From the NCBI GenBank assembly GCA_017860295.1, contig JAFNAS010000014.1, positions 1 to 64,000 of the forward strand: a stretch of DNA of 64,000 nucleotides, given 5' to 3'. Shown one piece after another: positions 1 through 64,000 of this stretch. Positions within the stretch are counted from its first letter, which is position 1; each line of letters begins with the position of its first letter. This DNA is from Bacteroidota bacterium. GTDB taxonomy: Bacteria; Bacteroidota; Bacteroidia; Bacteroidales; Paludibacteraceae. The translations under genes and the position numbers were made by a program. The notes under the pieces are model-generated. The model had not been told where the DNA came from and made no database searches. It saw nothing but the letters and a program-made list of their open reading frames with translations.

Positions 1-105
1 AAGATTTGAGCAAAACAACAGACATATAACAACCGATAAGTCCCATTGGAGCCTGCACAAGGCTTTAAAGGCTCTACAACGGGACTTATCTACTCGTTAT
101 GTGCC
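1..105 (+). repeat. attC-like cassette recombination site (copy 1 of a duplicated site)
   Basis: An imperfect palindrome ends the cassette lying upstream of the window. The arms GATAAGTCCC (35-44) and GGGACTTATC (81-90) are perfect complements. The outer ends are ACATATAAC (22-30) and GTTATGTGC (96-104), which resemble integron R'' and R' boxes. A near copy lies at 11172-11272. The integron assignment is inferred from structure; no integrase is visible. Confidence 0.65.
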
Positions 106-124
106 ATAATACAAGAGACTAACC

Positions 125-1120
125 ATGGATAAGAAACATGCTATGGAATTTCAGAAAATCTATGCTGGAATATCAAAGAATTTGAATAATAAAAAGTGGA
201 AATGCATAATTAATAACTGCGATAATCATTCCATTAATTCTCATTTATTACAGCAAAATGGGATTCTTAATCTAATATCAGAAGATAATCATGTGATCGA
301 AGTAAAAGCTATAGATTCTTTCAAATGGAATGAAAGTAACTCTCCACTGACATTTAAAAGAATAAGTATAAAACAATCGTTATCATTGAATTTGTTCTGT
401 AATAAACATGATACTGAAATTTTCAAACATGCAGAAACACTTCCCCTTGATTTCAATGATTACTTGACTCAAATATTGTTTACATATCGGATTATTTGTG
501 CAGAGATTAGAAAAAAAGAATATAATATCGAAATTTATCAAAGATTATTAAATTCAAATACTTTATATGGCTCATTACCTGTAGACAATTTTGAAACTTT
601 CATCGAAGGGTCAAAAAGAGGAATTGAAGACTTGCGAGTTTATAAAGAGAAAATTGAAAATGAGCTTAATGGCAGCGAAAAAGAATTTGAATTTAAAGTG
701 TTAAAATTTCCCTTGATAAAGGTTTATTGTTCTGCGGGTTTTAACATTTACGAAACCTATGCAACACCTCTTGAAGAAATTCCGCTTAAATATGTTTTTA
801 TTCATGTTATACCGAGCGAAGATTCTTTAAATATTATACTTGGATACAATAAAAGACTTGTTAAAAAATCAATTATTGATTATGTGAACTCTTGGGAAGG
901 TTTATCTATTGGTGAGTTCGAATTAAGACTTACTGATTTATTTGCGACAAGGGTTGAGAATTGGGGATTATCACCAGTTATTTATCGTCAACTTAATAAA
1001 GAAACTGAAAATGCTTTTATAAAATATTTTGGGGAAAATTCTTTGAATTATTTAGACGGTCAAAAGATTGATTTTAATTTATTTGAAGGAAATAATTACG
1101 GCACACAACAGCCGCTATAA
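125..1120 (+). CDS. Cassette-borne protein of unknown function, possible zinc-binding N-terminus
   Basis: This 331-residue protein is soluble, with no signal peptide or membrane segment. I do not recognise a named family. The N-terminal 100 residues carry a spaced Cys/His pattern: CIINNC near residue 27, INSHLL near 38, then LFCNKHD near 90. It looks like a metal-binding or HNH-like fold, but this is inference. The C-terminal two thirds contain charged helices and a beta-rich part without a recognised motif. The stop codon lies inside the following attC-like palindrome, a common layout for integron cassettes. It is the only gene in its cassette and is AT-rich like its array neighbours. Confidence 0.75.
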   Translation: MDKKHAMEFQKIYAGISKNLNNKKWKCIINNCDNHSINSHLLQQNGILNLISEDNHVIEVKAIDSFKWNESNSPLTFKRISIKQSLSLNLFCNKHDTEIFKHAETLPLDFNDYLTQILFTYRIICAEIRKKEYNIEIYQRLLNSNTLYGSLPVDNFETFIEGSKRGIEDLRVYKEKIENELNGSEKEFEFKVLKFPLIKVYCSAGFNIYETYATPLEEIPLKYVFIHVIPSEDSLNIILGYNKRLVKKSIIDYVNSWEGLSIGEFELRLTDLFATRVENWGLSPVIYRQLNKETENAFIKYFGENSLNYLDGQKIDFNLFEGNNYGTQQPL

Positions 1121-1240
1121 AAAAATGCCGAGAAATTACTAGCTTTGGGCAGGTTAGCTCGCTTGGGTTTGTTGTAGTAGGCGGACAGAACGCAGTCCAC
1201 GAATTCGGCAACATTTTCATAGCGGCGGCACGTTATGTGC
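1101..1240 (+). repeat. attC-like site ending the first cassette
   Basis: The left end GCACACAAC (1101-1109) continues into GCCGCTAT (1111-1118) and ATGCCGA (1125-1131). The right side has TCGGCA (1205-1210), ATAGCGGC (1219-1226) and GTTATGTGC (1232-1240). The arms pair in the order expected of attC (R'', L'', L', R'). The next cassette therefore begins with GTTATGTGC, and its own attC begins with the exact complement GCACATAAC near 1928. Such self-matching of cassette ends is what circular cassettes give. Confidence 0.75.
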
Positions 1241-1464
1241 AACAGCAAAAAAATAAAGAGCGACATTGTTTTAGCTGAAAAATCTTTGACGAACTGTCCG
1301 CTTCGTGACTCGACTTGACAAATCTGTAACGACAGAATTAGCTGACTTTCCAACTTTTGCTTGGCGGACAATTCCTCGCGGATTTTCAAGGAATACAAAA
1401 CAACTATTATCATTTCAACTGTTAGACATAATGACTGAGAAACAATAAATTAATTGAAATTTGC

Positions 1465-1851
1465 ATGAAACTAACTTATAACATATTATCTCTTTTATTG
1501 ATTCTATTGCTAGTTTACGGTTGCTCAAAGAACAAGATTAAGATTGAAAAGAATATCTATTTATTAGACTGGGTTGGCATGCCATATCATAATTGTACGA
1601 CAGAAGAAATAATCGAACAACTTGGTAAACCAGAGAAAATTGACTCGTTTAAAATTCATGACTCGACTAATTTATTTCCAATATATAGACCCTTGACACG
1701 ATTTATTCCTCATAACAGCGACTATGTTTTAGTTAAGGAACTTTTCTGGAAACAAGACTCGTTTCAAATATATTATTGGTTTATAAAAAGTAGAAATGTT
1801 TGGTATTCGAGAGATGGGTTGGTATATGACCCGAATCATGTTGAATTTTAA
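1465..1851 (+). CDS. Small cassette-borne lipoprotein, unknown function
   Basis: This 128-residue protein has a hydrophobic signal segment (about residues 5-18) followed by a lipobox ending in Cys near residue 20 (VYGC). It should therefore be exported and lipidated. The mature part is small and rich in aromatic residues (Trp, Tyr), without repeats. The segment around residues 45-60 (TTEEIIEQLGKPEKID) recalls the opening of small outer-membrane lipoproteins of the BamE/SmpA type, but the resemblance is weak and I do not assign a family. It is alone in its cassette, and attC-like sequence follows at about 1928. Confidence 0.7.
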   Translation: MKLTYNILSLLLILLLVYGCSKNKIKIEKNIYLLDWVGMPYHNCTTEEIIEQLGKPEKIDSFKIHDSTNLFPIYRPLTRFIPHNSDYVLVKELFWKQDSFQIYYWFIKSRNVWYSRDGLVYDPNHVEF

Positions 1852-1927
1852 GTAGAAAACACAATATAAAGTCAATGAAAATTTTCATATTGACAGGAAA
1901 AACACATATAAATATCAAAGCTGCTAG

Positions 1928-2180
1928 CACATAACACACGCTCTTAGGTTTGCAAAAGAAAAGAAGGATTTGAGAGGCGAGGTTGATTTCTCTACTTTTG
2001 TTGTAAAAAAGCAAGGAATTAACCGGCTATCGAGGGTTAACTAGTAACACACGTGAATATAATTCATCATAGGTATAAGACCCAGGTAGCCTGGCTGAAA
2101 GACACCAAATAGAATTCTGGTATTCGCAAGACCAATAAGAGTGTTAGTGCGTGCATAACAGCTATCGGTTAATTCCAAGC
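1928..2180 (+). repeat. Composite attC-like / IS110 left-end region
   Basis: The region begins with GCACATAAC, the complement of the GTTATGTGC that opens this cassette. It then contains a second palindrome with ends GGAATTAACCG (2015-2025) and CGGTTAATTCC (2166-2176). TAAGAG near 2137 can pair with CTCTTA near 1941. No protein is encoded. It could be two nested attC sites, or an attC into which an IS110-type element inserted. The untranslated stretch before an IS110 recombinase gene normally encodes its bridge RNA, so part of it may be a bridge-RNA remnant. Both readings are inference. Confidence 0.45.
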
Positions 2181-2199
2181 AAAACAGTGTTACAAAAGT

Positions 2200-2433
2200 A
2201 TGAAAAAGGTTTTTATTGGAATTGATTTCTCAAAATTAAAATTTGATTCAGCAATTTACAGTGTTGATACAAAAGCGATTGTAGTAACAAAAGTTTTTGA
2301 CAATGAACAATCCGGATATGTGGATTTTCTCCAATGGGTAAAAGCAAATACCCGTTGTCAGAAGTCAGGGATGTTGTTTTGTGGTGAGTATACCGATGTT
2401 CATTGGCTGGCTGACCCCGTTTTGACGGGGTAA
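2200..2433 (+). pseudogene. IS110-family transposase, N-terminal fragment
   Basis: Only about the first 70 residues of an IS110-family recombinase remain. They include the RuvC-like DEDD opening (FIGIDFSKLKFD near residues 5-16) and a later segment LFCGEYTDVHW resembling the family motif with Glu and His-Thr. Full-length proteins are about 300-350 residues, so the catalytic domain is incomplete and the C-terminal serine domain is absent. The reading frame runs into the long repeat at 2401, where homology stops. This suggests the element was cut by cassette rearrangement. Not expected to be active. Confidence 0.75.
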
Positions 2434-2637
2434 ACTGTGCATTTCGGCATCCCGATAGCTATCGGGAGCTCCTGCATTAGCTTTGCTGATTTTTAATTAG
2501 CTTCGCTGATCTTTGATTAGCTTCGCTGATCTTCGATTCACCTTGTCGTTTCACGACAGCGAACGCTCCCGCAACCAACGGTCACGACCAACGGGAGTAA
2601 ACCGCCAAATGCCATTGCCTCGGTCGTTAGGTGCAAG
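2401..2637 (+). repeat. Long attC-like repeat, copy A
   Basis: A non-coding block about 237 bp long is nearly identical to the block at 3486-3703. It contains the perfect 16-bp palindrome CCCGATAGCTATCGGG (2451-2466) and three tandem units resembling ATTAGCTTCGCTGAT (about 2477-2533). The right end CATTGCCTCGGTCGTTAGG (2613-2631) is shared with copy B and with the site ending near 10669. Copy A has one tandem unit more than copy B. It separates the IS110 fragment from the map cassette. Confidence 0.7.
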
Positions 2638-2687
2638 TTTTAAAAAAAGACCTCGCCACAAATATTATAAATTTAAAAGGGTTAAAC

Positions 2688-3455
2688 ATGTCAATAACAA
2701 AGGAATTCGAGTTGATAGGAATGCAAAAGGCAAGTGAAGCAGTTGCATATACGTTAAAGGAAATGATAAAATTTGCTCAACCAGGTGTGACAACAAAAGA
2801 GCTTGATGAATTTGGAGGAAAACTATTAATGGAGTTTGGTGCAAAATCAGCTCCATTTGTAAGTTATGGCTTCCCTGGTTGGACTTGTATAAGTGTAAAT
2901 AATGAGTTTTGTCATGGTATCCCGTCTGACCTTAGAATATTACAAGAAGGCGATTTGATAAATATAGATGTTTCTGCTGAGCTAAATGGATTTTTTTCAG
3001 ACAACGGTGGCTCCTTTGTATTAGGGAATGATCAACACCAATATCAAAATCTCGTTAATGCTTCTAAAGAGATTCTTTACAAAGCTATTCACAATATAAA
3101 AGGTGGAGTCCGTATTTCGGATATAGGACTTTTAATTGAAACGGAAGCAAAAAAAAGAGGCTATAAAGTAATCAAAAATTTGACTGGACATGGTGTTGGA
3201 AGAAAACTCCATGAAGAACCGAATGAAATACCTAATTTTAGGGACAAATACAATACTTCCCGATTTCGCAAGAACTCAGTTGTTGCTATCGAAACATTTA
3301 TTTCAACAACTTCAAACTATGCTGAGACTTTAGGAAACGATGGTTGGACTATGATTGGAAATAAAGGAGGGTTTATGGCTCAACATGAACACACTATTAT
3401 TGTAACTGATGGTAAGCCGATTATCCTCACTGAAATGAACGAGATTTGGAATTAG
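2688..3455 (+). CDS. map: Type I methionine aminopeptidase (M24 family), cassette-borne
   Basis: This enzyme removes the initiator methionine from nascent proteins in the cytoplasm. All five metal ligands of the M24 pita-bread fold are visible in order: Asp in INIDVSAE, Asp in FSDNGG, His in GHGVGR, Glu in VAIETF and Glu in QHEHTI. The start at 2688 gives 255 residues, the normal family length; an upstream in-frame ATG at 2631 lies inside the attC-like repeat and is less likely. A housekeeping map gene presumably exists elsewhere, so this would be a spare copy. Extra copies can tolerate inhibitors of the main enzyme, but nothing here proves that role. Confidence 0.9.
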   Translation: MSITKEFELIGMQKASEAVAYTLKEMIKFAQPGVTTKELDEFGGKLLMEFGAKSAPFVSYGFPGWTCISVNNEFCHGIPSDLRILQEGDLINIDVSAELNGFFSDNGGSFVLGNDQHQYQNLVNASKEILYKAIHNIKGGVRISDIGLLIETEAKKRGYKVIKNLTGHGVGRKLHEEPNEIPNFRDKYNTSRFRKNSVVAIETFISTTSNYAETLGNDGWTMIGNKGGFMAQHEHTIIVTDGKPIILTEMNEIWN

Positions 3456-3465
3456 CAAAAAACTG

Positions 3466-3703
3466 CGGCTAACACACGCTATGTTCATTGTCAGGCTCAC
3501 TCCGTTTTGACGGGGTAAACTGTGCATTCCGGCATCCCGATAGCTATCGGGAGCTCCCGCATTAGCTTTGCTGATTTTCAATTAGCTTCGCTGATCTTCG
3601 ATTCACCTTGTCGTTTCACGACAGCGAACGCTCCCGCACCAACGGTCACAACCAACGGGAGTAAACCGCCAAATGCCCATTGCCTCTGTCGTTGGCTGCA
3701 AGT
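3466..3703 (+). repeat. Long attC-like repeat, copy B
   Basis: The outer ends GCGGCTAAC (3466-3474) and GTTGGCTGC (3691-3699) are near complements. The interior repeats copy A: palindrome CCCGATAGCTATCGGG at 3536-3551, two ATTAGCTTCGCTGAT-like units, and the shared right end CCCATTGCCTCTGTCGTTGG. It closes the map cassette. From 3704 to 3839 there is no gene apart from the leader of the next operon. Confidence 0.7.
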
Positions 3704-3839
3704 CTCACAAAACGCTTGCAGACTTAGACAAAGCCTACCAGCTAAAAAATGGACTTTTCACGACAATAATTTTGGACTTTTCAAGAAAGCTAAATGAATA
3801 TTTTTTGCTCATCTTTGCAGCTTAAAATAAATTTATATT

Positions 3840-4490
3840 ATGGCTTCACTAGAAGATTTAAAATGGCGTTACGCTACAAAAAAAATGAACGGACAGACCG
3901 TTCCGCAAGAAAAATTAGACTATATACTGGAAGCAGCAAGATTAGCACCTTCTTCTTCCGGATTGCAACAATATCGGGTTTTTGTCATTAAACAAGGTGA
4001 AAAACTTAAACAACTCAACGATTTGGTTTTTAAGGATTTTCCTTTTAATCAAAACCAAATTTTATCTTGTTCTCATGTATTGGTTTGGGCGGCTTTTTCC
4101 GAATACACCTTCGAGAGGATAAAAACGCCACTTACCCAATCAGCAATATTTCGTGGTCAACCCGAAAACCATTCGGATGAATATATCCAAAGACTTTATG
4201 CGCATTACGAATCATTCGATAAAAATTGGCAGGAAAACCATTGTGCCAGGCAAGCTTATTTGTCTTTTGGCATAGCTCTTATGGCTGCTGCCGAGCAAAA
4301 GGTAGATGCTACGCCAATGGAGGGTTTTGATAAAACTAAAATGGATGAATTTCTTGGTATTGGTGGTGATTCAGGTCTTAAAAGTGTACTGGCAATGCCC
4401 ATAGGGTACAGAGATGAAGCCAACGATTGGTTGGTAAATCTAAAGAAATGGAGAGTATCAAAAGAGGAATTTGTAACCGAAATAATGTAA
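3840..4490 (+). CDS. Nitroreductase family NAD(P)H-dependent oxidoreductase
   Basis: A 216-residue FMN-dependent nitroreductase-like enzyme, expected to reduce quinones, nitro compounds or similar electrophiles in the cytoplasm. The N-terminus matches the family: WRYATKKM near residue 9, then EAARLAPSSSGLQQYRVFVI (about 31-50), the FMN-binding segment. The C-terminal region has GGDSGLKSVLAMPIGYRDE, the usual late Gly-rich strand. It is the first gene of a three-gene operon with an aldo-keto reductase (4 bp gap) and an AraC regulator. That arrangement suggests inducible detoxification of a carbonyl or nitro compound. Length is typical for the NfnB-like subgroup. Confidence 0.88.
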   Translation: MASLEDLKWRYATKKMNGQTVPQEKLDYILEAARLAPSSSGLQQYRVFVIKQGEKLKQLNDLVFKDFPFNQNQILSCSHVLVWAAFSEYTFERIKTPLTQSAIFRGQPENHSDEYIQRLYAHYESFDKNWQENHCARQAYLSFGIALMAAAEQKVDATPMEGFDKTKMDEFLGIGGDSGLKSVLAMPIGYRDEANDWLVNLKKWRVSKEEFVTEIM

Positions 4491-4494
4491 GCTG

Positions 4495-5481
4495 ATGCAA
4501 ACAAGGAAATTAGGAATAAACGGACCGGAAGTTTCAGCTATATCGATAGGAACAAGCTGGGGAATAAATAGCTTATCAGAATGGCATCAAGCTAAAAAAC
4601 AATTAAGCCAAACTTTGCATCAGGCAATAAACGCAGGAATTAATTTTATCAATACTGCTGATTTTTATGGTTGTGGGATTAGTGAACTTACGATTGGTGA
4701 AGTCATTAAAGAAAGAAGAAAAGACGTATTCATCAGTGTTAAAACAGGTGCAGTCATTAACCCCCACGGACATTTTACAGGACTGGACGGAAGTCCAAAA
4801 GCGATAAAAAATTATTGCGCCTATTCACTCAAGCGTTTGGGGGTAGATGAGATTGATTTGTACCAACCTTGCCGCATTGACCCTCAAGTTCCAATTGAGG
4901 AAACGGTTGGTGCAATTAAAGATTTGATTTCTGAAGGAAAGGTTAGATATTTAGGACTATCCGAAGCAAATGCGGAGCAATTACAGCGGGCAAATAAAAT
5001 ACATCAGGTATCAGCATTGGAAATTGAATATTCTTTAGCAACGCGGTTTATTGAAAATGAGATTTTACAAGTTGCAAGAAACCTGGGTACAGCTATCGTT
5101 CCATATTCTGTTTTCAGCTATGGTTTGCTTACAGGTAAAATGAAATTTCCTTTACCTGGAAATGATTATAAAAATAGGTGGCCACGATTTGAAAGTGTAA
5201 ATTTGGAGCATAATTTAGAAATGGTAGAACAGCTAAAGGAATTTGCCAAAAGCAAAAATGCAAGCCCAAGCCAAATAGCATTGGCCTGGCTCCTAAATCA
5301 AGGCGATGACATTATTCCGATTGTTGGAATGACAAAACCTGAACGGATAACAGAAAATACAGAAGCACTACAAATTAATTTCACAAACAGTGAGCTTCAA
5401 CTATTAAATGAAACCTTTTTCGAAGGAGCATTTAAAGGAGAACGTTATCCGCCGGCTTTTTTATCCTGGGTTGCTTCGTAA
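4495..5481 (+). CDS. Aldo/keto reductase
   Basis: A 328-residue NADPH-dependent TIM-barrel oxidoreductase. Family signatures seen: INTADFYG near residue 51 with the catalytic Asp and Tyr, KTGA (catalytic Lys) near 82, the GKVRYLGLSEANAEQL segment near 148, and the late NADPH-binding segment IPIVGMTKPERITEN near 280. Most relatives have His where this protein reads QPCRID after DEIDLY, so the usual catalytic-tetrad His (commonly in a Y-Q-x-H motif) appears to be replaced by Cys or Arg; this needs an alignment. It sits between a nitroreductase and an AraC regulator in one operon, suggesting conversion of a toxic carbonyl. Confidence 0.88.
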   Translation: MQTRKLGINGPEVSAISIGTSWGINSLSEWHQAKKQLSQTLHQAINAGINFINTADFYGCGISELTIGEVIKERRKDVFISVKTGAVINPHGHFTGLDGSPKAIKNYCAYSLKRLGVDEIDLYQPCRIDPQVPIEETVGAIKDLISEGKVRYLGLSEANAEQLQRANKIHQVSALEIEYSLATRFIENEILQVARNLGTAIVPYSVFSYGLLTGKMKFPLPGNDYKNRWPRFESVNLEHNLEMVEQLKEFAKSKNASPSQIALAWLLNQGDDIIPIVGMTKPERITENTEALQINFTNSELQLLNETFFEGAFKGERYPPAFLSWVAS

Positions 5482-5495
5482 ATCAGAACGTCAAA

Positions 5496-6296
5496 ATGAG
5501 TATAGATAAAACATCAGAATATGTAAATGCTGAAATTTCGGGAGAACATTTTATTTCCGAACACATTTTCTTTTATATCAAAAAAGGGGAGACAACGTGT
5601 TATGACGGAAATCAAACAGTTGTTTTCAAATCGGGTGAGTTTGGACTCATCCGAAAAAACCGCCTTGCGAGATACAGCAAGAGAAAAACAATCAATGATA
5701 ACGAAACGGTATTTATCCGATTTGATAAAGAATTTCTCCAAAATTTTCAAGAAAAATATAACACTCAAACAGTCTTATTCAAGTCCGAAAGCACATTTAT
5801 ACAATTAAATCCAAATGAGCTGTTGCCTGTTTTTTTTCAATCATTATCCCCTTTAATAAATCAAGGAATAATCAGAGAACCTTTTGCAGATGTTAAGCGT
5901 GAAGAATTGCTTCTAATTCTTTTACAGAAACAACCGGAATTAGCCGGTTTGTTTTTTGATTACGGCATTCCACAAAAAATCGATATAGAGGAATTTATCA
6001 ATAAAAATTACAAATTCAATGTAAGCGTTGAACGCTTTGCATTTTTGACAGGTCGTAGCTTGTCTGCATTTAAGCGTGATTTTAAAGCCATTTTCAATGA
6101 AACGCCAAGCCGTTGGTTAGTAAAAAAGCGTTTGCAGGAAGCCTATTTTCTCCTGGAGAAGAAAAAACAAAAACCATCTGACATTTATTTAGAATTGGGT
6201 TTTGAAACATTATCCCATTTTTCTTATGCCTTCAAAAAGCAGTTTAGAGTGACACCAACAGAAATTGCCGGACAAGAGAAAGAGACCAGCCGCTAA
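5496..6296 (+). CDS. AraC-family transcriptional regulator
   Basis: A 266-residue regulator. The N-terminal 160 residues form a cupin-like sensor region (FIYIKKGE-like strands, GEFGLIRKN near 43). The C-terminal 100 residues carry the double helix-turn-helix: FNVSVERFAFLTGRSLSAFK (helix-turn-helix 1) and the characteristic LGFETLSHFSYAFKKQFRVT (second recognition helix and family signature). It follows the aldo-keto reductase by 14 bp and closes the only cassette here that carries a whole operon with its own regulator. It probably controls the two enzymes upstream, though no operator was identified. Confidence 0.9.
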   Translation: MSIDKTSEYVNAEISGEHFISEHIFFYIKKGETTCYDGNQTVVFKSGEFGLIRKNRLARYSKRKTINDNETVFIRFDKEFLQNFQEKYNTQTVLFKSESTFIQLNPNELLPVFFQSLSPLINQGIIREPFADVKREELLLILLQKQPELAGLFFDYGIPQKIDIEEFINKNYKFNVSVERFAFLTGRSLSAFKRDFKAIFNETPSRWLVKKRLQEAYFLLEKKKQKPSDIYLELGFETLSHFSYAFKKQFRVTPTEIAGQEKETSR

Positions 6297-6416
6297 CAAG
6301 GTATTGGCAAAAGCAGGAATACTATTGAACTTTTGGCTATATTTGAACTATGGTATTTCTATTGAAGTTTTGTGCTAAGAATCTCCGCCTTCGGCAATAC
6401 CCAAACCGTTAGTGGT
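6289..6416 (+). repeat. attC-like site after the AraC operon
   Basis: The ends are GCCGCTAAC (6289-6296 region) and GTTAGTGG (6409-6416 region). The inner arms GGTATTG (6300-6306) and CAATACC (6395-6401) pair perfectly. The terminal codons of the AraC gene overlap its left edge. About 90 bp of spacer lie between the arms. Confidence 0.75.
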
Positions 6417-6442
6417 CAGGCTAAGTGCACGAATAAATAACA

Positions 6443-6928
6443 TTGACAATTATGAAAATGAACAGCAATATGAAAACTATCACCACGATTCTATTAGCGG
6501 GTATTTTACTTATTTCTTGTAACAATCAAAACACAAACAATATGGCAATAACAGAAAATGAAAAAATCGTAAGACAGTATTATGAATACTTCAATAATCA
6601 CGAATGGAAAAAAATGGCAGAAATGTACACAGAAGTTTCTGACTTTAAAGACCCTTCACTTGGACAAGGCATTGTAAAACAAACAAGACAACAGATTATT
6701 GAAAAATATTCGGGACTAAGTGAAATGTTTCCTGATGTAAAAGATAAGATAGTTCAAATCTATCCATCGGGTTACAAACACATAATAGTTGAATTTATCT
6801 CGACCGGAACAGCACCAGACGGCTCAAAATTTGAATTGCCAATCTGTACTATTTTCACAATTGAGAACGGGATTATTACCAAAGACTTCACGTATTATGA
6901 CAATTTTGAAGACCCAAAACAAGAATAA
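6443..6928 (+). CDS. NTF2/SnoaL-like lipoprotein
   Basis: A 161-residue protein with a lipoprotein signal (LLAGILLISC, lipid-bearing Cys near residue 26) and a mature domain like the SnoaL/NTF2 fold. Family-like features are VRQYYEYFNNHEWKKMAEMY at the start of the domain, the FKDPSLGQG turn, and the beta strands HIIVEFISTGTAPDG. Such domains bind small molecules or act as polyketide-cyclase-like enzymes; the substrate cannot be told. Several in-frame ATGs exist (6443, 6452, 6470); the one at 6470 gives the most compact signal peptide. It is single in its cassette. Confidence 0.8.
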   Translation: MTIMKMNSNMKTITTILLAGILLISCNNQNTNNMAITENEKIVRQYYEYFNNHEWKKMAEMYTEVSDFKDPSLGQGIVKQTRQQIIEKYSGLSEMFPDVKDKIVQIYPSGYKHIIVEFISTGTAPDGSKFELPICTIFTIENGIITKDFTYYDNFEDPKQE

Positions 6929-6939
6929 TAAAAGCCCGA

Positions 6940-7072
6940 ATCGCTAACAATGTATATACAAAATAGGCGTGACTGTAGTAAATTCAATGGCTGTAGCCCG
7001 CTTAAAATTGTAACGGTTTGACAAGAAACTACCATGCAATTTGCCACGACTTATACAATTTTCCGTTGATGG
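6940..7072 (+). repeat. attC-like site after the NTF2-like gene
   Basis: The left part TCGCTAACAATGTATATAC (6941-6959) pairs loosely with TTATACAATTTTCCGTTGAT (7051-7070). The end boxes are CTAAC and GTTGA. The interior carries TAGGCGTGACTG and similar attC-type spacer sequence with no reading frame. Confidence 0.6.
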
Positions 7073-7110
7073 TAATTTTCCCTATCACGAAAACTTGATT
7101 AAATTCTCAA

Positions 7111-7206
7111 GTTAACGTCAAAATGGGAGCAAGAAAAAAGAGTGAAAATGAGAAATGAAGAGAAATACATAGCATTGATAATTAACCCCAGTTTTTGACG
7201 TTAGTC
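7111..7206 (+). repeat. Second attC-like palindrome with no gene before it
   Basis: TAACGTCAAAA (7113-7123) is complementary to TTTTGACGTTA (7193-7203), an 11-bp perfect match with outer GTTAAC / GTTAGTC ends. Only about 40 bp separate it from the previous attC-like site, too little for a gene. It is either the relic of an empty or deleted cassette or a tandem attC. The following gene begins 40 bp later. Confidence 0.6.
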
Positions 7207-7243
7207 AGAATTTAAGGAGACGACATAAAATTTTGAAAATATT

Positions 7244-8104
7244 GTGGATATGGCAAAAGAAAAAGTATTATTAGCCGGAGCTACTGGATATTTAGGGCGA
7301 TTCTTAACCCAGAAACTAATAGAAAAAGATTATGAAACGATAATTGTCGTTCGAAATAAAGAAAAAGTTAAATTAAAAGCTCCAAATCTAGAAATAATTG
7401 AAGCTCAAGTAACAAAACCGGATAGCTTAAAAAATATTTGCAAGAATATAGATATAGTAATTAGCACGGTTGGAATTACAAGACAACAAGATGGATTAAC
7501 TTATATGGATGTCGATTATCAGGCAAATGCAAACCTGATTGATGAAGCTAAAAAAAGTGGTGTTAAAAAATTCATCTACATATCCGTTTTAAACGGAGAA
7601 AAACTTAGGAACCTGAAAATTTGTGAGGCAAAAGAAAAATTAGTAGATTATTTAAAATCATCAGGATTAGACTACTGCATTGTTCGACCCAATGGATTTT
7701 TCTCGGATATGGCAGACTTTCTTAAAATGGCAAAAGGTGGGAAAGTTTATCTGTTCGGAGACGGAAAACTAAAACTAAATCCAATTCACGGAAAAGATTT
7801 AGCGACAGAGGTTGTTAATGCTATCAATCAAGATAAAAATGAATTCAATATTGGTGGACCTGATTTGCTTTCTCAAAACGAAATCGCAGAATTGGCATTG
7901 AAAGCATACGGAAAGCAAATTAAGATTGTTCATTTGCCCGATTGGATAAGAAAGGTTGCTCTTTGGTGTGTGCGGACATTTACGAGTTCAAAAACGTATG
8001 GTTCGATTGAATTTTTTATGACAACTATGGTTATGGATATGACTGCTCCACAATTTGGAGAAGAAAAATTAGAAAACTTTTTTAATAGCGAGGCGAGAAA
8101 ATAA
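7244..8104 (+). CDS. NmrA-like / atypical SDR NAD(P)-binding protein
   Basis: A 284-286-residue Rossmann-fold protein. The nucleotide-binding glycine motif GATGYLGR lies at residues 12-19 and is followed by a beta-alpha pattern typical of SDR family a5 (NmrA/complex I NDUFA9-like). The active-site Tyr-x3-Lys is not at its classical position, so it may sense NAD(P) rather than catalyse. Later segments YCIVRPNGFFSDM and NPIHGKDLATEVV are typical of this subgroup. The start is either GTG 7244 or ATG 7250; I favour 7250, which begins MAKEKVLL. The C-terminus has a hydrophobic stretch (WIRKVALWCVRTF) perhaps contacting membrane. It is the only gene of its cassette. Confidence 0.85.
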   Translation: MDMAKEKVLLAGATGYLGRFLTQKLIEKDYETIIVVRNKEKVKLKAPNLEIIEAQVTKPDSLKNICKNIDIVISTVGITRQQDGLTYMDVDYQANANLIDEAKKSGVKKFIYISVLNGEKLRNLKICEAKEKLVDYLKSSGLDYCIVRPNGFFSDMADFLKMAKGGKVYLFGDGKLKLNPIHGKDLATEVVNAINQDKNEFNIGGPDLLSQNEIAELALKAYGKQIKIVHLPDWIRKVALWCVRTFTSSKTYGSIEFFMTTMVMDMTAPQFGEEKLENFFNSEARK

Positions 8105-8113
8105 ATAAAAACT

Positions 8114-8250
8114 GCACACAACAATGGCTTATAGGCGATAGCGGGTAGATGCTCAATTCGTAGGTTTGTAGCCCCGCCCGGGCATTTTCTCGGTTTTAAA
8201 AGTAATACTCACGTAAACCGATACGACCCATAGCCGAGACCATTGGTGGC
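8114..8250 (+). repeat. attC-like site after the SDR gene
   Basis: The left side GCACACAACAATGGCTTAT (8114-8132) pairs with CATAGCCGAGACCATTGGTG (8229-8248), allowing one bulge of three bases. The right end reads ATTGGTGGC where GTTGGTGGC would be standard, while the next attC begins with CCACCAAC, its complement. The spacer is GC-rich for this region (GTAGCCCCGCCCGGGC). Confidence 0.7.
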
Positions 8251-8270
8251 AATCTTAACAAAACGACAAA

Positions 8271-8864
8271 ATGAGAGTAGGAATATTACTTTTTGAAGAT
8301 TTTGAAACTTTAGATGTTTTTGGACCTGTTGAAATTCTCGGCAGACTTAAAGAATATTATCAAGTTGATTTTTATTCGGAATTGGGCGAGACTGTAAATA
8401 ATTCTCATGGAGTCTCCATTGATACAAAAAAACTTGAGGACATTTCTGACGGTGTAGATATCTTTCTTATTCCAGGAGGATCTGGAACAAGAAAAGAGGT
8501 TAATAACAAAAATCTTATAGATATTATCAAGCAAATTGCTGAATTAAGTAAGTATGTTCTGACAGTTTGTACCGGGAGTGCATTACTTGCTAAAACTGGA
8601 GTATTAGACAATAAGTTTGCAACATCTAACAAAAGAGCATTTGATTGGGTAACTACGAATGGAGAAAAGGTCAAATGGATTAGAAAAGCACGTTGGACAA
8701 TTGACGATAAATTCTATACATCTTCTGGTGTAAGTGCCGGAATGGACATGACCTTAGGTTTTTTATCAGACACACACGGACTTGAATTTGCCAGAAAAGT
8801 AGCTTTTCAAATTGAATATAATTGGCAGGAAGATAAAAATAACGATAAATTTAGTGAACAATAA
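8271..8864 (+). CDS. DJ-1/PfpI family protein
   Basis: A 197-residue glutamine-amidotransferase-like fold protein of the DJ-1/PfpI superfamily. It opens with VGILLFEDFETLDVFGPVEI, the typical first strand with the conserved acidic residue. The nucleophile elbow is visible as VCTGSALLAK with Cys near residue 98, preceded by IFLIPGGSGTR. Members act as glyoxalase III, isonitrile hydratases, chaperone-like deglycases or the sensor part of AraC regulators. The exact reaction cannot be read from sequence. It is the single gene of its cassette, consistent with the detoxification theme of the array. Confidence 0.88.
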   Translation: MRVGILLFEDFETLDVFGPVEILGRLKEYYQVDFYSELGETVNNSHGVSIDTKKLEDISDGVDIFLIPGGSGTRKEVNNKNLIDIIKQIAELSKYVLTVCTGSALLAKTGVLDNKFATSNKRAFDWVTTNGEKVKWIRKARWTIDDKFYTSSGVSAGMDMTLGFLSDTHGLEFARKVAFQIEYNWQEDKNNDKFSEQ

Positions 8865-8869
8865 AAACT

Positions 8870-9006
8870 ACCACCAACACAGTGCATACATCATGCGGGT
8901 TTCAGAGCATTTTGCATGTTCATAACTCGCTGGCCCGTGCAGAAACACATGGCAGGAGAAACAATGAAAAATGTTTTTTTGGTTTGCGATAGGAACATTG
9001 TTGGCA
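8870..9006 (+). repeat. attC-like site after the DJ-1 gene
   Basis: The left end ACCACCAACA (8870-8879) pairs with TGTTGGC (8999-9005) over six or seven bases. The inner arms are poorly conserved. The left box is the complement of the TTGGTGG that opens this cassette, which supports the assignment more than the fold does. Confidence 0.5.
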
Positions 9007-9040
9007 TAGGCACAGAGCAGAGCTCTGCGCCAGCGGGGAA

Positions 9041-9478
9041 ACCAAATGGTTTGTAACAAATGGAGGCGCTTCGAAATTTGATGACACTAACTGGACTAAC
9101 TATGCTTATAATAAGGATAACGCAAATGGGATAGCAGAAAGTGGAATTATGGATATTGTTATTGACAATCAAGGAGACAAATGGTTTGCAACATTTGGTG
9201 GTTTATCTGAATTTGATAGAACGACCTGGACAACGTTTAAAACTCAAACAGATTGGTTAGAATCAGAATCTCCTGTTTTATCGACTGCGATAGATTCAAA
9301 AGGTCATAAATGGTTTGGCTCCAATGGCTGGGGCATTTCAGAATTTGATGGGGTGAAATGGACAACTTACACAACAGCCAACAGCATAGTTATTGCTCCA
9401 GTCAACGCAATAACCAAAGACACAAATGGGAATTTATGGTTTGGTACAAGTAATGGATTGTTGGAATTGACAAAATGA
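9041..9478 (+). pseudogene. 5'-truncated beta-propeller (two-component regulator propeller repeat) gene
   Basis: Three propeller repeats can be read: TKWFVTNGGASKFD, then NQGDKWFATFGGLSEFDRTT, then GHKWFGSNGWGISEFDGVKW, and a last GNLWFGTSNGLLELTK. These match the Reg_prop blade consensus of periplasmic propellers. The frame is open from about 9041, upstream of the first ATG at 9149, without a signal peptide. The attC-like site abuts directly. So the 5' part, with signal sequence and earlier blades, is missing. A short reading frame beginning ATG 8964 runs into this region in another frame and ends at 9059. I judge it a fragment left by cassette formation. Confidence 0.75.
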
Positions 9479-9533
9479 GAAAACAGTTTCGCTGACAAGT
9501 TGGGAAGTCTTTCAGAAGAACAAAAAAACCGAC

Positions 9534-9665
9534 CCCACAACGTCAGCTACCCGCAAGCACGGTAGCAGTGTTTTTCGGTGGACATCTTTCCGCTCGGGCT
9601 GCTTTTCGGCTTGACAGGAAATCGCCCGCAATCCGCCTTTGCGCGTAGCTTTCTACGTTGGTGGC
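9534..9665 (+). repeat. attC-like site after the propeller fragment
   Basis: CCACAACGTCAGCTAC (9535-9550) pairs with GTAGCTTTCTACGTTGGTGG (about 9645-9663): AGCTAC with GTAGCT and AACGT with ACGTT. The end boxes CACAAC and GTTGGTG are well formed. The spacer contains CGGTAGCAGTGTTTTTCGG and another GC-rich loop. Confidence 0.75.
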
Positions 9666-9680
9666 ATTAAAAAAACAAAA

Positions 9681-10103
9681 ATGATCCGAGAATTCGAATA
9701 TAGCGATAAATTAGACATTCAAAGATTATTTGAGGAATTGACTGACTCAAGAATTTCAGATTCTGACCTGATGAATCGGTTGGATTTTATCAATAACAGT
9801 TCGATTGACTCTTTATCTGTTTATGCTTTAAATAATTCTGTTATTGGTTTATTAGGATTTAGAATACGGGAAAATATGGAGGAAAATAGCCGTTACAGTG
9901 AAATTTCTGTAATTGTTGTAGATTCAAATTTTCAAAAACAAGGAATTGGCAAACAATTATTGGAGTTTGCTGAGCAATTAGCAAAAGATTTGAATTGTAA
10001 AGGCACTTGGTTAGTAAGTGGATTTGGAAGAAAAGAAAAAAAACACCAATTTTACAAATCATTTGGCTATGTTTCAACAGGATATGAATTTGTAAAACAA
10101 TAA
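9681..10103 (+). CDS. GNAT family N-acetyltransferase
   Basis: A 140-residue acetyltransferase of the GNAT fold, using acetyl-CoA to acetylate a small molecule or protein amine. The acetyl-CoA loop is visible as VVDSNFQKQGIGKQLLEFAE (Q/R-x-x-G-x-G/A motif), followed by the C-terminal KHQFYKSFGYV strand. I chose ATG 9681 (MIREFEYSD) because an earlier in-frame ATG at 9639 lies inside the attC-like site. It shares its cassette with a second GNAT 10 bp downstream. Some cassette-borne GNATs inactivate aminoglycosides or toxins; no such specificity is evident here. Confidence 0.88.
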   Translation: MIREFEYSDKLDIQRLFEELTDSRISDSDLMNRLDFINNSSIDSLSVYALNNSVIGLLGFRIRENMEENSRYSEISVIVVDSNFQKQGIGKQLLEFAEQLAKDLNCKGTWLVSGFGRKEKKHQFYKSFGYVSTGYEFVKQ

Positions 10104-10113
10104 TTTATGTAAT

Positions 10114-10548
10114 ATGAGCGTAACAATAAGAAAAGCAACAGAAAGCGATTTTGAGAAAGTCTATCCATTGTTTGAACAACTTTGGCCAAATAAGGAGTTA
10201 GATAAAAACGCATTAAGAATTGTGTTTAACCGAGGTGTAAATTCAGACACGGATGAATTATTATGTCTCGACTACTCCAACGAACTGATTGGATTTTGTG
10301 CTTATGCAATTGTGAACAATTTGTGGTTAGCCGGATACATATCTTACATGTATGCTATGATAGTTAATGAGACACATAGAGGAAAAGGATTTGGAACAAT
10401 GTTAATTAAAGAGTCAATAAAAAAATCTAAGGACAAGGGATTGAAACGTTTGGAATTAGATTCTGGATTTCATCGTGAAAAAGCTCATGAATTCTATATG
10501 AAACTTGGATTTGAGAAACGAGCATTTTTATTTTCATATCAATTATAA
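10114..10548 (+). CDS. GNAT family N-acetyltransferase (second of pair)
   Basis: A 144-residue GNAT enzyme. It opens with the usual first strand VTIRKATESDFEKVYPLFEQ, has the acetyl-CoA pyrophosphate loop VNETHRGKGFGTMLIKESIK near residue 88, and ends with the typical REKAHEFYMKLGFEKR segment. It begins 10 bp after the previous GNAT gene and is probably co-transcribed. The two proteins share only the general fold, so this does not look like a recent tandem duplication. Its substrate is unknown. Confidence 0.88.
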   Translation: MSVTIRKATESDFEKVYPLFEQLWPNKELDKNALRIVFNRGVNSDTDELLCLDYSNELIGFCAYAIVNNLWLAGYISYMYAMIVNETHRGKGFGTMLIKESIKKSKDKGLKRLELDSGFHREKAHEFYMKLGFEKRAFLFSYQL

Positions 10549-10568
10549 CGACGACAAAAAAAATTAAT

Positions 10569-10669
10569 GACCGCCTAATATCCGCTATGGATCATTGGCT
10601 GTCTGACGTGTATTTAGCAGGTTTAGCTCTTGCAAACCGGCCGTGCCCATTGCCTCGGTTGTTGTGCCC
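10569..10669 (+). repeat. attC-like site after the GNAT pair
   Basis: The right half CCCATTGCCTCGGTTGTTG (10646-10664) matches the right ends of the long repeats at 2613 and 3677. The left half (GACCGCCTAATATCCGC) pairs poorly with it. The left box resembles the complement of GTTAGGCGG, which opens a different cassette at 11264. The site may be a hybrid made by recombination between different attC sites. Confidence 0.5.
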
Positions 10670-10727
10670 AATTGTAAAAAAGACGCACATTGAGAGCGAT
10701 GTTTTTTGATATTTAGATAATATAACT

Positions 10728-11111
10728 ATGATAACTTGTAACAGTTTAGAAGGCAAATTTAGATGTTCTACAAAAGTAAAGGAATTTGAAATTGTATCTG
10801 ATGCAACTATTGAAAAAGGAGGTCAAGGACAAGGGTTTCGTCCACATGATATTTTGGAAAGTGCATACGCTTCATGTTTGAATATTTTTGTACAAATGCT
10901 ATGTGAGAAAATGAAAATATCATCGGATAATATTTCGGTAATGGTTGATTTGACTAGATTAGAATCGAAGACTATATTTAATTACTCCATAAAATTTGGA
11001 GACAATTTTTCAGAAGGACAAAAAGAGAAGATATTAAAGGCTGTTGAAGGATGTCCAGTAAGAAAAACGCTATCAAAATCTATAGAATTTGAATTAAAGA
11101 ATGATTTATAA
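10728..11111 (+). CDS. OsmC family protein (peroxiredoxin-like)
   Basis: A 127-residue OsmC/Ohr-type protein, a thiol-dependent peroxidase acting on organic or fatty-acid hydroperoxides in the cytoplasm. Both redox cysteines are present: SAYASCLNIF near residue 50 and VEGCPVRKTLS near 110. The RPHDILESAYASC segment is the family hallmark. Length is slightly short but within the family. It is the single gene of its cassette. Electron donor and control are not visible. Confidence 0.88.
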   Translation: MITCNSLEGKFRCSTKVKEFEIVSDATIEKGGQGQGFRPHDILESAYASCLNIFVQMLCEKMKISSDNISVMVDLTRLESKTIFNYSIKFGDNFSEGQKEKILKAVEGCPVRKTLSKSIEFELKNDL

Positions 11112-11114
11112 AAA

Positions 11115-11168
11115 ACAACCGGCCACGACAACGTCACTTATAAAACATACGTGTCATAGTTGTGCCTG
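11115..11168 (+). repeat. Short attC-like site after the OsmC gene
   Basis: GGCCACGACAAC (about 11121-11132) and GTTGTGCC (11160-11167) form end boxes, with GTCAC/GTG inside. The pairing is short and imperfect. It is followed within 5 bp by the second copy of the site found at the window start, so two attC-like sites are adjacent here. Confidence 0.4.
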
Positions 11169-11171
11169 ACG

Positions 11172-11272
11172 TAAGATTTGAGCAAAACAACAGACATATA
11201 CAGATAAGTCCCATTGGAACCTGCACAAGGCTTTAAAGGCTCTACAACAGGACTTGTCTACCCGTTAGGCGG
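11172..11272 (+). repeat. attC-like site, near copy of the site at 1-105
   Basis: About 95 bp match the first bases of the window almost exactly, including TTTGAGCAAAACAACAGAC and the loop CTGCACAAGGCTTTAAAGG. Differences are a few substitutions and a short deletion in the left box (ACATATACAGATAAGTCC). The arms GATAAGTCC / GGACTTGTC pair with one G-T. The right box is GTTAGGCGG. Confidence 0.7.
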
Positions 11273-11338
11273 CAAGCAGACAAGCAACAATGCAATAGGA
11301 AATAGGATTAAAACATAAAAATAAAAGAAGTAAATTTC

Positions 11339-11836
11339 ATGCAGAAAAAGTCTTTAGTGGTAATTGACATTCAAAATGACATTACCAAAAACTACAAAGA
11401 AATTATTGACAATGTTAATCGGTCAATAGATTGGGCAGTGGAAAATGAAATTCATGTCGTTTACATAAGGCATTATAACTTATCTGACGGCACAAGGACT
11501 TTCAAACCTAATACTCGTGGATCTGAATTAGTTTCGGACATGAAATTGGTTTCCAACAATATTTTTGAAAAATCCAAAGGCAACGCATTGACTAGTGAAG
11601 ATTTTGCTGACTTTATCAGGAAAAATGAAATAAGTGAATTTTACATTACAGGAGCAGACGCTATTGCTTGCGTGAAATCAACCGTATTTAATATGTGCAA
11701 GAAAAACTACAAAGTTACAGTCTTATCAGATTGTATTACGAGTTATGATAAAAGGAAAATTGATGAAATGCTGAATTATTACGAAAAAAATGGCAGTAAA
11801 ATAATTAAGTTGAACGACTTGTTAGCTTCTAAATAA
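11339..11836 (+). CDS. Isochorismatase-family cysteine hydrolase
   Basis: A 165-residue cysteine hydrolase of the isochorismatase superfamily (nicotinamidase-like fold). The catalytic triad can be placed: Asp in VVIDIQND near residue 9, a Lys near 78-80 (FEKSKGNAL), and the nucleophilic Cys in GADAIACVKSTVF near 110. Family members hydrolyse isochorismate, nicotinamide, carbamoyl groups or similar. The usual cis-peptide Gly/Val motif before the Cys reads ADAIAC, within family variation. The left half of the expected attC after it is missing: only a right half (GCGGCACGTTGGGCG, 11845-11859) follows. Confidence 0.85.
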   Translation: MQKKSLVVIDIQNDITKNYKEIIDNVNRSIDWAVENEIHVVYIRHYNLSDGTRTFKPNTRGSELVSDMKLVSNNIFEKSKGNALTSEDFADFIRKNEISEFYITGADAIACVKSTVFNMCKKNYKVTVLSDCITSYDKRKIDEMLNYYEKNGSKIIKLNDLLASK

Positions 11837-11844
11837 AAATGACA

Positions 11845-11860
11845 GCGGCACGTTGGGCGA
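11845..11860 (+). repeat. Right half of an attC-like site
   Basis: GCGGCACGTTGGGCG looks like the right-hand end of an attC, with box GTTGGGCG. There is no matching left arm before it. The left box of the next attC (CGCCCAAC, about 12504-12511) is its exact complement. This pair of ends marks the second nitroreductase cassette. Confidence 0.55.
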
Positions 11861-11877
11861 TGGAGAAAAGAAAAAAC

Positions 11878-12495
11878 ATGGAACTTAAAGAAACAATTGA
11901 AAAAAGACGCACTATTCGAGATTTTCAGAATAAGATTATTCCGATAAATATAATAGAATATGCCATTGAAAATGGATTTAAAGCGCCGACATACAACCAT
12001 CTTAGAGAATGGGATTTTGTATTAATTAGCAGTTTGCAATCAAAACTAAAACTCATAGAATCCGAGCAACTTGATAAGATAATTGATTATGATGAGCTTG
12101 AGGCAATTTTCAGGAATGAAGATACAATTATGAAAGAAATGTATTTGGATGCAATCCCAAAACAGAAAAAGATGATTTTGGATGCTCCATCTATAGTTAT
12201 TGTTGTTTTTAAGCCTAAGACAAGAGTAGAGAATGCAAAAAAAATCTATGATCTAAATTGTCTTGCATCTGTATGGGCTTGCATTGAGAATTTTTTATTA
12301 AGTTTAGCAGAGCATGATGTTTACGGAGTAACGTTTATTCCGCAAAATATAGATATTATAAAGAAAAAGTTAGGAATTCCTGACGAATTGGAAATAGCAT
12401 CAATAATTCCGATTGGATATAAATCTGATAGTGCTAAAATTCTGAAACAGAATAGAATAAATATCATTGAAAGGATTCATAGTGAGAATTGGTAA
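11878..12495 (+). CDS. Nitroreductase family protein
   Basis: A 205-residue FMN-dependent nitroreductase-like protein. It opens with LKETIEKRRTIRDFQNKIIP, the standard family start with the Arg-x-x-x-R-x-F FMN-phosphate motif, and continues with KAPTYNHLREWDFVLI. Later comes ASVWACIENFLLSLAEHDVYG, the dimer helix, and LEIASIIPIGYKSD, the late strand. The ATG at 11878 is preferred; an earlier in-frame ATG at 11839 runs through the attC half-site. It is only distantly like the nitroreductase at 3840, so it is not a recent duplicate. It is the last cassette of the array. Confidence 0.87.
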   Translation: MELKETIEKRRTIRDFQNKIIPINIIEYAIENGFKAPTYNHLREWDFVLISSLQSKLKLIESEQLDKIIDYDELEAIFRNEDTIMKEMYLDAIPKQKKMILDAPSIVIVVFKPKTRVENAKKIYDLNCLASVWACIENFLLSLAEHDVYGVTFIPQNIDIIKKKLGIPDELEIASIIPIGYKSDSAKILKQNRINIIERIHSENW

Positions 12496-12499
12496 AACA

Positions 12500-12933
12500 G
12501 CTACGCCCAACATTATATGAATTTTATTGGGATGGAATTGCTGATTTTAAAGTGGTTACTTCTAATTTAGCTTTTAATGTCTCGATAGGATATCGCTACA
12601 AAATCCCCGTTCGACGGAACGGGAGCTACAAGTTAATCGTTCATTCTTATCTTTATGCTGCTCATTTCTGAATGCTGAAAATTAGTCCTATTCGGTTGCT
12701 GGCTGTTGGTTCTGTTGCCGACAATTGACAGTGGATTATACAGGCCCGTTTATTTTCTTTTATGGTAAAGAAACCGGAACGGGTCTTGTTATGTATCTGC
12801 TCTTGTGCCGGTTTGCAGCCTGTTTCCCGCCGTTTGCAGATTTTATTTTACCCGACAGTTGAAATCCCTCATTTTTGCATTGAAATATGACGCACGGTAT
12901 CGTTCATCGTGCTGGTAAATACCTTATTCTTCA
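12500..12933. other. Cassette-array boundary and gene-free stretch
   Basis: About 430 bp without a convincing gene. It begins with an attC left box (GCCCAAC near 12505) whose right half is missing, so the array appears to break off here. A hairpin CCCGTTC/GAACGGG is seen at about 12606-12622. Base composition then rises towards the GC content of the following chromosome. I see no tRNA or clear att site. Confidence 0.5.
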
Positions 12934-13362
12934 ATGAAACTACGATGGAAAATAACCAATGGTATGCTGTTGATCCTGATAGGATTGTTGCATGTACAGT
13001 TGGCGTTGTCGCCTGATGGTGCCGGTCAACAATTTCAGCAGATGGCGGAAACATTCTTTTTTAAAGTCAGCAAAGGATTGGACGAGTTGCCTATTGTGGC
13101 AGGAAAAACAAACAGTGAAATTTTTGCCGCGTTCTGGTTCTTTTACTTTGGGCTGTTGCTTATCCCGTTGGGATTGCTTGTTCATAGTATCGAAAAGGAG
13201 GGTAGGACTTTGCCCCATTACTTTACGATAGCTTATCTGATAGCTGTACTGATCGGATGTTATATGATTCCGAATTCGGGTATGACCTTTATTATGCTTC
13301 CTCATGCCATTTACATGTTGGTTGGCAACTGTGTGAAAAGTAGAAAAACACGTGCTAAATAG
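12934..13362 (+). CDS. Small membrane protein (DUF6463-like)
   Basis: A 142-residue protein with four likely membrane helices: near residues 8-26, 68-84, 97-112 and 117-133. The layout and the HVQLALSP / FFYFGLLLIPLG segments resemble DUF6463 proteins, a family of unknown role; the assignment is from memory and tentative. The start ATG 12934 gives an immediate Lys-Arg-rich N-terminus followed by the first helix. It is separated from the next gene by 2 bp and is probably co-transcribed with it. Confidence 0.7.
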   Translation: MKLRWKITNGMLLILIGLLHVQLALSPDGAGQQFQQMAETFFFKVSKGLDELPIVAGKTNSEIFAAFWFFYFGLLLIPLGLLVHSIEKEGRTLPHYFTIAYLIAVLIGCYMIPNSGMTFIMLPHAIYMLVGNCVKSRKTRAK

Positions 13363-13364
13363 AT

Positions 13365-14207
13365 ATGTTGATCGGTATGTATAAGTACAAATTTATCCCC
13401 GGTCTTCTCTGCATCGCGGCAGCTCTTTGTCTTATGTTCGCTTTGATGGGGTATGCACCTTTCTATGCGCCTTCCTATTTCTTTTGGATCGGGGCCATCC
13501 TTTCGCTCGCGGGTCTTGTTTCGCTGCTAAAGCCGTTATCGTTTCTGTTTGTTTTTAACCGCCGTATTGCCATGGTGGTAGTCGGTTGCGGCCTGTTGCT
13601 GATAGTTGCGTCGCTTTACTGGCCGGTGCCTACTTATCATGCTGCCGCCAACCGGAAAATAGATGCTTTGTTGCCCGATTACTCCTTTTGCGAGTATCAC
13701 GAGGCGCTGGTCGATGCACCGCCCGAAGCCGTCAAACGAGCCTTGCAAACCACCGCCGTAGATGATGTTCCGGTTATTCGTCTTCTTACCACCATCAGAG
13801 GCATTAACGATCGACATGCAAAAAACAAAAGTACCATTTCTATACAAAAATAGGCGCGTTCGGATACGTTTTCAACTCCCGACTTCACCTTTTTTGTCGT
13901 CGATTCAACCGAATTGGTCACGGTAATGCTCCTCAACGCATCGACCGATGTACCGCCGCCACCGGTTAAAACGCCGGAACAGTTTCGGGTATTTCGTAAA
14001 CCGGGTTATATTAAAGTGGCGATTAATTTCCGCTTTATTCCTCAGCGTAACGGACAAACATTGGTTACGACAGAGACCCGTAACTATGCCATGACAAAGG
14101 AAGATGCCCGTGTATTTGCTCGTTACTGGCGTATTATCTATCCTGGCAGCGCCATCATTCGGCGGGTCTGGCTTGATGAGTTGATAAAGCGGGCAGGGAA
14201 GATATAA
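13365..14207 (+). pseudogene. Membrane / SRPBCC-like protein split by an in-frame TAG
   Basis: The frame runs from ATG 13365 to TAA 14207 (280 codons) with one interruption, TAG at 13851-13853 (codon 163). Both halves read as one protein. The N-terminal part has three membrane helices, then YHEALVDAPPEAVKRALQTT, which resembles the opening of SRPBCC/START-like ligand-binding domains. The downstream half continues with TFFVVDSTELVTVML, a predicted strand region, and FRVFRKPGYIKVAINFRFI. No frameshift is needed. I take it as a recent nonsense mutation, an assembly error, or, less likely, stop readthrough. The second half has no good start of its own (only TTG 13914). Confidence 0.7.
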
Positions 14208-14382
14208 TGGTATGCAGTGTGGTATGGACATTCTGCTTTTTGTTTGCTTAATCAGTGGACACCTGTTTTCATATCATATAAACCTGCTAATTGCTTTGTG
14301 AAACGAACCATTTTGTGAGTAAACACAAATGCAAAATGCCGGCATTGAGTTTTATAGAATAATTAAAAACAAACTATTTACA

Positions 14383-14784
14383 ATGAAAAGGAACATTCTC
14401 TTGGTCAGAACAGCCGGAGTGATCACAACGCTTTTCAGTGTTTTTCATCTCTCTTTTTATTGGTTATTTCATTGGAAAGAACGGCTGAGTTGCCTCGATA
14501 CAGATACATGGGCCATCTTTCATGCTTTCAACTATGGAATGAACATGATGTTCATTCTCTTTGCCCTGATCTCGCTCTTTATGACGAAAAAACTATTGTC
14601 GGAGTCGTTAGGAAAGGTGTTGCTGGTGTTTATGTCGTCCATTTACGTGATGCGTATTATCAGCGAATTTGTACTATGGAGGTGTCAGCAGCCGATGTCG
14701 GCCGTAATAATTATTCTATGCCTGCTGCCTGCTGTCTTATATTTACTACCTTTGTTTGGTAAACGCAATAAGCTGCAAGATTGA
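14383..14784 (+). CDS. Small four-helix membrane protein, unknown function
   Basis: A 133-residue hydrophobic protein with four predicted membrane helices (about residues 5-23, 44-64, 75-92 and 103-122). It is not recognised beyond that. I prefer ATG 14383 (MKRNILLV) to the in-frame ATG at 14329 because it gives a short positive N-terminus before the first helix. It ends 3 bp before the LytS-type kinase and is probably in its operon. It could be an accessory or sensed partner of that two-component system, though this is only positional inference. Confidence 0.7.
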   Translation: MKRNILLVRTAGVITTLFSVFHLSFYWLFHWKERLSCLDTDTWAIFHAFNYGMNMMFILFALISLFMTKKLLSESLGKVLLVFMSSIYVMRIISEFVLWRCQQPMSAVIIILCLLPAVLYLLPLFGKRNKLQD

Positions 14785-14787
14785 GAT

Positions 14788-15795
14788 ATGCATATTATTC
14801 TGAAAGTCATACTTCACCTGTTCTTTTGGACGGTCTTTTTCCTGCTTTCGGGAGCCAACAGTTTCCGTTTGGCGGAAGGAACCGGCTACCTCGTGCAGCA
14901 CCTGTGGCTCTACCTTTCGGGGGTGTTGTGGGCGGCAAGTTCGTTCTATTATTTTTACTTCTTTTTGTATCGTTACATCGAACAGCATCGGTTTGTTCGT
15001 TATCTGGTGCTGTCATTTATCTTTGTTATCGGTATTTCGGTTTTGTTTATTGCCTTTTACCGCCTCGTTGTGTTTCCCAACCATTTCAACGAACCGGTAT
15101 CCTGGAACTTTACCACCACCTTCGGAACCTATGTTATTGCCAGTTGCGGAAGCTTGTTACGTGGCTTTGTGGTATGGATCGAATCGGTAGGACAGAAGGA
15201 AGAACTGCTCAAACGTAACCTGCAACTGGAGCTCGATGCGCTGCGTTCGCAGGTCAATCCTCATTTTCTGTTCAATACGTTGAACAATATCGATGCCCTG
15301 ATACGTACGCAACCCCGTAAAGCTTCGGAAATGCTCATTACGCTTTCGGATGTGATGCGCTATATGTTGTATCAGACCAAAGCCCCGACGGTTACTCTCG
15401 AAATGGAGAGCAAACATTTACAGAATGTGATTGCGCTGCATCGGGTTCGTTTTCAGGAACCCGATTATATTTCGTTTCACACGGAGATAACCGACCCCGG
15501 ACAGACCATAGCGCCTTTGCTGCTGTTGCCCTTTGTAGAAAATGCCTGTAAGTATACTCATCCCAGAAAGCAGCAGCCTTCTATCGTTGTTTCGATGTGC
15601 CAGACGCAGAATCGATTGTCGTTTCAATGTTTGAATGGGTATGACAATGCCGAAACTCCGAATGAGGAGAGTGGCGGTATCGGACTGGAAAATGTAATGA
15701 AACGTCTGCAACTGCTCTATCCCGGTAAACATCAATTGGAAATGTCGGACCGTAATAGGGAGTTCTCGGTTCGTTTGACGATCGAACTTTTTTAG
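14788..15795 (+). CDS. LytS/YehU-type sensor histidine kinase
   Basis: A 335-residue membrane histidine kinase. About four membrane helices occupy residues 1-135. The His_kinase domain (PF06580 type) follows, with LRSQVNPHFLFNTLNNIDAL around residue 152-171 holding the phospho-accepting His of the NPHFLFN motif. The ATPase part has LLLLPFVENACKYTHPR (N box) and a Gly-rich GGIGLENVMKRLQLL. It is directly followed by its LytTR response regulator, 9 bp downstream. The signal is unknown; homologues sense membrane potential, pyruvate or peptides. Confidence 0.93.
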   Translation: MHIILKVILHLFFWTVFFLLSGANSFRLAEGTGYLVQHLWLYLSGVLWAASSFYYFYFFLYRYIEQHRFVRYLVLSFIFVIGISVLFIAFYRLVVFPNHFNEPVSWNFTTTFGTYVIASCGSLLRGFVVWIESVGQKEELLKRNLQLELDALRSQVNPHFLFNTLNNIDALIRTQPRKASEMLITLSDVMRYMLYQTKAPTVTLEMESKHLQNVIALHRVRFQEPDYISFHTEITDPGQTIAPLLLLPFVENACKYTHPRKQQPSIVVSMCQTQNRLSFQCLNGYDNAETPNEESGGIGLENVMKRLQLLYPGKHQLEMSDRNREFSVRLTIELF

Positions 15796-15804
15796 AATAA
15801 GTAT

Positions 15805-16500
15805 ATGATGAAAATCTGTTGCATTGCTGTAGAAGACGAACCACCTGCGCTCGAAAAACTGGTTCGGTTTATTCGCGATACCTCCTGGCTCGAGCTCCTG
15901 GCTACCTTTACCAAAAGCATCGATGCAATGGTATATCTCAACGAGAATGAGGTGGATTTGATGTTTCTGGATATCCGCATGCCCGCGATGACCGGCTTGC
16001 AACTGCTCGATACGTTGCAACGGAAGCCACAGGTGATTATCACCACAGCCTATACCGAGTATGCCCTGAAAGGGTACGAATACGGCATTGTAGATTATCT
16101 GTTGAAGCCGTACTCATTCGAACGGTTTGTGCAGGCCGTGCAGAAAATTAAAACCGATATGCAACCGGGAGTATCGACGCCTGCCAATGCATTTATTTTT
16201 GTAAAGATCGATTACCGGATTGTCAGGGTTGACTATGATGATGTTTGGTATATCGAAGGGATGAGAGACTACCGTTGCATTGTGTTGTCGACGGGCAAGA
16301 TATTGACATCAACTACTTTCAGTGAACTGGAAGCTGCTTTGCCCCGGCATCTGTTTGCCAGGATTCATAAATCGTATATGGTATCGTTGCAAAAAATCAA
16401 ATTGATAGAACACCACCGAATCTACATGCATGATAAAGTGTTACCGATAGGAGAGACCTACCGGCAGGCATTTTATCAAAGCATCAACAATACGAAATAA
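15805..16500 (+). CDS. LytTR-family response regulator
   Basis: A 231-residue response regulator. The receiver domain has the acidic pair VEDEPP near residue 10, the phospho-acceptor Asp in LMFLDIRMPAMTG near residue 55, and Lys in LLKPYSFERF near 106. The C-terminal LytTR DNA-binding domain begins near 135 (IFVKIDYRIVRVDYDDVWYIEG) and includes FARIHKSYMVSLQKI, the family signature. Start is at either 15805 or the adjacent ATG 15808. It pairs with the LytS-type kinase upstream. Confidence 0.93.
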   Translation: MMKICCIAVEDEPPALEKLVRFIRDTSWLELLATFTKSIDAMVYLNENEVDLMFLDIRMPAMTGLQLLDTLQRKPQVIITTAYTEYALKGYEYGIVDYLLKPYSFERFVQAVQKIKTDMQPGVSTPANAFIFVKIDYRIVRVDYDDVWYIEGMRDYRCIVLSTGKILTSTTFSELEAALPRHLFARIHKSYMVSLQKIKLIEHHRIYMHDKVLPIGETYRQAFYQSINNTK

Positions 16501-16520
16501 CAAAAAATACGCTTAAATAA

Positions 16521-16550
16521 TTTGTTTCTAAAATAAAATTTATACCTTTG
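16521..16550 (+). promoter_or_regulatory. Bacteroidetes-type promoter of the aminotransferase leader
   Basis: TTTG at 16521-16524 and TACCTTTG at 16543-16550 match the -33 TTTG and -7 TAnnTTTG consensus with an 18-bp spacer. The predicted RNA would start near 16557, about 25 bases before the leader peptide ATG. Confidence 0.75.
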
Positions 16551-16581
16551 TACTATGCTTTTGGGCAGTAAAACGTATTAT

Positions 16582-16653
16582 ATGAGATTGAGTCTAAATA
16601 GTATTGCGGTCATTATTATCGTCATCGGAATCCCTGGGATTTGCCGAAGGTGA
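16582..16653 (+). CDS. Ile-rich leader peptide of a transcription attenuator
   Basis: A 23-codon frame that starts ATG 16582 and ends TGA 16651-16653. The peptide has 7 Ile, 2 Val and 2 Leu, with a run IAVIIIVIGI in the middle. It is followed by an intrinsic terminator placed before the aminotransferase gene. This is the layout of the ilv/leu leader peptides of enteric bacteria, where ribosome stalling at Ile/Val codons prevents termination. The last codons (TGC CGA AGG) can pair with the 5' arm of the terminator (CCTTTCGG), giving a plausible antiterminator. Function is inferred from layout. Confidence 0.7.
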   Translation: MRLSLNSIAVIIIVIGIPGICRR

Positions 16654-16679
16654 TAGTTTTGTGCTGCACAAAATAGTTC

Positions 16680-16720
16680 AACCCCCTTTCGGTAAAAGCC
16701 GAAAGGGGGTTTCTTTTTTT
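16680..16720 (+). terminator. Attenuator terminator before the aminotransferase
   Basis: CCCCCTTTCGG (16682-16692) and CCGAAAGGGGG (16699-16709) form a perfect 11-bp stem with a six-base loop, followed by TTTCTTTTTTT. It lies after the Ile-rich leader peptide and 22 bases before the aminotransferase ATG, so it should block transcription unless an alternative fold forms. Confidence 0.85.
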
Positions 16721-16742
16721 ATTCACTTAATACATTTGTCTT

Positions 16743-17930
16743 ATGAAAGAAACCGCATCAATCAGTTTTGCACATCGTATGGAGGGAGTTCCCCGTTCGT
16801 TTATTCGTGAAATATTAAAAGTTGCCATTTCGCCCGAGGTGATTTCGTTTGCGGGTGGTTTGCCTAACAAAAAACTGTTTCCGTTGGAAGAGTTACAGGC
16901 AAGTGCGGTGAAACTGATGTCGGGTTCGGATCGGAATATTTTGCAGTATGCCAATACAGAGGGCTACCTGCCTTTGCGGGAAAAAATTGCCGAACGGTAT
17001 GCGCACAAGGGATTACAGATCAATCCGCAGAATATTCTAATTACTAACGGATCGCAGCAGGGACTCGATCTGCTGGGAAAAATATTTATCAACGAAGGAG
17101 ATGCCTTGGTGATGGAAGAACCGGGTTATCTGGGCGCTATTCAGGCATTTTCTATTTTCCATCCCCGCTTTGTAACCGTACCGCTTACCGATGAAGGAAT
17201 TGATGTCGATTGTTTTCGACAAGCAATAGCAAATGAGAATCCGTGTCTGGCCTATCTGATTCCCAATTTTCAGAATCCATCGGGAATCAGTTACACGGAA
17301 GAGCGACGCAAGGAGGTGGCTCGTATTAGTAAGGGGAAGCCGTTGTTTTTGGTGGAAGACGATCCGTATGGCGATATTCGCTTCCAAGGTGAACGAAAAA
17401 ATTCGTTCTACCATTATCTGCCGGAGCAGACCATCCTGCTTGGAACCTTTTCCAAAACGGTAGTGCCCGCTTTTCGTATGGGATGGATTGTTGCGCCCGA
17501 TGCCGTAATGGATCGATTGATTGTGGCAAAGCAAGCGGCCGATCTTCATACCGATTATTTCACGCAACGGTTGGTGTATCAATATCTGTCCGATTATGAT
17601 ATCGACTGGCATATTGCACAAATATGTGAAGCGTATGGCCGGCAGGCCGGAGCAATGATGCAGGCCATCGAACACTATTTTCCGAAAGAGATTCAATATA
17701 CCCATCCCGAAGGGGGAATGTTTCTGTGGCTGACGTTGCCAGAAGGCCGAAATGCGATGGAGTTGTTCGATCTGGCCATCAAAGAGAACGTGGCTTTTGT
17801 GCCGGGAAATCCTTTCTATATTGATAAAGCGGAGGTCAATACCTGTCGGCTCAACTTTTCCTGTTCCGACGAAATGGAAATAGAGGAGGGCATCAGACGG
17901 CTATCCGGCGTGTTGGCAACGCTTGGTTGA
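16743..17930 (+). CDS. PLP-dependent aminotransferase (class I/II, LysN/AvtA-like)
   Basis: A 395-residue fold-type I aminotransferase of the 2-aminoadipate/valine-pyruvate type. Seen: ISFAGGLPNKKLFP near residue 35, the ITNGSQQGLDLLG segment near 100 (cofactor phosphate), YLIPNFQNPSG near 173 (Asn contacting PLP), VEDDPYGDIRF near 202 (Asp and Tyr), and the Schiff-base Lys in LGTFSKTVVPAFRMGWI near 233. The Ile-rich attenuator upstream suggests regulation by branched-chain amino acid supply, so I infer a role in valine, isoleucine or leucine transamination. The family also includes lysine/2-aminoadipate and aromatic enzymes. Confidence 0.9.
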   Translation: MKETASISFAHRMEGVPRSFIREILKVAISPEVISFAGGLPNKKLFPLEELQASAVKLMSGSDRNILQYANTEGYLPLREKIAERYAHKGLQINPQNILITNGSQQGLDLLGKIFINEGDALVMEEPGYLGAIQAFSIFHPRFVTVPLTDEGIDVDCFRQAIANENPCLAYLIPNFQNPSGISYTEERRKEVARISKGKPLFLVEDDPYGDIRFQGERKNSFYHYLPEQTILLGTFSKTVVPAFRMGWIVAPDAVMDRLIVAKQAADLHTDYFTQRLVYQYLSDYDIDWHIAQICEAYGRQAGAMMQAIEHYFPKEIQYTHPEGGMFLWLTLPEGRNAMELFDLAIKENVAFVPGNPFYIDKAEVNTCRLNFSCSDEMEIEEGIRRLSGVLATLG

Positions 17931-17943
17931 TGATCATCATTGA

Positions 17944-18429
17944 TTATACGTTTTGCGATTGCATTATGGAGCTTACAAAGCCCATGGTGAGTCCGGCAAT
18001 CATAAAAGCGATTACGAAGATAATAGAGATTATAACCATTACTCCGGTAGCAATGTAATAAAATTTCAGATACTTGAACGCATCTTCCATATCGCTGCTA
18101 TTTTTGCCGGCTACTGCTTTTTTTGTGAGATTTGAGAAACGAACCAAAAACCACATCGGAACAAAAGTCAGTATGGCAGCCAGTAAGTATGCAACTCCTA
18201 TCATACCTGCTCCCGGCACGGTGCCCTTTGCGCCGCCAAGCAATAACACCACGGCCAACAAAGCCAGCAGTATGGCCATAGCAATAGAAAAAACGGCAAT
18301 AAATTTCGACCATTTACGCATTTCATTCAGGTGAAGCAATGCCGCATCGGTTATTTCAATACTGTTTTTGATAGCCTCTGTTTTTTGTACATCGGCAGCC
18401 TCTTTGGGTTTTTCAACATAATAGTCCAT
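17944..18429 (-). CDS. DUF5362-like membrane protein
   Basis: A 161-residue protein with three to four predicted membrane helices (about residues 44-64, 75-97 and 128-155), a charged N-terminal tail, and the segment ALLHLNEMRKWSKFIAV before the first helix. This matches my memory of DUF5362, a family common in Bacteroidetes with no known function. It is convergent with the aminotransferase gene, 13 bp apart. Upstream it faces the TlpA-like gene across a 375-bp divergent intergenic region. Confidence 0.75.
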   Translation of the reverse strand: MDYYVEKPKEAADVQKTEAIKNSIEITDAALLHLNEMRKWSKFIAVFSIAMAILLALLAVVLLLGGAKGTVPGAGMIGVAYLLAAILTFVPMWFLVRFSNLTKKAVAGKNSSDMEDAFKYLKFYYIATGVMVIISIIFVIAFMIAGLTMGFVSSIMQSQNV

Positions 18430-18742
18430 ATATGTAAAGGTAAGGTTATGATTACGTATTATTTCGTGTTTTAATATCGTTTACTCGGTTGTGTCAGATC
18501 CATTGTTTATGCTGTTGTTCAATTGCCTGTTTAAATGGAGTTGATTTGTCACAATCTGTCGATAAATCAACAGTTGTTATCATTAGATATTACAAATATA
18601 CGATTTCAAATGTTCTTTTTTCATACGTAAAGGACGATCCATAGAAATATTTATGATGCAAATTGTATTTGTAACTCGTTATCAAATAAATACAAGTGAA
18701 AATAAAACAATGTTCGGTATGCAAAAAAAGAGCGAAAAGCAA

Positions 18743-18773
18743 GTTGTAATCTGAGCTAAAACTCCTATTTTTG
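18743..18773 (+). promoter_or_regulatory. Promoter of the TlpA-like gene
   Basis: GTTG at 18743-18746 and TATTTTTG at 18766-18773 fit the Bacteroidetes -33/-7 pattern with a 19-bp spacer, 31 bp before the ATG at 18805. The rest of the 18430-18805 intergenic region is AT-rich with no other feature that I can support. Confidence 0.55.
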
Positions 18774-18804
18774 AGACAAAATTACAATAAAACAATATTT
18801 ACAC

Positions 18805-19935
18805 ATGAAGAAAACTTTCTTAACCCTTTTATGTACGCTGCCTATTGCCGTTTTTGCACAGCAGAATTACACTGTAGCCGGTAAAGTTGGGCAGCTGAAC
18901 GCTCCGGCTAAGGTTTATTTACTGCATCAAGATAATAATAAAATTGTGATCGATTCGGCGAAAATAGTAAACGGAAGTTTTACTTTTAAAGGCACTATAG
19001 AAGAACCTACTGCAGCACGGTTTGTATTGGATCACGCAGGAACCGGAATTAAAAAACAGCAGAAAGACCAATTGAATATCTATCTGGAAGCCGGCATCAT
19101 CACTATTCAAAGCAAAGATTCTGTCGTCAATGCGTCTATCGGCGGTTCGAAGATCAATGCATTGAATCTGCAATTACAAAAGACTCTTGAGCCGATTACC
19201 CGTAAAGAGAAAGTGCTGTATGCCGATTATTTGGCTGCAACATCCGAACAGCGTCAGTCGAAAGAGTTTATGGCCGGTATTGAGCAGAGAGACGAAGCTA
19301 TTGAAGTTGAAAAAAGTCAGGTGCTCAAAGCGTTCATAAAGGCAAATCCGGCCAGTTTTCTGAGTTTGGACATTTTAAAATCAATTGCCAACACTAGTAC
19401 AGATGCTTCGCAACTTGAATCTACATTCAATACTCTGACTCCGGGAATTAAAAATACCAAAAGTGGAAAAGAACTTGCTGTGGCTATTGGCAGGATGAAA
19501 GCTACTGCTATTGGTTCTATTGCACCCGATTTCACGATGAACGATCCAGAAGGAAAATCCATTACATTGTCCGGTTTTAGGGGAAAATACCTCTTACTCG
19601 ATTTCTGGGCGTCATGGTGCGGCCCTTGTCGTCGCGAGAATCCGAATGTTGTAGCTGCATTCAATCATTTCAAAGACAAGAATTTTACCATTTTGGGCGT
19701 CTCTCTCGATAATGAAAACGGAAAAGAGGCCTGGTTGGCGGCGATCAAAAAAGACGGGTTGGTATGGAATCATGTTTCCGACCTGAAATATTGGAACAGT
19801 GCTGCTGCTCAGCTTTATCAGGTACACTCTATTCCTCAGAATTTCCTACTGGATCCGACAGGAAAAATCGTAGCTAAAAACCTTAGGGGAGAAGATCTGG
19901 AAAAGAAATTAAGTGAGCTTTTGGACCACAAATAA
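18805..19935 (+). CDS. TlpA-like thioredoxin-fold protein with DUF4369 N-terminal domain
   Basis: A 376-residue exported thiol-disulfide protein. A signal peptide (residues 1-18, ending VFAQ) precedes a DUF4369-type beta domain (about 22-110, YTVAGKVGQLNAPAKVYLL), then a helical linker and a thioredoxin-like domain with active site WASWCGPCRRE near residue 270 and the cis-Pro segment HSIPQNFLLDPTG near 348. Such proteins reduce periplasmic disulfides, for instance for c-type cytochrome maturation or redox repair. Followed by a terminator, so monocistronic. Confidence 0.92.
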   Translation: MKKTFLTLLCTLPIAVFAQQNYTVAGKVGQLNAPAKVYLLHQDNNKIVIDSAKIVNGSFTFKGTIEEPTAARFVLDHAGTGIKKQQKDQLNIYLEAGIITIQSKDSVVNASIGGSKINALNLQLQKTLEPITRKEKVLYADYLAATSEQRQSKEFMAGIEQRDEAIEVEKSQVLKAFIKANPASFLSLDILKSIANTSTDASQLESTFNTLTPGIKNTKSGKELAVAIGRMKATAIGSIAPDFTMNDPEGKSITLSGFRGKYLLLDFWASWCGPCRRENPNVVAAFNHFKDKNFTILGVSLDNENGKEAWLAAIKKDGLVWNHVSDLKYWNSAAAQLYQVHSIPQNFLLDPTGKIVAKNLRGEDLEKKLSELLDHK

Positions 19936-19950
19936 GCAATCCAAACCAAT

Positions 19951-19990
19951 AAAAAGAGCGGAAATGAGAAAAATCATTTTCGCTCTTTTC
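19951..19990 (+). terminator. Intrinsic terminator after the TlpA-like gene
   Basis: AAAAGAGCGGAAATGA (19952-19967) pairs with TCATTTTCGCTCTTTT (19974-19989), with one G-T pair and a six-base loop, ending in a T-rich run. The A-rich 5' arm could also let it work in reverse. Confidence 0.7.
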
Positions 19991-20462
19991 ATATTTCGAC
20001 AGGTAGAGATATGCTAAAATAGCCTTGAATTTATCTCTGTTTTAGATCGCCAATATGCCCTGTTGTAACAGACGGAATCTCCACGGAGCTGTTACTTGAC
20101 CACCTGAAATTTGGTCTTATGCCGATCGATTAGAAATAGGCTTGTGGTGAGATATTTATTGATTTTGTAATTTAAAACAAGAGCGGTCATACCATCCATA
20201 TCTTTGGAAAACGCTATGGTGTTTTGTCTATTAACTCAAGAAATAGACTAAAAAAACATTAATATGCATCGATTTTTTAAAAAATAGATTATCTTTGAAT
20301 TCCTTTTCTTTAGGGTAAGAAAGTCGTTCTTTAGCAGACTTCGACAAAAGTACCTGAACTACCCGAAATCCAATCTAGAGAGTTTAATAAAGAGTGAGTG
20401 TCCGATTCGGAACAAGCTAAGCCATTGGCGAAGCGAGTGTACTTAATTCATTTATTACGCTT
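19991..20462 (+). promoter_or_regulatory. Long leader region of the TonB receptor gene
   Basis: A gene-free stretch of 470 bp. Two -7-like elements are visible: TATCTTTG at 20199-20206 and TATCTTTG at 20290-20297. The second has a T-rich segment about 20 bp upstream and would give a leader of about 160 bases. No riboswitch motif was recognised in that leader. GCCATTGGCGAAGCGAG near 20420 hints at local pairing. Confidence 0.45.
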
Positions 20463-22805
20463 ATGTTTTTAAGGCAATTAATCATATTGATTTTGATGTT
20501 ATGTTCGTTGTCGGCTATGGCTGCGGCGCTTCCTGCTGACAGGTTCAGTTTAAGTGGAATCATTAAAGATGCAGCCAACGGAGAAGTGATGACGGGAGTG
20601 AATGTGTATATTCGAGAGTTGAAAAGTGGAGCAGTAACCAATAATTACGGATTTTATTCGGTCACGGTTCCTCGTGGAAAATACACAGTCGAAATTTCCT
20701 ATTTAGGCTACCAGACTCTGGTAAAGAAAGTGAATTTGATGATGTCGCAGAAAGTAGATGTGGAGCTGAGGGAACGAGCCAAAGAAATAGCTGAAATAGA
20801 GGTAAAATCTCAGCGTAAGGATATGAACCAAGCATTAAATTCGATGGGAGCCGAACAAGTCTCCATCAATGCAATACGTAAGATACCTGCACTGATGGGC
20901 GAAGTAGATCTTCTGAAAGTAGTGCAGTTGTTACCCGGAGTGGTTTCTGCGGGCGAAGGAACATCCAATTTTAGCGTGCGGGGTGGTGGCATCGATCAGA
21001 ATCTTATAGTTCTTGACGATGCCACTATTTATAATGCATCTCACATGATGGGTTTCTTTTCGGTATTCAACAACGATGCTATCCGGAATATGACGCTTTA
21101 CAAAGGAGATATTCCAGCCTCATACGGAGGGCGACTTTCGTCGTTGCTCGATGTACATACCAAAGACGGTAATTCGAAAACATTTGCCGGTAGTGGTGGT
21201 GTCGGCTTGATATCAACCAGACTAACACTTGAAGGGCCGCTGGTTTCGGACAAAGTGTCGTGTATCGTTTCGGCACGACGCACGTATGCCGATTTGTTTC
21301 TGAAGATGTCTCCCAATAAAGATCTTCGGGATAACAAACTCTATTTTTATGATTTCAATGCCAAATTGAACTATCGGATCGACGATAGAAACCGCATCGC
21401 AATTTCCGGTTATATGGGTGAAGATGTATTTAAAAATAGTTATGTAGGGTTTCACTTTGGAAATGCGGCAGCACTCCTTCGCTGGAATCATATTTTTTCG
21501 CAAAAAATTTACAGTAATTTGTCATTGAACTACAGTCGCTATAAGTACAATCTTCAATCCGAAATCAGCGACAATGATAATTTTGACTGGCGTTACTCCA
21601 TGCGGGATTTCTCACTGAAACATGATTTTTCCTGGTTTTTGATACCAGAGCATACCATTAAGTTCGGTTATGCCGGAATATATCACAGGTTGAGCCCCGG
21701 GAACGTGACTTCTACAGCAGGTATGGGTGCCGATAGTAAATTTATATTGCCAGATATTAATGCTGTTAAGGCATCAATCTATTTGTCGGATGAGTGCCGA
21801 TTATCGAATCGTTTGTCGGTAAAAGCCGGTTTTCGCTTTACCGTATTTGCGAGTATCGGTACCGGAACGGTATATAATTACGACCAAAATTACAATGTAA
21901 TCGATTCGACTGTATATAAAACAGGACAGATTATAAAAACTTATTATCGTTTATCTCCCCGATTAGGGCTTACGTATCGTATCGATGAACAATCATCGAT
22001 GAAAGCCAGCTATGCACGTACCAACCAGTTTTTGCAAATGGCCTCCAATTCAACGGCAGGTACTCCACTCGATCTTTGGTTTACTGCTGGTAAGAACATT
22101 CGTCCGCAGACATGCGATCAATTTGCATGGGGCTATTTTCGTAATTTTTTTCATCATAAGCTGGAAACATCCGTAGAGTTCTTCTACAAATCGTTGCAGC
22201 ATACTATCGATTTTAAGGATCATGCACGGTTATTCCTCAATCCAAAGCTTGACGGAGAATTGCGGCTTGGACATTCGCATGCTTATGGTGTCGAATTTCA
22301 GTTGGAAAAAAATGAAGACAAGCTCACCGGTTGGATTAGTTATACTTATTCCCGCTCACGAAATACCATCTATGGAATCAATGATAATAAATCGTATCCT
22401 TCACCCTACGAACGTCCTCATACAATATACATCGTTGGAAATTACGAACTAAGCCGGGCTCTCTCTGTGGGAACAAACTTTGTGTATACGACAGGGCAAC
22501 CAATCACTTATCCTGTAGGACGTATGGAAATAGAAGGTGTTATAGTTCCCATATATTCGAAACGTAATGCATACCGGATGCCTGATTACCATCGGCTCGA
22601 TCTGTCGTTAACATGGAAACCCCAGACTAAAAAGCCTCATAAATGGCAAGGAGAGTGGAATGTTTCGGTATATAATGCTTATGGGCATAAAAATGCATGG
22701 GCAATTAATTTTGAAAAAGATCCAAATAATCCGTATAAGACCAGGGCAAAAATGACATATTTATTTGCAACAGTACCTTCTATATCGTACAACTTTAAAT
22801 TTTAG
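20463..22805 (+). CDS. TonB-dependent outer-membrane receptor
   Basis: A 780-residue outer-membrane receptor. A signal peptide (1-23) is followed by a CarboxypepD_reg-like beta-sandwich (about 28-115, FSLSGIIKDAANGEVMTGVN), then the plug domain (about 130-230: VVQLLPGVVSAGEGTSNFSVRGGG) and a beta-barrel ending in the aromatic C-terminus PSISYNFKF. The barrel is smaller than that of SusC proteins and there is no SusD partner. It is followed after 4 bp by a DUF4249 lipoprotein, a pairing seen often in Bacteroidetes. The substrate is unknown. Confidence 0.93.
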   Translation: MFLRQLIILILMLCSLSAMAAALPADRFSLSGIIKDAANGEVMTGVNVYIRELKSGAVTNNYGFYSVTVPRGKYTVEISYLGYQTLVKKVNLMMSQKVDVELRERAKEIAEIEVKSQRKDMNQALNSMGAEQVSINAIRKIPALMGEVDLLKVVQLLPGVVSAGEGTSNFSVRGGGIDQNLIVLDDATIYNASHMMGFFSVFNNDAIRNMTLYKGDIPASYGGRLSSLLDVHTKDGNSKTFAGSGGVGLISTRLTLEGPLVSDKVSCIVSARRTYADLFLKMSPNKDLRDNKLYFYDFNAKLNYRIDDRNRIAISGYMGEDVFKNSYVGFHFGNAAALLRWNHIFSQKIYSNLSLNYSRYKYNLQSEISDNDNFDWRYSMRDFSLKHDFSWFLIPEHTIKFGYAGIYHRLSPGNVTSTAGMGADSKFILPDINAVKASIYLSDECRLSNRLSVKAGFRFTVFASIGTGTVYNYDQNYNVIDSTVYKTGQIIKTYYRLSPRLGLTYRIDEQSSMKASYARTNQFLQMASNSTAGTPLDLWFTAGKNIRPQTCDQFAWGYFRNFFHHKLETSVEFFYKSLQHTIDFKDHARLFLNPKLDGELRLGHSHAYGVEFQLEKNEDKLTGWISYTYSRSRNTIYGINDNKSYPSPYERPHTIYIVGNYELSRALSVGTNFVYTTGQPITYPVGRMEIEGVIVPIYSKRNAYRMPDYHRLDLSLTWKPQTKKPHKWQGEWNVSVYNAYGHKNAWAINFEKDPNNPYKTRAKMTYLFATVPSISYNFKF

Positions 22806-22809
22806 ACAG

Positions 22810-23691
22810 ATGAATACCACGCGATTTTTCTTTGCCGTTTTAGTTCTGTCGGCAATGTTGTTTGTGGCCTGTACAACCGATTTTGATGTACAACTTGACA
22901 GCATATCACCCGAGCTGGTCGTTGATGGTGCTGTTACTACCGATACTACCGCTCACACTGTTTATCTGAAAAAAACAGGAGCTTATTTCTGCGATCAACC
23001 CGCAGATGTGGTCACAGGAGCTATGGTTACACTTAGTGATGGACTAAATACCGTTGTTCTGAAGGAAGACAGCACGGAGAAAGGTGCTTATAGAACGGCG
23101 GCCAACTATTATGGTATCGTAGGACGCACTTATACACTGACGATTGGTAGTGTGGATATCAACAACGATGGCAAGAAAGAGACGTATACCGCGTCCAGTA
23201 TCATAGAGGAAGTACCTTCGGTCGAGAAGATTAATGTAAGTAAAGAAATCGTTTTTTACGAAAATGTGTGGGCGATAAATGTATGGATGCATGATCCGGC
23301 CGGTATCTCAAACTATTATCTCACCAAAGCTTTTAAAAACGATGTGTGTTTGTCGGATACCATTACAGAATGGAATATAATGACTGATTCTTTTTTTAAT
23401 GGTGTTGATTTATGTAACAGAACTATTATGTATTTGCCTTCGAATATCAAAACAGAGAAAATTCATAGCGGCGATAAGGTCGGATTGGAATTATGTGGCA
23501 TAAGCGAAGATTATTACAGTTTTATAAGTGAAGTACAACAAGAGGCTGGTGAACGAAACCCCTTGTTCGGTGGACAACCTGCTAATGTTCGCACCAATGT
23601 CAAACAAATTTTTCCAACGAATACAACAGGGAGTCCCAGAGGTTATTTTGCTGCTTATTCCATCTCTCGCGCCCAAACCATATACCAATGA
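22810..23691 (+). CDS. DUF4249 domain lipoprotein
   Basis: A 293-residue lipoprotein. The signal and lipobox are clear (FFAVLVLSAMLFVAC, Cys near residue 20). The mature N-terminal part PELVVDGAVTTDTTAHTVYL and the strand pattern that follows (GAMVTLSDGLNTVVL) are characteristic of DUF4249, a beta-sandwich family. I chose ATG 22810, directly after the receptor stop; an earlier in-frame ATG at 22765 overlaps the receptor and would spoil the signal peptide. It probably acts with the TonB receptor at the outer membrane, possibly in ligand capture. It ends before a strong terminator. Confidence 0.9.
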   Translation: MNTTRFFFAVLVLSAMLFVACTTDFDVQLDSISPELVVDGAVTTDTTAHTVYLKKTGAYFCDQPADVVTGAMVTLSDGLNTVVLKEDSTEKGAYRTAANYYGIVGRTYTLTIGSVDINNDGKKETYTASSIIEEVPSVEKINVSKEIVFYENVWAINVWMHDPAGISNYYLTKAFKNDVCLSDTITEWNIMTDSFFNGVDLCNRTIMYLPSNIKTEKIHSGDKVGLELCGISEDYYSFISEVQQEAGERNPLFGGQPANVRTNVKQIFPTNTTGSPRGYFAAYSISRAQTIYQ

Positions 23692-23724
23692 AGATAACAG
23701 GAGGAGGTTGTCATCACGCAAAGA

Positions 23725-23772
23725 ACGGCATATTCGTAGAAGAAATCAACGAATATGCCGTTTCATTTTTTT
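23725..23772 (+). terminator. Intrinsic terminator after the TonB/DUF4249 operon
   Basis: ACGGCATATTCGT (23725-23737) and ACGAATATGCCGT (23749-23761) form a perfect 13-bp stem with an 11-base loop, followed by a T run. Confidence 0.85.
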
Positions 23773-23797
23773 GACTTTCGATACATGGAAAATATTG

Positions 23798-23805
23798 TAA
23801 CTTTG
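23798..23805 (+). promoter_or_regulatory. -7 element before the Nudix gene
   Basis: TAACTTTG matches the Bacteroidetes -7 consensus 55 bp before the Nudix ATG. A convincing -33 element at the right distance was not found; TTTG of the preceding terminator tail lies slightly too far upstream. Confidence 0.5.
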
Positions 23806-23859
23806 TACCGTTTTCGATTGAAAATCTTTAGAAAACAGTATAATTCAACATAAATAACG

Positions 23860-24360
23860 ATGGATGAAATATTCCCTTTGGTAGATGAACAGGGAAATGT
23901 AACAGGGAAAGCTACCCGTAGCCAATGCCATGGAGGAACTTTTTGGCTCCATCCTGTAGTGCATCTTCATATTTTCAACAGTAGTGGTGAACTATTTTTG
24001 CAAAAGAGGTCGATGACCAAGGATACGCAACCCGGAAAATGGGATACAGCGGTAGGTGGTCATGTCGATTACGGAGAAACTGTGGAGACGGCATTGAAGC
24101 GGGAGGCTTTTGAAGAACTCGGTGTTACGGAATTTGTTCCGACTCCGGTCGCCCGTTATGTGTGGCAATCGGCAGTAGAAAAAGAGCTTGTAAATGCATA
24201 CCGAACAATATACGACGGGGAGTTCGTGCTCGACTACAATGAATTGGACGAAGGTCGGTTTTGGTCAATAAGTGAGATTCGCAACTCGTTGGGAAAAGGG
24301 ATATTTACTCCCAATTTTGAACATGATTTTCAATTGGTAACGGAATCGCTACCTCAATAA
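23860..24360 (+). CDS. Nudix hydrolase
   Basis: A 166-residue Nudix enzyme hydrolysing a nucleoside diphosphate linked to another group, in the cytoplasm. The full Nudix box G-x5-E-x7-RE-x2-EE-x-G is present from GGHVDYGETVETALKREAFE through ELG near residues 67-90, with all catalytic acidic residues. The N-terminus (IFPLVDEQGNVTGKATRSQC, HGGTFWLHPVVHLHIF) looks like the IPP-isomerase/YfcD-like subgroup. It begins a likely operon with a gate-domain membrane protein 5 bp downstream. The true substrate cannot be told. Confidence 0.92.
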   Translation: MDEIFPLVDEQGNVTGKATRSQCHGGTFWLHPVVHLHIFNSSGELFLQKRSMTKDTQPGKWDTAVGGHVDYGETVETALKREAFEELGVTEFVPTPVARYVWQSAVEKELVNAYRTIYDGEFVLDYNELDEGRFWSISEIRNSLGKGIFTPNFEHDFQLVTESLPQ

Positions 24361-24365
24361 GTTTC

Positions 24366-25292
24366 ATGCAACGAATCGTATTGTGTGTCCGTTTGGCCTT
24401 GCCGAAAGCTACGCATACCATTGTATGGCTACTGAAGCTGATGTTGCCGGTAGCTTTACTTGTGAGTTTTTTGCAGTATTGGGGCGTGATGGGCTGGCTG
24501 TCGGGCTATTTATCTCCGGTCTTTATTCATATCGGATTGCCCGGAGTTTCGGCTATCGTTTTTATTACAAGTCTTTTTCTGCCTCTGTATTCGGTATTGG
24601 CTGTTATTGCCACACTCACACTGGGGATGCGTGAAGTGACTATTCTGGCCATCATGTGTCTTATTTCTCATAGCCTGATTATTGAGACGGCAGTGCAAAA
24701 ACGTACCGGTTCGTCGGTATTCAATATGTTGGTGGTACGCGTCGGTATGAGTTTTATTGCTGCCGTGTTGTTGAATTGGCTCTTGCCGACAACCGGTTTT
24801 GCCGTATCGCATTCAACGGAGCAGATGCTACGGCTTACGGCAGTATGGGATGTTTTATTGCAGTGGGCGAAAACTTCTATGATATTGACTATTAAGGTTT
24901 CATTAATTTTGTATGGACTGTTTATATTTCAAAATATACTTAACGAATATAACTGGCTTAATAAGATTTCAATTTTCTTCGCGCCATTAATGCAATTTTT
25001 CGGTCTGTCAAGAGAAGTCTCTTTTCTCTGGTTTGTGGCTCAGACACTTGGGCTGGCTTACGGGTCTGCAGTGGTTATCGAGCAAGTGGAGACGGGAATG
25101 GTAGAGAAGAAGGATGCCAATATGCTTAATTATCATATTGCGGTCAATCACTCATTACTGGAAGATACGTTACTCTTTGCATCGATAGGAGTTTCGGTTT
25201 TATGGATCGTGGTGCCTCGTATTGGTCTGGCTTTGTTGCTTGTTTGGGGCATTCATGCCTTCCGGCGAATATTTCCGACAGTAAAATTATAA
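24366..25292 (+). CDS. Nucleoside-recognition (Gate) domain membrane protein
   Basis: A 308-residue protein with about eight membrane helices and the repeated gate-domain look of SpmA/SpmB and nucleoside-recognition proteins: LLKLMLPVALLVSFLQYWGV near residue 24, then a second related half after residue 165. The loop SLIIETAVQKRTG is typical of the family. Relatives are linked to nucleoside or metal transport, but none of the function is established for this type. It follows the Nudix gene by 5 bp and is probably translated with it. Confidence 0.82.
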   Translation: MQRIVLCVRLALPKATHTIVWLLKLMLPVALLVSFLQYWGVMGWLSGYLSPVFIHIGLPGVSAIVFITSLFLPLYSVLAVIATLTLGMREVTILAIMCLISHSLIIETAVQKRTGSSVFNMLVVRVGMSFIAAVLLNWLLPTTGFAVSHSTEQMLRLTAVWDVLLQWAKTSMILTIKVSLILYGLFIFQNILNEYNWLNKISIFFAPLMQFFGLSREVSFLWFVAQTLGLAYGSAVVIEQVETGMVEKKDANMLNYHIAVNHSLLEDTLLFASIGVSVLWIVVPRIGLALLLVWGIHAFRRIFPTVKL

Positions 25293-25314
25293 TGATAAAA
25301 TAAAAATAGATACT

Positions 25315-26004
25315 ATGCTGAAATATAAGTTTTTAATTTTGTTTATGTCGGTTGCTACTTTCGGTATGGCACAACGACAACTATCCATGCCTCCCAACTA
25401 TAATTTGTTGCGTAGAACTATTTTTGATGCAAAATCGGACTGCTATTTTCCAAAGTTGATGCAGCGTTTTTTGGCAAACGATACGACTATGACAACCGAT
25501 CAGGTTCGTTCGCTTTACTATGGCTATACGTTGCAGAAAGAATACAAGCCATATTACCACAATGCAAAGGATTCTCTCTTATTTACTTATGCTCGGAAAG
25601 TAAATAAAACGACTGCCGATTGCGACACCATTATCCGACTTACACGTCAATCGCTGGCCGTGTTTCCACTCGATCTATATAAGCTCAATCAACTGGCCTA
25701 TGCCTATCATATGACTGGAAGAAATGATCTGGCACATCTCTACACTTTAAAATCCAAACAGTTGGCAAGGGCAATCTTTTCTACTGGTAATGGCCGGACG
25801 CAGATGACCGCCTGGCATGTGATTTCTGTGTCTGACGAATATGAACTGATTTACCTGCTGGGATTATTTCCTGTCGATCAGCGTTTTGTTTATAGTAATT
25901 GCGATTTTATATCGGTTGCTAAGAACAGGTTGAAAGTCAATGGATTTTATTTTAATATTAAGCGTTTGATTGATGTCAATGGTTCGATGCCGTCGTCTAA
26001 TTGA
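25315..26004 (+). CDS. DUF4919-like exported protein
   Basis: A 229-residue protein with a signal peptide (1-19, ending FGMAQ) and a mainly alpha-helical mature region: DQVRSLYYGYTLQKEYKPY and a TPR-like helix pair LDLYKLNQLAYAYHMTGRND. This agrees with the DUF4919 family of Bacteroidetes, role unknown. It is 22 bp downstream of the gate-domain gene and may belong to the same transcript. Predicted periplasmic. Confidence 0.8.
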   Translation: MLKYKFLILFMSVATFGMAQRQLSMPPNYNLLRRTIFDAKSDCYFPKLMQRFLANDTTMTTDQVRSLYYGYTLQKEYKPYYHNAKDSLLFTYARKVNKTTADCDTIIRLTRQSLAVFPLDLYKLNQLAYAYHMTGRNDLAHLYTLKSKQLARAIFSTGNGRTQMTAWHVISVSDEYELIYLLGLFPVDQRFVYSNCDFISVAKNRLKVNGFYFNIKRLIDVNGSMPSSN

Positions 26005-26105
26005 TTGCATTGGCAAGGAGGATGCTACTTAATCTTATCTGAAATATCATGCTGAAAAACACAACCGCTTCCTTGAATATCAATATCAAAATACTGTTTT
26101 AAAGC

Positions 26106-26822
26106 ATGATACTACAACCAATTACGGAATTTATAAATCAACATTCATACCCTGAGTTTAAATTAAAGGCTGTCTTATTCGATATGGACGGCGTGCTTTT
26201 CGATTCGATGCCGGCACATGCCGAAGCCTGGGTGAGAGCCATTAGAAAGATCGGATTGCCATTTACACACTACGAAGCGTATATGCACGAAGGAAGAACC
26301 GGAACCGGAACGATCAACGGTATTTTCCAGCGTGAATGGGGACGAAGCGCAACCTCGGAAGAAGAGAAGGCGATATATACACATAAAAGTAAAGAGTTCA
26401 GGGAGTTGAGCCGTACGATACCGATGCCTTTTGCGGGTGAGCTTTTAAATAAACTGAAGAACAAAGGACTGGACATTATTTTGGTAACCGGCTCCGGACA
26501 AGCCAGTTTGCTCGATAGTCTGGAGGTATATTATCCCGGTATTTTTTGCCAGGAGAAGATGGTGACGGCCTTCGATGTTAAGTACGGCAAGCCCAATCCG
26601 GAACCCTACCTGATGGGATTGCAAAAAGCCGGTGTCAAACCCTGGGAAGCCGTGGTGGTAGAGAATGCCCCGTTGGGGGTAGAGGCTGCCAAAGGTGCCG
26701 GAATTTTTACGGTGGCCATCAATACCGGTATTCTCGAAGATGAGGTGTTGGTCGATGCCGGAGCAAATATTGTTTTGCCGGGAATGCAGGAACTTTACAA
26801 CGAGTGGGATATTCTGTTTTAG
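26106..26822 (+). CDS. HAD-superfamily phosphatase / beta-phosphoglucomutase-like
   Basis: A 238-residue HAD hydrolase of the subfamily IA with an alpha-helical cap, like beta-phosphoglucomutase or sugar phosphatases. Motif I FDMDGVLFDSMPAHAEAW (nucleophile Asp and acid/base Asp) is near residue 27, motif II VTGSGQ near 122, motif III Lys in KYGKPNPEPYL near 161, and motif IV VVENAPLGVEAAKGAG near 181. Motif IV has Glu-Asn where most members have Glu-Asp or Asp-Asp. The substrate is presumably a hexose or pentose phosphate. A cupin gene follows in 29 bp. Confidence 0.9.
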   Translation: MILQPITEFINQHSYPEFKLKAVLFDMDGVLFDSMPAHAEAWVRAIRKIGLPFTHYEAYMHEGRTGTGTINGIFQREWGRSATSEEEKAIYTHKSKEFRELSRTIPMPFAGELLNKLKNKGLDIILVTGSGQASLLDSLEVYYPGIFCQEKMVTAFDVKYGKPNPEPYLMGLQKAGVKPWEAVVVENAPLGVEAAKGAGIFTVAINTGILEDEVLVDAGANIVLPGMQELYNEWDILF

Positions 26823-26851
26823 TTATAAACCGAGCGATTATTATTGCCATT

Positions 26852-27313
26852 ATGATGAAAACTATCGAAAAAATAGCACAAAACAAGCATTACGCAGCCA
26901 TCGATCTGGGAAATCTGGAAGAGATACTGCAATACACGTTGATTCATCCTGTCAGCAAACGGGAGATCGAAGGTAAAGTCTTTGTGAAGGATGCAACAGG
27001 AGCGACCGGAACGGAAATTTCGTTCAATATGTTGCCTCCGCATACCGAGGTACCCTATTTTCATATCCACAACAAAAACGAAGAGACCTATATCTTTCTG
27101 AAAGGGTCAGGCTTTTATCAGGTGGACGACGACTGTTTTCCCATCAAAGAGGGAAGCGTGGTACGTGTGGCTCCGCAGGGAAACCGCGGTATGTGCAATA
27201 CATCCGATGAACCGATGATCTACATTGCCATTCAATCGAAAGAAAATTCGCTGGAAGAACATACTTCCGCCGACGGTACACGGATACCTACTGAACCGAA
27301 ATGGAAACGTTAG
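26852..27313 (+). CDS. Cupin-domain protein
   Basis: A 153-residue single-domain cupin. Motif 1 is visible as PPHTEVPYFHIHNKNEETYI (His, His, Glu ligands) and motif 2 as the PQGNRGMCN segment, where the usual His is not obvious. A metal site may therefore be incomplete. I chose ATG 26852 (or the next codon 26855); the earlier in-frame ATG 26804 overlaps the HAD gene by 19 bp. It is probably co-transcribed with the HAD enzyme, and might be a sugar isomerase-like or sensory protein; no function is asserted. Confidence 0.82.
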   Translation: MMKTIEKIAQNKHYAAIDLGNLEEILQYTLIHPVSKREIEGKVFVKDATGATGTEISFNMLPPHTEVPYFHIHNKNEETYIFLKGSGFYQVDDDCFPIKEGSVVRVAPQGNRGMCNTSDEPMIYIAIQSKENSLEEHTSADGTRIPTEPKWKR

Positions 27314-27397
27314 GTTTAAGTGGTAAGGTATAAGGTGTAAGAAGTAAGATGTAAGTGGCAAGTAATAGTCTTATTTGTTTTTGTTAATCAGTGTATT
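27314..27397 (+). repeat. Low-complexity intergenic repeat
   Basis: The 84 bp between the cupin and GNAT genes hold a run of related short units (GGTAAGGTATAAGG, TGTAAGAAGTAAGATGTAAG). It is one of several dispersed low-complexity blocks in this chromosome. Confidence 0.5.
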
Positions 27398-27892
27398 ATG
27401 AAAACTCAACTACAACGGATATTACCGGATGCAGATTTGTCGGACGTGGTGGCAGTGCTGAGAAGTGCGCATGGAACGGTGGCGCGACAATTCGGCTTTA
27501 CACAGGAGACCAACCCGACAAACAGTGCTTTTATCGATGCGGAAACGTTGCGCGGACAATTAGAGAAGGGCATTGAACTGTACCTGATGACTGATGATCA
27601 TGTTCCTGTCGGATGTATTGCCATTGAAGAATCGAAAACCGAAGCCGAAACGTTTTATATTGAAAAGGTCTCGGTGGTACCCGATTGCCGGAACCGTGGA
27701 TTGGGAGTGGAATTGATGAATTTTGCCACATCTTTGATCGGGAGTCGGGGAGGGAAGCATATCGGCGTTGCATTGATTAATGAGCATGAAAAACTGAAAG
27801 CGTGGTACCAACAGCAAGGCTTCAGAGAGGTGATTGTAAAAGAATACGCGCATTTGCCTTTCAACGTGTGTTTTATGAGTAAGGAAATATAA
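27398..27892 (+). CDS. GNAT family N-acetyltransferase
   Basis: A 164-residue GNAT protein. The acetyl-CoA-binding loop is VVPDCRNRGLGVELMNFATS (R-x-x-G-x-G type) near residue 95, followed by KLKAWYQQQGFREV, the standard late segment. The N-terminal helices (SDVVAVLRSAHGTVARQFGF) contribute substrate specificity, which is unknown. It is a typical chromosomal acetyltransferase and unrelated to the cassette GNATs in detail. Confidence 0.88.
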   Translation: MKTQLQRILPDADLSDVVAVLRSAHGTVARQFGFTQETNPTNSAFIDAETLRGQLEKGIELYLMTDDHVPVGCIAIEESKTEAETFYIEKVSVVPDCRNRGLGVELMNFATSLIGSRGGKHIGVALINEHEKLKAWYQQQGFREVIVKEYAHLPFNVCFMSKEI

Positions 27893-27947
27893 TTCCATCT
27901 GACTGTGGAACTAATGAGTAATAATGAAAAAAGTAGGAATGAAGCTG

Positions 27948-27967
27948 TCTTTGTTCTTTACTCTTTG
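27948..27967 (+). repeat. 20-bp dispersed repeat, copy 1
   Basis: TCTTTGTTCTTTACTCTTTG occurs here and, identically, at 39150-39169. Both copies lie just upstream of a gene start (patatin here, kdpE there). Confidence 0.7.
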
Positions 27968-27977
27968 CTCTATTTGA

Positions 27978-28847
27978 ATGATTGACTATAATTTACCCAA
28001 CGATATCGGTCTGGTTCTCGAAGGTGGTGGCTTCAGAGGAATGTATACCGCCGGAGTATTGGACTCGTTTCTTCAGCAAGAACTCTATTTTAAGTATCTT
28101 ATTGGAGTCTCTGCCGGAGCTGATTACGGTGCGTCGTATGTGTCGCGGCAGTTCGGACGCAATCTTGCGGTCAACGAATATGTCTCCGATCCCAACTATT
28201 GCAGTTGGTTTCACCTGCTGTCGAAAGGAGAGTATTTTAACGATGATTTTGTCTATCGTTATTTACCGGAACATTTGGTTCCTTTTGATTTTGAGGCTTT
28301 TTCGTCGGGTAATGTTACGATGAAGGTTGGTCTGACCGATTGCAATACCGGTAAGGCCGCATTCAAAGTGTTGGATGCTACGGATAAAAAGCGTTTTGCA
28401 ACGTTGCTTTCGGCCACCTCTTCGCTTCCTGTCATTGCCAGACCCAAGCAGATCGACAAGGAACTCTACCTGGACGGTGGTATTTCCGATTCGATTCCCG
28501 TGCAGCAGGCTTTCAACGATGGATACAAACGTTTGGTGGTGATTCTTACCCGTGATGCCGCTTATCGGAAAGATCAGGTAAAATTCCTTCCGTTCTGGAA
28601 ACACCATTACCGTCACTATCCGCGTTTGGCCGAAGCCATTATCAACCGCGCAGCCCAGTATAACCAAACGCTGGATCTGATTGCGAAACTGGAAAAAGAG
28701 GGTAGTATCTATGTAATCCGTCCCAATGAAACGCTTCCTGTTTCGCGCATGGAAAATAAGCCGAAACGTCTTGAGAAAGTCTATTATATGGGTCTGGAAC
28801 AGATGAATAAAGAGATAGACCGGCTGAAAGAGTGGATCGGAATTTAA
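27978..28847 (+). CDS. Patatin-like phospholipase
   Basis: A 289-residue serine hydrolase of the patatin family, acting on lipid acyl esters. The oxyanion-hole motif GGGFRGMY is near residue 16, the nucleophile elbow G-V-S-A-G (Ser near 42) follows in FKYLIGVSAGADYG, and the Asp of the dyad is in LDGGISDSIPV near 165. The C-terminal region after 220 is helical, with KEGSIYVIRPNETLPVSR typical of the YjjU-like bacterial group. No signal peptide is seen, so it is probably cytoplasmic or membrane-peripheral. Confidence 0.92.
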   Translation: MIDYNLPNDIGLVLEGGGFRGMYTAGVLDSFLQQELYFKYLIGVSAGADYGASYVSRQFGRNLAVNEYVSDPNYCSWFHLLSKGEYFNDDFVYRYLPEHLVPFDFEAFSSGNVTMKVGLTDCNTGKAAFKVLDATDKKRFATLLSATSSLPVIARPKQIDKELYLDGGISDSIPVQQAFNDGYKRLVVILTRDAAYRKDQVKFLPFWKHHYRHYPRLAEAIINRAAQYNQTLDLIAKLEKEGSIYVIRPNETLPVSRMENKPKRLEKVYYMGLEQMNKEIDRLKEWIGI

Positions 28848-28938
28848 TTTGAAAATGTGGGAATTTGAAAATTTGAAAATGAAGTCAAGACCACTTCAAT
28901 GATATAATCTGCCAACTGAATGTGCATGGCATAACTAC
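28848..28938 (+). repeat. TTTGAAAA-type low-complexity repeat
   Basis: GGGAATTTGAAAATTTGAAA and neighbouring bases repeat the unit TTTGAAAAT several times. The same motif appears between kdpA and kdpB at about 32872-32906. Confidence 0.6.
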
Positions 28939-30987
28939 ATGATTAATTTGAGTATGAGTAGAAATCTGAAACAAGCCGCGATATTGTCCTTCTTTTTGCT
29001 GGGCATATTTTCTTTTAGTAATGCGCAGTCTGTCGATCCGATGGTGTCGCATATCGATTCGACCGAAACGCCGGGTCATGATTTTTTTCTGTATGCCAAT
29101 GGAAAATGGTTTAAGCAGAATCCTATTCCTGCCAGTGAAACATCGAATGGTATTTTCCAGATGATTCAGGATACCATTAACGCCCAGATACACGATGTGT
29201 GTGTGTCGTCGGCCGGGATGAAGAACAGCGTGAAAGGGAGTGCCCGTCAGAAAATCGGTGATCTCTTCTTTACCGGCATGGACTCCGTGTCGTTGAACCG
29301 GATGGGAATTGCTCCGCTCAAATCCGATTTGGACCGGATTAATCAAATCTCTTCGGTTAGCCAGTTGATGACTACGGCGGCTTACTTAAGAACGATCGGT
29401 GCCGGTTCTATGTATAGTCTTGCCGTGGGACAGGACGATAAAATAAGCAGTAAACATGCCGTATTTGTCGGTCAGGGAGGATTGAGCCTGCCCGATCGCG
29501 AGTACTATTTTGCCACCGATGCCCGTGCGGCCAAAGTGCGTGAAGCGTTTATGACTTATGCCCGTAAAATGTTCGGTTTGATGGGTTATAGCGAAGCTCA
29601 GGCGAAGGTAGCTGCTGATGAGGTGATGAAACTGGAAACGACTCTGGCCAAGGTTTCGCGTAAACGCGAGGATACCCGCGACCCGTTGTTGAATTACAAT
29701 AAAATGACTTTTGCCAAACTGGCATCCGAAAATCCTTCGCTGGAGTTGAAACAGTCATTGACGATTGTGGGCCTGCCCAAAGTAGACTCGATTATTGTAG
29801 GGCAACCCGAATTTGTGACGGCTCTCAACGGTTACATTAAAACTATGCCGCTATCGGCCTGGAAATCGTATCTGAAGTTGCGCCTGATGAGTGCTTATGC
29901 TGATTATCTCGACGATAAAACATTTGCAATTGTCTTTGAATACAGTTCGGCATTGAGAGGAACTACCGAACCCCGTCCCCGCTGGAAACGTGTAACCGAA
30001 GAGGTGGATGGTTCGTTGGGTGATCTGGTCGGTCAGGTGTATGTGAAAGATTACCTGCCGAAAGGAACCAAAGAGAAGCTGATGGAGATCGGTACCGAAA
30101 TCAAGAAGGTGTATGCCGAACGCATCAAAAACCTCGACTGGATGTCGCCTGACACCAAGATCAAAGCGCTTCACAAATTAGACGTGATGATAATGAAAGT
30201 GGGTTATCCCGACAAATGGAAGGATATGAGTAAGCTGCAGATAGACAAAAGCTCGTATGCAGCCAATATGAAGCACGTTGCTCAATGGCAATATAACTAT
30301 ATGATTTCCAAATATGGCAAACCGGTCGATCGTACCGAATGGGATATGCAGCCGCAAACCTACAACGCGTACTATAATCCTTCGAATAACGAAATTGTGG
30401 TACCGGGTTGTAACATCATTGTGCCGGGATACGAACGCAAGATGGCCGACGATGCCATTCTTTACTCTATTATCGGCGGGTCTACTTTCGGTCACGAAAT
30501 GACACACGGTTTCGACGATCAGGGGGCGAAATACGATTCCAATGGTAACCTTGCCAACTGGTGGACTACCGAAGACAGTACTAAATTCTTTACCAAGACG
30601 AAGATGATTGTGGCTCAGTTCAACAAATATGTTGCGGTGGACAGCCTGCATGTAAACGGTGAGATGACGCAGGGCGAAAATATTGCCGATTTGGGTGGTG
30701 TTGCTATGGGTTATGAGGCCTTTAAAAAGACGGCACAATATAAAAACAATCAGGTAATCGGTGGCTTGACTCCCGATAAACGCTTTTTCCTTGGTTACGG
30801 AATGGCCTGGATGGTCAATATTCGTCCCGAAGCGCTAGCCAATCAGGTTCGCAGCGACGTACATTCACCCGCTCGTTTCCGTATCAACGGCCCGCTTTCC
30901 GATATCGATGCTTTCTATAAAATATTCGATGTCAAACCGGGCGATGCCATGTGGATTCCCGAAGAGCAACGCGTGAAGATCTGGTAA
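28939..30987 (+). CDS. pepO: M13 (neprilysin/PepO) family metallopeptidase
   Basis: A 682-residue exported zinc endopeptidase. A signal peptide (about residues 1-30, ending SNAQS) is followed by the large helical PepO N-domain and the catalytic domain. The zinc motif H-E-x-x-H is seen as FGHEMTHGFD near residue 519, the third ligand in GENIADLGGVAMG near 580, and substrate-binding NAYYNPSNNEIVVPG near 480. The C-terminal VRSDVHSPARFRINGP and PGDAMWIPEEQRVKIW agree with the family. Start is 28939 or the in-frame ATG 28954, which gives a tidier signal peptide. It degrades oligopeptides in the periplasm. Confidence 0.95.
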   Translation: MINLSMSRNLKQAAILSFFLLGIFSFSNAQSVDPMVSHIDSTETPGHDFFLYANGKWFKQNPIPASETSNGIFQMIQDTINAQIHDVCVSSAGMKNSVKGSARQKIGDLFFTGMDSVSLNRMGIAPLKSDLDRINQISSVSQLMTTAAYLRTIGAGSMYSLAVGQDDKISSKHAVFVGQGGLSLPDREYYFATDARAAKVREAFMTYARKMFGLMGYSEAQAKVAADEVMKLETTLAKVSRKREDTRDPLLNYNKMTFAKLASENPSLELKQSLTIVGLPKVDSIIVGQPEFVTALNGYIKTMPLSAWKSYLKLRLMSAYADYLDDKTFAIVFEYSSALRGTTEPRPRWKRVTEEVDGSLGDLVGQVYVKDYLPKGTKEKLMEIGTEIKKVYAERIKNLDWMSPDTKIKALHKLDVMIMKVGYPDKWKDMSKLQIDKSSYAANMKHVAQWQYNYMISKYGKPVDRTEWDMQPQTYNAYYNPSNNEIVVPGCNIIVPGYERKMADDAILYSIIGGSTFGHEMTHGFDDQGAKYDSNGNLANWWTTEDSTKFFTKTKMIVAQFNKYVAVDSLHVNGEMTQGENIADLGGVAMGYEAFKKTAQYKNNQVIGGLTPDKRFFLGYGMAWMVNIRPEALANQVRSDVHSPARFRINGPLSDIDAFYKIFDVKPGDAMWIPEEQRVKIW

Positions 30988-31027
30988 TCGTTCGTTTGAA
31001 CGACCGGATTCTTTACTAAACAATTCA

Positions 31028-31072
31028 ATCCACGGATTCAACGATTTATGCGTTGATCCGTGGATTTTTTTA
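31028..31072 (+). terminator. Intrinsic terminator after pepO
   Basis: ATCCACGGATTCAACG (31028-31043) pairs with CGTTGATCCGTGGAT (31051-31065) with one bulged base, followed by TTTTTT. Confidence 0.85.
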
Positions 31073-31110
31073 TCTTTATAAAATCTTTATATCCGCCGCT
31101 CACATCTTTA

Positions 31111-31141
31111 TTTTCTCCTTACACCTTCTGGTATACATTTG
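31111..31141 (+). promoter_or_regulatory. Promoter of the kdp operon
   Basis: TTTT (31111-31114) and TACATTTG (31134-31141) resemble the -33/-7 elements with a 19-bp spacer. It lies 47 bp before kdpA. No KdpE operator could be identified by eye. Confidence 0.6.
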
Positions 31142-31187
31142 CATCGAAAACAATGCGAATGATCATTTATAGAAAAATAAAGAAACA

Positions 31188-32873
31188 ATGAGTACTTTTA
31201 TTCAACTCGCTCTCTTTTTGGGCGCTCTCATCCTGCTGACTCCCGTCCTGGGAAAATATATGAAGCAAGTAATCAGCGGAGAAAATCACATACTGACACC
31301 CGTCCTCGGGTGGCTCGAACGGAGTATTTATCGTGTTTGCGGTATCGATCCGCAGGAGGATATGAACTGGAAAAAATACCTGGCGAGTCTGCTATGGTTT
31401 AACTTTTTCGGTTTTGTCATTGTCTTTGCTTTGCAGTTGACACAGGCGTGGTTGCCATTTAATCCGGCAAAAGTGCCGAATACCTCTTGGCATCTGGCTC
31501 TGAATACCGCTATCAGTTTTGTGACCAACACCAATTGGCAATCGTACAGTGGCGAAAGCACGATGAGTTATCTTACTCAGATGGCAGCGCTTGGCGTGCA
31601 GAATTTTCTGAGCGCGGCAACCGGTCTGGCTGTATTAATAGCACTAATGAAAGGCCTGATCAAAAACACGAAACAACAACTCGGAAACTTTTGGGTCGAC
31701 CTTACCCGTTCGGTGATCTATATTTTATTGCCGTTGTCGATTGTTTTTGCGTTAATTCTCGTAGGGCAGGGCGTTGTGCAAACATTCTCTTCCTATACCG
31801 ACACTACAACGCTGGAAGGTGTTAAGCAGGTGATTCCGCTTGGTCCGGCAGCCTCTCAGATTGCCATCAAACAACTCGGCACCAATGGCGGAGGCTTCTT
31901 CGGCGTAAACAGCGCTCATCCGTTTGAAAATCCGACACCTTTCTCCAATTTTCTGGAGATGTTGGCCATTCTGCTTATTCCGGCCGCCTTGACCTATACG
32001 TATGGACTCTTTATCGGTTCCAAAAAACAGGGATGGACGCTATTCGGTGCCATGCTGATTATTCTGTGCGTGGGTTTGGGCGTATCGCTTTATGCCGAAT
32101 ACGCGGCCAATCCGGCGCTGCATATTGCCGGGTCGATGGAGGGAAAAGAGACCCGGTTTGGAATTGTCAATAGTATTATCTGGTCTACATCCACCACGGT
32201 AGCCTCCAACGGTTCAGTAAATGCCATGCACGACAGTCTCTCTCCGCTGGCCGGATTGGTGGCTATGTTCAATATGATGTTGGGCGAAGTGGTTTTTGGG
32301 GGCGTTGGTTCCGGTTTGTACGGCATGATAGCCTTTGTGATTCTGACGGTGTTTATCGCCGGATTGATGGTGGGACGTACTCCCGAATACTTGGGTAAGA
32401 AGATCGAATCGTTCGAAGTGCGGATGGCGTTGATTGCTGTGCTGGCTCCGGCGGTATGCATATTGGCTTTCACGGCCATAGCGGTTAGTGCACATGCTGG
32501 TCTTGCCGGGTTGAACAACAAAGGGCCGCACGGATTGTCGGAAATTCTCTATGCCTTTACTTCGGCTTGTGCAAACAATGGTAGCGCTTTTGCCGGACTA
32601 ACCACCAATACCCCGTTTTATAACGTGCTATTGTCGATATGCATGTTGGTGGGGCGCTTCGGGGTTATTATTCCGATGATGGCCATTGCCGGCAGCATGG
32701 CGGGCAAAAAGGTTACGCCGGTATCTTCGGGTACTTTTCATACAGATAACGGGATGTTTCTTATTTTGTTGATCGGAGTAATCATCATTGTCGGCGGATT
32801 GACTTTCTTCCCTGCTCTTTCATTGGGGCCGATTCTGGAACATCTGTTGATGCAGGCGGGAATGACGTTTTGA
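31188..32873 (+). CDS. kdpA: Potassium-transporting ATPase subunit A
   Basis: A 561-residue membrane protein, the potassium-binding channel-like subunit of the high-affinity KdpFABC pump. About ten membrane helices are evident. The selectivity-filter loops are clear, for example TNGGGFFGVNSAHPFENPTP near residue 230 and ACANNGSAFAGLTTNTPFYN near 464. Length is normal. It opens the operon kdpA-kdpB-lipoprotein-kdpC. No KdpF-like 29-residue hydrophobic peptide was found upstream, as in many species outside the enterics. Confidence 0.97.
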   Translation: MSTFIQLALFLGALILLTPVLGKYMKQVISGENHILTPVLGWLERSIYRVCGIDPQEDMNWKKYLASLLWFNFFGFVIVFALQLTQAWLPFNPAKVPNTSWHLALNTAISFVTNTNWQSYSGESTMSYLTQMAALGVQNFLSAATGLAVLIALMKGLIKNTKQQLGNFWVDLTRSVIYILLPLSIVFALILVGQGVVQTFSSYTDTTTLEGVKQVIPLGPAASQIAIKQLGTNGGGFFGVNSAHPFENPTPFSNFLEMLAILLIPAALTYTYGLFIGSKKQGWTLFGAMLIILCVGLGVSLYAEYAANPALHIAGSMEGKETRFGIVNSIIWSTSTTVASNGSVNAMHDSLSPLAGLVAMFNMMLGEVVFGGVGSGLYGMIAFVILTVFIAGLMVGRTPEYLGKKIESFEVRMALIAVLAPAVCILAFTAIAVSAHAGLAGLNNKGPHGLSEILYAFTSACANNGSAFAGLTTNTPFYNVLLSICMLVGRFGVIIPMMAIAGSMAGKKVTPVSSGTFHTDNGMFLILLIGVIIIVGGLTFFPALSLGPILEHLLMQAGMTF

Positions 32874-32961
32874 TTTGAAAATTTGAAAATTTGAGAATTT
32901 GAAAATGAGGAAATGAAATCTGTAATGTCTGAAACATTAAACATTAAACTTTGAACAATCA
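32871..32961 (+). repeat. Low-complexity repeat between kdpA and kdpB
   Basis: The 88-bp gap contains the repeated unit ATTTGAAAATTTGA and then AACATTAAACATTAAACT. The first part matches the repeat at 28848. It carries no start signal that I can support and interrupts an otherwise tight operon. Confidence 0.6.
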
Positions 32962-35046
32962 ATGAGTACACAAGATAAAACATCGTCGCAGCTATTTAAC
33001 CGGAAATTAATTGTTCCGGCGCTGAAAGACGCAGTTGTAAAGCTGCATCCGGCCAAACTGATCCAAAATCCAATCATCTTTATCGTTGGACTGGGTGCCG
33101 TACTGACAACCGGAATTGTTGTCGCAAATCTGTTTGCCGGCCACTTTTCCTCCTTCGATTTCCAGATTACCGTCTGGTTGTGGTTTACCGTTTTGTTTGC
33201 CAACTTCTCCGAAGCCATTGCCGAGGGTAGGGGAAAGGCACAGGCCGAGACCCTGAAAAAGAGTCGCACACAAACCAAAGCCCGCCGGATGAAAGGCGAT
33301 AAGGAAGAGGTGGTTTGGGCAACCGAACTGACCCGGGGCAATCTGGTGGTTTGTGAAACAGGGGATGTAATTCCTGCCGACGGTGATGTGATCGAAGGTA
33401 TTGCCAGCGTGGACGAATCGGCCATTACCGGCGAATCGGCACCTGTGATCCGCGAAAGTGGCGGCGACCGGTGCGCGGTAACCGGCGGCACCAAGGTGCT
33501 GAGTGACAAAATCATTATCAAAGTGACCTCTGAACCCGGAGATACCTTCCTCGACCGGATGATTGCGCTGGTGGAAGGTGCCAAACGGAAGAAAACCCCC
33601 AACGAAATCGCGCTGAATAATCTTTTGCTGGGTCTGACAGCTATTTTCCTAATTGCTGTTATTACCCTGCCTTCGTTGTTCAACTACAATCTTGCCGGAC
33701 AGCAATCGACGTTGAGCCTGACCATTCTGGTGGCGTTGTTGGTCTGCCTGATCCCAACCACCATTGGCGGCTTGTTGAGCGCGATCGGAATCAGCGGGAT
33801 GGATCGCCTATTGCAGAAAAATGTGATTGCCACCAGTGGAAAAGCCGTAGAAGCTGCGGGTGATGTGGATGTGCTGATGCTCGATAAGACCGGTACTATT
33901 ACGCTGGGTAACCGTATGGCGACCGATTTTATTCCGGCCGACACGATTTCACAGGAGGCTTTGGCCGATGCTGCCCAGCTGGCCTCGCTGGCCGACGAAA
34001 CGCCCGAAGGACGTTCGGTGGTGATTCTTGCGAAAGAGAAATTTCACCTGCGCGAACGCCATATTCACGAGTCTGATATGACTTTCGTTCCTTTTACGGC
34101 TCAATCGCGGATGAGTGGAGTTGACATTCGTTTGCCGAACGGTAAAATACGTTCCATCCGCAAAGGAGCTACCGATGCTATCCGCAAGTTTGTTCAAAAC
34201 AACAATGGCTTTTTTCCTCAGAGTGTGTCGGACAAGGTGGTGGAACTCTCCGGTCAGGGAGCAACCCCCTTGGTAGTTGCCGATGGCGATCAGGTACTGG
34301 GAGTTATTCACCTGAAAGATATAGTGAAAGGCGGTATCAAACATCGTTTTGCACAGTTGCGTGCGATGGGTATCAAAACCGTGATGGTGACGGGCGATAA
34401 TCCGCTGACCGCCGCGGCTATTGCAGCCGAAGCCGGGGTGGATGATTTTATTGCCGAAGCCAAACCGGAAGACAAGCTCTCCCGCATTCGTCAGGAGCAG
34501 GCCAACGGTCACCTTGTCGGAATGATCGGCGACGGTACTAACGATGCTCCCGCTTTAGCGCAGGCCGATATCGGTATCGCCATGAACAGTGGCACGCAGG
34601 CTGCCCGCGAAGCCGGCAATATGGTCGATCTGGATAGTAATCCGACAAAGCTTATCGAAGTGGTTGAAACCGGCAAGCAGTTGCTGATGACCCGCGGGTC
34701 GCTCACCACTTTCAGTATTGCCAACGACGTATCGAAATATTTTGCCATTATCCCGGCTATCGCCGCCGGATTGTATGCCGGTGCCAACGGTCAGGGAGTA
34801 CTCTCGGCACTCAATATAATGCACCTTGCTACCCCACAAAGCGCCATCCTCAGCGCGGTTATCTTCAATGCCCTGATTATTGTCTTGCTCATTCCGCTGG
34901 CATTGAAGGGCGTAAAATACCGTCCGCTTTCGTCGAACCGTATTTTGGCTAAAAACCTGTTGGTGTATGGATTGGGTGGGCTGGTGGTGCCTTTTATCGG
35001 CATCAAGCTGATAGATATTGTGCTACAACTTTTGCATTGTGTTTAA
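32962..35046 (+). CDS. kdpB: Potassium-transporting ATPase subunit B
   Basis: A 694-residue P-type ATPase subunit that powers potassium uptake. The phosphorylation motif DKTGTIT is near residue 307, the actuator motif TGES in [11 protein letters not shown] near 155, and the hinge motif [20 protein letters not shown] near 520. Four N-terminal and three C-terminal membrane helices can be traced. KdpB works with KdpA (channel) and KdpC (assembly). Normal length, intact. Confidence 0.97.
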
Positions 35047-35071
35047 TTCACTCAATATTAAATTGTTGAAA

Positions 35072-35512
35072 ATGAGAACGAAATCAATAATTATGCTGTT
35101 GTTAATCACTCAATTGGTGTTTGTAGTGGCTTGTTCTTCGCACAAAGGGCAATCGGGTAAAGGTAATATTACCGAATCGGTATGGGGATTGGTATCTGTC
35201 AAAGCGACAACAGGCGATTCCCTGTTGATGCCTCTGAAAGATGAAGTGCCGACTCTGAACGTTTTAACCGATGGTACGATAAAAGGGACTACAGGGTGCA
35301 ATAGTTTTGAGGGTCAGGTAGCGGTAACCGGCTATAACCTGAAATTCGGGAACCTGCTCTTTACGCATGTGTCGTGTCCTGATAAAACCCTCGAAAGTGC
35401 TTTTTATGCCACGCTCGATTCGACGGACAACTATACTGTCGATCACGGCCATCTGTTATTGAAAAAAAAAGATAAAGTGCTTGCTACTTTTATGTCGATG
35501 GATGTAAGATAA
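35072..35512 (+). CDS. META-domain (HslJ-like) lipoprotein inside the kdp operon
   Basis: A 146-residue lipoprotein with a clear lipobox (QLVFVVAC, Cys near residue 21). The mature part is a META/HslJ-type domain: SVWGLVSVKATTGDSL, GTTGCNSFEG near residue 75 and the Cys-containing FTHVSCPDKTLE. META domains bind outer-membrane or lipid-related partners and are linked to heat shock or antibiotic resistance, without a defined reaction. It starts 25 bp after kdpB and ends 27 bp before kdpC, so it is transcribed with the pump. Start ATG 35072 is chosen over 35018, which lies inside kdpB. Confidence 0.88.
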   Translation: MRTKSIIMLLLITQLVFVVACSSHKGQSGKGNITESVWGLVSVKATTGDSLLMPLKDEVPTLNVLTDGTIKGTTGCNSFEGQVAVTGYNLKFGNLLFTHVSCPDKTLESAFYATLDSTDNYTVDHGHLLLKKKDKVLATFMSMDVR

Positions 35513-35539
35513 GTTGTTTTTATGTAATTGATTAAGTGT

Positions 35540-36115
35540 ATGAAAAAAAATATTTTATCCGGTCTGAAAATGCTATTGGCATTCACCTTGCTGACCGGAT
35601 TGATTTATCCTTTGATGATTACGGGAATTGCACAAGTGGTATTTCCCCGTCAGTCGAATGGCAGTATTGTTTCTATTGGCCAAAAAGCCTGTGGCTCGGA
35701 GCTGCTGGGGCAAGCGTTCAAAAGCAACAGTTATTTCTGGTCGCGGCCTTCAGCATGTGGTTATGCCACATTGCCTTCGGGAGCTTCCAATTGGGGTCCG
35801 ACCAGCGATACATTGCGCAAGACGATTGAAAAACGAAGAGAGTCTTTTATTATTGCCAATCGTCTGCCGTTGAATACGGTGGTGCCCAACGAAATGATGA
35901 CGGCTTCCGGTAGCGGGCTCGATCCGCATATTTCGCCCGAAAGTGCCACGCTTCAGGTTGAACGAATAGCATCGGCGCGTCATTTTTCACCGTCTCAATT
36001 ACAACAATTGCGTCAATTGGTAGCAAGTCATACCGAACAACCTCAGTTCGGTTGTCTGGGAGAAAAACGTATAAATGTTCTTGCATTGAACCGTGATCTG
36101 GATTTGTTGCGGTAA
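35540..36115 (+). CDS. kdpC: Potassium-transporting ATPase subunit C
   Basis: A 191-residue subunit that stabilises the Kdp complex and raises its ATP affinity. One N-terminal membrane helix (about residues 9-31, LKMLLAFTLLTGLIYPLMIT) precedes the periplasmic domain. Family signatures are GSELLGQAFKSNSYFWSRPS near 52 and SGSGLDPHISPESATLQVER near 117. The start ATG 35540 gives MKKNILSG; an in-frame ATG at 35528 is four codons earlier. Confidence 0.96.
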   Translation: MKKNILSGLKMLLAFTLLTGLIYPLMITGIAQVVFPRQSNGSIVSIGQKACGSELLGQAFKSNSYFWSRPSACGYATLPSGASNWGPTSDTLRKTIEKRRESFIIANRLPLNTVVPNEMMTASGSGLDPHISPESATLQVERIASARHFSPSQLQQLRQLVASHTEQPQFGCLGEKRINVLALNRDLDLLR

Positions 36116-36130
36116 TTCGCGGTATATTTG
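36103..36130 (+). promoter_or_regulatory. Possible promoter of kdpDE
   Basis: TATATTTG at 36123-36130 matches the -7 element, with TTTG at 36103-36106 (spacer 16 bp, slightly short). This would separate kdpD from the kdpABC transcript. The remaining 120 bp before kdpD are AT-rich with TTAAGAAA/TTTCTTAA inverted bases. Confidence 0.5.
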
Positions 36131-36251
36131 CATACGAATGAAACGTAAAACGGAAAATAAAAAACCGACTTAAAATCTTACCATTAAGAAATTCAGACGA
36201 TTAAGTGAAATCTTTATTTTCTTAATGCCTTTATGGTAAATAGATGTTTTT

Positions 36252-38951
36252 ATGAATGTTTACGACGAAAACCGTCCCGATCCGGACGAACTGCTGGCTT
36301 CGTTGAAGGAGCAGGAGGATAAAAACAAGCTGGGCAAGCTGAAAATATTCTTCGGCATGTGTGCCGGTGTGGGTAAAACGTACACCATGTTGCAGGCTGC
36401 TCATCTGGAAAAAAACAAAAAAGTGGATGTGGTGATCGGGTATGTGGAAACGCACGGTCGCCCCGAAACGGAACAACTGGTGGAAGGTCTGGAGATTATT
36501 CCTCCTTACCAGATCGTTTACAGGGGAACGCAGTTTCGGGAGGTGGATATCGATGCTATTATTGCCCGTAAGCCGCAGGTGGTTCTTATCGACGAACTGG
36601 CGCATACCAATGCCCCCGGGAGTCGTCATGCCAAACGGTATCAGGATGTGCAGGAGTTGATAAACAACGGAATCGATGTGTATGCCACGCTGAATGTGCA
36701 GCACATCGAGAGCCGAACCGATACGGTAACGCAAATCACGGGCGTTACCATTCGCGAAACGGTGCCCGACGATGTTTTGGAGGCGGCCGATGAGGTAGAG
36801 CTGGTCGACCTGACTGCCGATGAGTTGCTTCAGCGTCTCGCCGATGGGAAAGTGTATACTCCCGAACGATCGCAGGAGGCGGTGCGTAACTTCTTCCGGA
36901 AAGGAAATGTTACCGCTTTGCGCGAGATGTCGCTCCGGTTGGTGGCCGACAGGGTCGATAAGCAGTTGCGCGAATACATGCAAACCCGTCGTATTCCCGG
37001 TCCGTGGAAAACGGGACTTCGCCTGATGGTGGCTATTGGCCCGAGCCCTTACTCTGCCTGGCTTATTCGTTGGGCCAAGAGTCTTTCGTATACCATGGAT
37101 GCCTCATTGACGGCACTCTACGTGCAGAAAGCCGACACGCTTTCGCCGGAGGATCAGGATCAGCTCAATAAAAATATTGCGCTGGCCAAACAGCTGGGAG
37201 CGCACTATCTCTCTACCACCGACGAAGATCTTTCGCGGGGCATTCTTGCCATTGCCCAACGCGAAAATATTACACATATCCTTGTCGGTAAGTCGCAGCG
37301 TAAAGGCTTGCATCAGTTGTTGCGGCGTGATTTGGTCTCCAAACTGATTCACGAGAGTGGCGATATCGATATTTATGTGGTCGGAGCCAAGGAGATGGCG
37401 AAAAAACAACGTCATTTTACCTTTGCTTCGTCCGAATTCAGTTCGTCTCCCAAAGCCTATCTGACAAGTGCGGCGGCGATCCTGCTCACGGTATTTCTTT
37501 GTTTTCTATGCAAAGGTTTTGTGGGCTATCAGGTTGTCTCTTACATCCTGTTGTTTGCCGTCTCACTGGTGGCTCTCTTTTTCAGTACGGGGCCTATTCT
37601 GTTGGCCGCGGGACTCGGAGCATTGTTATGGGACTTTTTCTTTATCAATCCACCGCTTACCTTTTATATTGCCAAGCCCGAAGATCTGATGATGTTCGGC
37701 ACTTTCTTTTCGGTGGCAATCATCAATGGTGTGCTGACAACCCGTTTGCGTGGTCAGCAACGGTTGGCACACGACCGCGAACAGCGCACAAACGCGTTGT
37801 ACGAACTGTCGAAGGTGCTGGCTTCTGCCTCCGGAACGCAGGAGGTGATCGATCAGGCTGTGTTGCACATACGCAAATACTTCAATATCGAAAGTGCGAT
37901 CCTTTTGGGCGAAGACGATGCCGGTTTGCAAACCACTTTGTTGCCAATGGATACGAAAATGCAACTGCAGACAGCCGAGCATAGCATTGCCGCCTGGGTG
38001 TATAAACATGGGCGGAAAGCCGGAAAATATACAGACACTCTGCCGGCTACCGATCTTACTTTTTATCCGTTGAAAGGGAAACGGATCAATACGGGAGTGT
38101 TACTGGTGAAGCCCCATAAACCGTTTCACGGAGAGATGGAGCTGTTTTGGGATACGTTTCGCGTGCAGCTTACCAATGCACTCGAACGCGAACATCTCAA
38201 TGAGGTTGCCCGCCGGGCTTCTGTGCTCAACGAATCGGAAAAGCTCTATAAAACGCTGTTCAATTCCATTTCGCACGAACTGCGCATTCCGGTGTCGACC
38301 CTGATGGGTGCCTCCGAAACGCTGTTGCAGCATAACGACGATGCCGAATTGCGGCAACAGCTGGCGCAGGAAATTTTCTCCGCATCCGACCGGTTGAACC
38401 GCCTGATTGAAAACCTACTCAATATGTCGCGTCTGGAATCGGATCGCATTACGCCTTCCATCGACTGGAACGATGTGCATGACCTGACCAATAAGGTGCT
38501 TGCCGATCTGCACGACGAACTGCAACCGTTCAACGTAGAGGTGGTCATCCCTTCGGATATGCCGCTGGTGAAATTCGATTTCGGACTGATGGAACAGGTG
38601 CTGCACAATCTGGTGTACAATGCAACCCAACATGCAGAACCCAAAACGACCATCCGGGTGAAGATTTATTACGATCATCACCAGATGGTGTTGCAGGTAA
38701 TGGATCGGGGTACCGGTTTCCCTGCCGAATCTATTCCCTATCTTTGCAATAAGTTTTACCGTGCCAACAGCCGTACGGCAGGTGGAGTAGGGTTGGGATT
38801 GTCTATTGTAAAAGGTTTCGTGGAAGCCCATCGCGGTACTCTGAAATTTGAAAACCGTTCGCATGGAGGTGCTTTGGTAACGATCAAAATTCCTACCGGG
38901 AAATATATGATCGAGAATAGTGAAGGTGACGAAACACACGGAGTACACTGA
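36252..38951 (+). CDS. kdpD: Osmosensitive potassium-channel sensor histidine kinase KdpD
   Basis: An 899-residue sensor kinase controlling the kdp operon. In order: the KdpD N-terminal domain with Walker A GMCAGVGKTYTM (about residue 37-48) and ELAHTNAPGSRHAKRY near 116; a universal-stress domain (about 250-375); the DUF4118 four-helix membrane domain (about 395-490); a GAF-like segment; the HisKA H box ISHELRIPVSTLMG with His near 675; and the HATPase domain with N box LHNLVYNATQHAEPK near 788, DRGTGFP and GGVGLGLSIVKGF. It is paired with kdpE 230 bp downstream. Confidence 0.96.
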   Translation: MNVYDENRPDPDELLASLKEQEDKNKLGKLKIFFGMCAGVGKTYTMLQAAHLEKNKKVDVVIGYVETHGRPETEQLVEGLEIIPPYQIVYRGTQFREVDIDAIIARKPQVVLIDELAHTNAPGSRHAKRYQDVQELINNGIDVYATLNVQHIESRTDTVTQITGVTIRETVPDDVLEAADEVELVDLTADELLQRLADGKVYTPERSQEAVRNFFRKGNVTALREMSLRLVADRVDKQLREYMQTRRIPGPWKTGLRLMVAIGPSPYSAWLIRWAKSLSYTMDASLTALYVQKADTLSPEDQDQLNKNIALAKQLGAHYLSTTDEDLSRGILAIAQRENITHILVGKSQRKGLHQLLRRDLVSKLIHESGDIDIYVVGAKEMAKKQRHFTFASSEFSSSPKAYLTSAAAILLTVFLCFLCKGFVGYQVVSYILLFAVSLVALFFSTGPILLAAGLGALLWDFFFINPPLTFYIAKPEDLMMFGTFFSVAIINGVLTTRLRGQQRLAHDREQRTNALYELSKVLASASGTQEVIDQAVLHIRKYFNIESAILLGEDDAGLQTTLLPMDTKMQLQTAEHSIAAWVYKHGRKAGKYTDTLPATDLTFYPLKGKRINTGVLLVKPHKPFHGEMELFWDTFRVQLTNALEREHLNEVARRASVLNESEKLYKTLFNSISHELRIPVSTLMGASETLLQHNDDAELRQQLAQEIFSASDRLNRLIENLLNMSRLESDRITPSIDWNDVHDLTNKVLADLHDELQPFNVEVVIPSDMPLVKFDFGLMEQVLHNLVYNATQHAEPKTTIRVKIYYDHHQMVLQVMDRGTGFPAESIPYLCNKFYRANSRTAGGVGLGLSIVKGFVEAHRGTLKFENRSHGGALVTIKIPTGKYMIENSEGDETHGVH

Positions 38952-39180
38952 TTAGACGGATTTACACAGGAGGTGGTAGTCAGTAGAAAATCTACCATAG
39001 GGCAAGTGTCTATCAACATAGGGCAAAAATGGAAGTATGAAAAGCCAGTTTTAAACAACAAATTACAGTTATTCTAACTACTGACTACCGGCTACCGACT
39101 ACCTGTTCGGTATTCTTCCGTGTATTCTGTGTGCAAAAATAGTTCGCTATCTTTGTTCTTTACTCTTTGTTCTAAACGAT
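38952..39180 (+). repeat. Repeat-bearing gap between kdpD and kdpE
   Basis: A 229-bp stretch without a gene. It contains two copies of CATAGGGCAA (near 38996 and 39018), a CTACTGACTACCGGCTACCG run with ACCGACTACC near 39095, and the 20-bp dispersed repeat TCTTTGTTCTTTACTCTTTG at 39150-39169. It looks like inserted low-complexity material. Confidence 0.55.
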
Positions 39181-39861
39181 ATGTCCGAAACAATACTGAT
39201 TATTGATGATGAAAGCGCCATTCGGCGACTGCTCGAAATCACTCTGAAACCGGGCGGCTATTCCATTCTCGAAGCTCCTTCGGGCAAAGATGGATTGGCG
39301 TTGGCGGCCAGTCACAATCCGCAACTGATTATTCTCGATTTGGGGCTGCCCGATGAGGACGGACAAATTGTGCTTAAAAAGCTGCGCGAATGGTACACCG
39401 GGCCAGTCATTATCCTTTCGGTGCGTAGTTCGGAAGAGGATATTGTGCAGGCGCTCGACAGTGGTGCTAACGACTACCTCACCAAACCTTTCCGCACGGG
39501 CGAACTCTCTGCGCGGGTACGTTCGTCACTCCGCTTTTCGTCGCAGGCAGGTAAAGCGCAAACCCTGTTCAGTTTTAATAACCTTGAAATTGATTTGGTA
39601 AATCACACCGTCAAAAAGGGTGGAGAACTGGTGAAACTTACCACCACCGAATTTTCGTTGCTTGCCCTTATGGCGAAGAATGCCGGCAAAGTCCTTACTC
39701 ATACCTTTATCCTCAAAGAGGTTTGGGGTTACAGCTATCTGGAACAAACCCAATACCTTCGCGTGTTTGTGGCGCAGCTCCGCAAAAAGATCGAGGATAA
39801 TCCCTCGCAACCCGTTTATATCAATACCGAATCGGGCATTGGGTACCGTTTTTGCGAATAA
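39181..39861 (+). CDS. kdpE: KdpE response regulator (OmpR/PhoB type)
   Basis: A 226-residue response regulator. The receiver domain has ILIIDDESAIRR (acidic pair), the phospho-acceptor Asp in LIILDLGLPDEDG near residue 58 and Lys in YLTKPFRTGEL near 107. The C-terminal winged-helix domain (about 130-226) shows LTTTEFSLLALMAKNAGKVL and YLRVFVAQLRKKIEDNPSQP, the OmpR/PhoB pattern. It receives phosphate from KdpD and should activate kdpABC. Confidence 0.96.
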   Translation: MSETILIIDDESAIRRLLEITLKPGGYSILEAPSGKDGLALAASHNPQLIILDLGLPDEDGQIVLKKLREWYTGPVIILSVRSSEEDIVQALDSGANDYLTKPFRTGELSARVRSSLRFSSQAGKAQTLFSFNNLEIDLVNHTVKKGGELVKLTTTEFSLLALMAKNAGKVLTHTFILKEVWGYSYLEQTQYLRVFVAQLRKKIEDNPSQPVYINTESGIGYRFCE

Positions 39862-39931
39862 AGTCTGGTTTGTATCTGCATTTCTTTCTTTGGGTTCAAC
39901 CCGATCCGCTGGCTTTTTCTCTTAAATTTAG

Positions 39932-39939
39932 TAACTTTG
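39932..39939 (+). promoter_or_regulatory. -7 element before hisC
   Basis: TAACTTTG matches the Bacteroidetes -7 consensus, with a T-rich CTTTTTCT about 20 bp upstream as a weak -33. It lies 75 bp before the hisC start. Confidence 0.5.
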
Positions 39940-40013
39940 TCCGTGTAAAATGTTTGTGGAGTTTCCGATGAAATCCCGCAAAATATAGAGTATTCACACA
40001 GATAATTATTGCC

Positions 40014-41051
40014 GTGTCAGAAATTACATCCTTAGTTCGAAAAAACATTCTGTCGCTCAAGCCTTACTCTTGTGCCCGCGACGAATTCAAAGGTGAAGCC
40101 GAAGCTTACCTCGATGCAAACGAAAATCCGTTGAACTATCCGTATAACCGTTATCCGGATCCGTTGCAATGGTCGGTCAAAGAACGTATTGCAGCGATTA
40201 AAGGTGTCCATCCCGGACAGGTATTTCTGGGTAACGGCAGCGACGAAGCCATCGATTTGGTATTTCGTGTCTTTTGCGAGCCGCGTCAGGACAATGTGGT
40301 GGCTATCGATCCTACCTACGGTATGTATCAGGTGAGTGCCGACATCAACGATGTGGAGTATCGTAAAGTACGTCTCAATGCCGATTATTCGCTCGATGCA
40401 CAACGTGTGCTTGATGCCACCGATGTGCATACGAAAGTAATTTTCCTTTGCTCTCCCAACAATCCGACTGCCAACCTGCTTAACCGCAAAGAGATGTTGA
40501 AGATTGTGGAAGGGTTTACCGGTATTACGGTGATTGATGAGGCCTATATCGACTTCTCTTCGGAACCGAGTTGGCTGAAAATGTTGGATCGATATCCGCG
40601 TTTGATCGTGCTGCAAACATTCTCGAAGGCATGGGGACTGGCCGGTGTGCGTTTGGGGATGGCCTTTGCCTCCGAGGAGATTATCGGTTTGTACAACAAA
40701 GTAAAATATCCTTATAACATCAACGTGCTGACACAGCGACTGGTACTCGACGAACTGGAGCAGGTCGATCGCAAGGCCGAATGGGTGAATATGTTGTTGA
40801 AGGAACGCTTTCGGTTGATCGAGCTGTTGAAGCAACTGGATATGGTGGAAGAGGTATATCCTACCGATGCCAACTTTTTGTTGGTAAAAGTGCCCGATGC
40901 CAATGCCGTGTACCGTTATCTGGTCGACAAGAGCATTATTGTGCGAAACCGTAATACAGTGGCTTTGTGCGAAGGATGTTTGCGTATTACGGTGGGTGTG
41001 GAGTCGGAAAACGAGCTGTTGTTAAAGGCGCTTGGTGAATATAGAGCCTGA
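40014..41051 (+). CDS. hisC: Histidinol-phosphate aminotransferase
   Basis: A 345-residue PLP enzyme catalysing the transamination step of histidine synthesis. The family hallmarks are DANENPLNYPYNRYPDP near residue 33, GNGSDEAIDLVFRVFCEP near 72, SPNNPTANLL near 146, VIDEAYIDFS near 173 and the PLP Lys in QTFSKAWGLAGVRLG near 204. The GTG at 40014 begins MSEITSLVRKNIL, the standard N-terminus, and no ATG fits better. It stands alone here, away from other his genes, and ends 66 bp before the tRNA. Confidence 0.93.
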   Translation: MSEITSLVRKNILSLKPYSCARDEFKGEAEAYLDANENPLNYPYNRYPDPLQWSVKERIAAIKGVHPGQVFLGNGSDEAIDLVFRVFCEPRQDNVVAIDPTYGMYQVSADINDVEYRKVRLNADYSLDAQRVLDATDVHTKVIFLCSPNNPTANLLNRKEMLKIVEGFTGITVIDEAYIDFSSEPSWLKMLDRYPRLIVLQTFSKAWGLAGVRLGMAFASEEIIGLYNKVKYPYNINVLTQRLVLDELEQVDRKAEWVNMLLKERFRLIELLKQLDMVEEVYPTDANFLLVKVPDANAVYRYLVDKSIIVRNRNTVALCEGCLRITVGVESENELLLKALGEYRA

Positions 41052-41069
41052 TTTTTTCTGAAAAAAATC

Positions 41070-41099
41070 TTGGACGAAACATAAAAAAGTGTACCTTTG
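41070..41099 (+). promoter_or_regulatory. Promoter of tRNA-Ser
   Basis: TTGG (41070-41073) and TACCTTTG (41092-41099) fit the -33/-7 pattern with an 18-bp spacer; the tRNA begins 19 bp later. A small inverted repeat (GATTTTTTC/GAAAAAAATC) directly after hisC may end that transcript. Confidence 0.6.
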
Positions 41100-41117
41100 C
41101 AGCCGCTAAACGACCAA

Positions 41118-41204
41118 GGAAAGCTGCCAGAGTGGTCGAATGGGCCGCACTCGAAATGCGGTGTACGGGTGACTGTACCGGGGGTTCGAATCCCTCGCTT
41201 TCCG
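41118..41204 (+). tRNA. tRNA-Ser (anticodon CGA)
   Basis: An 87-base class II tRNA. The acceptor arms GGAAAGC (41118-41124) and GCTTTCC pair fully. The anticodon stem CCGCA/TGCGG encloses the loop CTCGAAA, giving anticodon CGA for serine UCG. The long variable arm TGTACGGGTGACTGTACC and the T-arm loop TTCGAAT are present. CCA is not encoded. The mobile island begins just downstream. Confidence 0.95.
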
Positions 41205-41241
41205 CAAGATACCAAAGTCATTTGGTAGTCAAATTAAGACA

Positions 41242-41277
41242 AACTCCATAAAATAAGGTTTTTATGGAGTTTTTTTA
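41242..41277. terminator. Hairpin terminator after tRNA-Ser
   Basis: AACTCCATAAAA pairs with TTTTATGGAGTT across a short loop and is followed by a T run. It is read on the + strand as the tRNA terminator, and may mark the left edge of the inserted island. Confidence 0.65.
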
Positions 41278-41331
41278 TTGTCTACGCTAGACATCTAAAT
41301 TCCATAAAATAGCCAAAAAACGACATCATTT

Positions 41332-41475
41332 CGTTACTAAATCGTTACTAAAAAATGGGGATGTTATTTTAGTAACGATTTTTGAGATAAGTCTCTGATA
41401 TGTCGTTAATTGTTCTTTAAGTGTCTGCTCATAAACTGAGTGTTAACCGTTCCTTTACAATGTTAAATCGTTACT
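41332..41475. repeat. Four CGTTACT repeats, probable recombinase/excisionase arm sites
   Basis: The 7-mer CGTTACT occurs at 41332, 41343 and 41469, and inverted as AGTAACG at 41371. The extended form AATCGTTACT is shared by two copies and its complement AGTAACGATT by a third. They all lie between the tRNA and the integrase gene, as arm-type binding sites of tyrosine recombinases usually do. Binding is inferred. Confidence 0.55.
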
Positions 41476-41506
41476 GTAATTGTGAGGAACAAAAAACGGA
41501 AGTATT

Positions 41507-42748
41507 ATGAGTAAAAGTACGTTTAAGATTCTTTTTTATGTAAGAAAGAATCAATTGAACAAAGAAGGTAAAGCCAACATCATGATTCGGGTATCGGTTA
41601 ATGGTGAGGTGTCTCAATTCAGTTCCAAATTAGATATTGAGCCAAAATTTTGGGATGTGAAACTCTGCAAAGCGACTGGGAATAGCATGCAGGCGCGTAG
41701 ATTAAATAATTTATTAGAAGACATTCGCACGTCCTTAAGAAATCACTATCGCGAGATCGAAGTACATGAAGCGTATGTAACCGCAGAGAAAATACGTAAT
41801 GCCTTTTTGGGCTATGATGTTAAGTTGCATACTCTGTTAGAGCTTTTTAAAAGTCATAATGAGGATGCAAGAAAACTTATTGGCATTAGTAAAACAGAAG
41901 CTACACTTGCTAAATACGACCGAACATGCCGCCGTTTGGAAGAATTTATGAGCGCTAAGTATAAAATTTCAGATATTGCACTCAAAGAAATAAATCACAA
42001 ATTTATTACAGATTTTGAAGCTTACTTACATGGTGTAAGTAAGTGTAGTGACAATACATCCGCAAAGTTTATACAAATATTTCGAATGATTATTATTGTA
42101 GCTAAAAACAATGGTTTGATATTTAAAGACCCATTCGCAAATTATAAAATACGATTCAAACGTGTAGATAGAGGTTACTTGACGGATCAAGAGATGCAAA
42201 TAATTGTAGAAAAAAAATTTGTATCTAAAAGATTAGAACAAGTACGTGATATTTTTATTTTCTCGTGTTTCACTGGGTTGGCATATATTGATGTTAAAAA
42301 TTTGACAATCAACAATATTTGTATGTCTTTTGATGGTAAACCATGGATAATGACACACAGGCAAAAAACAGATACTCCAGTGAATGTTCCCTTATTGAAT
42401 ATTCCCTTATCCATTCTAAAGAAATATGAAGGCAAACTCTCAAACGGACAATTACTCCCGGTATTAAGCAATCAAAAGCTCAATTCATATTTAAAAGAGA
42501 TAGGTGACTTGTGTGGTATAAATAAAAATATAACCTTTCACATGGCTCGGCATACATTTGCAACAACCACAACTTTATCGAAAGGAGTACCCATAGAGAC
42601 AGTGTCTAAAATGTTGGGACACACCAATATTCAGACAACACAAATCTATGCCCGTATTACCAATGAAAAAATCAGCAAGGATATGCAATTGCTTTCAGGA
42701 AAGTTGAATGATATGGAGCAAGCCATATTAAAGAAAATGGATTTATGA
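41507..42748 (+). CDS. Tyrosine recombinase (integrase) of the mobile island
   Basis: A 413-residue site-specific recombinase of the Bacteroidetes CTn/NBU type. The N-terminal arm-binding domain has KANIMIRVSVNGEVSQFSSK, the SAM-like core-binding domain follows (about 105-205), and the catalytic domain carries Arg in FSCFTGLAYIDVKNL near residue 255, a later Lys-containing strand (HRQKTDTPVNVPL), HMARHTFATT (His-x-x-Arg-His) near 346, GHTNIQTTQIYARI with the nucleophile Tyr near 383. In the first box the canonical Arg of ARTGL reads FTGLA, common in this group. It sits next to tRNA-Ser, the presumed target region. Overlaps the next gene by 4 bp. Confidence 0.93.
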   Translation: MSKSTFKILFYVRKNQLNKEGKANIMIRVSVNGEVSQFSSKLDIEPKFWDVKLCKATGNSMQARRLNNLLEDIRTSLRNHYREIEVHEAYVTAEKIRNAFLGYDVKLHTLLELFKSHNEDARKLIGISKTEATLAKYDRTCRRLEEFMSAKYKISDIALKEINHKFITDFEAYLHGVSKCSDNTSAKFIQIFRMIIIVAKNNGLIFKDPFANYKIRFKRVDRGYLTDQEMQIIVEKKFVSKRLEQVRDIFIFSCFTGLAYIDVKNLTINNICMSFDGKPWIMTHRQKTDTPVNVPLLNIPLSILKKYEGKLSNGQLLPVLSNQKLNSYLKEIGDLCGINKNITFHMARHTFATTTTLSKGVPIETVSKMLGHTNIQTTQIYARITNEKISKDMQLLSGKLNDMEQAILKKMDL

Positions 42749-43143
42749 TAAGAGGTTCAATTACTTTTAAGGGCTTGCATTCAGACGATTTCCAAATAAG
42801 CATTGAACTGTCGGATGATGGAACCGTTTGGATGACAACTCAGGAGATTGCAGTCTTGTTTAATGTGAAACGATCCTCTGTAGAAACCGATTTGAAAACT
42901 CTTTTCAAGTCAGATAACTTGATAGAAAACCGAGTAAAAAGAGTAAGACACTACAGATTGGAGAATGATAAACAATGTTTTGTCGATTATTATAACCTGG
43001 AAGTGATTATTGCTTTAAGTTTCAGAATAGAGAGTTATTCATGTGTTCTTTTTCGACAATGGGTTTCACAACAAATCAGTGCTTCTATTAAAGAACCTGA
43101 CCCAATTCTAGGCCGTTTAGGTACTACAGCTATGATGAATTAA
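42745..43143 (+). CDS. RhuM-like protein of the mobile island
   Basis: A 132-residue protein with an N-terminal segment like the RhuM/virulence-protein family: ISIELSDDGTVWMTTQEIAV followed by LFNVKRSSVETDLK and then NLEVIIALSFRIESYSCVLF. Full RhuM proteins are around 300 residues, so this is a short version or has lost its C-terminal half. The start overlaps the integrase stop (ATGA type), implying translational coupling. Role unknown; such genes are common in Bacteroidetes islands. A terminator follows. Confidence 0.72.
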   Translation: MIRGSITFKGLHSDDFQISIELSDDGTVWMTTQEIAVLFNVKRSSVETDLKTLFKSDNLIENRVKRVRHYRLENDKQCFVDYYNLEVIIALSFRIESYSCVLFRQWVSQQISASIKEPDPILGRLGTTAMMN

Positions 43144-43170
43144 TCCAAACGATTGTTCCTATTTTTTAGA

Positions 43171-43220
43171 AGCCGAAAGGTTCTTACTGTATTTTCAGTA
43201 GGACCTTCCGGCTTTTTTTT
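43171..43220 (+). terminator. Intrinsic terminator after the integrase-RhuM pair
   Basis: AGCCGAAAGGTTCTTACTG pairs with CAGTAGGACCTTCCGGCT with small mismatches and a short loop, then eight T. It separates the integrase transcript from the rest of the island. Confidence 0.8.
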
Positions 43221-43330
43221 GTATACCAATTTCCCTTTTCCAAATAAAAATCTTCCATAGGTAGGTAATCACCTGTGAAATCACTTACCACATAGTTTCC
43301 ATTTTTGCACGGCAATTAAACAGCAAAAAA

Positions 43331-43672
43331 ATGGAAATCATCACCTTCGATCATCAGGTATTCCGCGATTTGTTGAACAAGATCGACAAAATTGCGGATT
43401 ACGTCTTCAAAAAAGAAGCGATCCCGGCACAAGAGCCGGACATATGGCTGACCAGTGAAGAGCTGGCCGATCTGCTTAAAATCAGCACACGCACCCTTCA
43501 GCGGATGCGTAAAGACAGAACCATTGCTTATAGCATGGTGCGCAGTAAATGTTTATACCGGTTATCCGACGTGGAGCAATGTATTCGGGAAAGAATTGTT
43601 TCTTGTAATCTCCAGACGTTGCATGAGTTTCGTAAGAACTACTTACTGACACGTAAAAATACTTCCCTATGA
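43331..43672 (+). CDS. Excisionase-like helix-turn-helix protein
   Basis: A 113-residue MerR/Xis-type DNA-binding protein. The motif is clear: WLTSEELADLLKISTRTLQR (about 41-60), followed by the wing-like TIAYSMVRSKCLYRLSDVEQ. Similar proteins in CTnDOT-type elements are excisionase-like (Xis2c/Xis2d type) or regulate excision and transfer. It overlaps the next HTH gene by 4 bp (ATGA). Expected to bind the island ends or a regulatory region. Confidence 0.88.
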   Translation: MEIITFDHQVFRDLLNKIDKIADYVFKKEAIPAQEPDIWLTSEELADLLKISTRTLQRMRKDRTIAYSMVRSKCLYRLSDVEQCIRERIVSCNLQTLHEFRKNYLLTRKNTSL

Positions 43673-44001
43673 GTTTATTGGATACCAAAACATTCGAATT
43701 GTGGATGAAGCAGGTCATGGAACGCTTTGACTGCAATGAAAAAATGTTGGCAGCCTTATCTGTGAAGGAAGTGAAACCAGCTAAATATTTAGACGGTGAA
43801 CGCCTTTTGGATAATCAGGATTTATGCCAGCTATTGCAAACCAGTAAGCGATCCCTTCAACGTTACCGGAGTTCAGGAGCTTTAACCTATCACATGCTAT
43901 GGCACAAGACGTACTACAAAGAATCGGATGTACAGCTATTTCTCAAAACATATTCCAAAGAATTCAGAAAGGGCGAACCTGTTTTGAATACAGCGGAATA
44001 G
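43669..44001 (+). CDS. Second excisionase-like helix-turn-helix protein
   Basis: A 110-residue protein with the same layout as its neighbour: LLDNQDLCQLLQTSKRSLQR (HTH) and SGALTYHMLWHKTYYKESDV (wing). The pair of small HTH proteins is the hallmark of excision modules in Bacteroides conjugative transposons. It is translated after the first by ATGA overlap, 50 bp before the DUF4099/DUF3945 gene. Confidence 0.88.
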   Translation: MSLLDTKTFELWMKQVMERFDCNEKMLAALSVKEVKPAKYLDGERLLDNQDLCQLLQTSKRSLQRYRSSGALTYHMLWHKTYYKESDVQLFLKTYSKEFRKGEPVLNTAE

Positions 44002-44051
44002 CCCGTTAACAGAATCCCTCAGGAATTAATCAATCATAAAAGTTTACAACT

Positions 44052-45524
44052 ATGGAACAGGACAAAAATGAAAAGGATGTTCTCATTGTCAAGAATGAGA
44101 GATCCGGTGAAGTGGGAGTAGTGTTCGGAGTAAATAAGGACGGATCGCCCAAGATAACAGACAGTAAAAAGAGTAACGGACAGGATTTCCTGCATTTTGA
44201 CCGGGGCGGCAATATGCTGGGTAATTTCATGGTCAATTTCCTCCGGCAATACAAGGATCCGAAACACTTCGGATTTTATCGTGTGGCGGCAGACGGAGTG
44301 GACAACGTGTTGACAGTGATGAAAGAGGTGCTGAAAGATCCGGAGGCCAACAAGGAACTTCTTGCCCAACATCGTATTGATACGGGTAAGTATGAACAAA
44401 AGATCAAAGAGGCACAAACTGAAGCGAGAGAGCAAAGTCAACATGATTCACAAACGGAACAAAATAAACGACCCTACCAACCCATTGATGAAAACCGTAT
44501 TAACTGGCAACAGTTGGAAGAAAGATGGGGTGTGAACCGCCATGCTTTGGAAGAATCGGGAGATCTTAAAAAGATGCTGAATTATGGCAAATCGGGACTG
44601 GTGACAGTTTCTCCAAAATTTGGAGAAGAACGCTTTGAGACCGAAGCCCGGCTTTCGTTCAGAATACTACCGGATGGAGGTATACAACTGGTTCCCCACC
44701 TGATTCGCAAAGAACCTCAGTTGGATAAAACCTTTGAGGGATATACGTTCTCCGTTGATGATAAAGAGAACCTGAAAACGACGGGGAATATGGGCCATAT
44801 TGCTCAATTGACGAATAAAAACACAGGAGAAACAACTCCTGTTTACATCAGCATTGACCGCTTAACCAATAATATCGTAGTCCTTCCTGTGTACAAAGTC
44901 CGTATTCCCGATAAGATTGGAGATACGGTGTTGTCCGATCAGGAAAAAAGGGAGCTTCGAGCCGGACATCCGGTTCGTGATAAAGAGATAGTATTGGCCA
45001 ATGGAAAAAAGTTTACAGCCACGTTGCAGGTCAATGTCGAACAAAGAGGAATTGAATTTGTTCCCCACCATTCCCAACTAAATCAGGAGGCCAATCAGAA
45101 ACAGACAGCTACTTATTTCCAATGGATGGATCCGAATGGCAATATTCGGGCACCCAAAACCTTTGGAGGTGTTGCCTTGACACCGGAACAGCAATCCGAC
45201 TATACGGCCGGGAAAACCATTCTGGTAAAAGATATGGTGCGCGATAGACAAGGCGAACCCTTTACCGCATACATCAAATTCAACAGGGAAGAAGGCCGTC
45301 CGAAATACTACCCTTCCAATCCAGATATTTCCCAGGCAAAACAAATCACACCTGCATCGGAAAACCGGATACAGGTAGCCGTTAACACGGAGGGTAAGAC
45401 CAATGAAGCAACCAAACACATTGGAGAACCGCTACAACAGGGACAAACGGCTCCTGCGAACCAACAACAGCAGCAGCGCCAGGCTCGGGGAACGCAAAAT
45501 AAGCCGAAAGGCGTTGGCATCTGA
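44052..45524 (+). CDS. DUF4099/DUF3945 mobile-element protein
   Basis: A 490-residue soluble protein. The N-terminal part (about 1-115: SGQDFLHFDRG-like SNGQDFLHFDRGGNMLGNF, FYRVAADGVDNVL) resembles DUF4099. The middle and C-terminal parts hold repeated DUF3945-type units: LSFRILPDGGIQLVPHLIRK and TLQVNVEQRGIEFVPH, with LTPEQQSDYTAGKTI. The last 60 residues are Gln-rich and low complexity. These domains occur in the replication/maintenance block of Bacteroidetes ICEs, next to topB. Function is unknown. Confidence 0.85.
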   Translation: MEQDKNEKDVLIVKNERSGEVGVVFGVNKDGSPKITDSKKSNGQDFLHFDRGGNMLGNFMVNFLRQYKDPKHFGFYRVAADGVDNVLTVMKEVLKDPEANKELLAQHRIDTGKYEQKIKEAQTEAREQSQHDSQTEQNKRPYQPIDENRINWQQLEERWGVNRHALEESGDLKKMLNYGKSGLVTVSPKFGEERFETEARLSFRILPDGGIQLVPHLIRKEPQLDKTFEGYTFSVDDKENLKTTGNMGHIAQLTNKNTGETTPVYISIDRLTNNIVVLPVYKVRIPDKIGDTVLSDQEKRELRAGHPVRDKEIVLANGKKFTATLQVNVEQRGIEFVPHHSQLNQEANQKQTATYFQWMDPNGNIRAPKTFGGVALTPEQQSDYTAGKTILVKDMVRDRQGEPFTAYIKFNREEGRPKYYPSNPDISQAKQITPASENRIQVAVNTEGKTNEATKHIGEPLQQGQTAPANQQQQQRQARGTQNKPKGVGI

Positions 45525-45537
45525 TTCTTTAACTCAA

Positions 45538-45551
45538 CCACTAAAATCCAC
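45538..45551 (+). promoter_or_regulatory. Shared 14-bp leader motif before topB
   Basis: CCACTAAAATCCAC also occurs before the DUF1896 gene (47783-47796) and inverted at 47710-47723. It lies 16 bp before the topB start. Possibly a binding site or translation-control element of the island; inferred from recurrence. Confidence 0.5.
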
Positions 45552-45566
45552 AACAAATAAGTTAAA

Positions 45567-47651
45567 ATGAAAACAATTATAGCAGAAAAGCCGAGCGTTG
45601 CCCGGGAAATTGCCCAAATTGTAGGAGCGACTAAAAGGGAGATTGGGTATTTGACCGGCAACGGTTATTCGGTAACATGGGCATTCGGGCATTTGGTAAC
45701 ACCAGCTTTGCCGGATGGGTATGGTATTAAAGGCTTTCATCGGGATAACCTGCCGATCATTCCCCCAGTTTTTACACTTGTACCCCGTCAGGTAAAAACT
45801 GAAAGAGGATACACTCCCGATAGAGACGTAGTGGCACAGATCAAGATAATCGCCCGGCTCTTTAGTGAAAGCGAAAAGATCATTGTGGCTACTGATGCCG
45901 GACGTGAAGGTGAGTTAATCTTCCGATACCTCTATGAATACATCGGTTGTTCAACCCCTTTCGATAGGCTATGGATCAACTCTCTGACCGATAAAGCGAT
46001 CTGTGAAGGATTGGAAAATTTAAAGAGCGGGAATCATTATGATAGACTCTATTATGCCGCTAAAGCCCGCAGCGAAGCAGATTGGTTAGTGGGCATTAAT
46101 GCCACTCAGGCCATTACCATAGCAGCCGGACGGGGAACCTATTCCCTGGGTCGGGTACAGACACCTACCTTGGCAATGATATGTTCCCGCTATTGGGAGA
46201 ACAAACAATTTGTAAGTGAGGCTTTCTGGCAACTGCACGTTTCAACGGCTGGGGAGGCTAACGAGGAGGCATTGACCTTTACATCCGTTGAAAAATGGAA
46301 CGACAAGCAAACAGCGGAAAAAATCTTTGAGGCGATCAAGAAATGTCATTCCATTACGATTTCGAACATAGAACATAAAGAAACCGTACAAGAAACGCCA
46401 CTGCTATATGATCTGACAACGTTGCAAAAGGAGGCAAATACCAAACATGGATTCTCAGCAGAAAAGACACTGAATATAGCGCAGAAATTATATGAGGCGA
46501 AACTGATTACCTATCCAAGGACAGGTTGTCGTTATATCCCCGAAGATGTCTTTACCGAGCTGCCAACGCTGTTGTTAACGCTCAAAGGAAGTTCTAAGTG
46601 GGGCGGTTATATTGACCATATAGAAGAATTGACACGACGCAGTGTGGATAACACTAAAATTACCGATCACCATGCTTTATTGATAACCGGGATAAAACCG
46701 CAAAATCTCTCCTCCGATGAGGCAACGATCTATCACATGATTATCGGTCGGATGCTTGAATCCTTTTCAGACAAATGTATAAAAGATGTGACTTCTGTTT
46801 CAGTGGAGTGTGCGGGTGTTGACTTTGTTCTGAAAGGAGCTGTTGTAAAACAACTGGGGTGGAGAGCAATCTACGGTGAAGAAAAAGAAGAAATTACGTT
46901 GCCAGAATGGTCGGAAGGAGAGATTCTGCCACTTACAGCTAGTTCTCTGACGGAAGGACAAACCAAACCTAAACCGCTGCATACCGAAGCTTCTCTACTT
47001 GCTGCGATGGAAACGGCAGGCAAAGAGATTGAAAACGAAGAATTACGACACTCTTTATCTGCATGTGGAATTGGTACGCCAGCAACCCGGGCATCCATCA
47101 TCGAAACTCTATTTCATCGCGAATACATGACAAGACAGAAAAAATCACTTGTTCCTACAGAGAAAGGGCTGGCACTCTATTCGGTGGTCAAGGACATGAA
47201 TATTGCCAATGTCGAGATGACCGGAGAATGGGAGCTTGCCTTGGCCAATATTGAAAACGGAAAACTGCAGGCAGATACTTTTCGTAAAGATATTGAAGCT
47301 TATACAGCCCAGATTACGTCGGAACTGTTGACCTGTGATAAATTCTTTACCCATAAAGAGACGCAATGTCCTTGTCCTAAATGCAAGATCGGTTCGATGC
47401 AATTCTACAGCAAGGTAGTACGTTGCGACAACCCCAGCTGCGGATTTCCGGTGTTTCGACAGGTAGCAGGTAAAACACTGGAGGATCAGGATATTCTGGA
47501 TTTATTGACCAAGGGTAAAACAGGTCTAATAAAAGGTTTCAATAGCAAGCAGGGAAAGACCTTTAGTGCGGCCATTGCCTTTGATGCGAATCTAAATACC
47601 CAATTTGTTTTTCCTGAATCAAAACCCCACAGCAGAGAAAAACGGAGATAA
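45567..47651 (+). CDS. topB: Type IA DNA topoisomerase (topoisomerase III)
   Basis: A 694-residue type IA topoisomerase that decatenates and relaxes DNA. The Toprim domain spans residues 1-140 (IIAEKPSVAREIA; ATDAGREGELIFRY with the acidic motif). The active-site Tyr is in AKLITYPRTGCRYIPE near residue 315. The C-terminal zinc-finger-like region CPCPKCKIGSMQF and VRCDNPSCGFPVF (about 605-645) is typical of mobile-element TopB. It is one of the constant genes of CTnDOT-like ICEs and presumably helps element processing. Confidence 0.94.
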   Translation: MKTIIAEKPSVAREIAQIVGATKREIGYLTGNGYSVTWAFGHLVTPALPDGYGIKGFHRDNLPIIPPVFTLVPRQVKTERGYTPDRDVVAQIKIIARLFSESEKIIVATDAGREGELIFRYLYEYIGCSTPFDRLWINSLTDKAICEGLENLKSGNHYDRLYYAAKARSEADWLVGINATQAITIAAGRGTYSLGRVQTPTLAMICSRYWENKQFVSEAFWQLHVSTAGEANEEALTFTSVEKWNDKQTAEKIFEAIKKCHSITISNIEHKETVQETPLLYDLTTLQKEANTKHGFSAEKTLNIAQKLYEAKLITYPRTGCRYIPEDVFTELPTLLLTLKGSSKWGGYIDHIEELTRRSVDNTKITDHHALLITGIKPQNLSSDEATIYHMIIGRMLESFSDKCIKDVTSVSVECAGVDFVLKGAVVKQLGWRAIYGEEKEEITLPEWSEGEILPLTASSLTEGQTKPKPLHTEASLLAAMETAGKEIENEELRHSLSACGIGTPATRASIIETLFHREYMTRQKKSLVPTEKGLALYSVVKDMNIANVEMTGEWELALANIENGKLQADTFRKDIEAYTAQITSELLTCDKFFTHKETQCPCPKCKIGSMQFYSKVVRCDNPSCGFPVFRQVAGKTLEDQDILDLLTKGKTGLIKGFNSKQGKTFSAAIAFDANLNTQFVFPESKPHSREKRR

Positions 47652-47709
47652 AATTAATGTTTATTTTTGCCACTAAGTTCACTGTCAAAATTGTTCTTGC
47701 TCTTTTGTT

Positions 47710-47796
47710 GTGGATTTTAGTGGTGGCACTTCGGGAGGGATACCCGGAGTGCTTTTCTTATTTATCCACCTTTCCCAACCACCCACTAAAATCCAC
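47710..47796 (+). terminator. Nested hairpin between topB and the DUF1896 gene
   Basis: An outer stem GTGGATTTTAGTGG (47710-47723) pairs perfectly with CCACTAAAATCCAC (47783-47796). Inside it GCACTTCGGG (47726-47735) pairs with CCCGGAGTGC (47743-47752), one mismatch, followed by TTTTCTT. The inner hairpin is a plausible terminator; the outer stem would hold the next gene's leader motif. Confidence 0.65.
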
Positions 47797-47802
47797 TGAG
47801 CT

Positions 47803-48243
47803 ATGAATCAAAAGAATAATTCCACAGAATTGTCCTATTACGGACTGTATTTGCTCTCTTTTCTTAACGAAAATCATCCCGAACGATTACCCGATACGGA
47901 TTTTATTGAAACACGCTCTGCTTTGGCTGATGATATCTATGAACAAGCCAGACGGGAAGGGCATACCGTTGAACAAGCACAAGAGCTTGCGATGGCAGCA
48001 TTATTAAAGGATCTCCATTTTTCAAAATTCAATACCCTGATAGAGGTCCTCTGGAATGAATTTGCAGAGGAAGTGCCACCGGTAAATGCAGCAGAGGTTG
48101 CCTTTAAAATACAACCTTCATTGGAAACCGTTTTTGCCAACTATTCCCTTTCGGACGATTTTGTCTACACCAAAGAATACGATTCCCTCTACACGGAGCT
48201 GACGGGTGCTGTTTTACTTTATATCGAAGAACATGGCATTTAA
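47803..48243 (+). CDS. DUF1896 protein
   Basis: A 146-residue acidic, helical protein. The segments [20 protein letters not shown] and [20 protein letters not shown] are the DUF1896 signature, a family restricted to Bacteroidetes mobile elements and of unknown function. It overlaps the start of the methylase-helicase gene by 11 bp, so the two are translationally coupled and may work together. Confidence 0.88.
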
Positions 48244-51200
48244 CCGTAAAGCGAAGCTACGGGATAACATTGAAGCTATACGGATCCTATTTGAACTGGA
48301 TAGAACGGGACGGAAGGCAACGACGGAAGAAAGGGAGATCTTAAGCCGTTACTGTGGATTCGGAGGATTAAAATGTATCCTCAATCCGGCAACAAGTCTT
48401 TCAGATAGTGTTCGTTGGACGAAATCCGATTTGGAGTTATTCCCTATGACAATGGAATTGCACCGGATCGTCCGTGATAATGCATCCAATGAATCCAGGT
48501 ACAAGCAATATGTGGACAGCCTGAAAAGCTCAGTCCTGACGGCATTTTATACCCCGGTGGAAATTGTCTCCACTCTTGCCGACACATTGCATCAACACAG
48601 TATTACCCCCCAGCGGTTACTTGATCCTTCAGCCGGACTGGGAGTTTTTATTGCCGAATTGGAAAAGCAGTCTCCAAGAGCGGAGGTGATGGCATTTGAA
48701 AAAGATCTGCTTACAGGCAAACTGCTTTCTCATCTATACCCTGAACATAAAATCAGAATTGAGGGTTTTGAAAAAATCGAACATCCTTTCAATAACTATT
48801 TTGATGTAGCTACCTCCAATATTCCATTTGGAGACATTGCCGTGTTTGATCCGCTGTTCAGTGGAAGCCGCGCTAATGCCCGGCGACAATCAACAAAGGC
48901 TATCCACAACTATTTTTTTATGAAAGGATTGGATGCCGTGCGTCAGGGAGGTATAGTTGCTTTTATCACTTCACAAGGGGTGATGAATGTTCCGCAATAT
49001 GAACCGCAACGAAGGTGGTTGATGGAAAATGCTGACTTGGTGTCAGCTATCCGCTTACCGAATAATCTTTTTACAGAGATAGCCAATACGGAGGTTGGAA
49101 GTGATCTGATTATCCTGCAAAAACATATCGGTAAAGGGACGTTCTCTGACGAAGAACGTTCCTTTTTAAAAGGATATGTAACTGACTTTGGAACGACAGA
49201 TAATCTGTATTATCAAACAGGGGAGCGCATTGTCCATACCAAACACCATTTAGGTACCGACCCTTATGGTAAACCGGCTATGATTTACATTCACGAGGGA
49301 GGGGTGCAAGGCATCGCCGCCGATCTGCAAAAAATGCTTTTTGAAGATTTTTCGCTACGATTAGATGAAAAGCTATTTCAAGAGTATGCCAATCAATCAG
49401 AGAGAAGGGAAAACGTCAACAGCACAAATGCTAACAATTCCATTAATCAGCCTCACAGCCCCACTGTGCATCACGTATCCAAAAGTCAAGTGATAGGAAA
49501 GAAGCTGGAGAAGGTAGAGGCTAAACAGGAACCACCGTTGTTGACCCTCTATGACCTATTTGGTTTTTCGCAGGAAGAACGGCAACAGACACGGATAGTA
49601 AAAAGAAAGAAAATGGTGCATGTTCCTCAAAAATCAACACCTGTTCAACCTAACTTGTTCTGTCAAAACAGAGCCACACTACAGTCCGGTCAAGTAAGCA
49701 CGGAGACCAAAGAATCGGCAGGCGAGTCTTCTTCGGACGATATGTTTGCCGAAATTAACTGGATCGATAATCCACCCATCAACGGCTATTATGAAATGAT
49801 GATGGGGTTGCCGGAAGAAAGGAAGGCGGCTTTGCATCAGGAAGCAAAAGAAATCAGTCAGCGGAATGTTGTCCGGCATCAGAAAGAAGAGTTGATGCTA
49901 CCCCGGGGATTTTCTCAAACCCCGAAAACTCATCATCGGGATGGATCACTGGTTTTGGAAAACAATTCACAAGTGGGGTATTTGAACGATGTCACCAGGT
50001 ATGGAGCCACATTCCATCCTTTGGATTTATCCACTATTCAGGCCGAAAAGGCGACGCTTTATATATCTGTCCGGGATAGCTACCAAAGGTTATATGCTTA
50101 TGAAGTAGAAAAACGGGAAGAAAACAAAGAACAAAGGAGTGCATTGAATGCCAGCTATGATGAATTTGTGCAACGTTTTGGGTTCCTCAATGCAAAAGCC
50201 AATGCCAAGTTCATTCTCATGGATGCTTCCGGGCGGGATATGTTTTCCTTGGAACGTGCAGAAAACGGACAGTTTGTTAAAGCGGACATATTTTATCATC
50301 CCGTTGCCTTTTCTCTGGTTCAAATTACACATGTTGATACACCCGAAGAAACCTTGTCTGCGTCCTTAAACAAATACGGGTCGGTCAACTTGGAATACAT
50401 GGAGACGCTGTGCGATTATGACAGGGAGGCTCTTCTTAAAGAGTTAGATGGAAGGATTTATTTCAATCCGATAATTGGTAACTACGAGATTCGGGATCGG
50501 TTTATTGCGGGAAATGTGGTTGAAAAAGCGGAACAAATTCAAACGTGGATGGAAACGCATCCGCATGGGGATCGGGAGAACACCTCATTGAGTGCATTAC
50601 AGGAAGCAGCACCTCGTCCGATTACATTTGATGAACTGGATTTCAATTTTGGGGAACGTTGGATCCCTACCGGAATATACACCGCCTTTGCCCGTTCCTT
50701 ATTTGATGCCGAAGTCGATATCTCGTATTCGGAGAGCATGGATGAGTATTCTGTCCGGTGCAAGAGTAAGAATGCTAAAATCTGGGATCAATATGCTGTA
50801 AAGGGATATTACCGTACGTATGACGGTATTAATCTGTTGAAGAACGCATTACTAAACACAGTCCCGGATATTACCAAACGCATCGGAAAAGATGAGAATG
50901 GAAATGATATAAAAGTCAGGGATAGTGAGGCAATCCAATTAGCAAACAGTAAGATTGATGATATACGTAACGGTTTTGTGGATTGGCTGCAAGAACAGTC
51001 ACCTGAATTTCAATCACGGTTGACCGAACTGTACAACCGGAAATTCAATTGCTTTGTCCGTCCCGAGTACGATGGCTCTCATCAGACCTTTCCGGATATT
51101 GATCTGAAAGCACTTGAAAAAAGGTTCAACATAAACGATATTTACAAGAGCCAGAAGGATTGCGTCTGGATGCTTAAACAAAACGGAGGCGGAATCTGTG

Positions 51201-53734
51201 ACCACGAAGTAGGTACCGGAAAGACATTGATAATGTGTATTGCCGCGCATGAAATGCATCGTTTGAATTTGGCTCACAAACCCATGATTATAGGATTAAA
51301 GGCCAATGTGGGAGAAATTGCGGAATGTTACCGGACAGCCTATCCGAATGCAAGGATACTTTATGCAACAGAGAAAGATTTTTCTGTTCAAAGCCGGGTG
51401 AAATTCTTTAATAATATCAAAAACAATGACTGGGATTGCGTGATTATGTCGCACGATCAGTTTGGAAAGATTCCACAATCTCCCGAATTACAACAACGCA
51501 TTTTACAGGCTGAATTGGATACCGTGGAGGAAAATTTGGAGGTGTTGAGGAATGAAGGTAAAGAAGTCTCCCGGGCAATGCTCAAGGGACTGCAAAAGAG
51601 GAAAATTAATCTGGAAGTCAAATTAAAGACGATCACCCATGCTATTGATACACGCACGGATGATGTGGTGGACTTTAGGCAGATGGGGATCGACCATTTG
51701 TTTATAGATGAAAGCCATCAATTTAAAAACCTAATGTTCAATACCCGGCACGACCGTGTGGCTGGGTTAGGAAATCAGGAAGGTAGTCAGAAAGCATTGA
51801 ATATGTTGTATGCCATTCGGACCATACAGGAACGTGCAAGTAAAGATTTGGGAGCAACTTTTCTTTCCGGTACAACCATATCCAATTCTCTGACGGAACT
51901 TTATTTGTTATTTAAATATCTTCGCCCGAAGGAATTGGAACGACAAAATATCAATTGTTTCGATGCATGGGCAGCAATCTTTGCAAAGAAAACCACCGAC
52001 TTTGAGTTCTCAGTTACCAATCAGGTGATCCAAAAAGAACGATTTCGTTATTTTATCAAGGTGCCGGAGTTGGCCGCATTCTACAATGAGATTACGGACT
52101 ATCGTACAGCGGAAGATGTAGGAGTCGATCGCCCGGACAAAAATGAAATTCTGCAGAATATTCCGCCAACTCCCCAACAGGAAGAGTTTATCCAAAAATT
52201 GATGTCCTTTGCGCAGACTGGAGATGCTACCATTCTGGGACGTGACAAGCTTTCTGAATCGGAGGAAAAGGCGAAGATGCTGATTGCAACAGACTATGCC
52301 CGTAAAATGGCCTTGGATCTGCGTATGATAGATCCGCATAAATACAGCGATCATCCCGATAATAAGGCAAGTCGTTGCGCAAAAACAGTTGCTGGGTATT
52401 ATCATAAATATGAGGCACAGAAAGGTACGCAGTTTGTATTTTCCGATTTAGGCACTTACCAGCCCGGAGCATGGAGTGTCTATTCGGAAATTAAACGAAA
52501 ACTTGTTGAAGATTATGGAATTCCTCCTTCCGAAATCCGGTTTATACAGGAGTGTAAAACTGAAAAAGCACGTAAATCAATAATTGATGCCATGAATGAG
52601 GGGAAAGTTCGAGTTTTGTTTGGCTCTACTTCCATGCTCGGTACGGGTGTCAATGCTCAAAAACGAGCGGTTGCGGTACATCATCTCGATACACCCTGGC
52701 GACCATCTGATTTACAACAAAGGGATGGTCGTGCAGTGCGGAAAGGAAATGAGATAGCCAAGCTGTTTGCTGGCGATAAAGTTGACATTATCATTTATGC
52801 GGTGGAAAAGTCATTGGATAGTTACAAGTTCAACCTGCTACATTGCAAACAAACCTTCATTACCCAATTAAAAAGCGGAGCAATGGGTGCACGCACTATT
52901 GATGAAGGTGCAATGGATGAAAAAAATGGAATGAATTTCTCTGAATATATGGCCATTCTTTCCGGTAATACTGATTTGTTAGAGAAAGCTCGCTTGGAAA
53001 AGAAAATAGCGGCTTTGGAGAGTGAACGCAAATCGTTTCACAAAGCAAAGAGTAGTTCTGTTTGGAAATTACAGGAACACACCGATACGTTAAATCGCTA
53101 TAATGAATGTATCGCGAGGTTGACTTCTGATAATGAAAAATTCCAATCCCGTCTTAGAGCCGATCGGGATGGATATCCTCTAAATCCTTTACGGTTGGAT
53201 GGATTGCAAGCAACAGATGTAAAAAGTGTTGGAACCAAGTTGCAGGACATTGCCCACAATGCTTCTACCGGAGGAGATTATCTCTCCGTAGGAGAACTGT
53301 ATGGATTTCCAATACTTGTTAGATCTGAAGTTGTAGAACGCGACGGCCAAGAGGTAAACCAAAACCGTTTTTTTGTAGCAGGGGAATATAAATATACCTA
53401 TAACAATGGACAAATAGCAATGGTCGATCCCAAAGCTGCCGCGTTGAACTTTCTGAACGCATTGGAGCGTATTCCAAGACTTATTGATCAGTACAAGGTG
53501 CAAAATAGTATGTTGGAAAAGGATATTCCTACGTTGCAAGAAATAGCTAATAGTTCATGGAAAAAAGAAGATGTTTTGAAGAAAATAAAGAGTGAATTGT
53601 CGGTTTTGGAACGTAAGATTCAACTGGCGTTGATACCTCGAATTAATAATAATGATAAGCAAGCACAATATTCTACATCAGAGGCTTCTATTATAAGTGA
53701 TAAACGAAGAAAAGAAAAGAGTGTTCATTTTTGA
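48233..53734 (+). CDS. N6-adenine DNA methylase-helicase fusion of the mobile island
   Basis: An 1833-residue protein. The N-terminal third is an N6-adenine methyltransferase: SAM motif [13 protein letters not shown] near residue 130 and catalytic motif [10 protein letters not shown] near 197 (NIPF in place of NPPF). The second half is a SNF2/DEAD-like helicase: Walker [14 protein letters not shown] near 992, DESH box [11 protein letters not shown] near 1158, motif [14 protein letters not shown] near 1497. A helical region follows to the C-terminus. Such giants (BmhA-like) occur in Bacteroidetes ICEs and phages, possibly protecting element DNA from restriction. I chose ATG 48233; the ATG at 48206 lies inside the DUF1896 gene. 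Confidence 0.92.
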
Positions 53735-53797
53735 AAAGCAATCATTCTTTTATCTTTTAGCACAAAGGTGTTGTTGAAATCATTTTCGCTAAAAATA

Positions 53798-53828
53798 TTT
53801 GCATTTTTCAATCCTTTACGTACCTTTG
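53798..53828 (+). promoter_or_regulatory. Promoter of the cobalamin riboswitch
   Basis: TTTG (53798-53801) and TACCTTTG (53821-53828) give a full -33/-7 pair with a 19-bp spacer, immediately before the riboswitch. RNA would begin near 53836. Confidence 0.75.
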
Positions 53829-53842
53829 TCATCGCATTTGGT

Positions 53843-54140
53843 GATTGTTTTTCTATTCGGGAAAACAATCGAAGAGGGAATCCGGTAAGTTCGGTTTCGC
53901 TGAATAATCCCGGAGCTGTACCCGCAGCTGTAGATCCCATTAACGTATCCGAAACACCATTGCCACTGTGAAACAGTGACCAGTGAACAGAAAACGGTAA
54001 GCAGAAAATAGTGAACAGAAAACAGTTAGAAATAACTGATACCTGATAACTGGAAACTGATACCTGATAGCTGACAACTGGAAACTGACAACGGGAAGGC
54101 TTCGGAGACGGGGATGAGCCAGAAGACCTGCCAGTGTTTG
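53843..54140 (+). ncRNA. Cobalamin (B12) riboswitch with expanded internal loop
   Basis: Core elements are in the right order: GAAGAGGGAATCCGGT (53871-53886), ATCCCGGAGCTGTACCCGCA (about 53907-53926), GCCACTG (53962-53968), GGGAAGGC (54093-54100) and the B12 box GATGAGCCAGAAGACCTGCC (54113-54132). A short stem (GATTGTTTT / AAAACAATC, 53843-53870) opens it. The segment between GCCACTG and GGGAAGGC is about 124 bases, several times longer than usual, and is filled with short repeats. No gene follows directly: the next is pckA at 54682. Confidence 0.88.
53969..54092 (+). repeat. Short-repeat insertion within the riboswitch
   Basis: AGTGAACAGAAAAC occurs twice (53982-53995 and 54010-54023), and ACTGATACCTGATA twice (54035-54048 and 54056-54069), with AACTGGAAACTGA between copies. 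This low-complexity block resembles the ACTACCGGCTACCGACTACC-type blocks elsewhere in the window. Confidence 0.75.
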
Positions 54141-54518
54141 TTTATTTACCGGAATTTCGGGATAAAGGTTCCAGAAGCATACAAATTCATGCATATACTT
54201 TTTTATTGTATTAAGTGCACAAATAACATTGTGTACGCATTGATTGTGCATGCCGTTTTGCAAGGCTGAATGCCTCTTTATATCCCATAACTTATTATTG
54301 GTTTGTTGCTAAAATGAATTCTAAATATAACGATTCTTTTGTCTTAACCTGGCACTGATATCATTTGGATGATAGCTGCCGGAAGTTATCGAAGAGTGAT
54401 AGAGGTGCTTTGGTAAGATAGAATGAAAAATATGGAGTATCGAATGTTTTTTAGTTATTGATAAACTGAATTTATATCTAATGGTAAGTAATGATGCCCT
54501 TTGAAAGGGTGATACTCC
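54141..54518 (+). other. Gene-free stretch between riboswitch and pckA hairpin
   Basis: About 380 bp with no convincing reading frame on either strand. A weak hairpin GCATGCC/GGCTGAATGC near 54248-54272 is followed by TCTTTA and could be a poor terminator. No TonB receptor or other B12-type gene is present. Confidence 0.5.
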
Positions 54519-54575
54519 GTGTTTGTGATAAGCCGTCAATGCCCTCGTGAGTGGTCATTGCGGCTTTCCAGACAC
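54519..54575 (+). ncRNA. Structured hairpin RNA motif, copy 1 (before pckA)
   Basis: Three stacked helices: GTGTTTG/CAGACAC (54519-54525 with 54569-54575), AAGCCG/CGGCTT (54530-54535 with 54561-54566) and CAATG/CATTG (54537-54541 with 54556-54560). The tip holds GTGA, a GNRA-type loop. Copy 2 at 56420 keeps the pairing with different bases. It lies 107 bp before the pckA start. Confidence 0.65.
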
Positions 54576-54681
54576 ATTTTATGGATAATATGACGCTTAT
54601 GTTTTCAAAGCCGGTTTTTAGCTACAACAAGCTTTGGACATAGAACGGATCTGCATAATTAACTATTTAAAATTAAAAACA

Positions 54682-56295
54682 ATGGCAATTTTAGATTTGA
54701 AGAAGTACGGTATTGCGGATGTTACCGAAATTGTTCATAACCCATCGTATGAGCTGCTTTTTAATGAAGAAACAAAAGCCGGGTTAGCGGGATTTGAAAT
54801 AGGAGAGGTAACGGAATTGGGCGCAGTCAATGTAATGACGGGTGAATATACCGGACGCTCGCCGAAAGATAAATTTTTTGTGCTGGACGAAACGACAAAA
54901 GATACCATTTGGTGGACTTCGGACGAATATAAAAATGATAATAAGCCACTTTCGCCTGAAAGTTGGAAAGCGTTAAAGGCTCTGGCTACAAAAGAGCTAT
55001 CGAATAAGAAACTTTTTGTTGTCGATGCTTTTTGCGGAGCTAATGTTACTTCGCGTATCAAAATACGTTTCATTATGGAAGTGGCATGGCAGGCTCATTT
55101 TGTTACTAATATGTTTATTCGTCCTTCAAAAGAAGAACTGGAGTCTTTTGGAGAACCTGACTTTGTGGTAATGACCGCTTCTAAGGCTAAAGTAAGTAAT
55201 TATAAAGAGTTGGGACTTAATTCGGAAACAGCGGTTGTCTTCAATTTGACTGAAAAAATACAGGTTATTCTGAACACATGGTATGGCGGTGAGATGAAAA
55301 AAGGGATGTTTTCTTATATGAATTATCTTTTGCCGTTGAAAGGTATGGCTTCCATGCATTGTTCGGCCAATACCGACAAAGAAGGCAAAAATACAGCTAT
55401 TTTCTTCGGTTTGTCGGGAACCGGAAAAACAACACTTTCTACCGATCCGAAGCGTTTATTGATCGGGGATGATGAACACGGTTGGGATGATGATGGTGTC
55501 TTTAATTTCGAAGGAGGCTGTTATGCCAAGGTAATTAATCTGAGCAAAGAAGCCGAACCCGATATTTATGCTGCCATTAAACGCGATGCTTTACTTGAAA
55601 ACGTGACAGTGGAAAACGGAGGAAAAATTAATTTTGCCGATAAATCGGTTACGGAGAATACCCGTGTTTCTTATCCTATCCATCATATCGATAATGTTGT
55701 AAAACCTGTTTCGAAAGGGCCTGCCGCTCAAAAGGTGATCTTTCTCTCTGCGGATGCCTTTGGAGTATTGCCTCCGGTTTCCATCCTAAGTCCGGAGCAG
55801 ACTCAATACTATTTTCTTTCCGGATTTACTGCTAAACTGGCCGGAACCGAACGGGGCATTACCGAACCGACACCTACCTTTTCGGCATGTTTCGGTGCTG
55901 CATTTCTATCCCTGCATCCAACAAGATACGGTGAAGAGCTTGTTAAAAAAATGCAGGCTTCAGGAGCAAAAGCTTATTTGGTAAATACGGGGTGGAATGG
56001 TTCGGGTAAGCGAATCTCTATCAAAGACACTCGGGGCATTATTGATGCCATTCTTGACGGATCGATAGATAAAGCACCTACGAAGACGATTCCGTTTTTC
56101 AACTTTGTTGTCCCTACCGCATTACCGGGTGTAGATACCACTATACTCGATCCGAGGAATACATACAGTACCGTTGGCGTTTGGGATGGCAAAGCTCAAG
56201 ATTTGGCTGGCCGTTTCATCAACAACTTTGCCAAATTTATTGGAAATGAAAAAGGCAAGGCGCTTGTAAGTGCCGGACCGAAATATGATGAATAA
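54682..56295 (+). CDS. pckA: Phosphoenolpyruvate carboxykinase (ATP)
   Basis: A 537-residue ATP-dependent PEP carboxykinase interconverting oxaloacetate and PEP. In fermenting Bacteroidales it commonly runs towards oxaloacetate, fixing CO2 for the succinate/propionate route. Signatures: [20 protein letters not shown] near residue 130, the P-loop [13 protein letters not shown] near 247 and [20 protein letters not shown] near 265 (kinase-1a and metal motifs). Start ATG 54682 gives [11 protein letters not shown]; an earlier ATG at 54634 would add an unusual tail. Bracketed by two copies of a hairpin RNA motif. Confidence 0.96.
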
Positions 56296-56419
56296 GTTTC
56301 ACTTTAGTGTATTTAGGGGTTTCGGTATAATCTAATTATGTTGATGTCGGCTCCAACAAATACTCAAAATGTGTGAAGGTAGAGTAGGTGTTGAGGCTAT
56401 GCAGATTGACTGAAACCCC

Positions 56420-56481
56420 GTGTTTGTGATAAGCCGTCCATACCCACGTGAGTGGTTATGGCGGCTTTGCAAACACTTTTT
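56420..56481 (+). ncRNA. Structured hairpin RNA motif, copy 2 (after pckA)
   Basis: GTGTTTG/CAAACAC (56420-56426 with 56470-56476), AAGCCG/CGGCTT (56431-56436 with 56462-56467), CCATA/TATGG (56438-56442 with 56457-56461), and CCAC-GTGA-GTGG at the tip. Followed by TTTTT, so it may also end the pckA transcript. The helix bases differ from copy 1 in a pairing-preserving way. Confidence 0.65.
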
Positions 56482-56482
56482 A

Positions 56483-57025
56483 TTATGTGCGGATACTGAA
56501 TTCGCATCCGCAATATTGCTGATTGTAAAAATTATTTTCCTGCAATAAGATCTTCCGGCGTTCTGTCAAACCTCCCTTTTTCCAATCTTTATCCCAGAAA
56601 TCGATATCATGGCATTGCGCTGCCGCCCACTTTCCTGCCTCTGTAATTTGGGATAGACTTTTCCAGCGAGAACCTGTTAACGTAGTTGTAAACTGTGTAA
56701 ATTGCAGCTCCGAAGCTATCGACGCTGTAGCATACAGCCGCATTTTGAAACATTGCAGGCATCGTTTGCCTCTTTCCGGTTCTTCTTCCAGACTGGCCAT
56801 TTGTCGTAACCATTGTTGATGGTCGTAATCGCCATCGATAAAACGGATATCCTGTTTCTCGGCATAACAGATGCACTCCTCTTTCCGTTTCTTATACTCT
56901 TCTTGCGGGTAAATATTTGGATTGAAAAAAAAGAGTGTAGGCATGTAATCGTTGTTCAGCATCCATTCGATAATGGGTGCCGAGCAGGGAGCACAACAGG
57001 TGTGGAGTAAAATCTTATTTTGCAA
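56483..57025 (-). CDS. queH: Epoxyqueuosine reductase QueH
   Basis: A 180-residue QueH (DUF208) enzyme that reduces epoxyqueuosine to queuosine in tRNA, the last step of queuosine synthesis in many anaerobes lacking QueG. The metal/iron-sulfur cysteines are visible: LLHTCCAPCSAP at residues 6-17, KRCLQCFKMRL near 88 and QQYCGCEFS near the C-terminus. Its segment TLTGSRWKSLSQI is the family pattern. It ends this minus-strand operon and starts 11 bp after the C_GCAxxG_C_C gene. Confidence 0.92.
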   Translation of the reverse strand: MQNKILLHTCCAPCSAPIIEWMLNNDYMPTLFFFNPNIYPQEEYKKRKEECICYAEKQDIRFIDGDYDHQQWLRQMASLEEEPERGKRCLQCFKMRLYATASIASELQFTQFTTTLTGSRWKSLSQITEAGKWAAAQCHDIDFWDKDWKKGGLTERRKILLQENNFYNQQYCGCEFSIRT

Positions 57026-57036
57026 TTTGTATTCTG

Positions 57037-57522
57037 TTAAAAAGTATCTGACGATTTAGCTATTTCGGTTCCTACAATTTCGGCAGCCATCGCAACACAA
57101 CGACTACATGGTCGTAAAGCATAATAACGGGTATTTCGTTCTGAAGGAGTTGCTTCTTCCGGTTGCCGTTTAATCTTGAGTAAATCGGCACAAATATAAG
57201 AACCCATCTCCTGTTTGAATTCCGTTGCAGTTCGTTGGACGGCCTGATAGTTGGTCGTTTTTGCTTTCTTGTCAGTTATATCTGTGGCCGGATAATGTAA
57301 TCCGAGCACCATAAACATGCCGCTGACTGCGCCGCATACTTCGCGCAATCTACCCATACCACCTCCGAAAGAGGATGCAAATTTTGTTGCGGTTTCTTGA
57401 TCTATACCGTATAAATCGGCATAAGCCATTAATACGGATTGCGAACAATTATATCCTTGTTCAAAAAAGTCGATAGCTTTTTGAGTTCTCACTTCAATCA
57501 ATTTATTTTGTTGTGCTGTCAT
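57037..57522 (-). CDS. C_GCAxxG_C_C family (putative redox) protein
   Basis: A 161-residue protein (166 from the alternative ATG 57537). The name-giving motif is complete: YNCSQSVLMAY with the first Cys, then GRLREVCGAVSGMFMVLG, IC-containing GSYICADLLK and RPCSRCVAMAAEI. Members are thought to bind a metal or iron-sulfur centre and occur in anaerobes; function is not established. I prefer ATG 57522 (MTAQQNK), which reduces the overlap with the thioesterase gene to 20 bp. It follows that gene in the operon. Confidence 0.88.
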   Translation of the reverse strand: MTAQQNKLIEVRTQKAIDFFEQGYNCSQSVLMAYADLYGIDQETATKFASSFGGGMGRLREVCGAVSGMFMVLGLHYPATDITDKKAKTTNYQAVQRTATEFKQEMGSYICADLLKIKRQPEEATPSERNTRYYALRPCSRCVAMAAEIVGTEIAKSSDTF

Positions 57523-57925
57523 GTTGATATTTTTCAATTGCTTTTACTAAAAACGGAGGTGGTACACATGGTTTCCAATTATTCAAACCGACAAACGCAA
57601 GTTCAGTCTCGGCTTCGTTTATTAATTCATCTTTTTCATTTTGAAGTCGGTAAGTAAACCAAATGCGAACGCCTTTGATGGCTTTTAATGTTGTCTTGAC
57701 TGTAAGCAATTCATCGTATTTGGTCGTTTTTACAAATTTGAATTTCATACTAATCACAGGACACATTATGCCTGCGTCTTCTATCGTTTGATAGGGGATA
57801 CCTATATTTCGCAACAGTTCCCATCTTGCTCGTTCATAATACTTGGCATAGTTGGAATGGTGAACGGTTCCCATTTTGTCCGTATCAGGGTAAGCTACCC
57901 TAAATTTATATTCGTATGTTATCAT
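57503..57925 (-). CDS. Acyl-CoA thioesterase (4HBT, YbgC-like)
   Basis: A 140-residue hot-dog-fold thioesterase. The catalytic Asp lies in YPDTDKMGTVHHSNYAKYYE near residue 14-33, the YbgC/4-hydroxybenzoyl-CoA signature, and the strand VIWFTYRLQ-like VRIWFTYRLQNEKDELINEA follows. It hydrolyses acyl-CoA thioesters in the cytoplasm. Its 3' end overlaps the following gene, and it is 3 bp after the Mrp gene, so it is co-transcribed. Confidence 0.92.
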   Translation of the reverse strand: MITYEYKFRVAYPDTDKMGTVHHSNYAKYYERARWELLRNIGIPYQTIEDAGIMCPVISMKFKFVKTTKYDELLTVKTTLKAIKGVRIWFTYRLQNEKDELINEAETELAFVGLNNWKPCVPPPFLVKAIEKYQHDSTTK

Positions 57926-57928
57926 TTG

Positions 57929-58759
57929 TTATTCTCGTATATATCGATACTCTTTTTTCTGATTTATAACAGCATAAGCCAGTTGTTTGAAGGCAGAATC
58001 GATGTTTGGGTCATCAAATATATCGGTTAGATTTCCCTTGTCACAATCCCAGCAAATTAATTCATTAATCGGGATTTGCGTCAAAACGGCAAGATCGAAA
58101 ATCTCGGATAGTTTTTGGGCTCCTCCTTGTCCAAAGATAAGATATTTTTCTTCCGGATGTTTGGTCGGTGTAAACCATGACATATTCTCAACAATGCCTA
58201 AGATAGGAATTCCGATATGTTCATCTTTCAACATACCGATAGCTTTTTGCACATCTGCAAGTGCCATTTGTTGTGGTGTGGTAACAACAATTGCACCCGA
58301 AATATAAAAATTTTGGAGGAGTGTTATAAGCACATCTCCTGTTCCGGGAGGCGTGTCGATGATTAAGTAATCAAGTTGACCCCATTCTGTCTCAGTTAAA
58401 AGCTGCTTAATGGCATTGGTTACCATAGGCCCTCTCCATACGACTGCTTGTTTTTCGTCAAAGAAAAATCCGATGGACATAATCTTAAGACCGAGTCGAA
58501 TAAACGGTTCCATCAATTGTTTCCCGTTTTTCTCGATTAATGTAGGTCTGGCCTCATCTTTAATTTTGAACAATGTAGGAATGGACGGTCCGAAAATATC
58601 TGCATCTAAAAGGCCAACGGAATAGCCTTTACGGACGAGCGTAAGAGCAAGACCGGATGCAACGGTAGATTTGCCAACACCGCCTTTCCCGGATGTTACC
58701 ATGATGATCTTTTTTACATCCGGCAATTTTGTTTTGACAATTTGATGTTGATTGTTCAT
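57929..58759 (-). CDS. Mrp/NBP35-type iron-sulfur carrier ATPase
   Basis: A 276-residue P-loop ATPase of the Mrp/ApbC family, which carries and transfers Fe-S clusters. The deviant Walker A is MVTSGKGGVGKSTVASGL near residue 19, switch motifs LLDADIFGPSIPTLF near 51 and IIDTPPGTGDVLI near 134. The usual C-terminal CxxC of Fe-S carriers is not evident; a single Cys pair ICWDCDKGN near 239 could serve, spaced C-x2-C. It lies 15 bp downstream of two ferredoxin-MinD genes, which suggests a shared Fe-S task. Confidence 0.9.
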   Translation of the reverse strand: MNNQHQIVKTKLPDVKKIIMVTSGKGGVGKSTVASGLALTLVRKGYSVGLLDADIFGPSIPTLFKIKDEARPTLIEKNGKQLMEPFIRLGLKIMSIGFFFDEKQAVVWRGPMVTNAIKQLLTETEWGQLDYLIIDTPPGTGDVLITLLQNFYISGAIVVTTPQQMALADVQKAIGMLKDEHIGIPILGIVENMSWFTPTKHPEEKYLIFGQGGAQKLSEIFDLAVLTQIPINELICWDCDKGNLTDIFDDPNIDSAFKQLAYAVINQKKEYRYIRE

Positions 58760-58774
58760 ATCTTATCTATATGA

Positions 58775-59638
58775 TTAAACTGTAATAATTTTTGAATAGG
58801 TATTTCTAATTAGTTTGCTAATATCCGAATCAGGGGCATAATCGGTAATAGACTGACAATTGACCATAGCTTCGACAATTAGCGGATCAAACGGTAACTT
58901 ACCAATAACTTGTATGCCATTTTGATAGCAATAGGTTTCAATTCGAGATGTCATATCCGTATTAATGTCGAATTTGTTGATAATGACACTTGTGTGTAAT
59001 TTAAAACCGGCAGTAATTTCAAGTGTTCGTTTCAAATCATGAAGTCCTGACATGGTAGGTTCTGTTACAATCACAACGGCATCGACACCTGTAATGGTAC
59101 TGATTACAGGGCATCCGATTCCCGGAGGTCCGTCAATAATAATATTTGGGATTCCGGATTCTTTTGCAATTTGTTTTGCTTTTTCACGAACCAGATTGAC
59201 CAACCGACCAGAGTTCTCCTCTCCGGGAGCAAGTCGACCGTAAACCATTCTGCCGTTTTGAAAATATCCGGCATACATCCGGCTTTTGTCTTCATTTACA
59301 ATACAAATTGCTTCTCGCGGACAAATACGCGAACATAATACGCATCCATCACATAATGTTTCAAGAACGGTTATTTTATGATCCTTTTCAACGATAGCAT
59401 CAAACCGGCAGTAGTCAATACATACTCCGCAGCTGTCGCATTTCTCTTGATTTATTACTGCTTTCTGTCCAGAGACAAAAGCATATTCTTCGCCACAGAC
59501 AGGATTGAATAACAGATAGAGATTAGCAGCATCTACATCGCAGTCGGTCAACACTATTTCATTTTGCAGAGTAGCAAATGCCGCACTAATACTGCTTTTC
59601 CCGGTTCCACCTTTGCCGCTAATTATTGCTATTTCCAT
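58775..59638 (-). CDS. MinD-family ATPase with a 2x[4Fe-4S] ferredoxin insert (1)
   Basis: A 287-residue nucleotide-binding protein (290 from ATG 59647). The deviant Walker A is IISGKGGTGKSSISAAFA near the start. A ferredoxin insert follows at about residues 65-105: CDSCGVCIDYCRFDAI and LCDGCVLCSRICPREAI, enough Cys for two 4Fe-4S clusters. The ATPase resumes with NIIIDGPPGIGCPVISTI. Such proteins are found in methanogens and anaerobes near NifX-like genes; function is not established. It overlaps the homologous gene upstream by 20 bp. Confidence 0.9.
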   Translation of the reverse strand: MEIAIISGKGGTGKSSISAAFATLQNEIVLTDCDVDAANLYLLFNPVCGEEYAFVSGQKAVINQEKCDSCGVCIDYCRFDAIVEKDHKITVLETLCDGCVLCSRICPREAICIVNEDKSRMYAGYFQNGRMVYGRLAPGEENSGRLVNLVREKAKQIAKESGIPNIIIDGPPGIGCPVISTITGVDAVVIVTEPTMSGLHDLKRTLEITAGFKLHTSVIINKFDINTDMTSRIETYCYQNGIQVIGKLPFDPLIVEAMVNCQSITDYAPDSDISKLIRNTYSKIITV

Positions 59639-60497
59639 ATTGTTCAATAATAGTGTCGTACAACTGATTAAATTTTACGTCCCAATCAGGATACAGATTT
59701 GTTAATAACTCTCCGTTTGAGTAGCTAACGGCAATTCTCTTATCAAATGGCACAGTCATCAGTAACGGAATATTTTCCAGTTGCAAGTAGTCATAAATAT
59801 CATTATTTCCTAAACCTGCCCTGTTGATAATTACCCCATAAGATTTACCCATGCTTTTCAGAGTATCTACCGATTGCATTAAATCGCTTAACCCAAAAGG
59901 AGTGGGTTCTGTTACCAGAACTACATAATCAGCCGTAGCAACCGTTTGAATAAATGGACAGGAAGTACCCGGTGGGGAGTCTAATAAAACTAAATCAAAC
60001 CCGACAGTTTCTTTAATCGCATGCTTAATAACATTGACTGGAGAATAAACTCCTACATTCATTCTTGCCTCAATCAGAGCGCTATTTGTTGAAACACCAT
60101 ACTGACTAACAGAGCCTAATAGATCATCTTTTTCTATTATGGCATTATCATTGCAAGCTACAGAACAAGCTCCGCATCCGTGACAAAGTTCGTCCAGCAC
60201 CTTTATCATCTTTGTGTCTTTCAGAAAAAAGATAGCATTGTAGTTACAGTACTCCTTACATTTCCCACAATAGGTACATTTTGATTCGTCAATTACAGGA
60301 ACCTTTTGGGTAACCTTATGTGTGTATTGCAATTCGCCACTGAGAAATTCCCTGTCATTGGGTTCTTCCGCATCACAATCGACCAGAGCGATATTAAAGT
60401 CTCTTTTTTGCAATACATTAAAAAGGTTGGTTGAGATAAACGTCTTACCGGTTCCCCCCTTACCACTTGCAATTGCAATTTTCGTTTTTGAGTTCAC
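59619..60497 (-). CDS. MinD-family ATPase with a 2x[4Fe-4S] ferredoxin insert (2)
   Basis: A 292-residue homologue of the previous protein with the same layout: Walker A IASGKGGTGKTFISTNLF, ferredoxin insert CTYCGKCKEYCNYNAIF and CHGCGACSVACNDNAI, then LLDSPPGTSCPFIQTV. The two probably form a heterodimer, as in other clusters of this kind. Its start overlaps the stop of the ZIP gene by 4 bp (ATGA-type on the minus strand), so translation is coupled. Confidence 0.9.
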   Translation of the reverse strand: MNSKTKIAIASGKGGTGKTFISTNLFNVLQKRDFNIALVDCDAEEPNDREFLSGELQYTHKVTQKVPVIDESKCTYCGKCKEYCNYNAIFFLKDTKMIKVLDELCHGCGACSVACNDNAIIEKDDLLGSVSQYGVSTNSALIEARMNVGVYSPVNVIKHAIKETVGFDLVLLDSPPGTSCPFIQTVATADYVVLVTEPTPFGLSDLMQSVDTLKSMGKSYGVIINRAGLGNNDIYDYLQLENIPLLMTVPFDKRIAVSYSNGELLTNLYPDWDVKFNQLYDTIIEQYGNSNN

Positions 60498-61243
60498 TTA
60501 ATTAGTTTTATCAGAAAAATAATAGATATACCTGTGAGTATTAGCAATATTTGAATAATAGACTCAGAAGTTTTCGTTTTCTTGTGCATTTCCGGAATCA
60601 GTTCGGCCATGGCAATGTATAGAAAACTGGCTGCCGAAAAAGTCAATGCATAGGGGATAAAGGATTTCATTCCCTGCATGAAGAAATAAGCCAGAATACC
60701 AGAAATAATAGCCGTGCTGCCAGAAAGCATATTAAACCAAAGAGCTTTTCTTTTCGACAATCCGCTCTTTAGTAATATTCCAAAATCTCCCATTTCCTGA
60801 GGTATTTCATGAAAAATTACCGAAAGTGTCACAAATAATCCCATATCTATAGAAGTGAGAAAGGATGCAGCAATGATAATTCCGTCGATGGCATTGTGAA
60901 ATGCGTCACCTATCAGTATCATCGGGGCTGCGGCGTGGATATGCCGTTCACAGTTTTTGTTTTTGCAAGTATGCCATAAGATAAGTTTCTCCAAGATGAA
61001 GAAGAAAAATATACCTGCTAAAATCAACTGCATGGTTTGAGTTGTATCCATAAGGCTTAATGCCTTTGGAATCATGCCGAAAAAAGCAGCTCCAAGCAAT
61101 GTTCCACCGGCCATATATACCAACCAGGTGGAAATTTTCTCCAAGACAGCTCCTCTGAACAGCAAAAGCAGGGAAGCAATGGCAACGCTTCCCACACTGC
61201 CACTAATTAAAGCAGCTACTGTCAGCTCCAACTCTAAGCTCAT
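60494..61243 (-). CDS. ZIP-family metal transporter
   Basis: A 249-residue membrane protein with eight predicted helices. Metal-site histidines are in IGDAFHNAIDGIIIAASF (TM4) and FHEIPQEMGDFGILLKSG (TM5), the ZIP hallmark HN-D / HE-PHE-like motif, here HEIPQEMGD. A Cys/His-rich loop (CKNKNCERHIHAAAP) precedes TM4. It should import zinc, iron or manganese into the cytoplasm. It lies directly before the MinD pair, linking metal supply to the iron-sulfur proteins. Confidence 0.9.
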   Translation of the reverse strand: MSLELELTVAALISGSVGSVAIASLLLLFRGAVLEKISTWLVYMAGGTLLGAAFFGMIPKALSLMDTTQTMQLILAGIFFFFILEKLILWHTCKNKNCERHIHAAAPMILIGDAFHNAIDGIIIAASFLTSIDMGLFVTLSVIFHEIPQEMGDFGILLKSGLSKRKALWFNMLSGSTAIISGILAYFFMQGMKSFIPYALTFSAASFLYIAMAELIPEMHKKTKTSESIIQILLILTGISIIFLIKLIK

Positions 61244-61258
61244 AATAATATCAAAAAT

Positions 61259-62167
61259 TTATTCTTGGCTATTATCGGCAATTGATTTATTACAAACCAC
61301 GAAACTGTCTTTTTCTACATGCAACAGTTCGGCAACAACATCACATTTTACCATCAATAAGTGAAAAATACGAGGATCATTTTCTTCAATTAATCCTTCA
61401 AAATTACCTTGACCTTTCGAAATGATAAGATCAGCCTCTTTGTAATAGCGTAGAAACTCTTCACTGCACTCGCTCAATACGGTGGACGGCGCATCATAAC
61501 CGTTACTGATCACATCTGCGACTAAGTTCATTCCAACTTGTTGTGCGTCTTCTAATGTGGCATCATTGAGCACATGTGATCCTCGTACCGCAAATGTCAG
61601 ACGCGGATGCATAATCATCTCAATAAAAAGTTTGTCAAACACTATTTCACCGGCATTGTCGCCAAGATATAAAATTCTGGAGGCAGATTTCATTCTCCTA
61701 ATCAACTCTTTGGAGTGGTCAATGGCAAATTCGCTTTCAAGCACCTTCTGTATGGTAACCGGGACATCAAAATTTGCATTTGCACCATAGTCTATAATAT
61801 TTCCCGCTATAGCTAAGCGCAATGCCATATCAAATGGGTTGACCGATTCTAAAACTCTTGTTCGGAATTTTTTATAAAGCGAAAGTGACAAAGAATTACT
61901 TTCTGCTTTCTCTTTTGCATAAGGATTGTTTACTCCTGTAATTCGACAAAACTCCCTGTTCAGTTCGCTGTAAAGCTGTGCCATAGTTAGCGAAGCACCT
62001 CGTGCCATTACGAGATTAAAGTATCCGAAAAATTCTTGTCTTTGATTGTACGTAGCTTCATATTTGGTCAATAACCGATCGAAGGCATTGAAGTGGCAAT
62101 CCATGCATCGGAAATCGACTTCGTATTTTTGTCTCTCAGTGTTGGCAAGTGTGTTCGTGTTGGTCAT
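61259..62167 (-). CDS. ARMT1-like (DUF89) protein
   Basis: A 302-residue protein of the DUF89/ARMT1 family, metal-dependent phosphatases on damaged phosphometabolites. Signs are FRCMDCHFNAFDRLL (the N-terminal Cys-x2-Cys), LYLGDNAGEIVFDKLFIE near residue 190 (the conserved D-N-AGE motif), TFAVRGSHVLNDAT and LIISKGQGNFEGLIEE near 250 (late Asp/Lys region). ATG 62167 (MTNTNT) is preferred to 62188. Either way the N-terminus overlaps the His-rich end of the NifX-like gene by 32-53 bp. It may remove damaged cofactors or sugar phosphates. Confidence 0.88.
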   Translation of the reverse strand: MTNTNTLANTERQKYEVDFRCMDCHFNAFDRLLTKYEATYNQRQEFFGYFNLVMARGASLTMAQLYSELNREFCRITGVNNPYAKEKAESNSLSLSLYKKFRTRVLESVNPFDMALRLAIAGNIIDYGANANFDVPVTIQKVLESEFAIDHSKELIRRMKSASRILYLGDNAGEIVFDKLFIEMIMHPRLTFAVRGSHVLNDATLEDAQQVGMNLVADVISNGYDAPSTVLSECSEEFLRYYKEADLIISKGQGNFEGLIEENDPRIFHLLMVKCDVVAELLHVEKDSFVVCNKSIADNSQE

Positions 62168-62504
62168 CGTGGTTACAATAGTTTGCATTCAGGGAGAGGT
62201 CTCCCGCTAAAAAATCTTCAATAATCTCTTTGGCTCCTTTTATAGGGCTTCCAACAAAAGCATTGATGTTTTGTTGATTAAATAAATCTATGGCTTTTTG
62301 TCCCATCCCTCCAGCAATTACATCGGTAACCCCAAACGAAGCAATCCATCGTGGATATACGCCCGGTTCATGTGCCGGTGGTGTTTTTTCAATTATTTCT
62401 GAAATTTGATTGTTTTGTACGGTGGCAATTGCAAAATACTTACAATGCCCGAAGTGAGAACATAATGTCCCGTTTTCCATCGGAATGGCAATTTTTTTAG
62501 TCAT
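62136..62504 (-). CDS. NifX/NifB-like (dinitrogenase iron-molybdenum cofactor family) protein
   Basis: A 122-residue protein of the NifX / MTH1175 family. The N-terminus IAIPMENGTLCSHFGHCKYF and the turn GGMGQKAIDLFNQQNINAFV are typical. The C-terminus is rich in His (NHDDQHEHTCQH), perhaps a metal-binding tail. In nitrogen fixers NifX holds FeMo-cofactor precursors. No nif genes are visible here, so this is more likely a general iron-sulfur or metal-cofactor binding protein, as in other anaerobes. Confidence 0.88.
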   Translation of the reverse strand: MTKKIAIPMENGTLCSHFGHCKYFAIATVQNNQISEIIEKTPPAHEPGVYPRWIASFGVTDVIAGGMGQKAIDLFNQQNINAFVGSPIKGAKEIIEDFLAGDLSLNANYCNHDDQHEHTCQH

Positions 62505-62531
62505 AATTTCAATTTTTAGTGTAAAACAATT

Positions 62532-62591
62532 GCGTGTATGTTTCGTAGTTGATAAAAATTCGTCTTGTCAACTTTTACTACGCATACACGC
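62532..62591 (-). terminator. Long hairpin between peroxiredoxin and NifX-like genes
   Basis: GCGTGTATG (62532-62540) pairs with CATACACGC (62583-62591), then CGTAG with CTACG and TTGA with TCAA, giving a stem of about 18 pairs with small bulges. On the minus strand it ends with AATTGTTTTACAC. It could be a terminator, or an RNA-processing site that sets the levels of the two flanking genes. Confidence 0.5.
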
Positions 62592-62608
62592 ATTCTTTAT
62601 TTGAGCTT

Positions 62609-63309
62609 TTATTTCTTTACAATTTTATTCAAGATTGTTTCTTTATCTAATTTTCTGGTACAGAAAAACCAATCATAACATTTCGTATCTTCGGCTTTAC
62701 TTTCCATCCTTTCTTTAGCAACACCACAAGAACCGGCAGTGGGAACAATAACTTCATCGCCTGGTCGCCAGTCTGCCGGAGTAGCGACACTAAATTCATC
62801 GGCAGTTTGTAGAGCAATTATTACCCGATATAGTTCATCAAAGTTGCGCCCAAGGCTTAATGGGTAATAAATGATAGTGCGGATAATACCTTTCGGATCG
62901 ATGACAAATACAGCTCTCACAGCCTTTGTGTTGCTTTCGCCGGGCTGAATCATGCCATATTTTCCAGCAATCTCCATGGTAATATCTTCAATCAGTGGAA
63001 ATGTTACTTCCACGTTTTTCATTCCTTTGTATTCAATCTTTTCTTTAATGGTACGCAGCCATGCAATATGGCTGTAAAGTCCGTCTACGGATAATCCTAC
63101 CAATTTGCAGCATTGAATTGTTTTTCCATTGATGCAAAAGTCATGAACTCTGAAGTGCAAACCGGGGTAAAATCAGCCGGGTGGCTAAACAGAATGACCC
63201 AACTTCCACTGTAATCACTGGGAAAGTTAATCTCACCTTGCGTGGTTACGGCTTTAAATTCCGGCGCTTCTTCTCCAATTCTTGGCATTGAAAATACATT
63301 TTGTTCCAT
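62609..63309 (-). pseudogene. 1-Cys peroxiredoxin (Prx6/AhpC-TSA), frameshifted
   Basis: The N-terminal part (63309 to 63097) reads IGEEAPEFKAVTTQGEINF and PADFTPVCTSEFMTFASMEK, with the peroxidatic Cys of the PxxxTxxC motif, then ends in a premature TAG. The rest (62609-63113) continues in another frame as CKLVGLSVDGLYSHIAWL, FPLIEDITMEIAGKYGMIQP and DEVIVPTAGSC. The two halves together make a full 1-Cys peroxiredoxin of about 235 residues. The break falls at GCAAATT, where a 7-bp deletion would explain it. Unless recoded or a sequencing error, the enzyme is inactive. Confidence 0.85.
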
Positions 63310-63426
63310 AATTTTTTAGAATAAAAGATTAATATCCTTTACATCCCTTATATTTCAATAATGCTTTATAGAGCGACTTTCCCAATCACACTGTTTGGGA
63401 ATTGTTACTTTTCAAAATCACAAAAA

Positions 63427-63657
63427 TTAATTCCCGTTACAATTGCGATTTTTACGACCCATGCCCATACCTTGGCCTCCCTGACCACGGCCTAAGCCTC
63501 TTCCCATACCACGCCCTTCTCCGGTCATGGTTGAATTCCCACGTTCTGTTTCTTCAGCAGAACTTTTTTTGCCAGCACCAAAATTGGTACACTTGCCTAT
63601 TTTGCGTCCGGTCATTGGACCGTCACCCATTGGGCCTTTGTGATTTAATCCAGGCAT
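63427..63657 (-). CDS. DUF5320-like Gly/Met-rich small protein (1)
   Basis: A 76-residue protein that opens MPGLNHKGPMGDGPMTGRKI, the DUF5320 signature, and ends with a run of Gly-Met-Arg repeats (GRGMGRGLGRG, GGQGMGMGRK). Small, basic and probably disordered outside the N-terminus. DUF5320 genes lie near NifX-like and MinD genes in many anaerobes. Function unknown; metal binding has been guessed but not shown. Confidence 0.85.
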   Translation of the reverse strand: MPGLNHKGPMGDGPMTGRKIGKCTNFGAGKKSSAEETERGNSTMTGEGRGMGRGLGRGQGGQGMGMGRKNRNCNGN

Positions 63658-63684
63658 AATTACCTCCTTTTTTAAAAGTTGTTT

Positions 63685-63870
63685 TTATAAATCATTCCCG
63701 CTTTTTAGGCGTTTTTTTCTTCCTTCTCCGCCACCCGTTTTTAGGCGTTTGCCCATGCCAATTCCTAATATTTTTAGTTTTTCGTCATCTGTTGTGATAC
63801 TACAATTACCCATTTTTCGTCCAGTTCCGGCACCATGTCCTTCTGGGCCTTTTCCATCCAGCTTAGGCAT
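63685..63870 (-). CDS. DUF5320-like small protein (2)
   Basis: A 61-residue relative of the neighbouring protein: MPKLDGKGPEGHGAGTGRKM followed by GNCSITTDDEKL and a basic tail (GGGEGRKKRLKSGND). It shares the PxxxxKGPxGxGxxTGRKxGxC opening including one Cys. Probably a paralogue from duplication, 27 bp upstream of the first DUF5320 gene in the direction of transcription. Confidence 0.8.
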   Translation of the reverse strand: MPKLDGKGPEGHGAGTGRKMGNCSITTDDEKLKILGIGMGKRLKTGGGEGRKKRLKSGNDL

Positions 63871-63884
63871 ATTACAACGTATAT

Positions 63885-64000
63885 TTAAAATTGTTTGATA
63901 ATTTCTGAAATGGACTTACCACTATCATTTAACATCTCAATTTGAAGATTATCGAGCAAAGATTTGATTTTGCCTCCGAATTCTCCAGCCACAATCTTTT
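63885..64000 (-). CDS. NifX-like protein, C-terminal part (gene runs off the window)
   Basis: The frame is open from the window edge to a stop at 63885-63887. The readable 37 residues include IVAGEFGGKIKSLLDNLQIE and SGKSISEIIKQF, which resemble the end of NifX/dinitrogenase cofactor-family proteins (a GGK/N-hydrophobic strand, then helix). I assign it to that family only tentatively; the rest lies beyond the window. It appears to be the first gene of the minus-strand cluster visible here. Confidence 0.6.
   Translation of the reverse strand, partial: KIVAGEFGGKIKSLLDNLQIEMLNDSGKSISEIIKQF

Follow-up and report, generated by a model that had tools for sequence, protein, structure and literature searches.

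The 64,000-nucleotide stretch of DNA analysed here (the window) is contig C2 of a Paludibacter-like Bacteroidales genome of 3.39 Mb in 25 contigs, with a completeness of 96%. It very probably contains a transcription attenuator that works through the ribosome, as in trp and ilv operons; the attenuator would sense isoleucyl-tRNA and control the gene of a LysN-like aminotransferase, an enzyme with a most likely role in making isoleucine and other branched-chain amino acids. A promoter motif, a short frame and three mutually exclusive hairpins precede this gene and are conserved, with covariation, in front of its close orthologues; codon-matched leaders are present at other amino acid genes, and an ilv-operon context is found for the gene elsewhere. 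The finding is ordinary in kind and useful in detail, and the amino acid sensed by the leader gives an aminotransferase of unassigned role a testable function.

Promoter, leader frame and competing hairpins

The aminotransferase gene (16743-17930, forward strand) encodes a class I/II, LysN-like protein of 395 amino acids (PF00155, 5.6e-36). It stands alone, with a LytTR response regulator gene upstream and the next gene on the opposite strand. The region in front of it begins with a Bacteroidetes-type promoter read from the sequence (16521-16550, forward strand), composed of TTTG at 16521-16524, an 18-nt spacer and TACCTTTG at 16543-16550, which fits what we take to be the Bacteroidetes promoter consensus, TTTG/TAnnTTTG. 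A scan for sigma-70-type promoters listed no site at 16521-16550. The leader peptide frame MRLSLNSIAVIIIVIGIPGICRR extends on the same strand from the ATG at 16582 to the TGA ending at 16653 and consists of 23 codons, including 7 Ile, 2 Val and 2 Leu. A second in-frame ATG at 16555 lies approximately at the expected transcript start, and therefore 16582 is the likelier start of the leader. An intrinsic terminator (16680-16720, forward strand), with a stem of 14 pairs at 16680-16711 followed by the T tract TCTTTTTTT, was found by terminator search, with a predicted energy of -25.8 kcal/mol and a z score of -6.75. Thus, the consensus promoter (as the Bacteroidetes type TTTG/TACCTTTG), the Ile-rich 23-codon frame and the strong terminator before the gene, all described in an earlier note on this DNA, have been borne out.

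Folding of the forward strand has revealed that the terminator (3:4) competes with two other hairpins. Arm 1 of the 1:2 hairpin (16617-16633, from the fold and pair list) includes the last base of the Ile codon at 16615 and overlaps those at 16618, 16624 and 16630, and arm 2 (16637-16655) pairs either with arm 1 or, through 16640-16650, with arm 3 (2:3). Bases 16642-16643 of arm 2 are bulged in the 1:2 hairpin. Arm 3 (16686-16696) is the antiterminator partner of 16640-16650 and also contributes to the 5' strand and the loop of the terminator. The overlapping antiterminator of the earlier note is present, but the pairing given there (GCCGAAGG/CCTTTCGG) fits better as a helix of 11 pairs between 16640-16650 (TTTGCCGAAGG) and 16686-16696 (CTTTCGGTAAA), and the 1:2 hairpin at 16617-16655 was absent from that note. 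The antiterminator is mutually exclusive with both the terminator and the 1:2 hairpin, as deduced from pair lists and folds, and the predicted energies in the window are -12.8 (1:2), -18.7 (2:3) and -25.8 (3:4) kcal/mol. A small hairpin (16656-16674, forward strand, from the fold) is located between arms 2 and 3, within the antiterminator loop; according to the alignment, its sequence is kept in the nearest relatives only.

The Ile run (16612-16620) sits at the base of arm 1, and arm 2 contains the stop codon (16651-16653); such placement of the stall and stop sites is the classical attenuator geometry. A ribosome footprint that reaches up to 12 nt downstream is described in a passage of PMC4833913, and a ribosome stalled on the Ile run would thus mask most of arm 1, whereas at the stop codon it would mask arm 2. 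We infer the translation of the leader, the stalling of the ribosome and the readthrough of the terminator, as well as the substrate of the enzyme considered below. When isoleucine is plentiful, the ribosome would reach the stop codon and cover arm 2, leaving arm 3 free, so that the 3:4 terminator would form and transcription would end upstream of the aminotransferase gene. When isoleucine is scarce, the ribosome would stall on the Ile run and cover arm 1, arm 2 would pair with arm 3, and the resulting 2:3 helix would block the terminator and allow transcription of the aminotransferase gene. If the leader were left untranslated, 1:2 and 3:4 would both form and transcription would stop.

Conservation and covariation in orthologous leaders

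The case for the leader rests on its conservation, and the comparative evidence is stronger than the shuffle test described below. The comparison included 12 genomes with close orthologues of the aminotransferase: the window, G006, G003, G001, G007, G030, G171, G516 and the loci L044, L045, L047 and L048 (L047 corresponds by sequence to G209, and L048 is a match to G596). In all 12, the leader frame has 21-25 codons with 10-13 Ile, Val and Leu and ends in RR-stop inside arm 2. It contains 4-10 Ile in every case; the other two frames never exceed 2 Ile, or 7 residues of Ile, Leu and Val together. Gaps in the aligned coding part of the leader are of 3 or 6 bases, and the extreme 5' end is loosely aligned. 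Peptide sequence and length drift among the 12 orthologues while the branched-chain codons are retained, and selection on the leader is weak (pN/pS 0.74, six leaders), a value that fits a sensing leader and is no proof of translation. Isoleucine and valine are equally represented (5 each) in the G596 and G516 leaders, and the G030 leader has 4 Ile, 3 Val and 4 Leu, so a pure isoleucine specificity is not universal; valyl-tRNA is a likely second input to the attenuator. A TAnnTTTG motif is located 32-48 nt upstream of the leader ATG in 8 of the 12 leaders, window included, and a match is absent before the leader in the other 4.

The terminator (by alignment and fold) and the antiterminator are kept in all the close orthologues, window included. 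Loss of the Ile-rich frame with retention of the terminator, the pattern that the earlier note had set against an attenuator, was found in none of these 12 genomes, and the alignment of relatives that it had proposed displayed the isoleucine/branched-chain frame together with both alternative folds in every one. The 1:2 hairpin is paired in 94.3% of the alignment cells and 3:4 in 93.7% (11 sequences). The 1:2 hairpin is the worst kept of the three: G171 has a weak form of it (-6.3 kcal/mol) and G596/bin86 an altered one. It is predicted to be weaker than 2:3 in 12 of 12 sequences, and 2:3 is weaker than 3:4 in 11 of 12; the exception is CTSoil, whose antiterminator (-20.2) is predicted to be slightly more stable than its terminator (-19.6).

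A covariance model built from 11 of the 12 sequences was searched in 300 genomes of the family and produced 8 strong matches (E at most 2.3e-16, the next one being 1e-4), all of them directly upstream of the aminotransferase gene, by position or by sequence. The many weak matches (E between 1e-4 and 0.1), of which some lay opposite the same terminators on the reverse strand, were taken as ordinary terminators. Among 37 family genomes, the element was present in the 6 of 6 with an orthologue at E <1e-200. The 12 genes with an Ile leader form a clade with 100/100 support in a tree of 33 of the 43 chosen rows (10 were dropped) that carried a long-branch warning and was used solely for this clade.

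The 2:3 helix was paired in 93.1% of 131 cells (12 sequences), versus 39-68% when it was slid by 1-3 columns. The covariation score was reached by 5 of 500 shuffles, and the 4 cells changed on both sides likewise by 5 of 500. The numbers of doubly changed pairs (2) and of pair types (6) in the antiterminator were inside the shuffle range (176/500 each), and with 11 sequences the count of doubly changed pairs was 3, reached by 139 of 500 shuffles, because the sequences are few and related. Columns 32-90 contain U-A in 6 sequences, C-G in 3, U-G in 1, another combination in 1 and a gap in 1, and columns 33-89 contain A-U in 6, G-U in 4, G-C in 1 and another combination in 1. The covarying 5' bases are 16642-16643, the bulge of the 1:2 hairpin (UG, UA or CA); of their partners, 16694 is in the terminator loop and 16693 forms the weak pair at which the loop closes. 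Therefore, the 1:2 hairpin does not explain the covariation, and the terminator hardly does. The G171 row was aligned without its one-base bulge and was counted as mismatched at several pairs, and its own fold restores the helix.

Role of the aminotransferase and its pathway context

The best solved relatives of the aminotransferase are 1x0m, 3aov (P. horikoshii PH0207; E 2.5e-94) and the 2-aminoadipate transaminase 2egy (E 3.5e-92). The protein 2egy, which we take to be LysN of T. thermophilus, and PH0207 are among the closest solved relatives but are named for other substrates, and we know of no leader of the present kind for their genes. A PADLOC scan of the protein returned nothing, and Aminotran_4 (PF01063), searched as the mark of a class IV IlvE, was not found in this class I/II (PF00155) protein. 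The class IV ilvE of the window genome is a separate gene (TIGR01123, above cut-off), so the aminotransferase is not the sole branched-chain candidate and would be a second, inducible transaminase.

An orthologue with 59% identity is the second gene of an ilvD-AT-ilvB-ilvN arrangement in two other Bacteroidales genomes, G040 and G421. The small subunit of G421 passes TIGR00119, and that of G040, with a score of 107.6, falls short of the cut-off of 119 in the only model listed for it. This operon has its own leader in G040 (MKNLLNIVLVVVVVISEMK). The orthologue is located 3' of ilvB by 26 bases in G340 and by 273 bases in G328, which are Bacteroidales as well. Its position beside the ilv genes places the gene in branched-chain metabolism in those lineages. 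The Paludibacter gene lies apart from the ilv genes and has its own isoleucine-led leader. The operon-borne orthologues of G040 and G421 (L166 12842-14209; L214 7874-9226) share a similar in-frame N-terminal extension of about 50 residues. The ilv cluster of the window genome (L167 3770-9791, G000:C16) includes a cation-diffusion-facilitator transporter gene and a 235-residue gene between ilvD and ilvB, and the latter gave no NCBIfam match at E 1e-30.

Codon-matched leaders were also found at other genes of the window genome. The leuA gene (TIGR00973) is preceded by MTTFNSILLSLLLLCYQKQK, with 6 Leu, and a terminator. A frame with at least 5 Leu precedes leuA in all but one (G516) of 13 genomes, and the leuA terminator was looked at in three loci. 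The ilvD gene is preceded by MNNSLLLVNVVVLLVKS, with 5 Leu and 5 Val, and a terminator. Among 13 ilvD loci from 18 genomes searched (the second, partial ilvD locus of G004, L165, was left out), reading showed a leader and a terminator at 11; L154 is truncated by the end of its contig, and L160 has neither. In G006 (L161, reverse strand 683-815), about 600 bases of other sequence separate the leader and terminator from the downstream ilvD gene, an arrangement that its sister genomes do not share. Two trpB-family genes are separately attenuated in this one genome, with leaders and terminators read by eye: trpB (L241, G000:C23) has the WWW leader MSFQAVNKFWWWRLQLQKSRE and a TrpB-like gene (L242, G000:C7) has the WW leader MNFTTKNNWWRFRF. 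No leader was seen upstream of ilvC, thrC and cysK of the window genome, nor at the class IV ilvE, which has a promoter motif directly upstream. From one gene to the next, the sensed residue matches the pathway, a pattern that base composition would explain poorly. A single Bacteroidota genome thus has codon-matched leaders across the pathway, with Ile at the aminotransferase, Leu and Val at ilvD, Leu at leuA and Trp at trpB and the TrpB-like gene. Evidence of antiterminator covariation is available for one of them, that of the aminotransferase.

Judged from sequence, it is reasonably probable that the aminotransferase serves branched-chain metabolism. The earlier prediction of this role gains support from the ilv context in four genomes and from the matched leaders at leuA, ilvD, trpB and the TrpB-like gene. 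Regarding the source of isoleucine, threonine deaminase was not found in a PALP search of the 96% complete window genome, which yielded cysK, trpB, the TrpB-like gene and thrC. A citramalate-synthase-like gene is present (L225 1405-3006, G000:C23), whose best model is CimA with 641.8 bits, below the cut-off of 950, and isoleucine may be made from citramalate in this genome.

The same attenuator might precede a broad transaminase of the LysN/kynurenine type (acting on 2-aminoadipate or aromatic substrates, or in alanine-valine exchange) whose expression simply follows the supply of branched-chain amino acids. The solved relatives include 2-aminoadipate and, more distantly, human kynurenine/aminoadipate enzymes, the window genome has its dedicated class IV ilvE, and the leaders of distant orthologues favour Val, Ala or Leu over Ile. 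However, the orthologue is in or beside an ilv operon in four genomes and the enriched leader residues are mostly branched-chain, so that a broad transaminase is considered rather unlikely, while still the most serious competitor to the branched-chain reading.

The remaining alternatives concern the leader itself. A functional small hydrophobic membrane peptide produced from a short terminated transcript, with the aminotransferase expressed by partial readthrough, would agree with the hydrophobic sequence and positive end (..RR) in all 12 orthologues and with a pN/pS below 1. It is very improbable in view of the stop codon placed inside arm 2 in 12 of 12, of the covarying antiterminator, needless for a plain terminated small mRNA, and of the drift of sequence and length around branched-chain codons that stay. 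Terminators downstream of co-directional genes are common, and the terminator could merely end transcription of the response regulator gene, with an Ile-rich frame arisen by chance. In 5000 dinucleotide shuffles of 16501-16742, considering ATG frames of 12-45 codons, 422 had at least 11 Ile, Leu and Val in any mix, so hydrophobic richness by itself is weak evidence, but only 4 had at least 7 Ile and at least 45% Ile, Leu and Val. In addition, a promoter motif lies between the upstream gene and the terminator, and in L042, where the upstream gene is different (thioredoxin-like, by reading), leader, hairpins and terminator stay with the aminotransferase; chance is hence scarcely credible. Some leader regions upstream of amino acid genes are of the riboswitch or T-box kind, and such an element in place of a ribosome-driven switch is just as scarcely to be expected here, since none of 18 Rfam matches reached the gathering score; the top-scoring one, PyrG_leader (33.3 of 65 bits), is on the opposite strand over the terminator.

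Known attenuators and serial leaders

Enteric ilv, leu and trp attenuators comprise a promoter, a short frame carrying runs of cognate codons, 1:2, 2:3 and 3:4 hairpins with the stop codon in arm 2, and a terminator before the structural gene. The window element has this same anatomy. It differs from the enteric attenuators (see also PMC1183508) in its occurrence in Bacteroidota, in its target, a single LysN-like aminotransferase and not an ilv operon, and in its codons, mostly Ile. A transcriptome study of Flavobacterium psychrophilum (PMC9723704) reports strong indications that amino acid operons are preceded by leader-peptide attenuators. Those suggested attenuators share with the window element the phylum, the inferred mechanism and the position upstream of amino acid biosynthesis operons, but they belong to a different family of the phylum and the passage names no gene, codon or structure. 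In a map of B. thetaiotaomicron, short frames in 5' UTRs are described as reminiscent of leader peptides (PMC7366714). The view that this layout is little described in Bacteroidetes was therefore fair, but it is not undescribed, given the F. psychrophilum clues in PMC9723704. In the literature searched, no paper was seen to describe this leader or a serial form before an aminotransferase; the comparative survey by Lopatovskaya and others from 2010, cited in PMC4833913, may cover Bacteroidetes. This kind of attenuator is already known and its presence in the phylum was previously suggested; the newer points are the putative role of the gene as a second branched-chain transaminase and the serial arrangement.

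Two short frames in series, each followed by a terminator, were found before more distant orthologues in six Bacteroidota: G617, G674, G430, Desertivirga arenae (L072) and Cytophaga (L054, L055). In G617, G674, L054 and L055 the rule-based search picked up the terminators of both units, in G430 that of the first unit only and in L072 that of the second only; the second terminator of G430 and the first of L072 were read by eye. A TAnnTTTG motif precedes the first unit in 5 of the 6 serial loci, with none in G617. In L055 a second one stands after the first frame and ahead of the first terminator, which makes a second transcription start possible there. The tandem attenuators of Salmonella mgtCBR (PMC3641672) likewise have two short frames per leader region, but their signal and target are different, and the window itself holds a single unit.

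The rule-based leader scan covered 80 loci and flagged 9. It requires Ile/Leu/Val richness, so that other kinds of leader would escape it, and both Cytophaga loci were missed by it, seen by eye and re-measured. Among 13 order-level genomes, own genome included, 3 have a single Ile/Val-led leader, 3 have serial leaders and 4 have the gene beside ilv genes. No leader was found in G416 and G676 of this set nor in three further genomes examined, and the last member of the set, G686 (L205), has a hydrophobic frame with no convincing terminator. We tentatively suggest, as a reading somewhat more doubtful than probable, that the LysN-type aminotransferase is a starvation-induced, isoleucine-led branched-chain transaminase working beside an unattenuated class IV IlvE, and that in other families its attenuator is serial, with both stalls required. 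If true, a serial gate of two independent ribosome stalls would sharpen the starvation response, and the serial form raises the question of how two attenuators in a row combine. The serial frames are rich in Val, Ala or Leu, weakly so in the first frame of G674, and in the loci L206, L208, L210, L072, L054 and L055 they are often Ala-rich as well as Val-rich.
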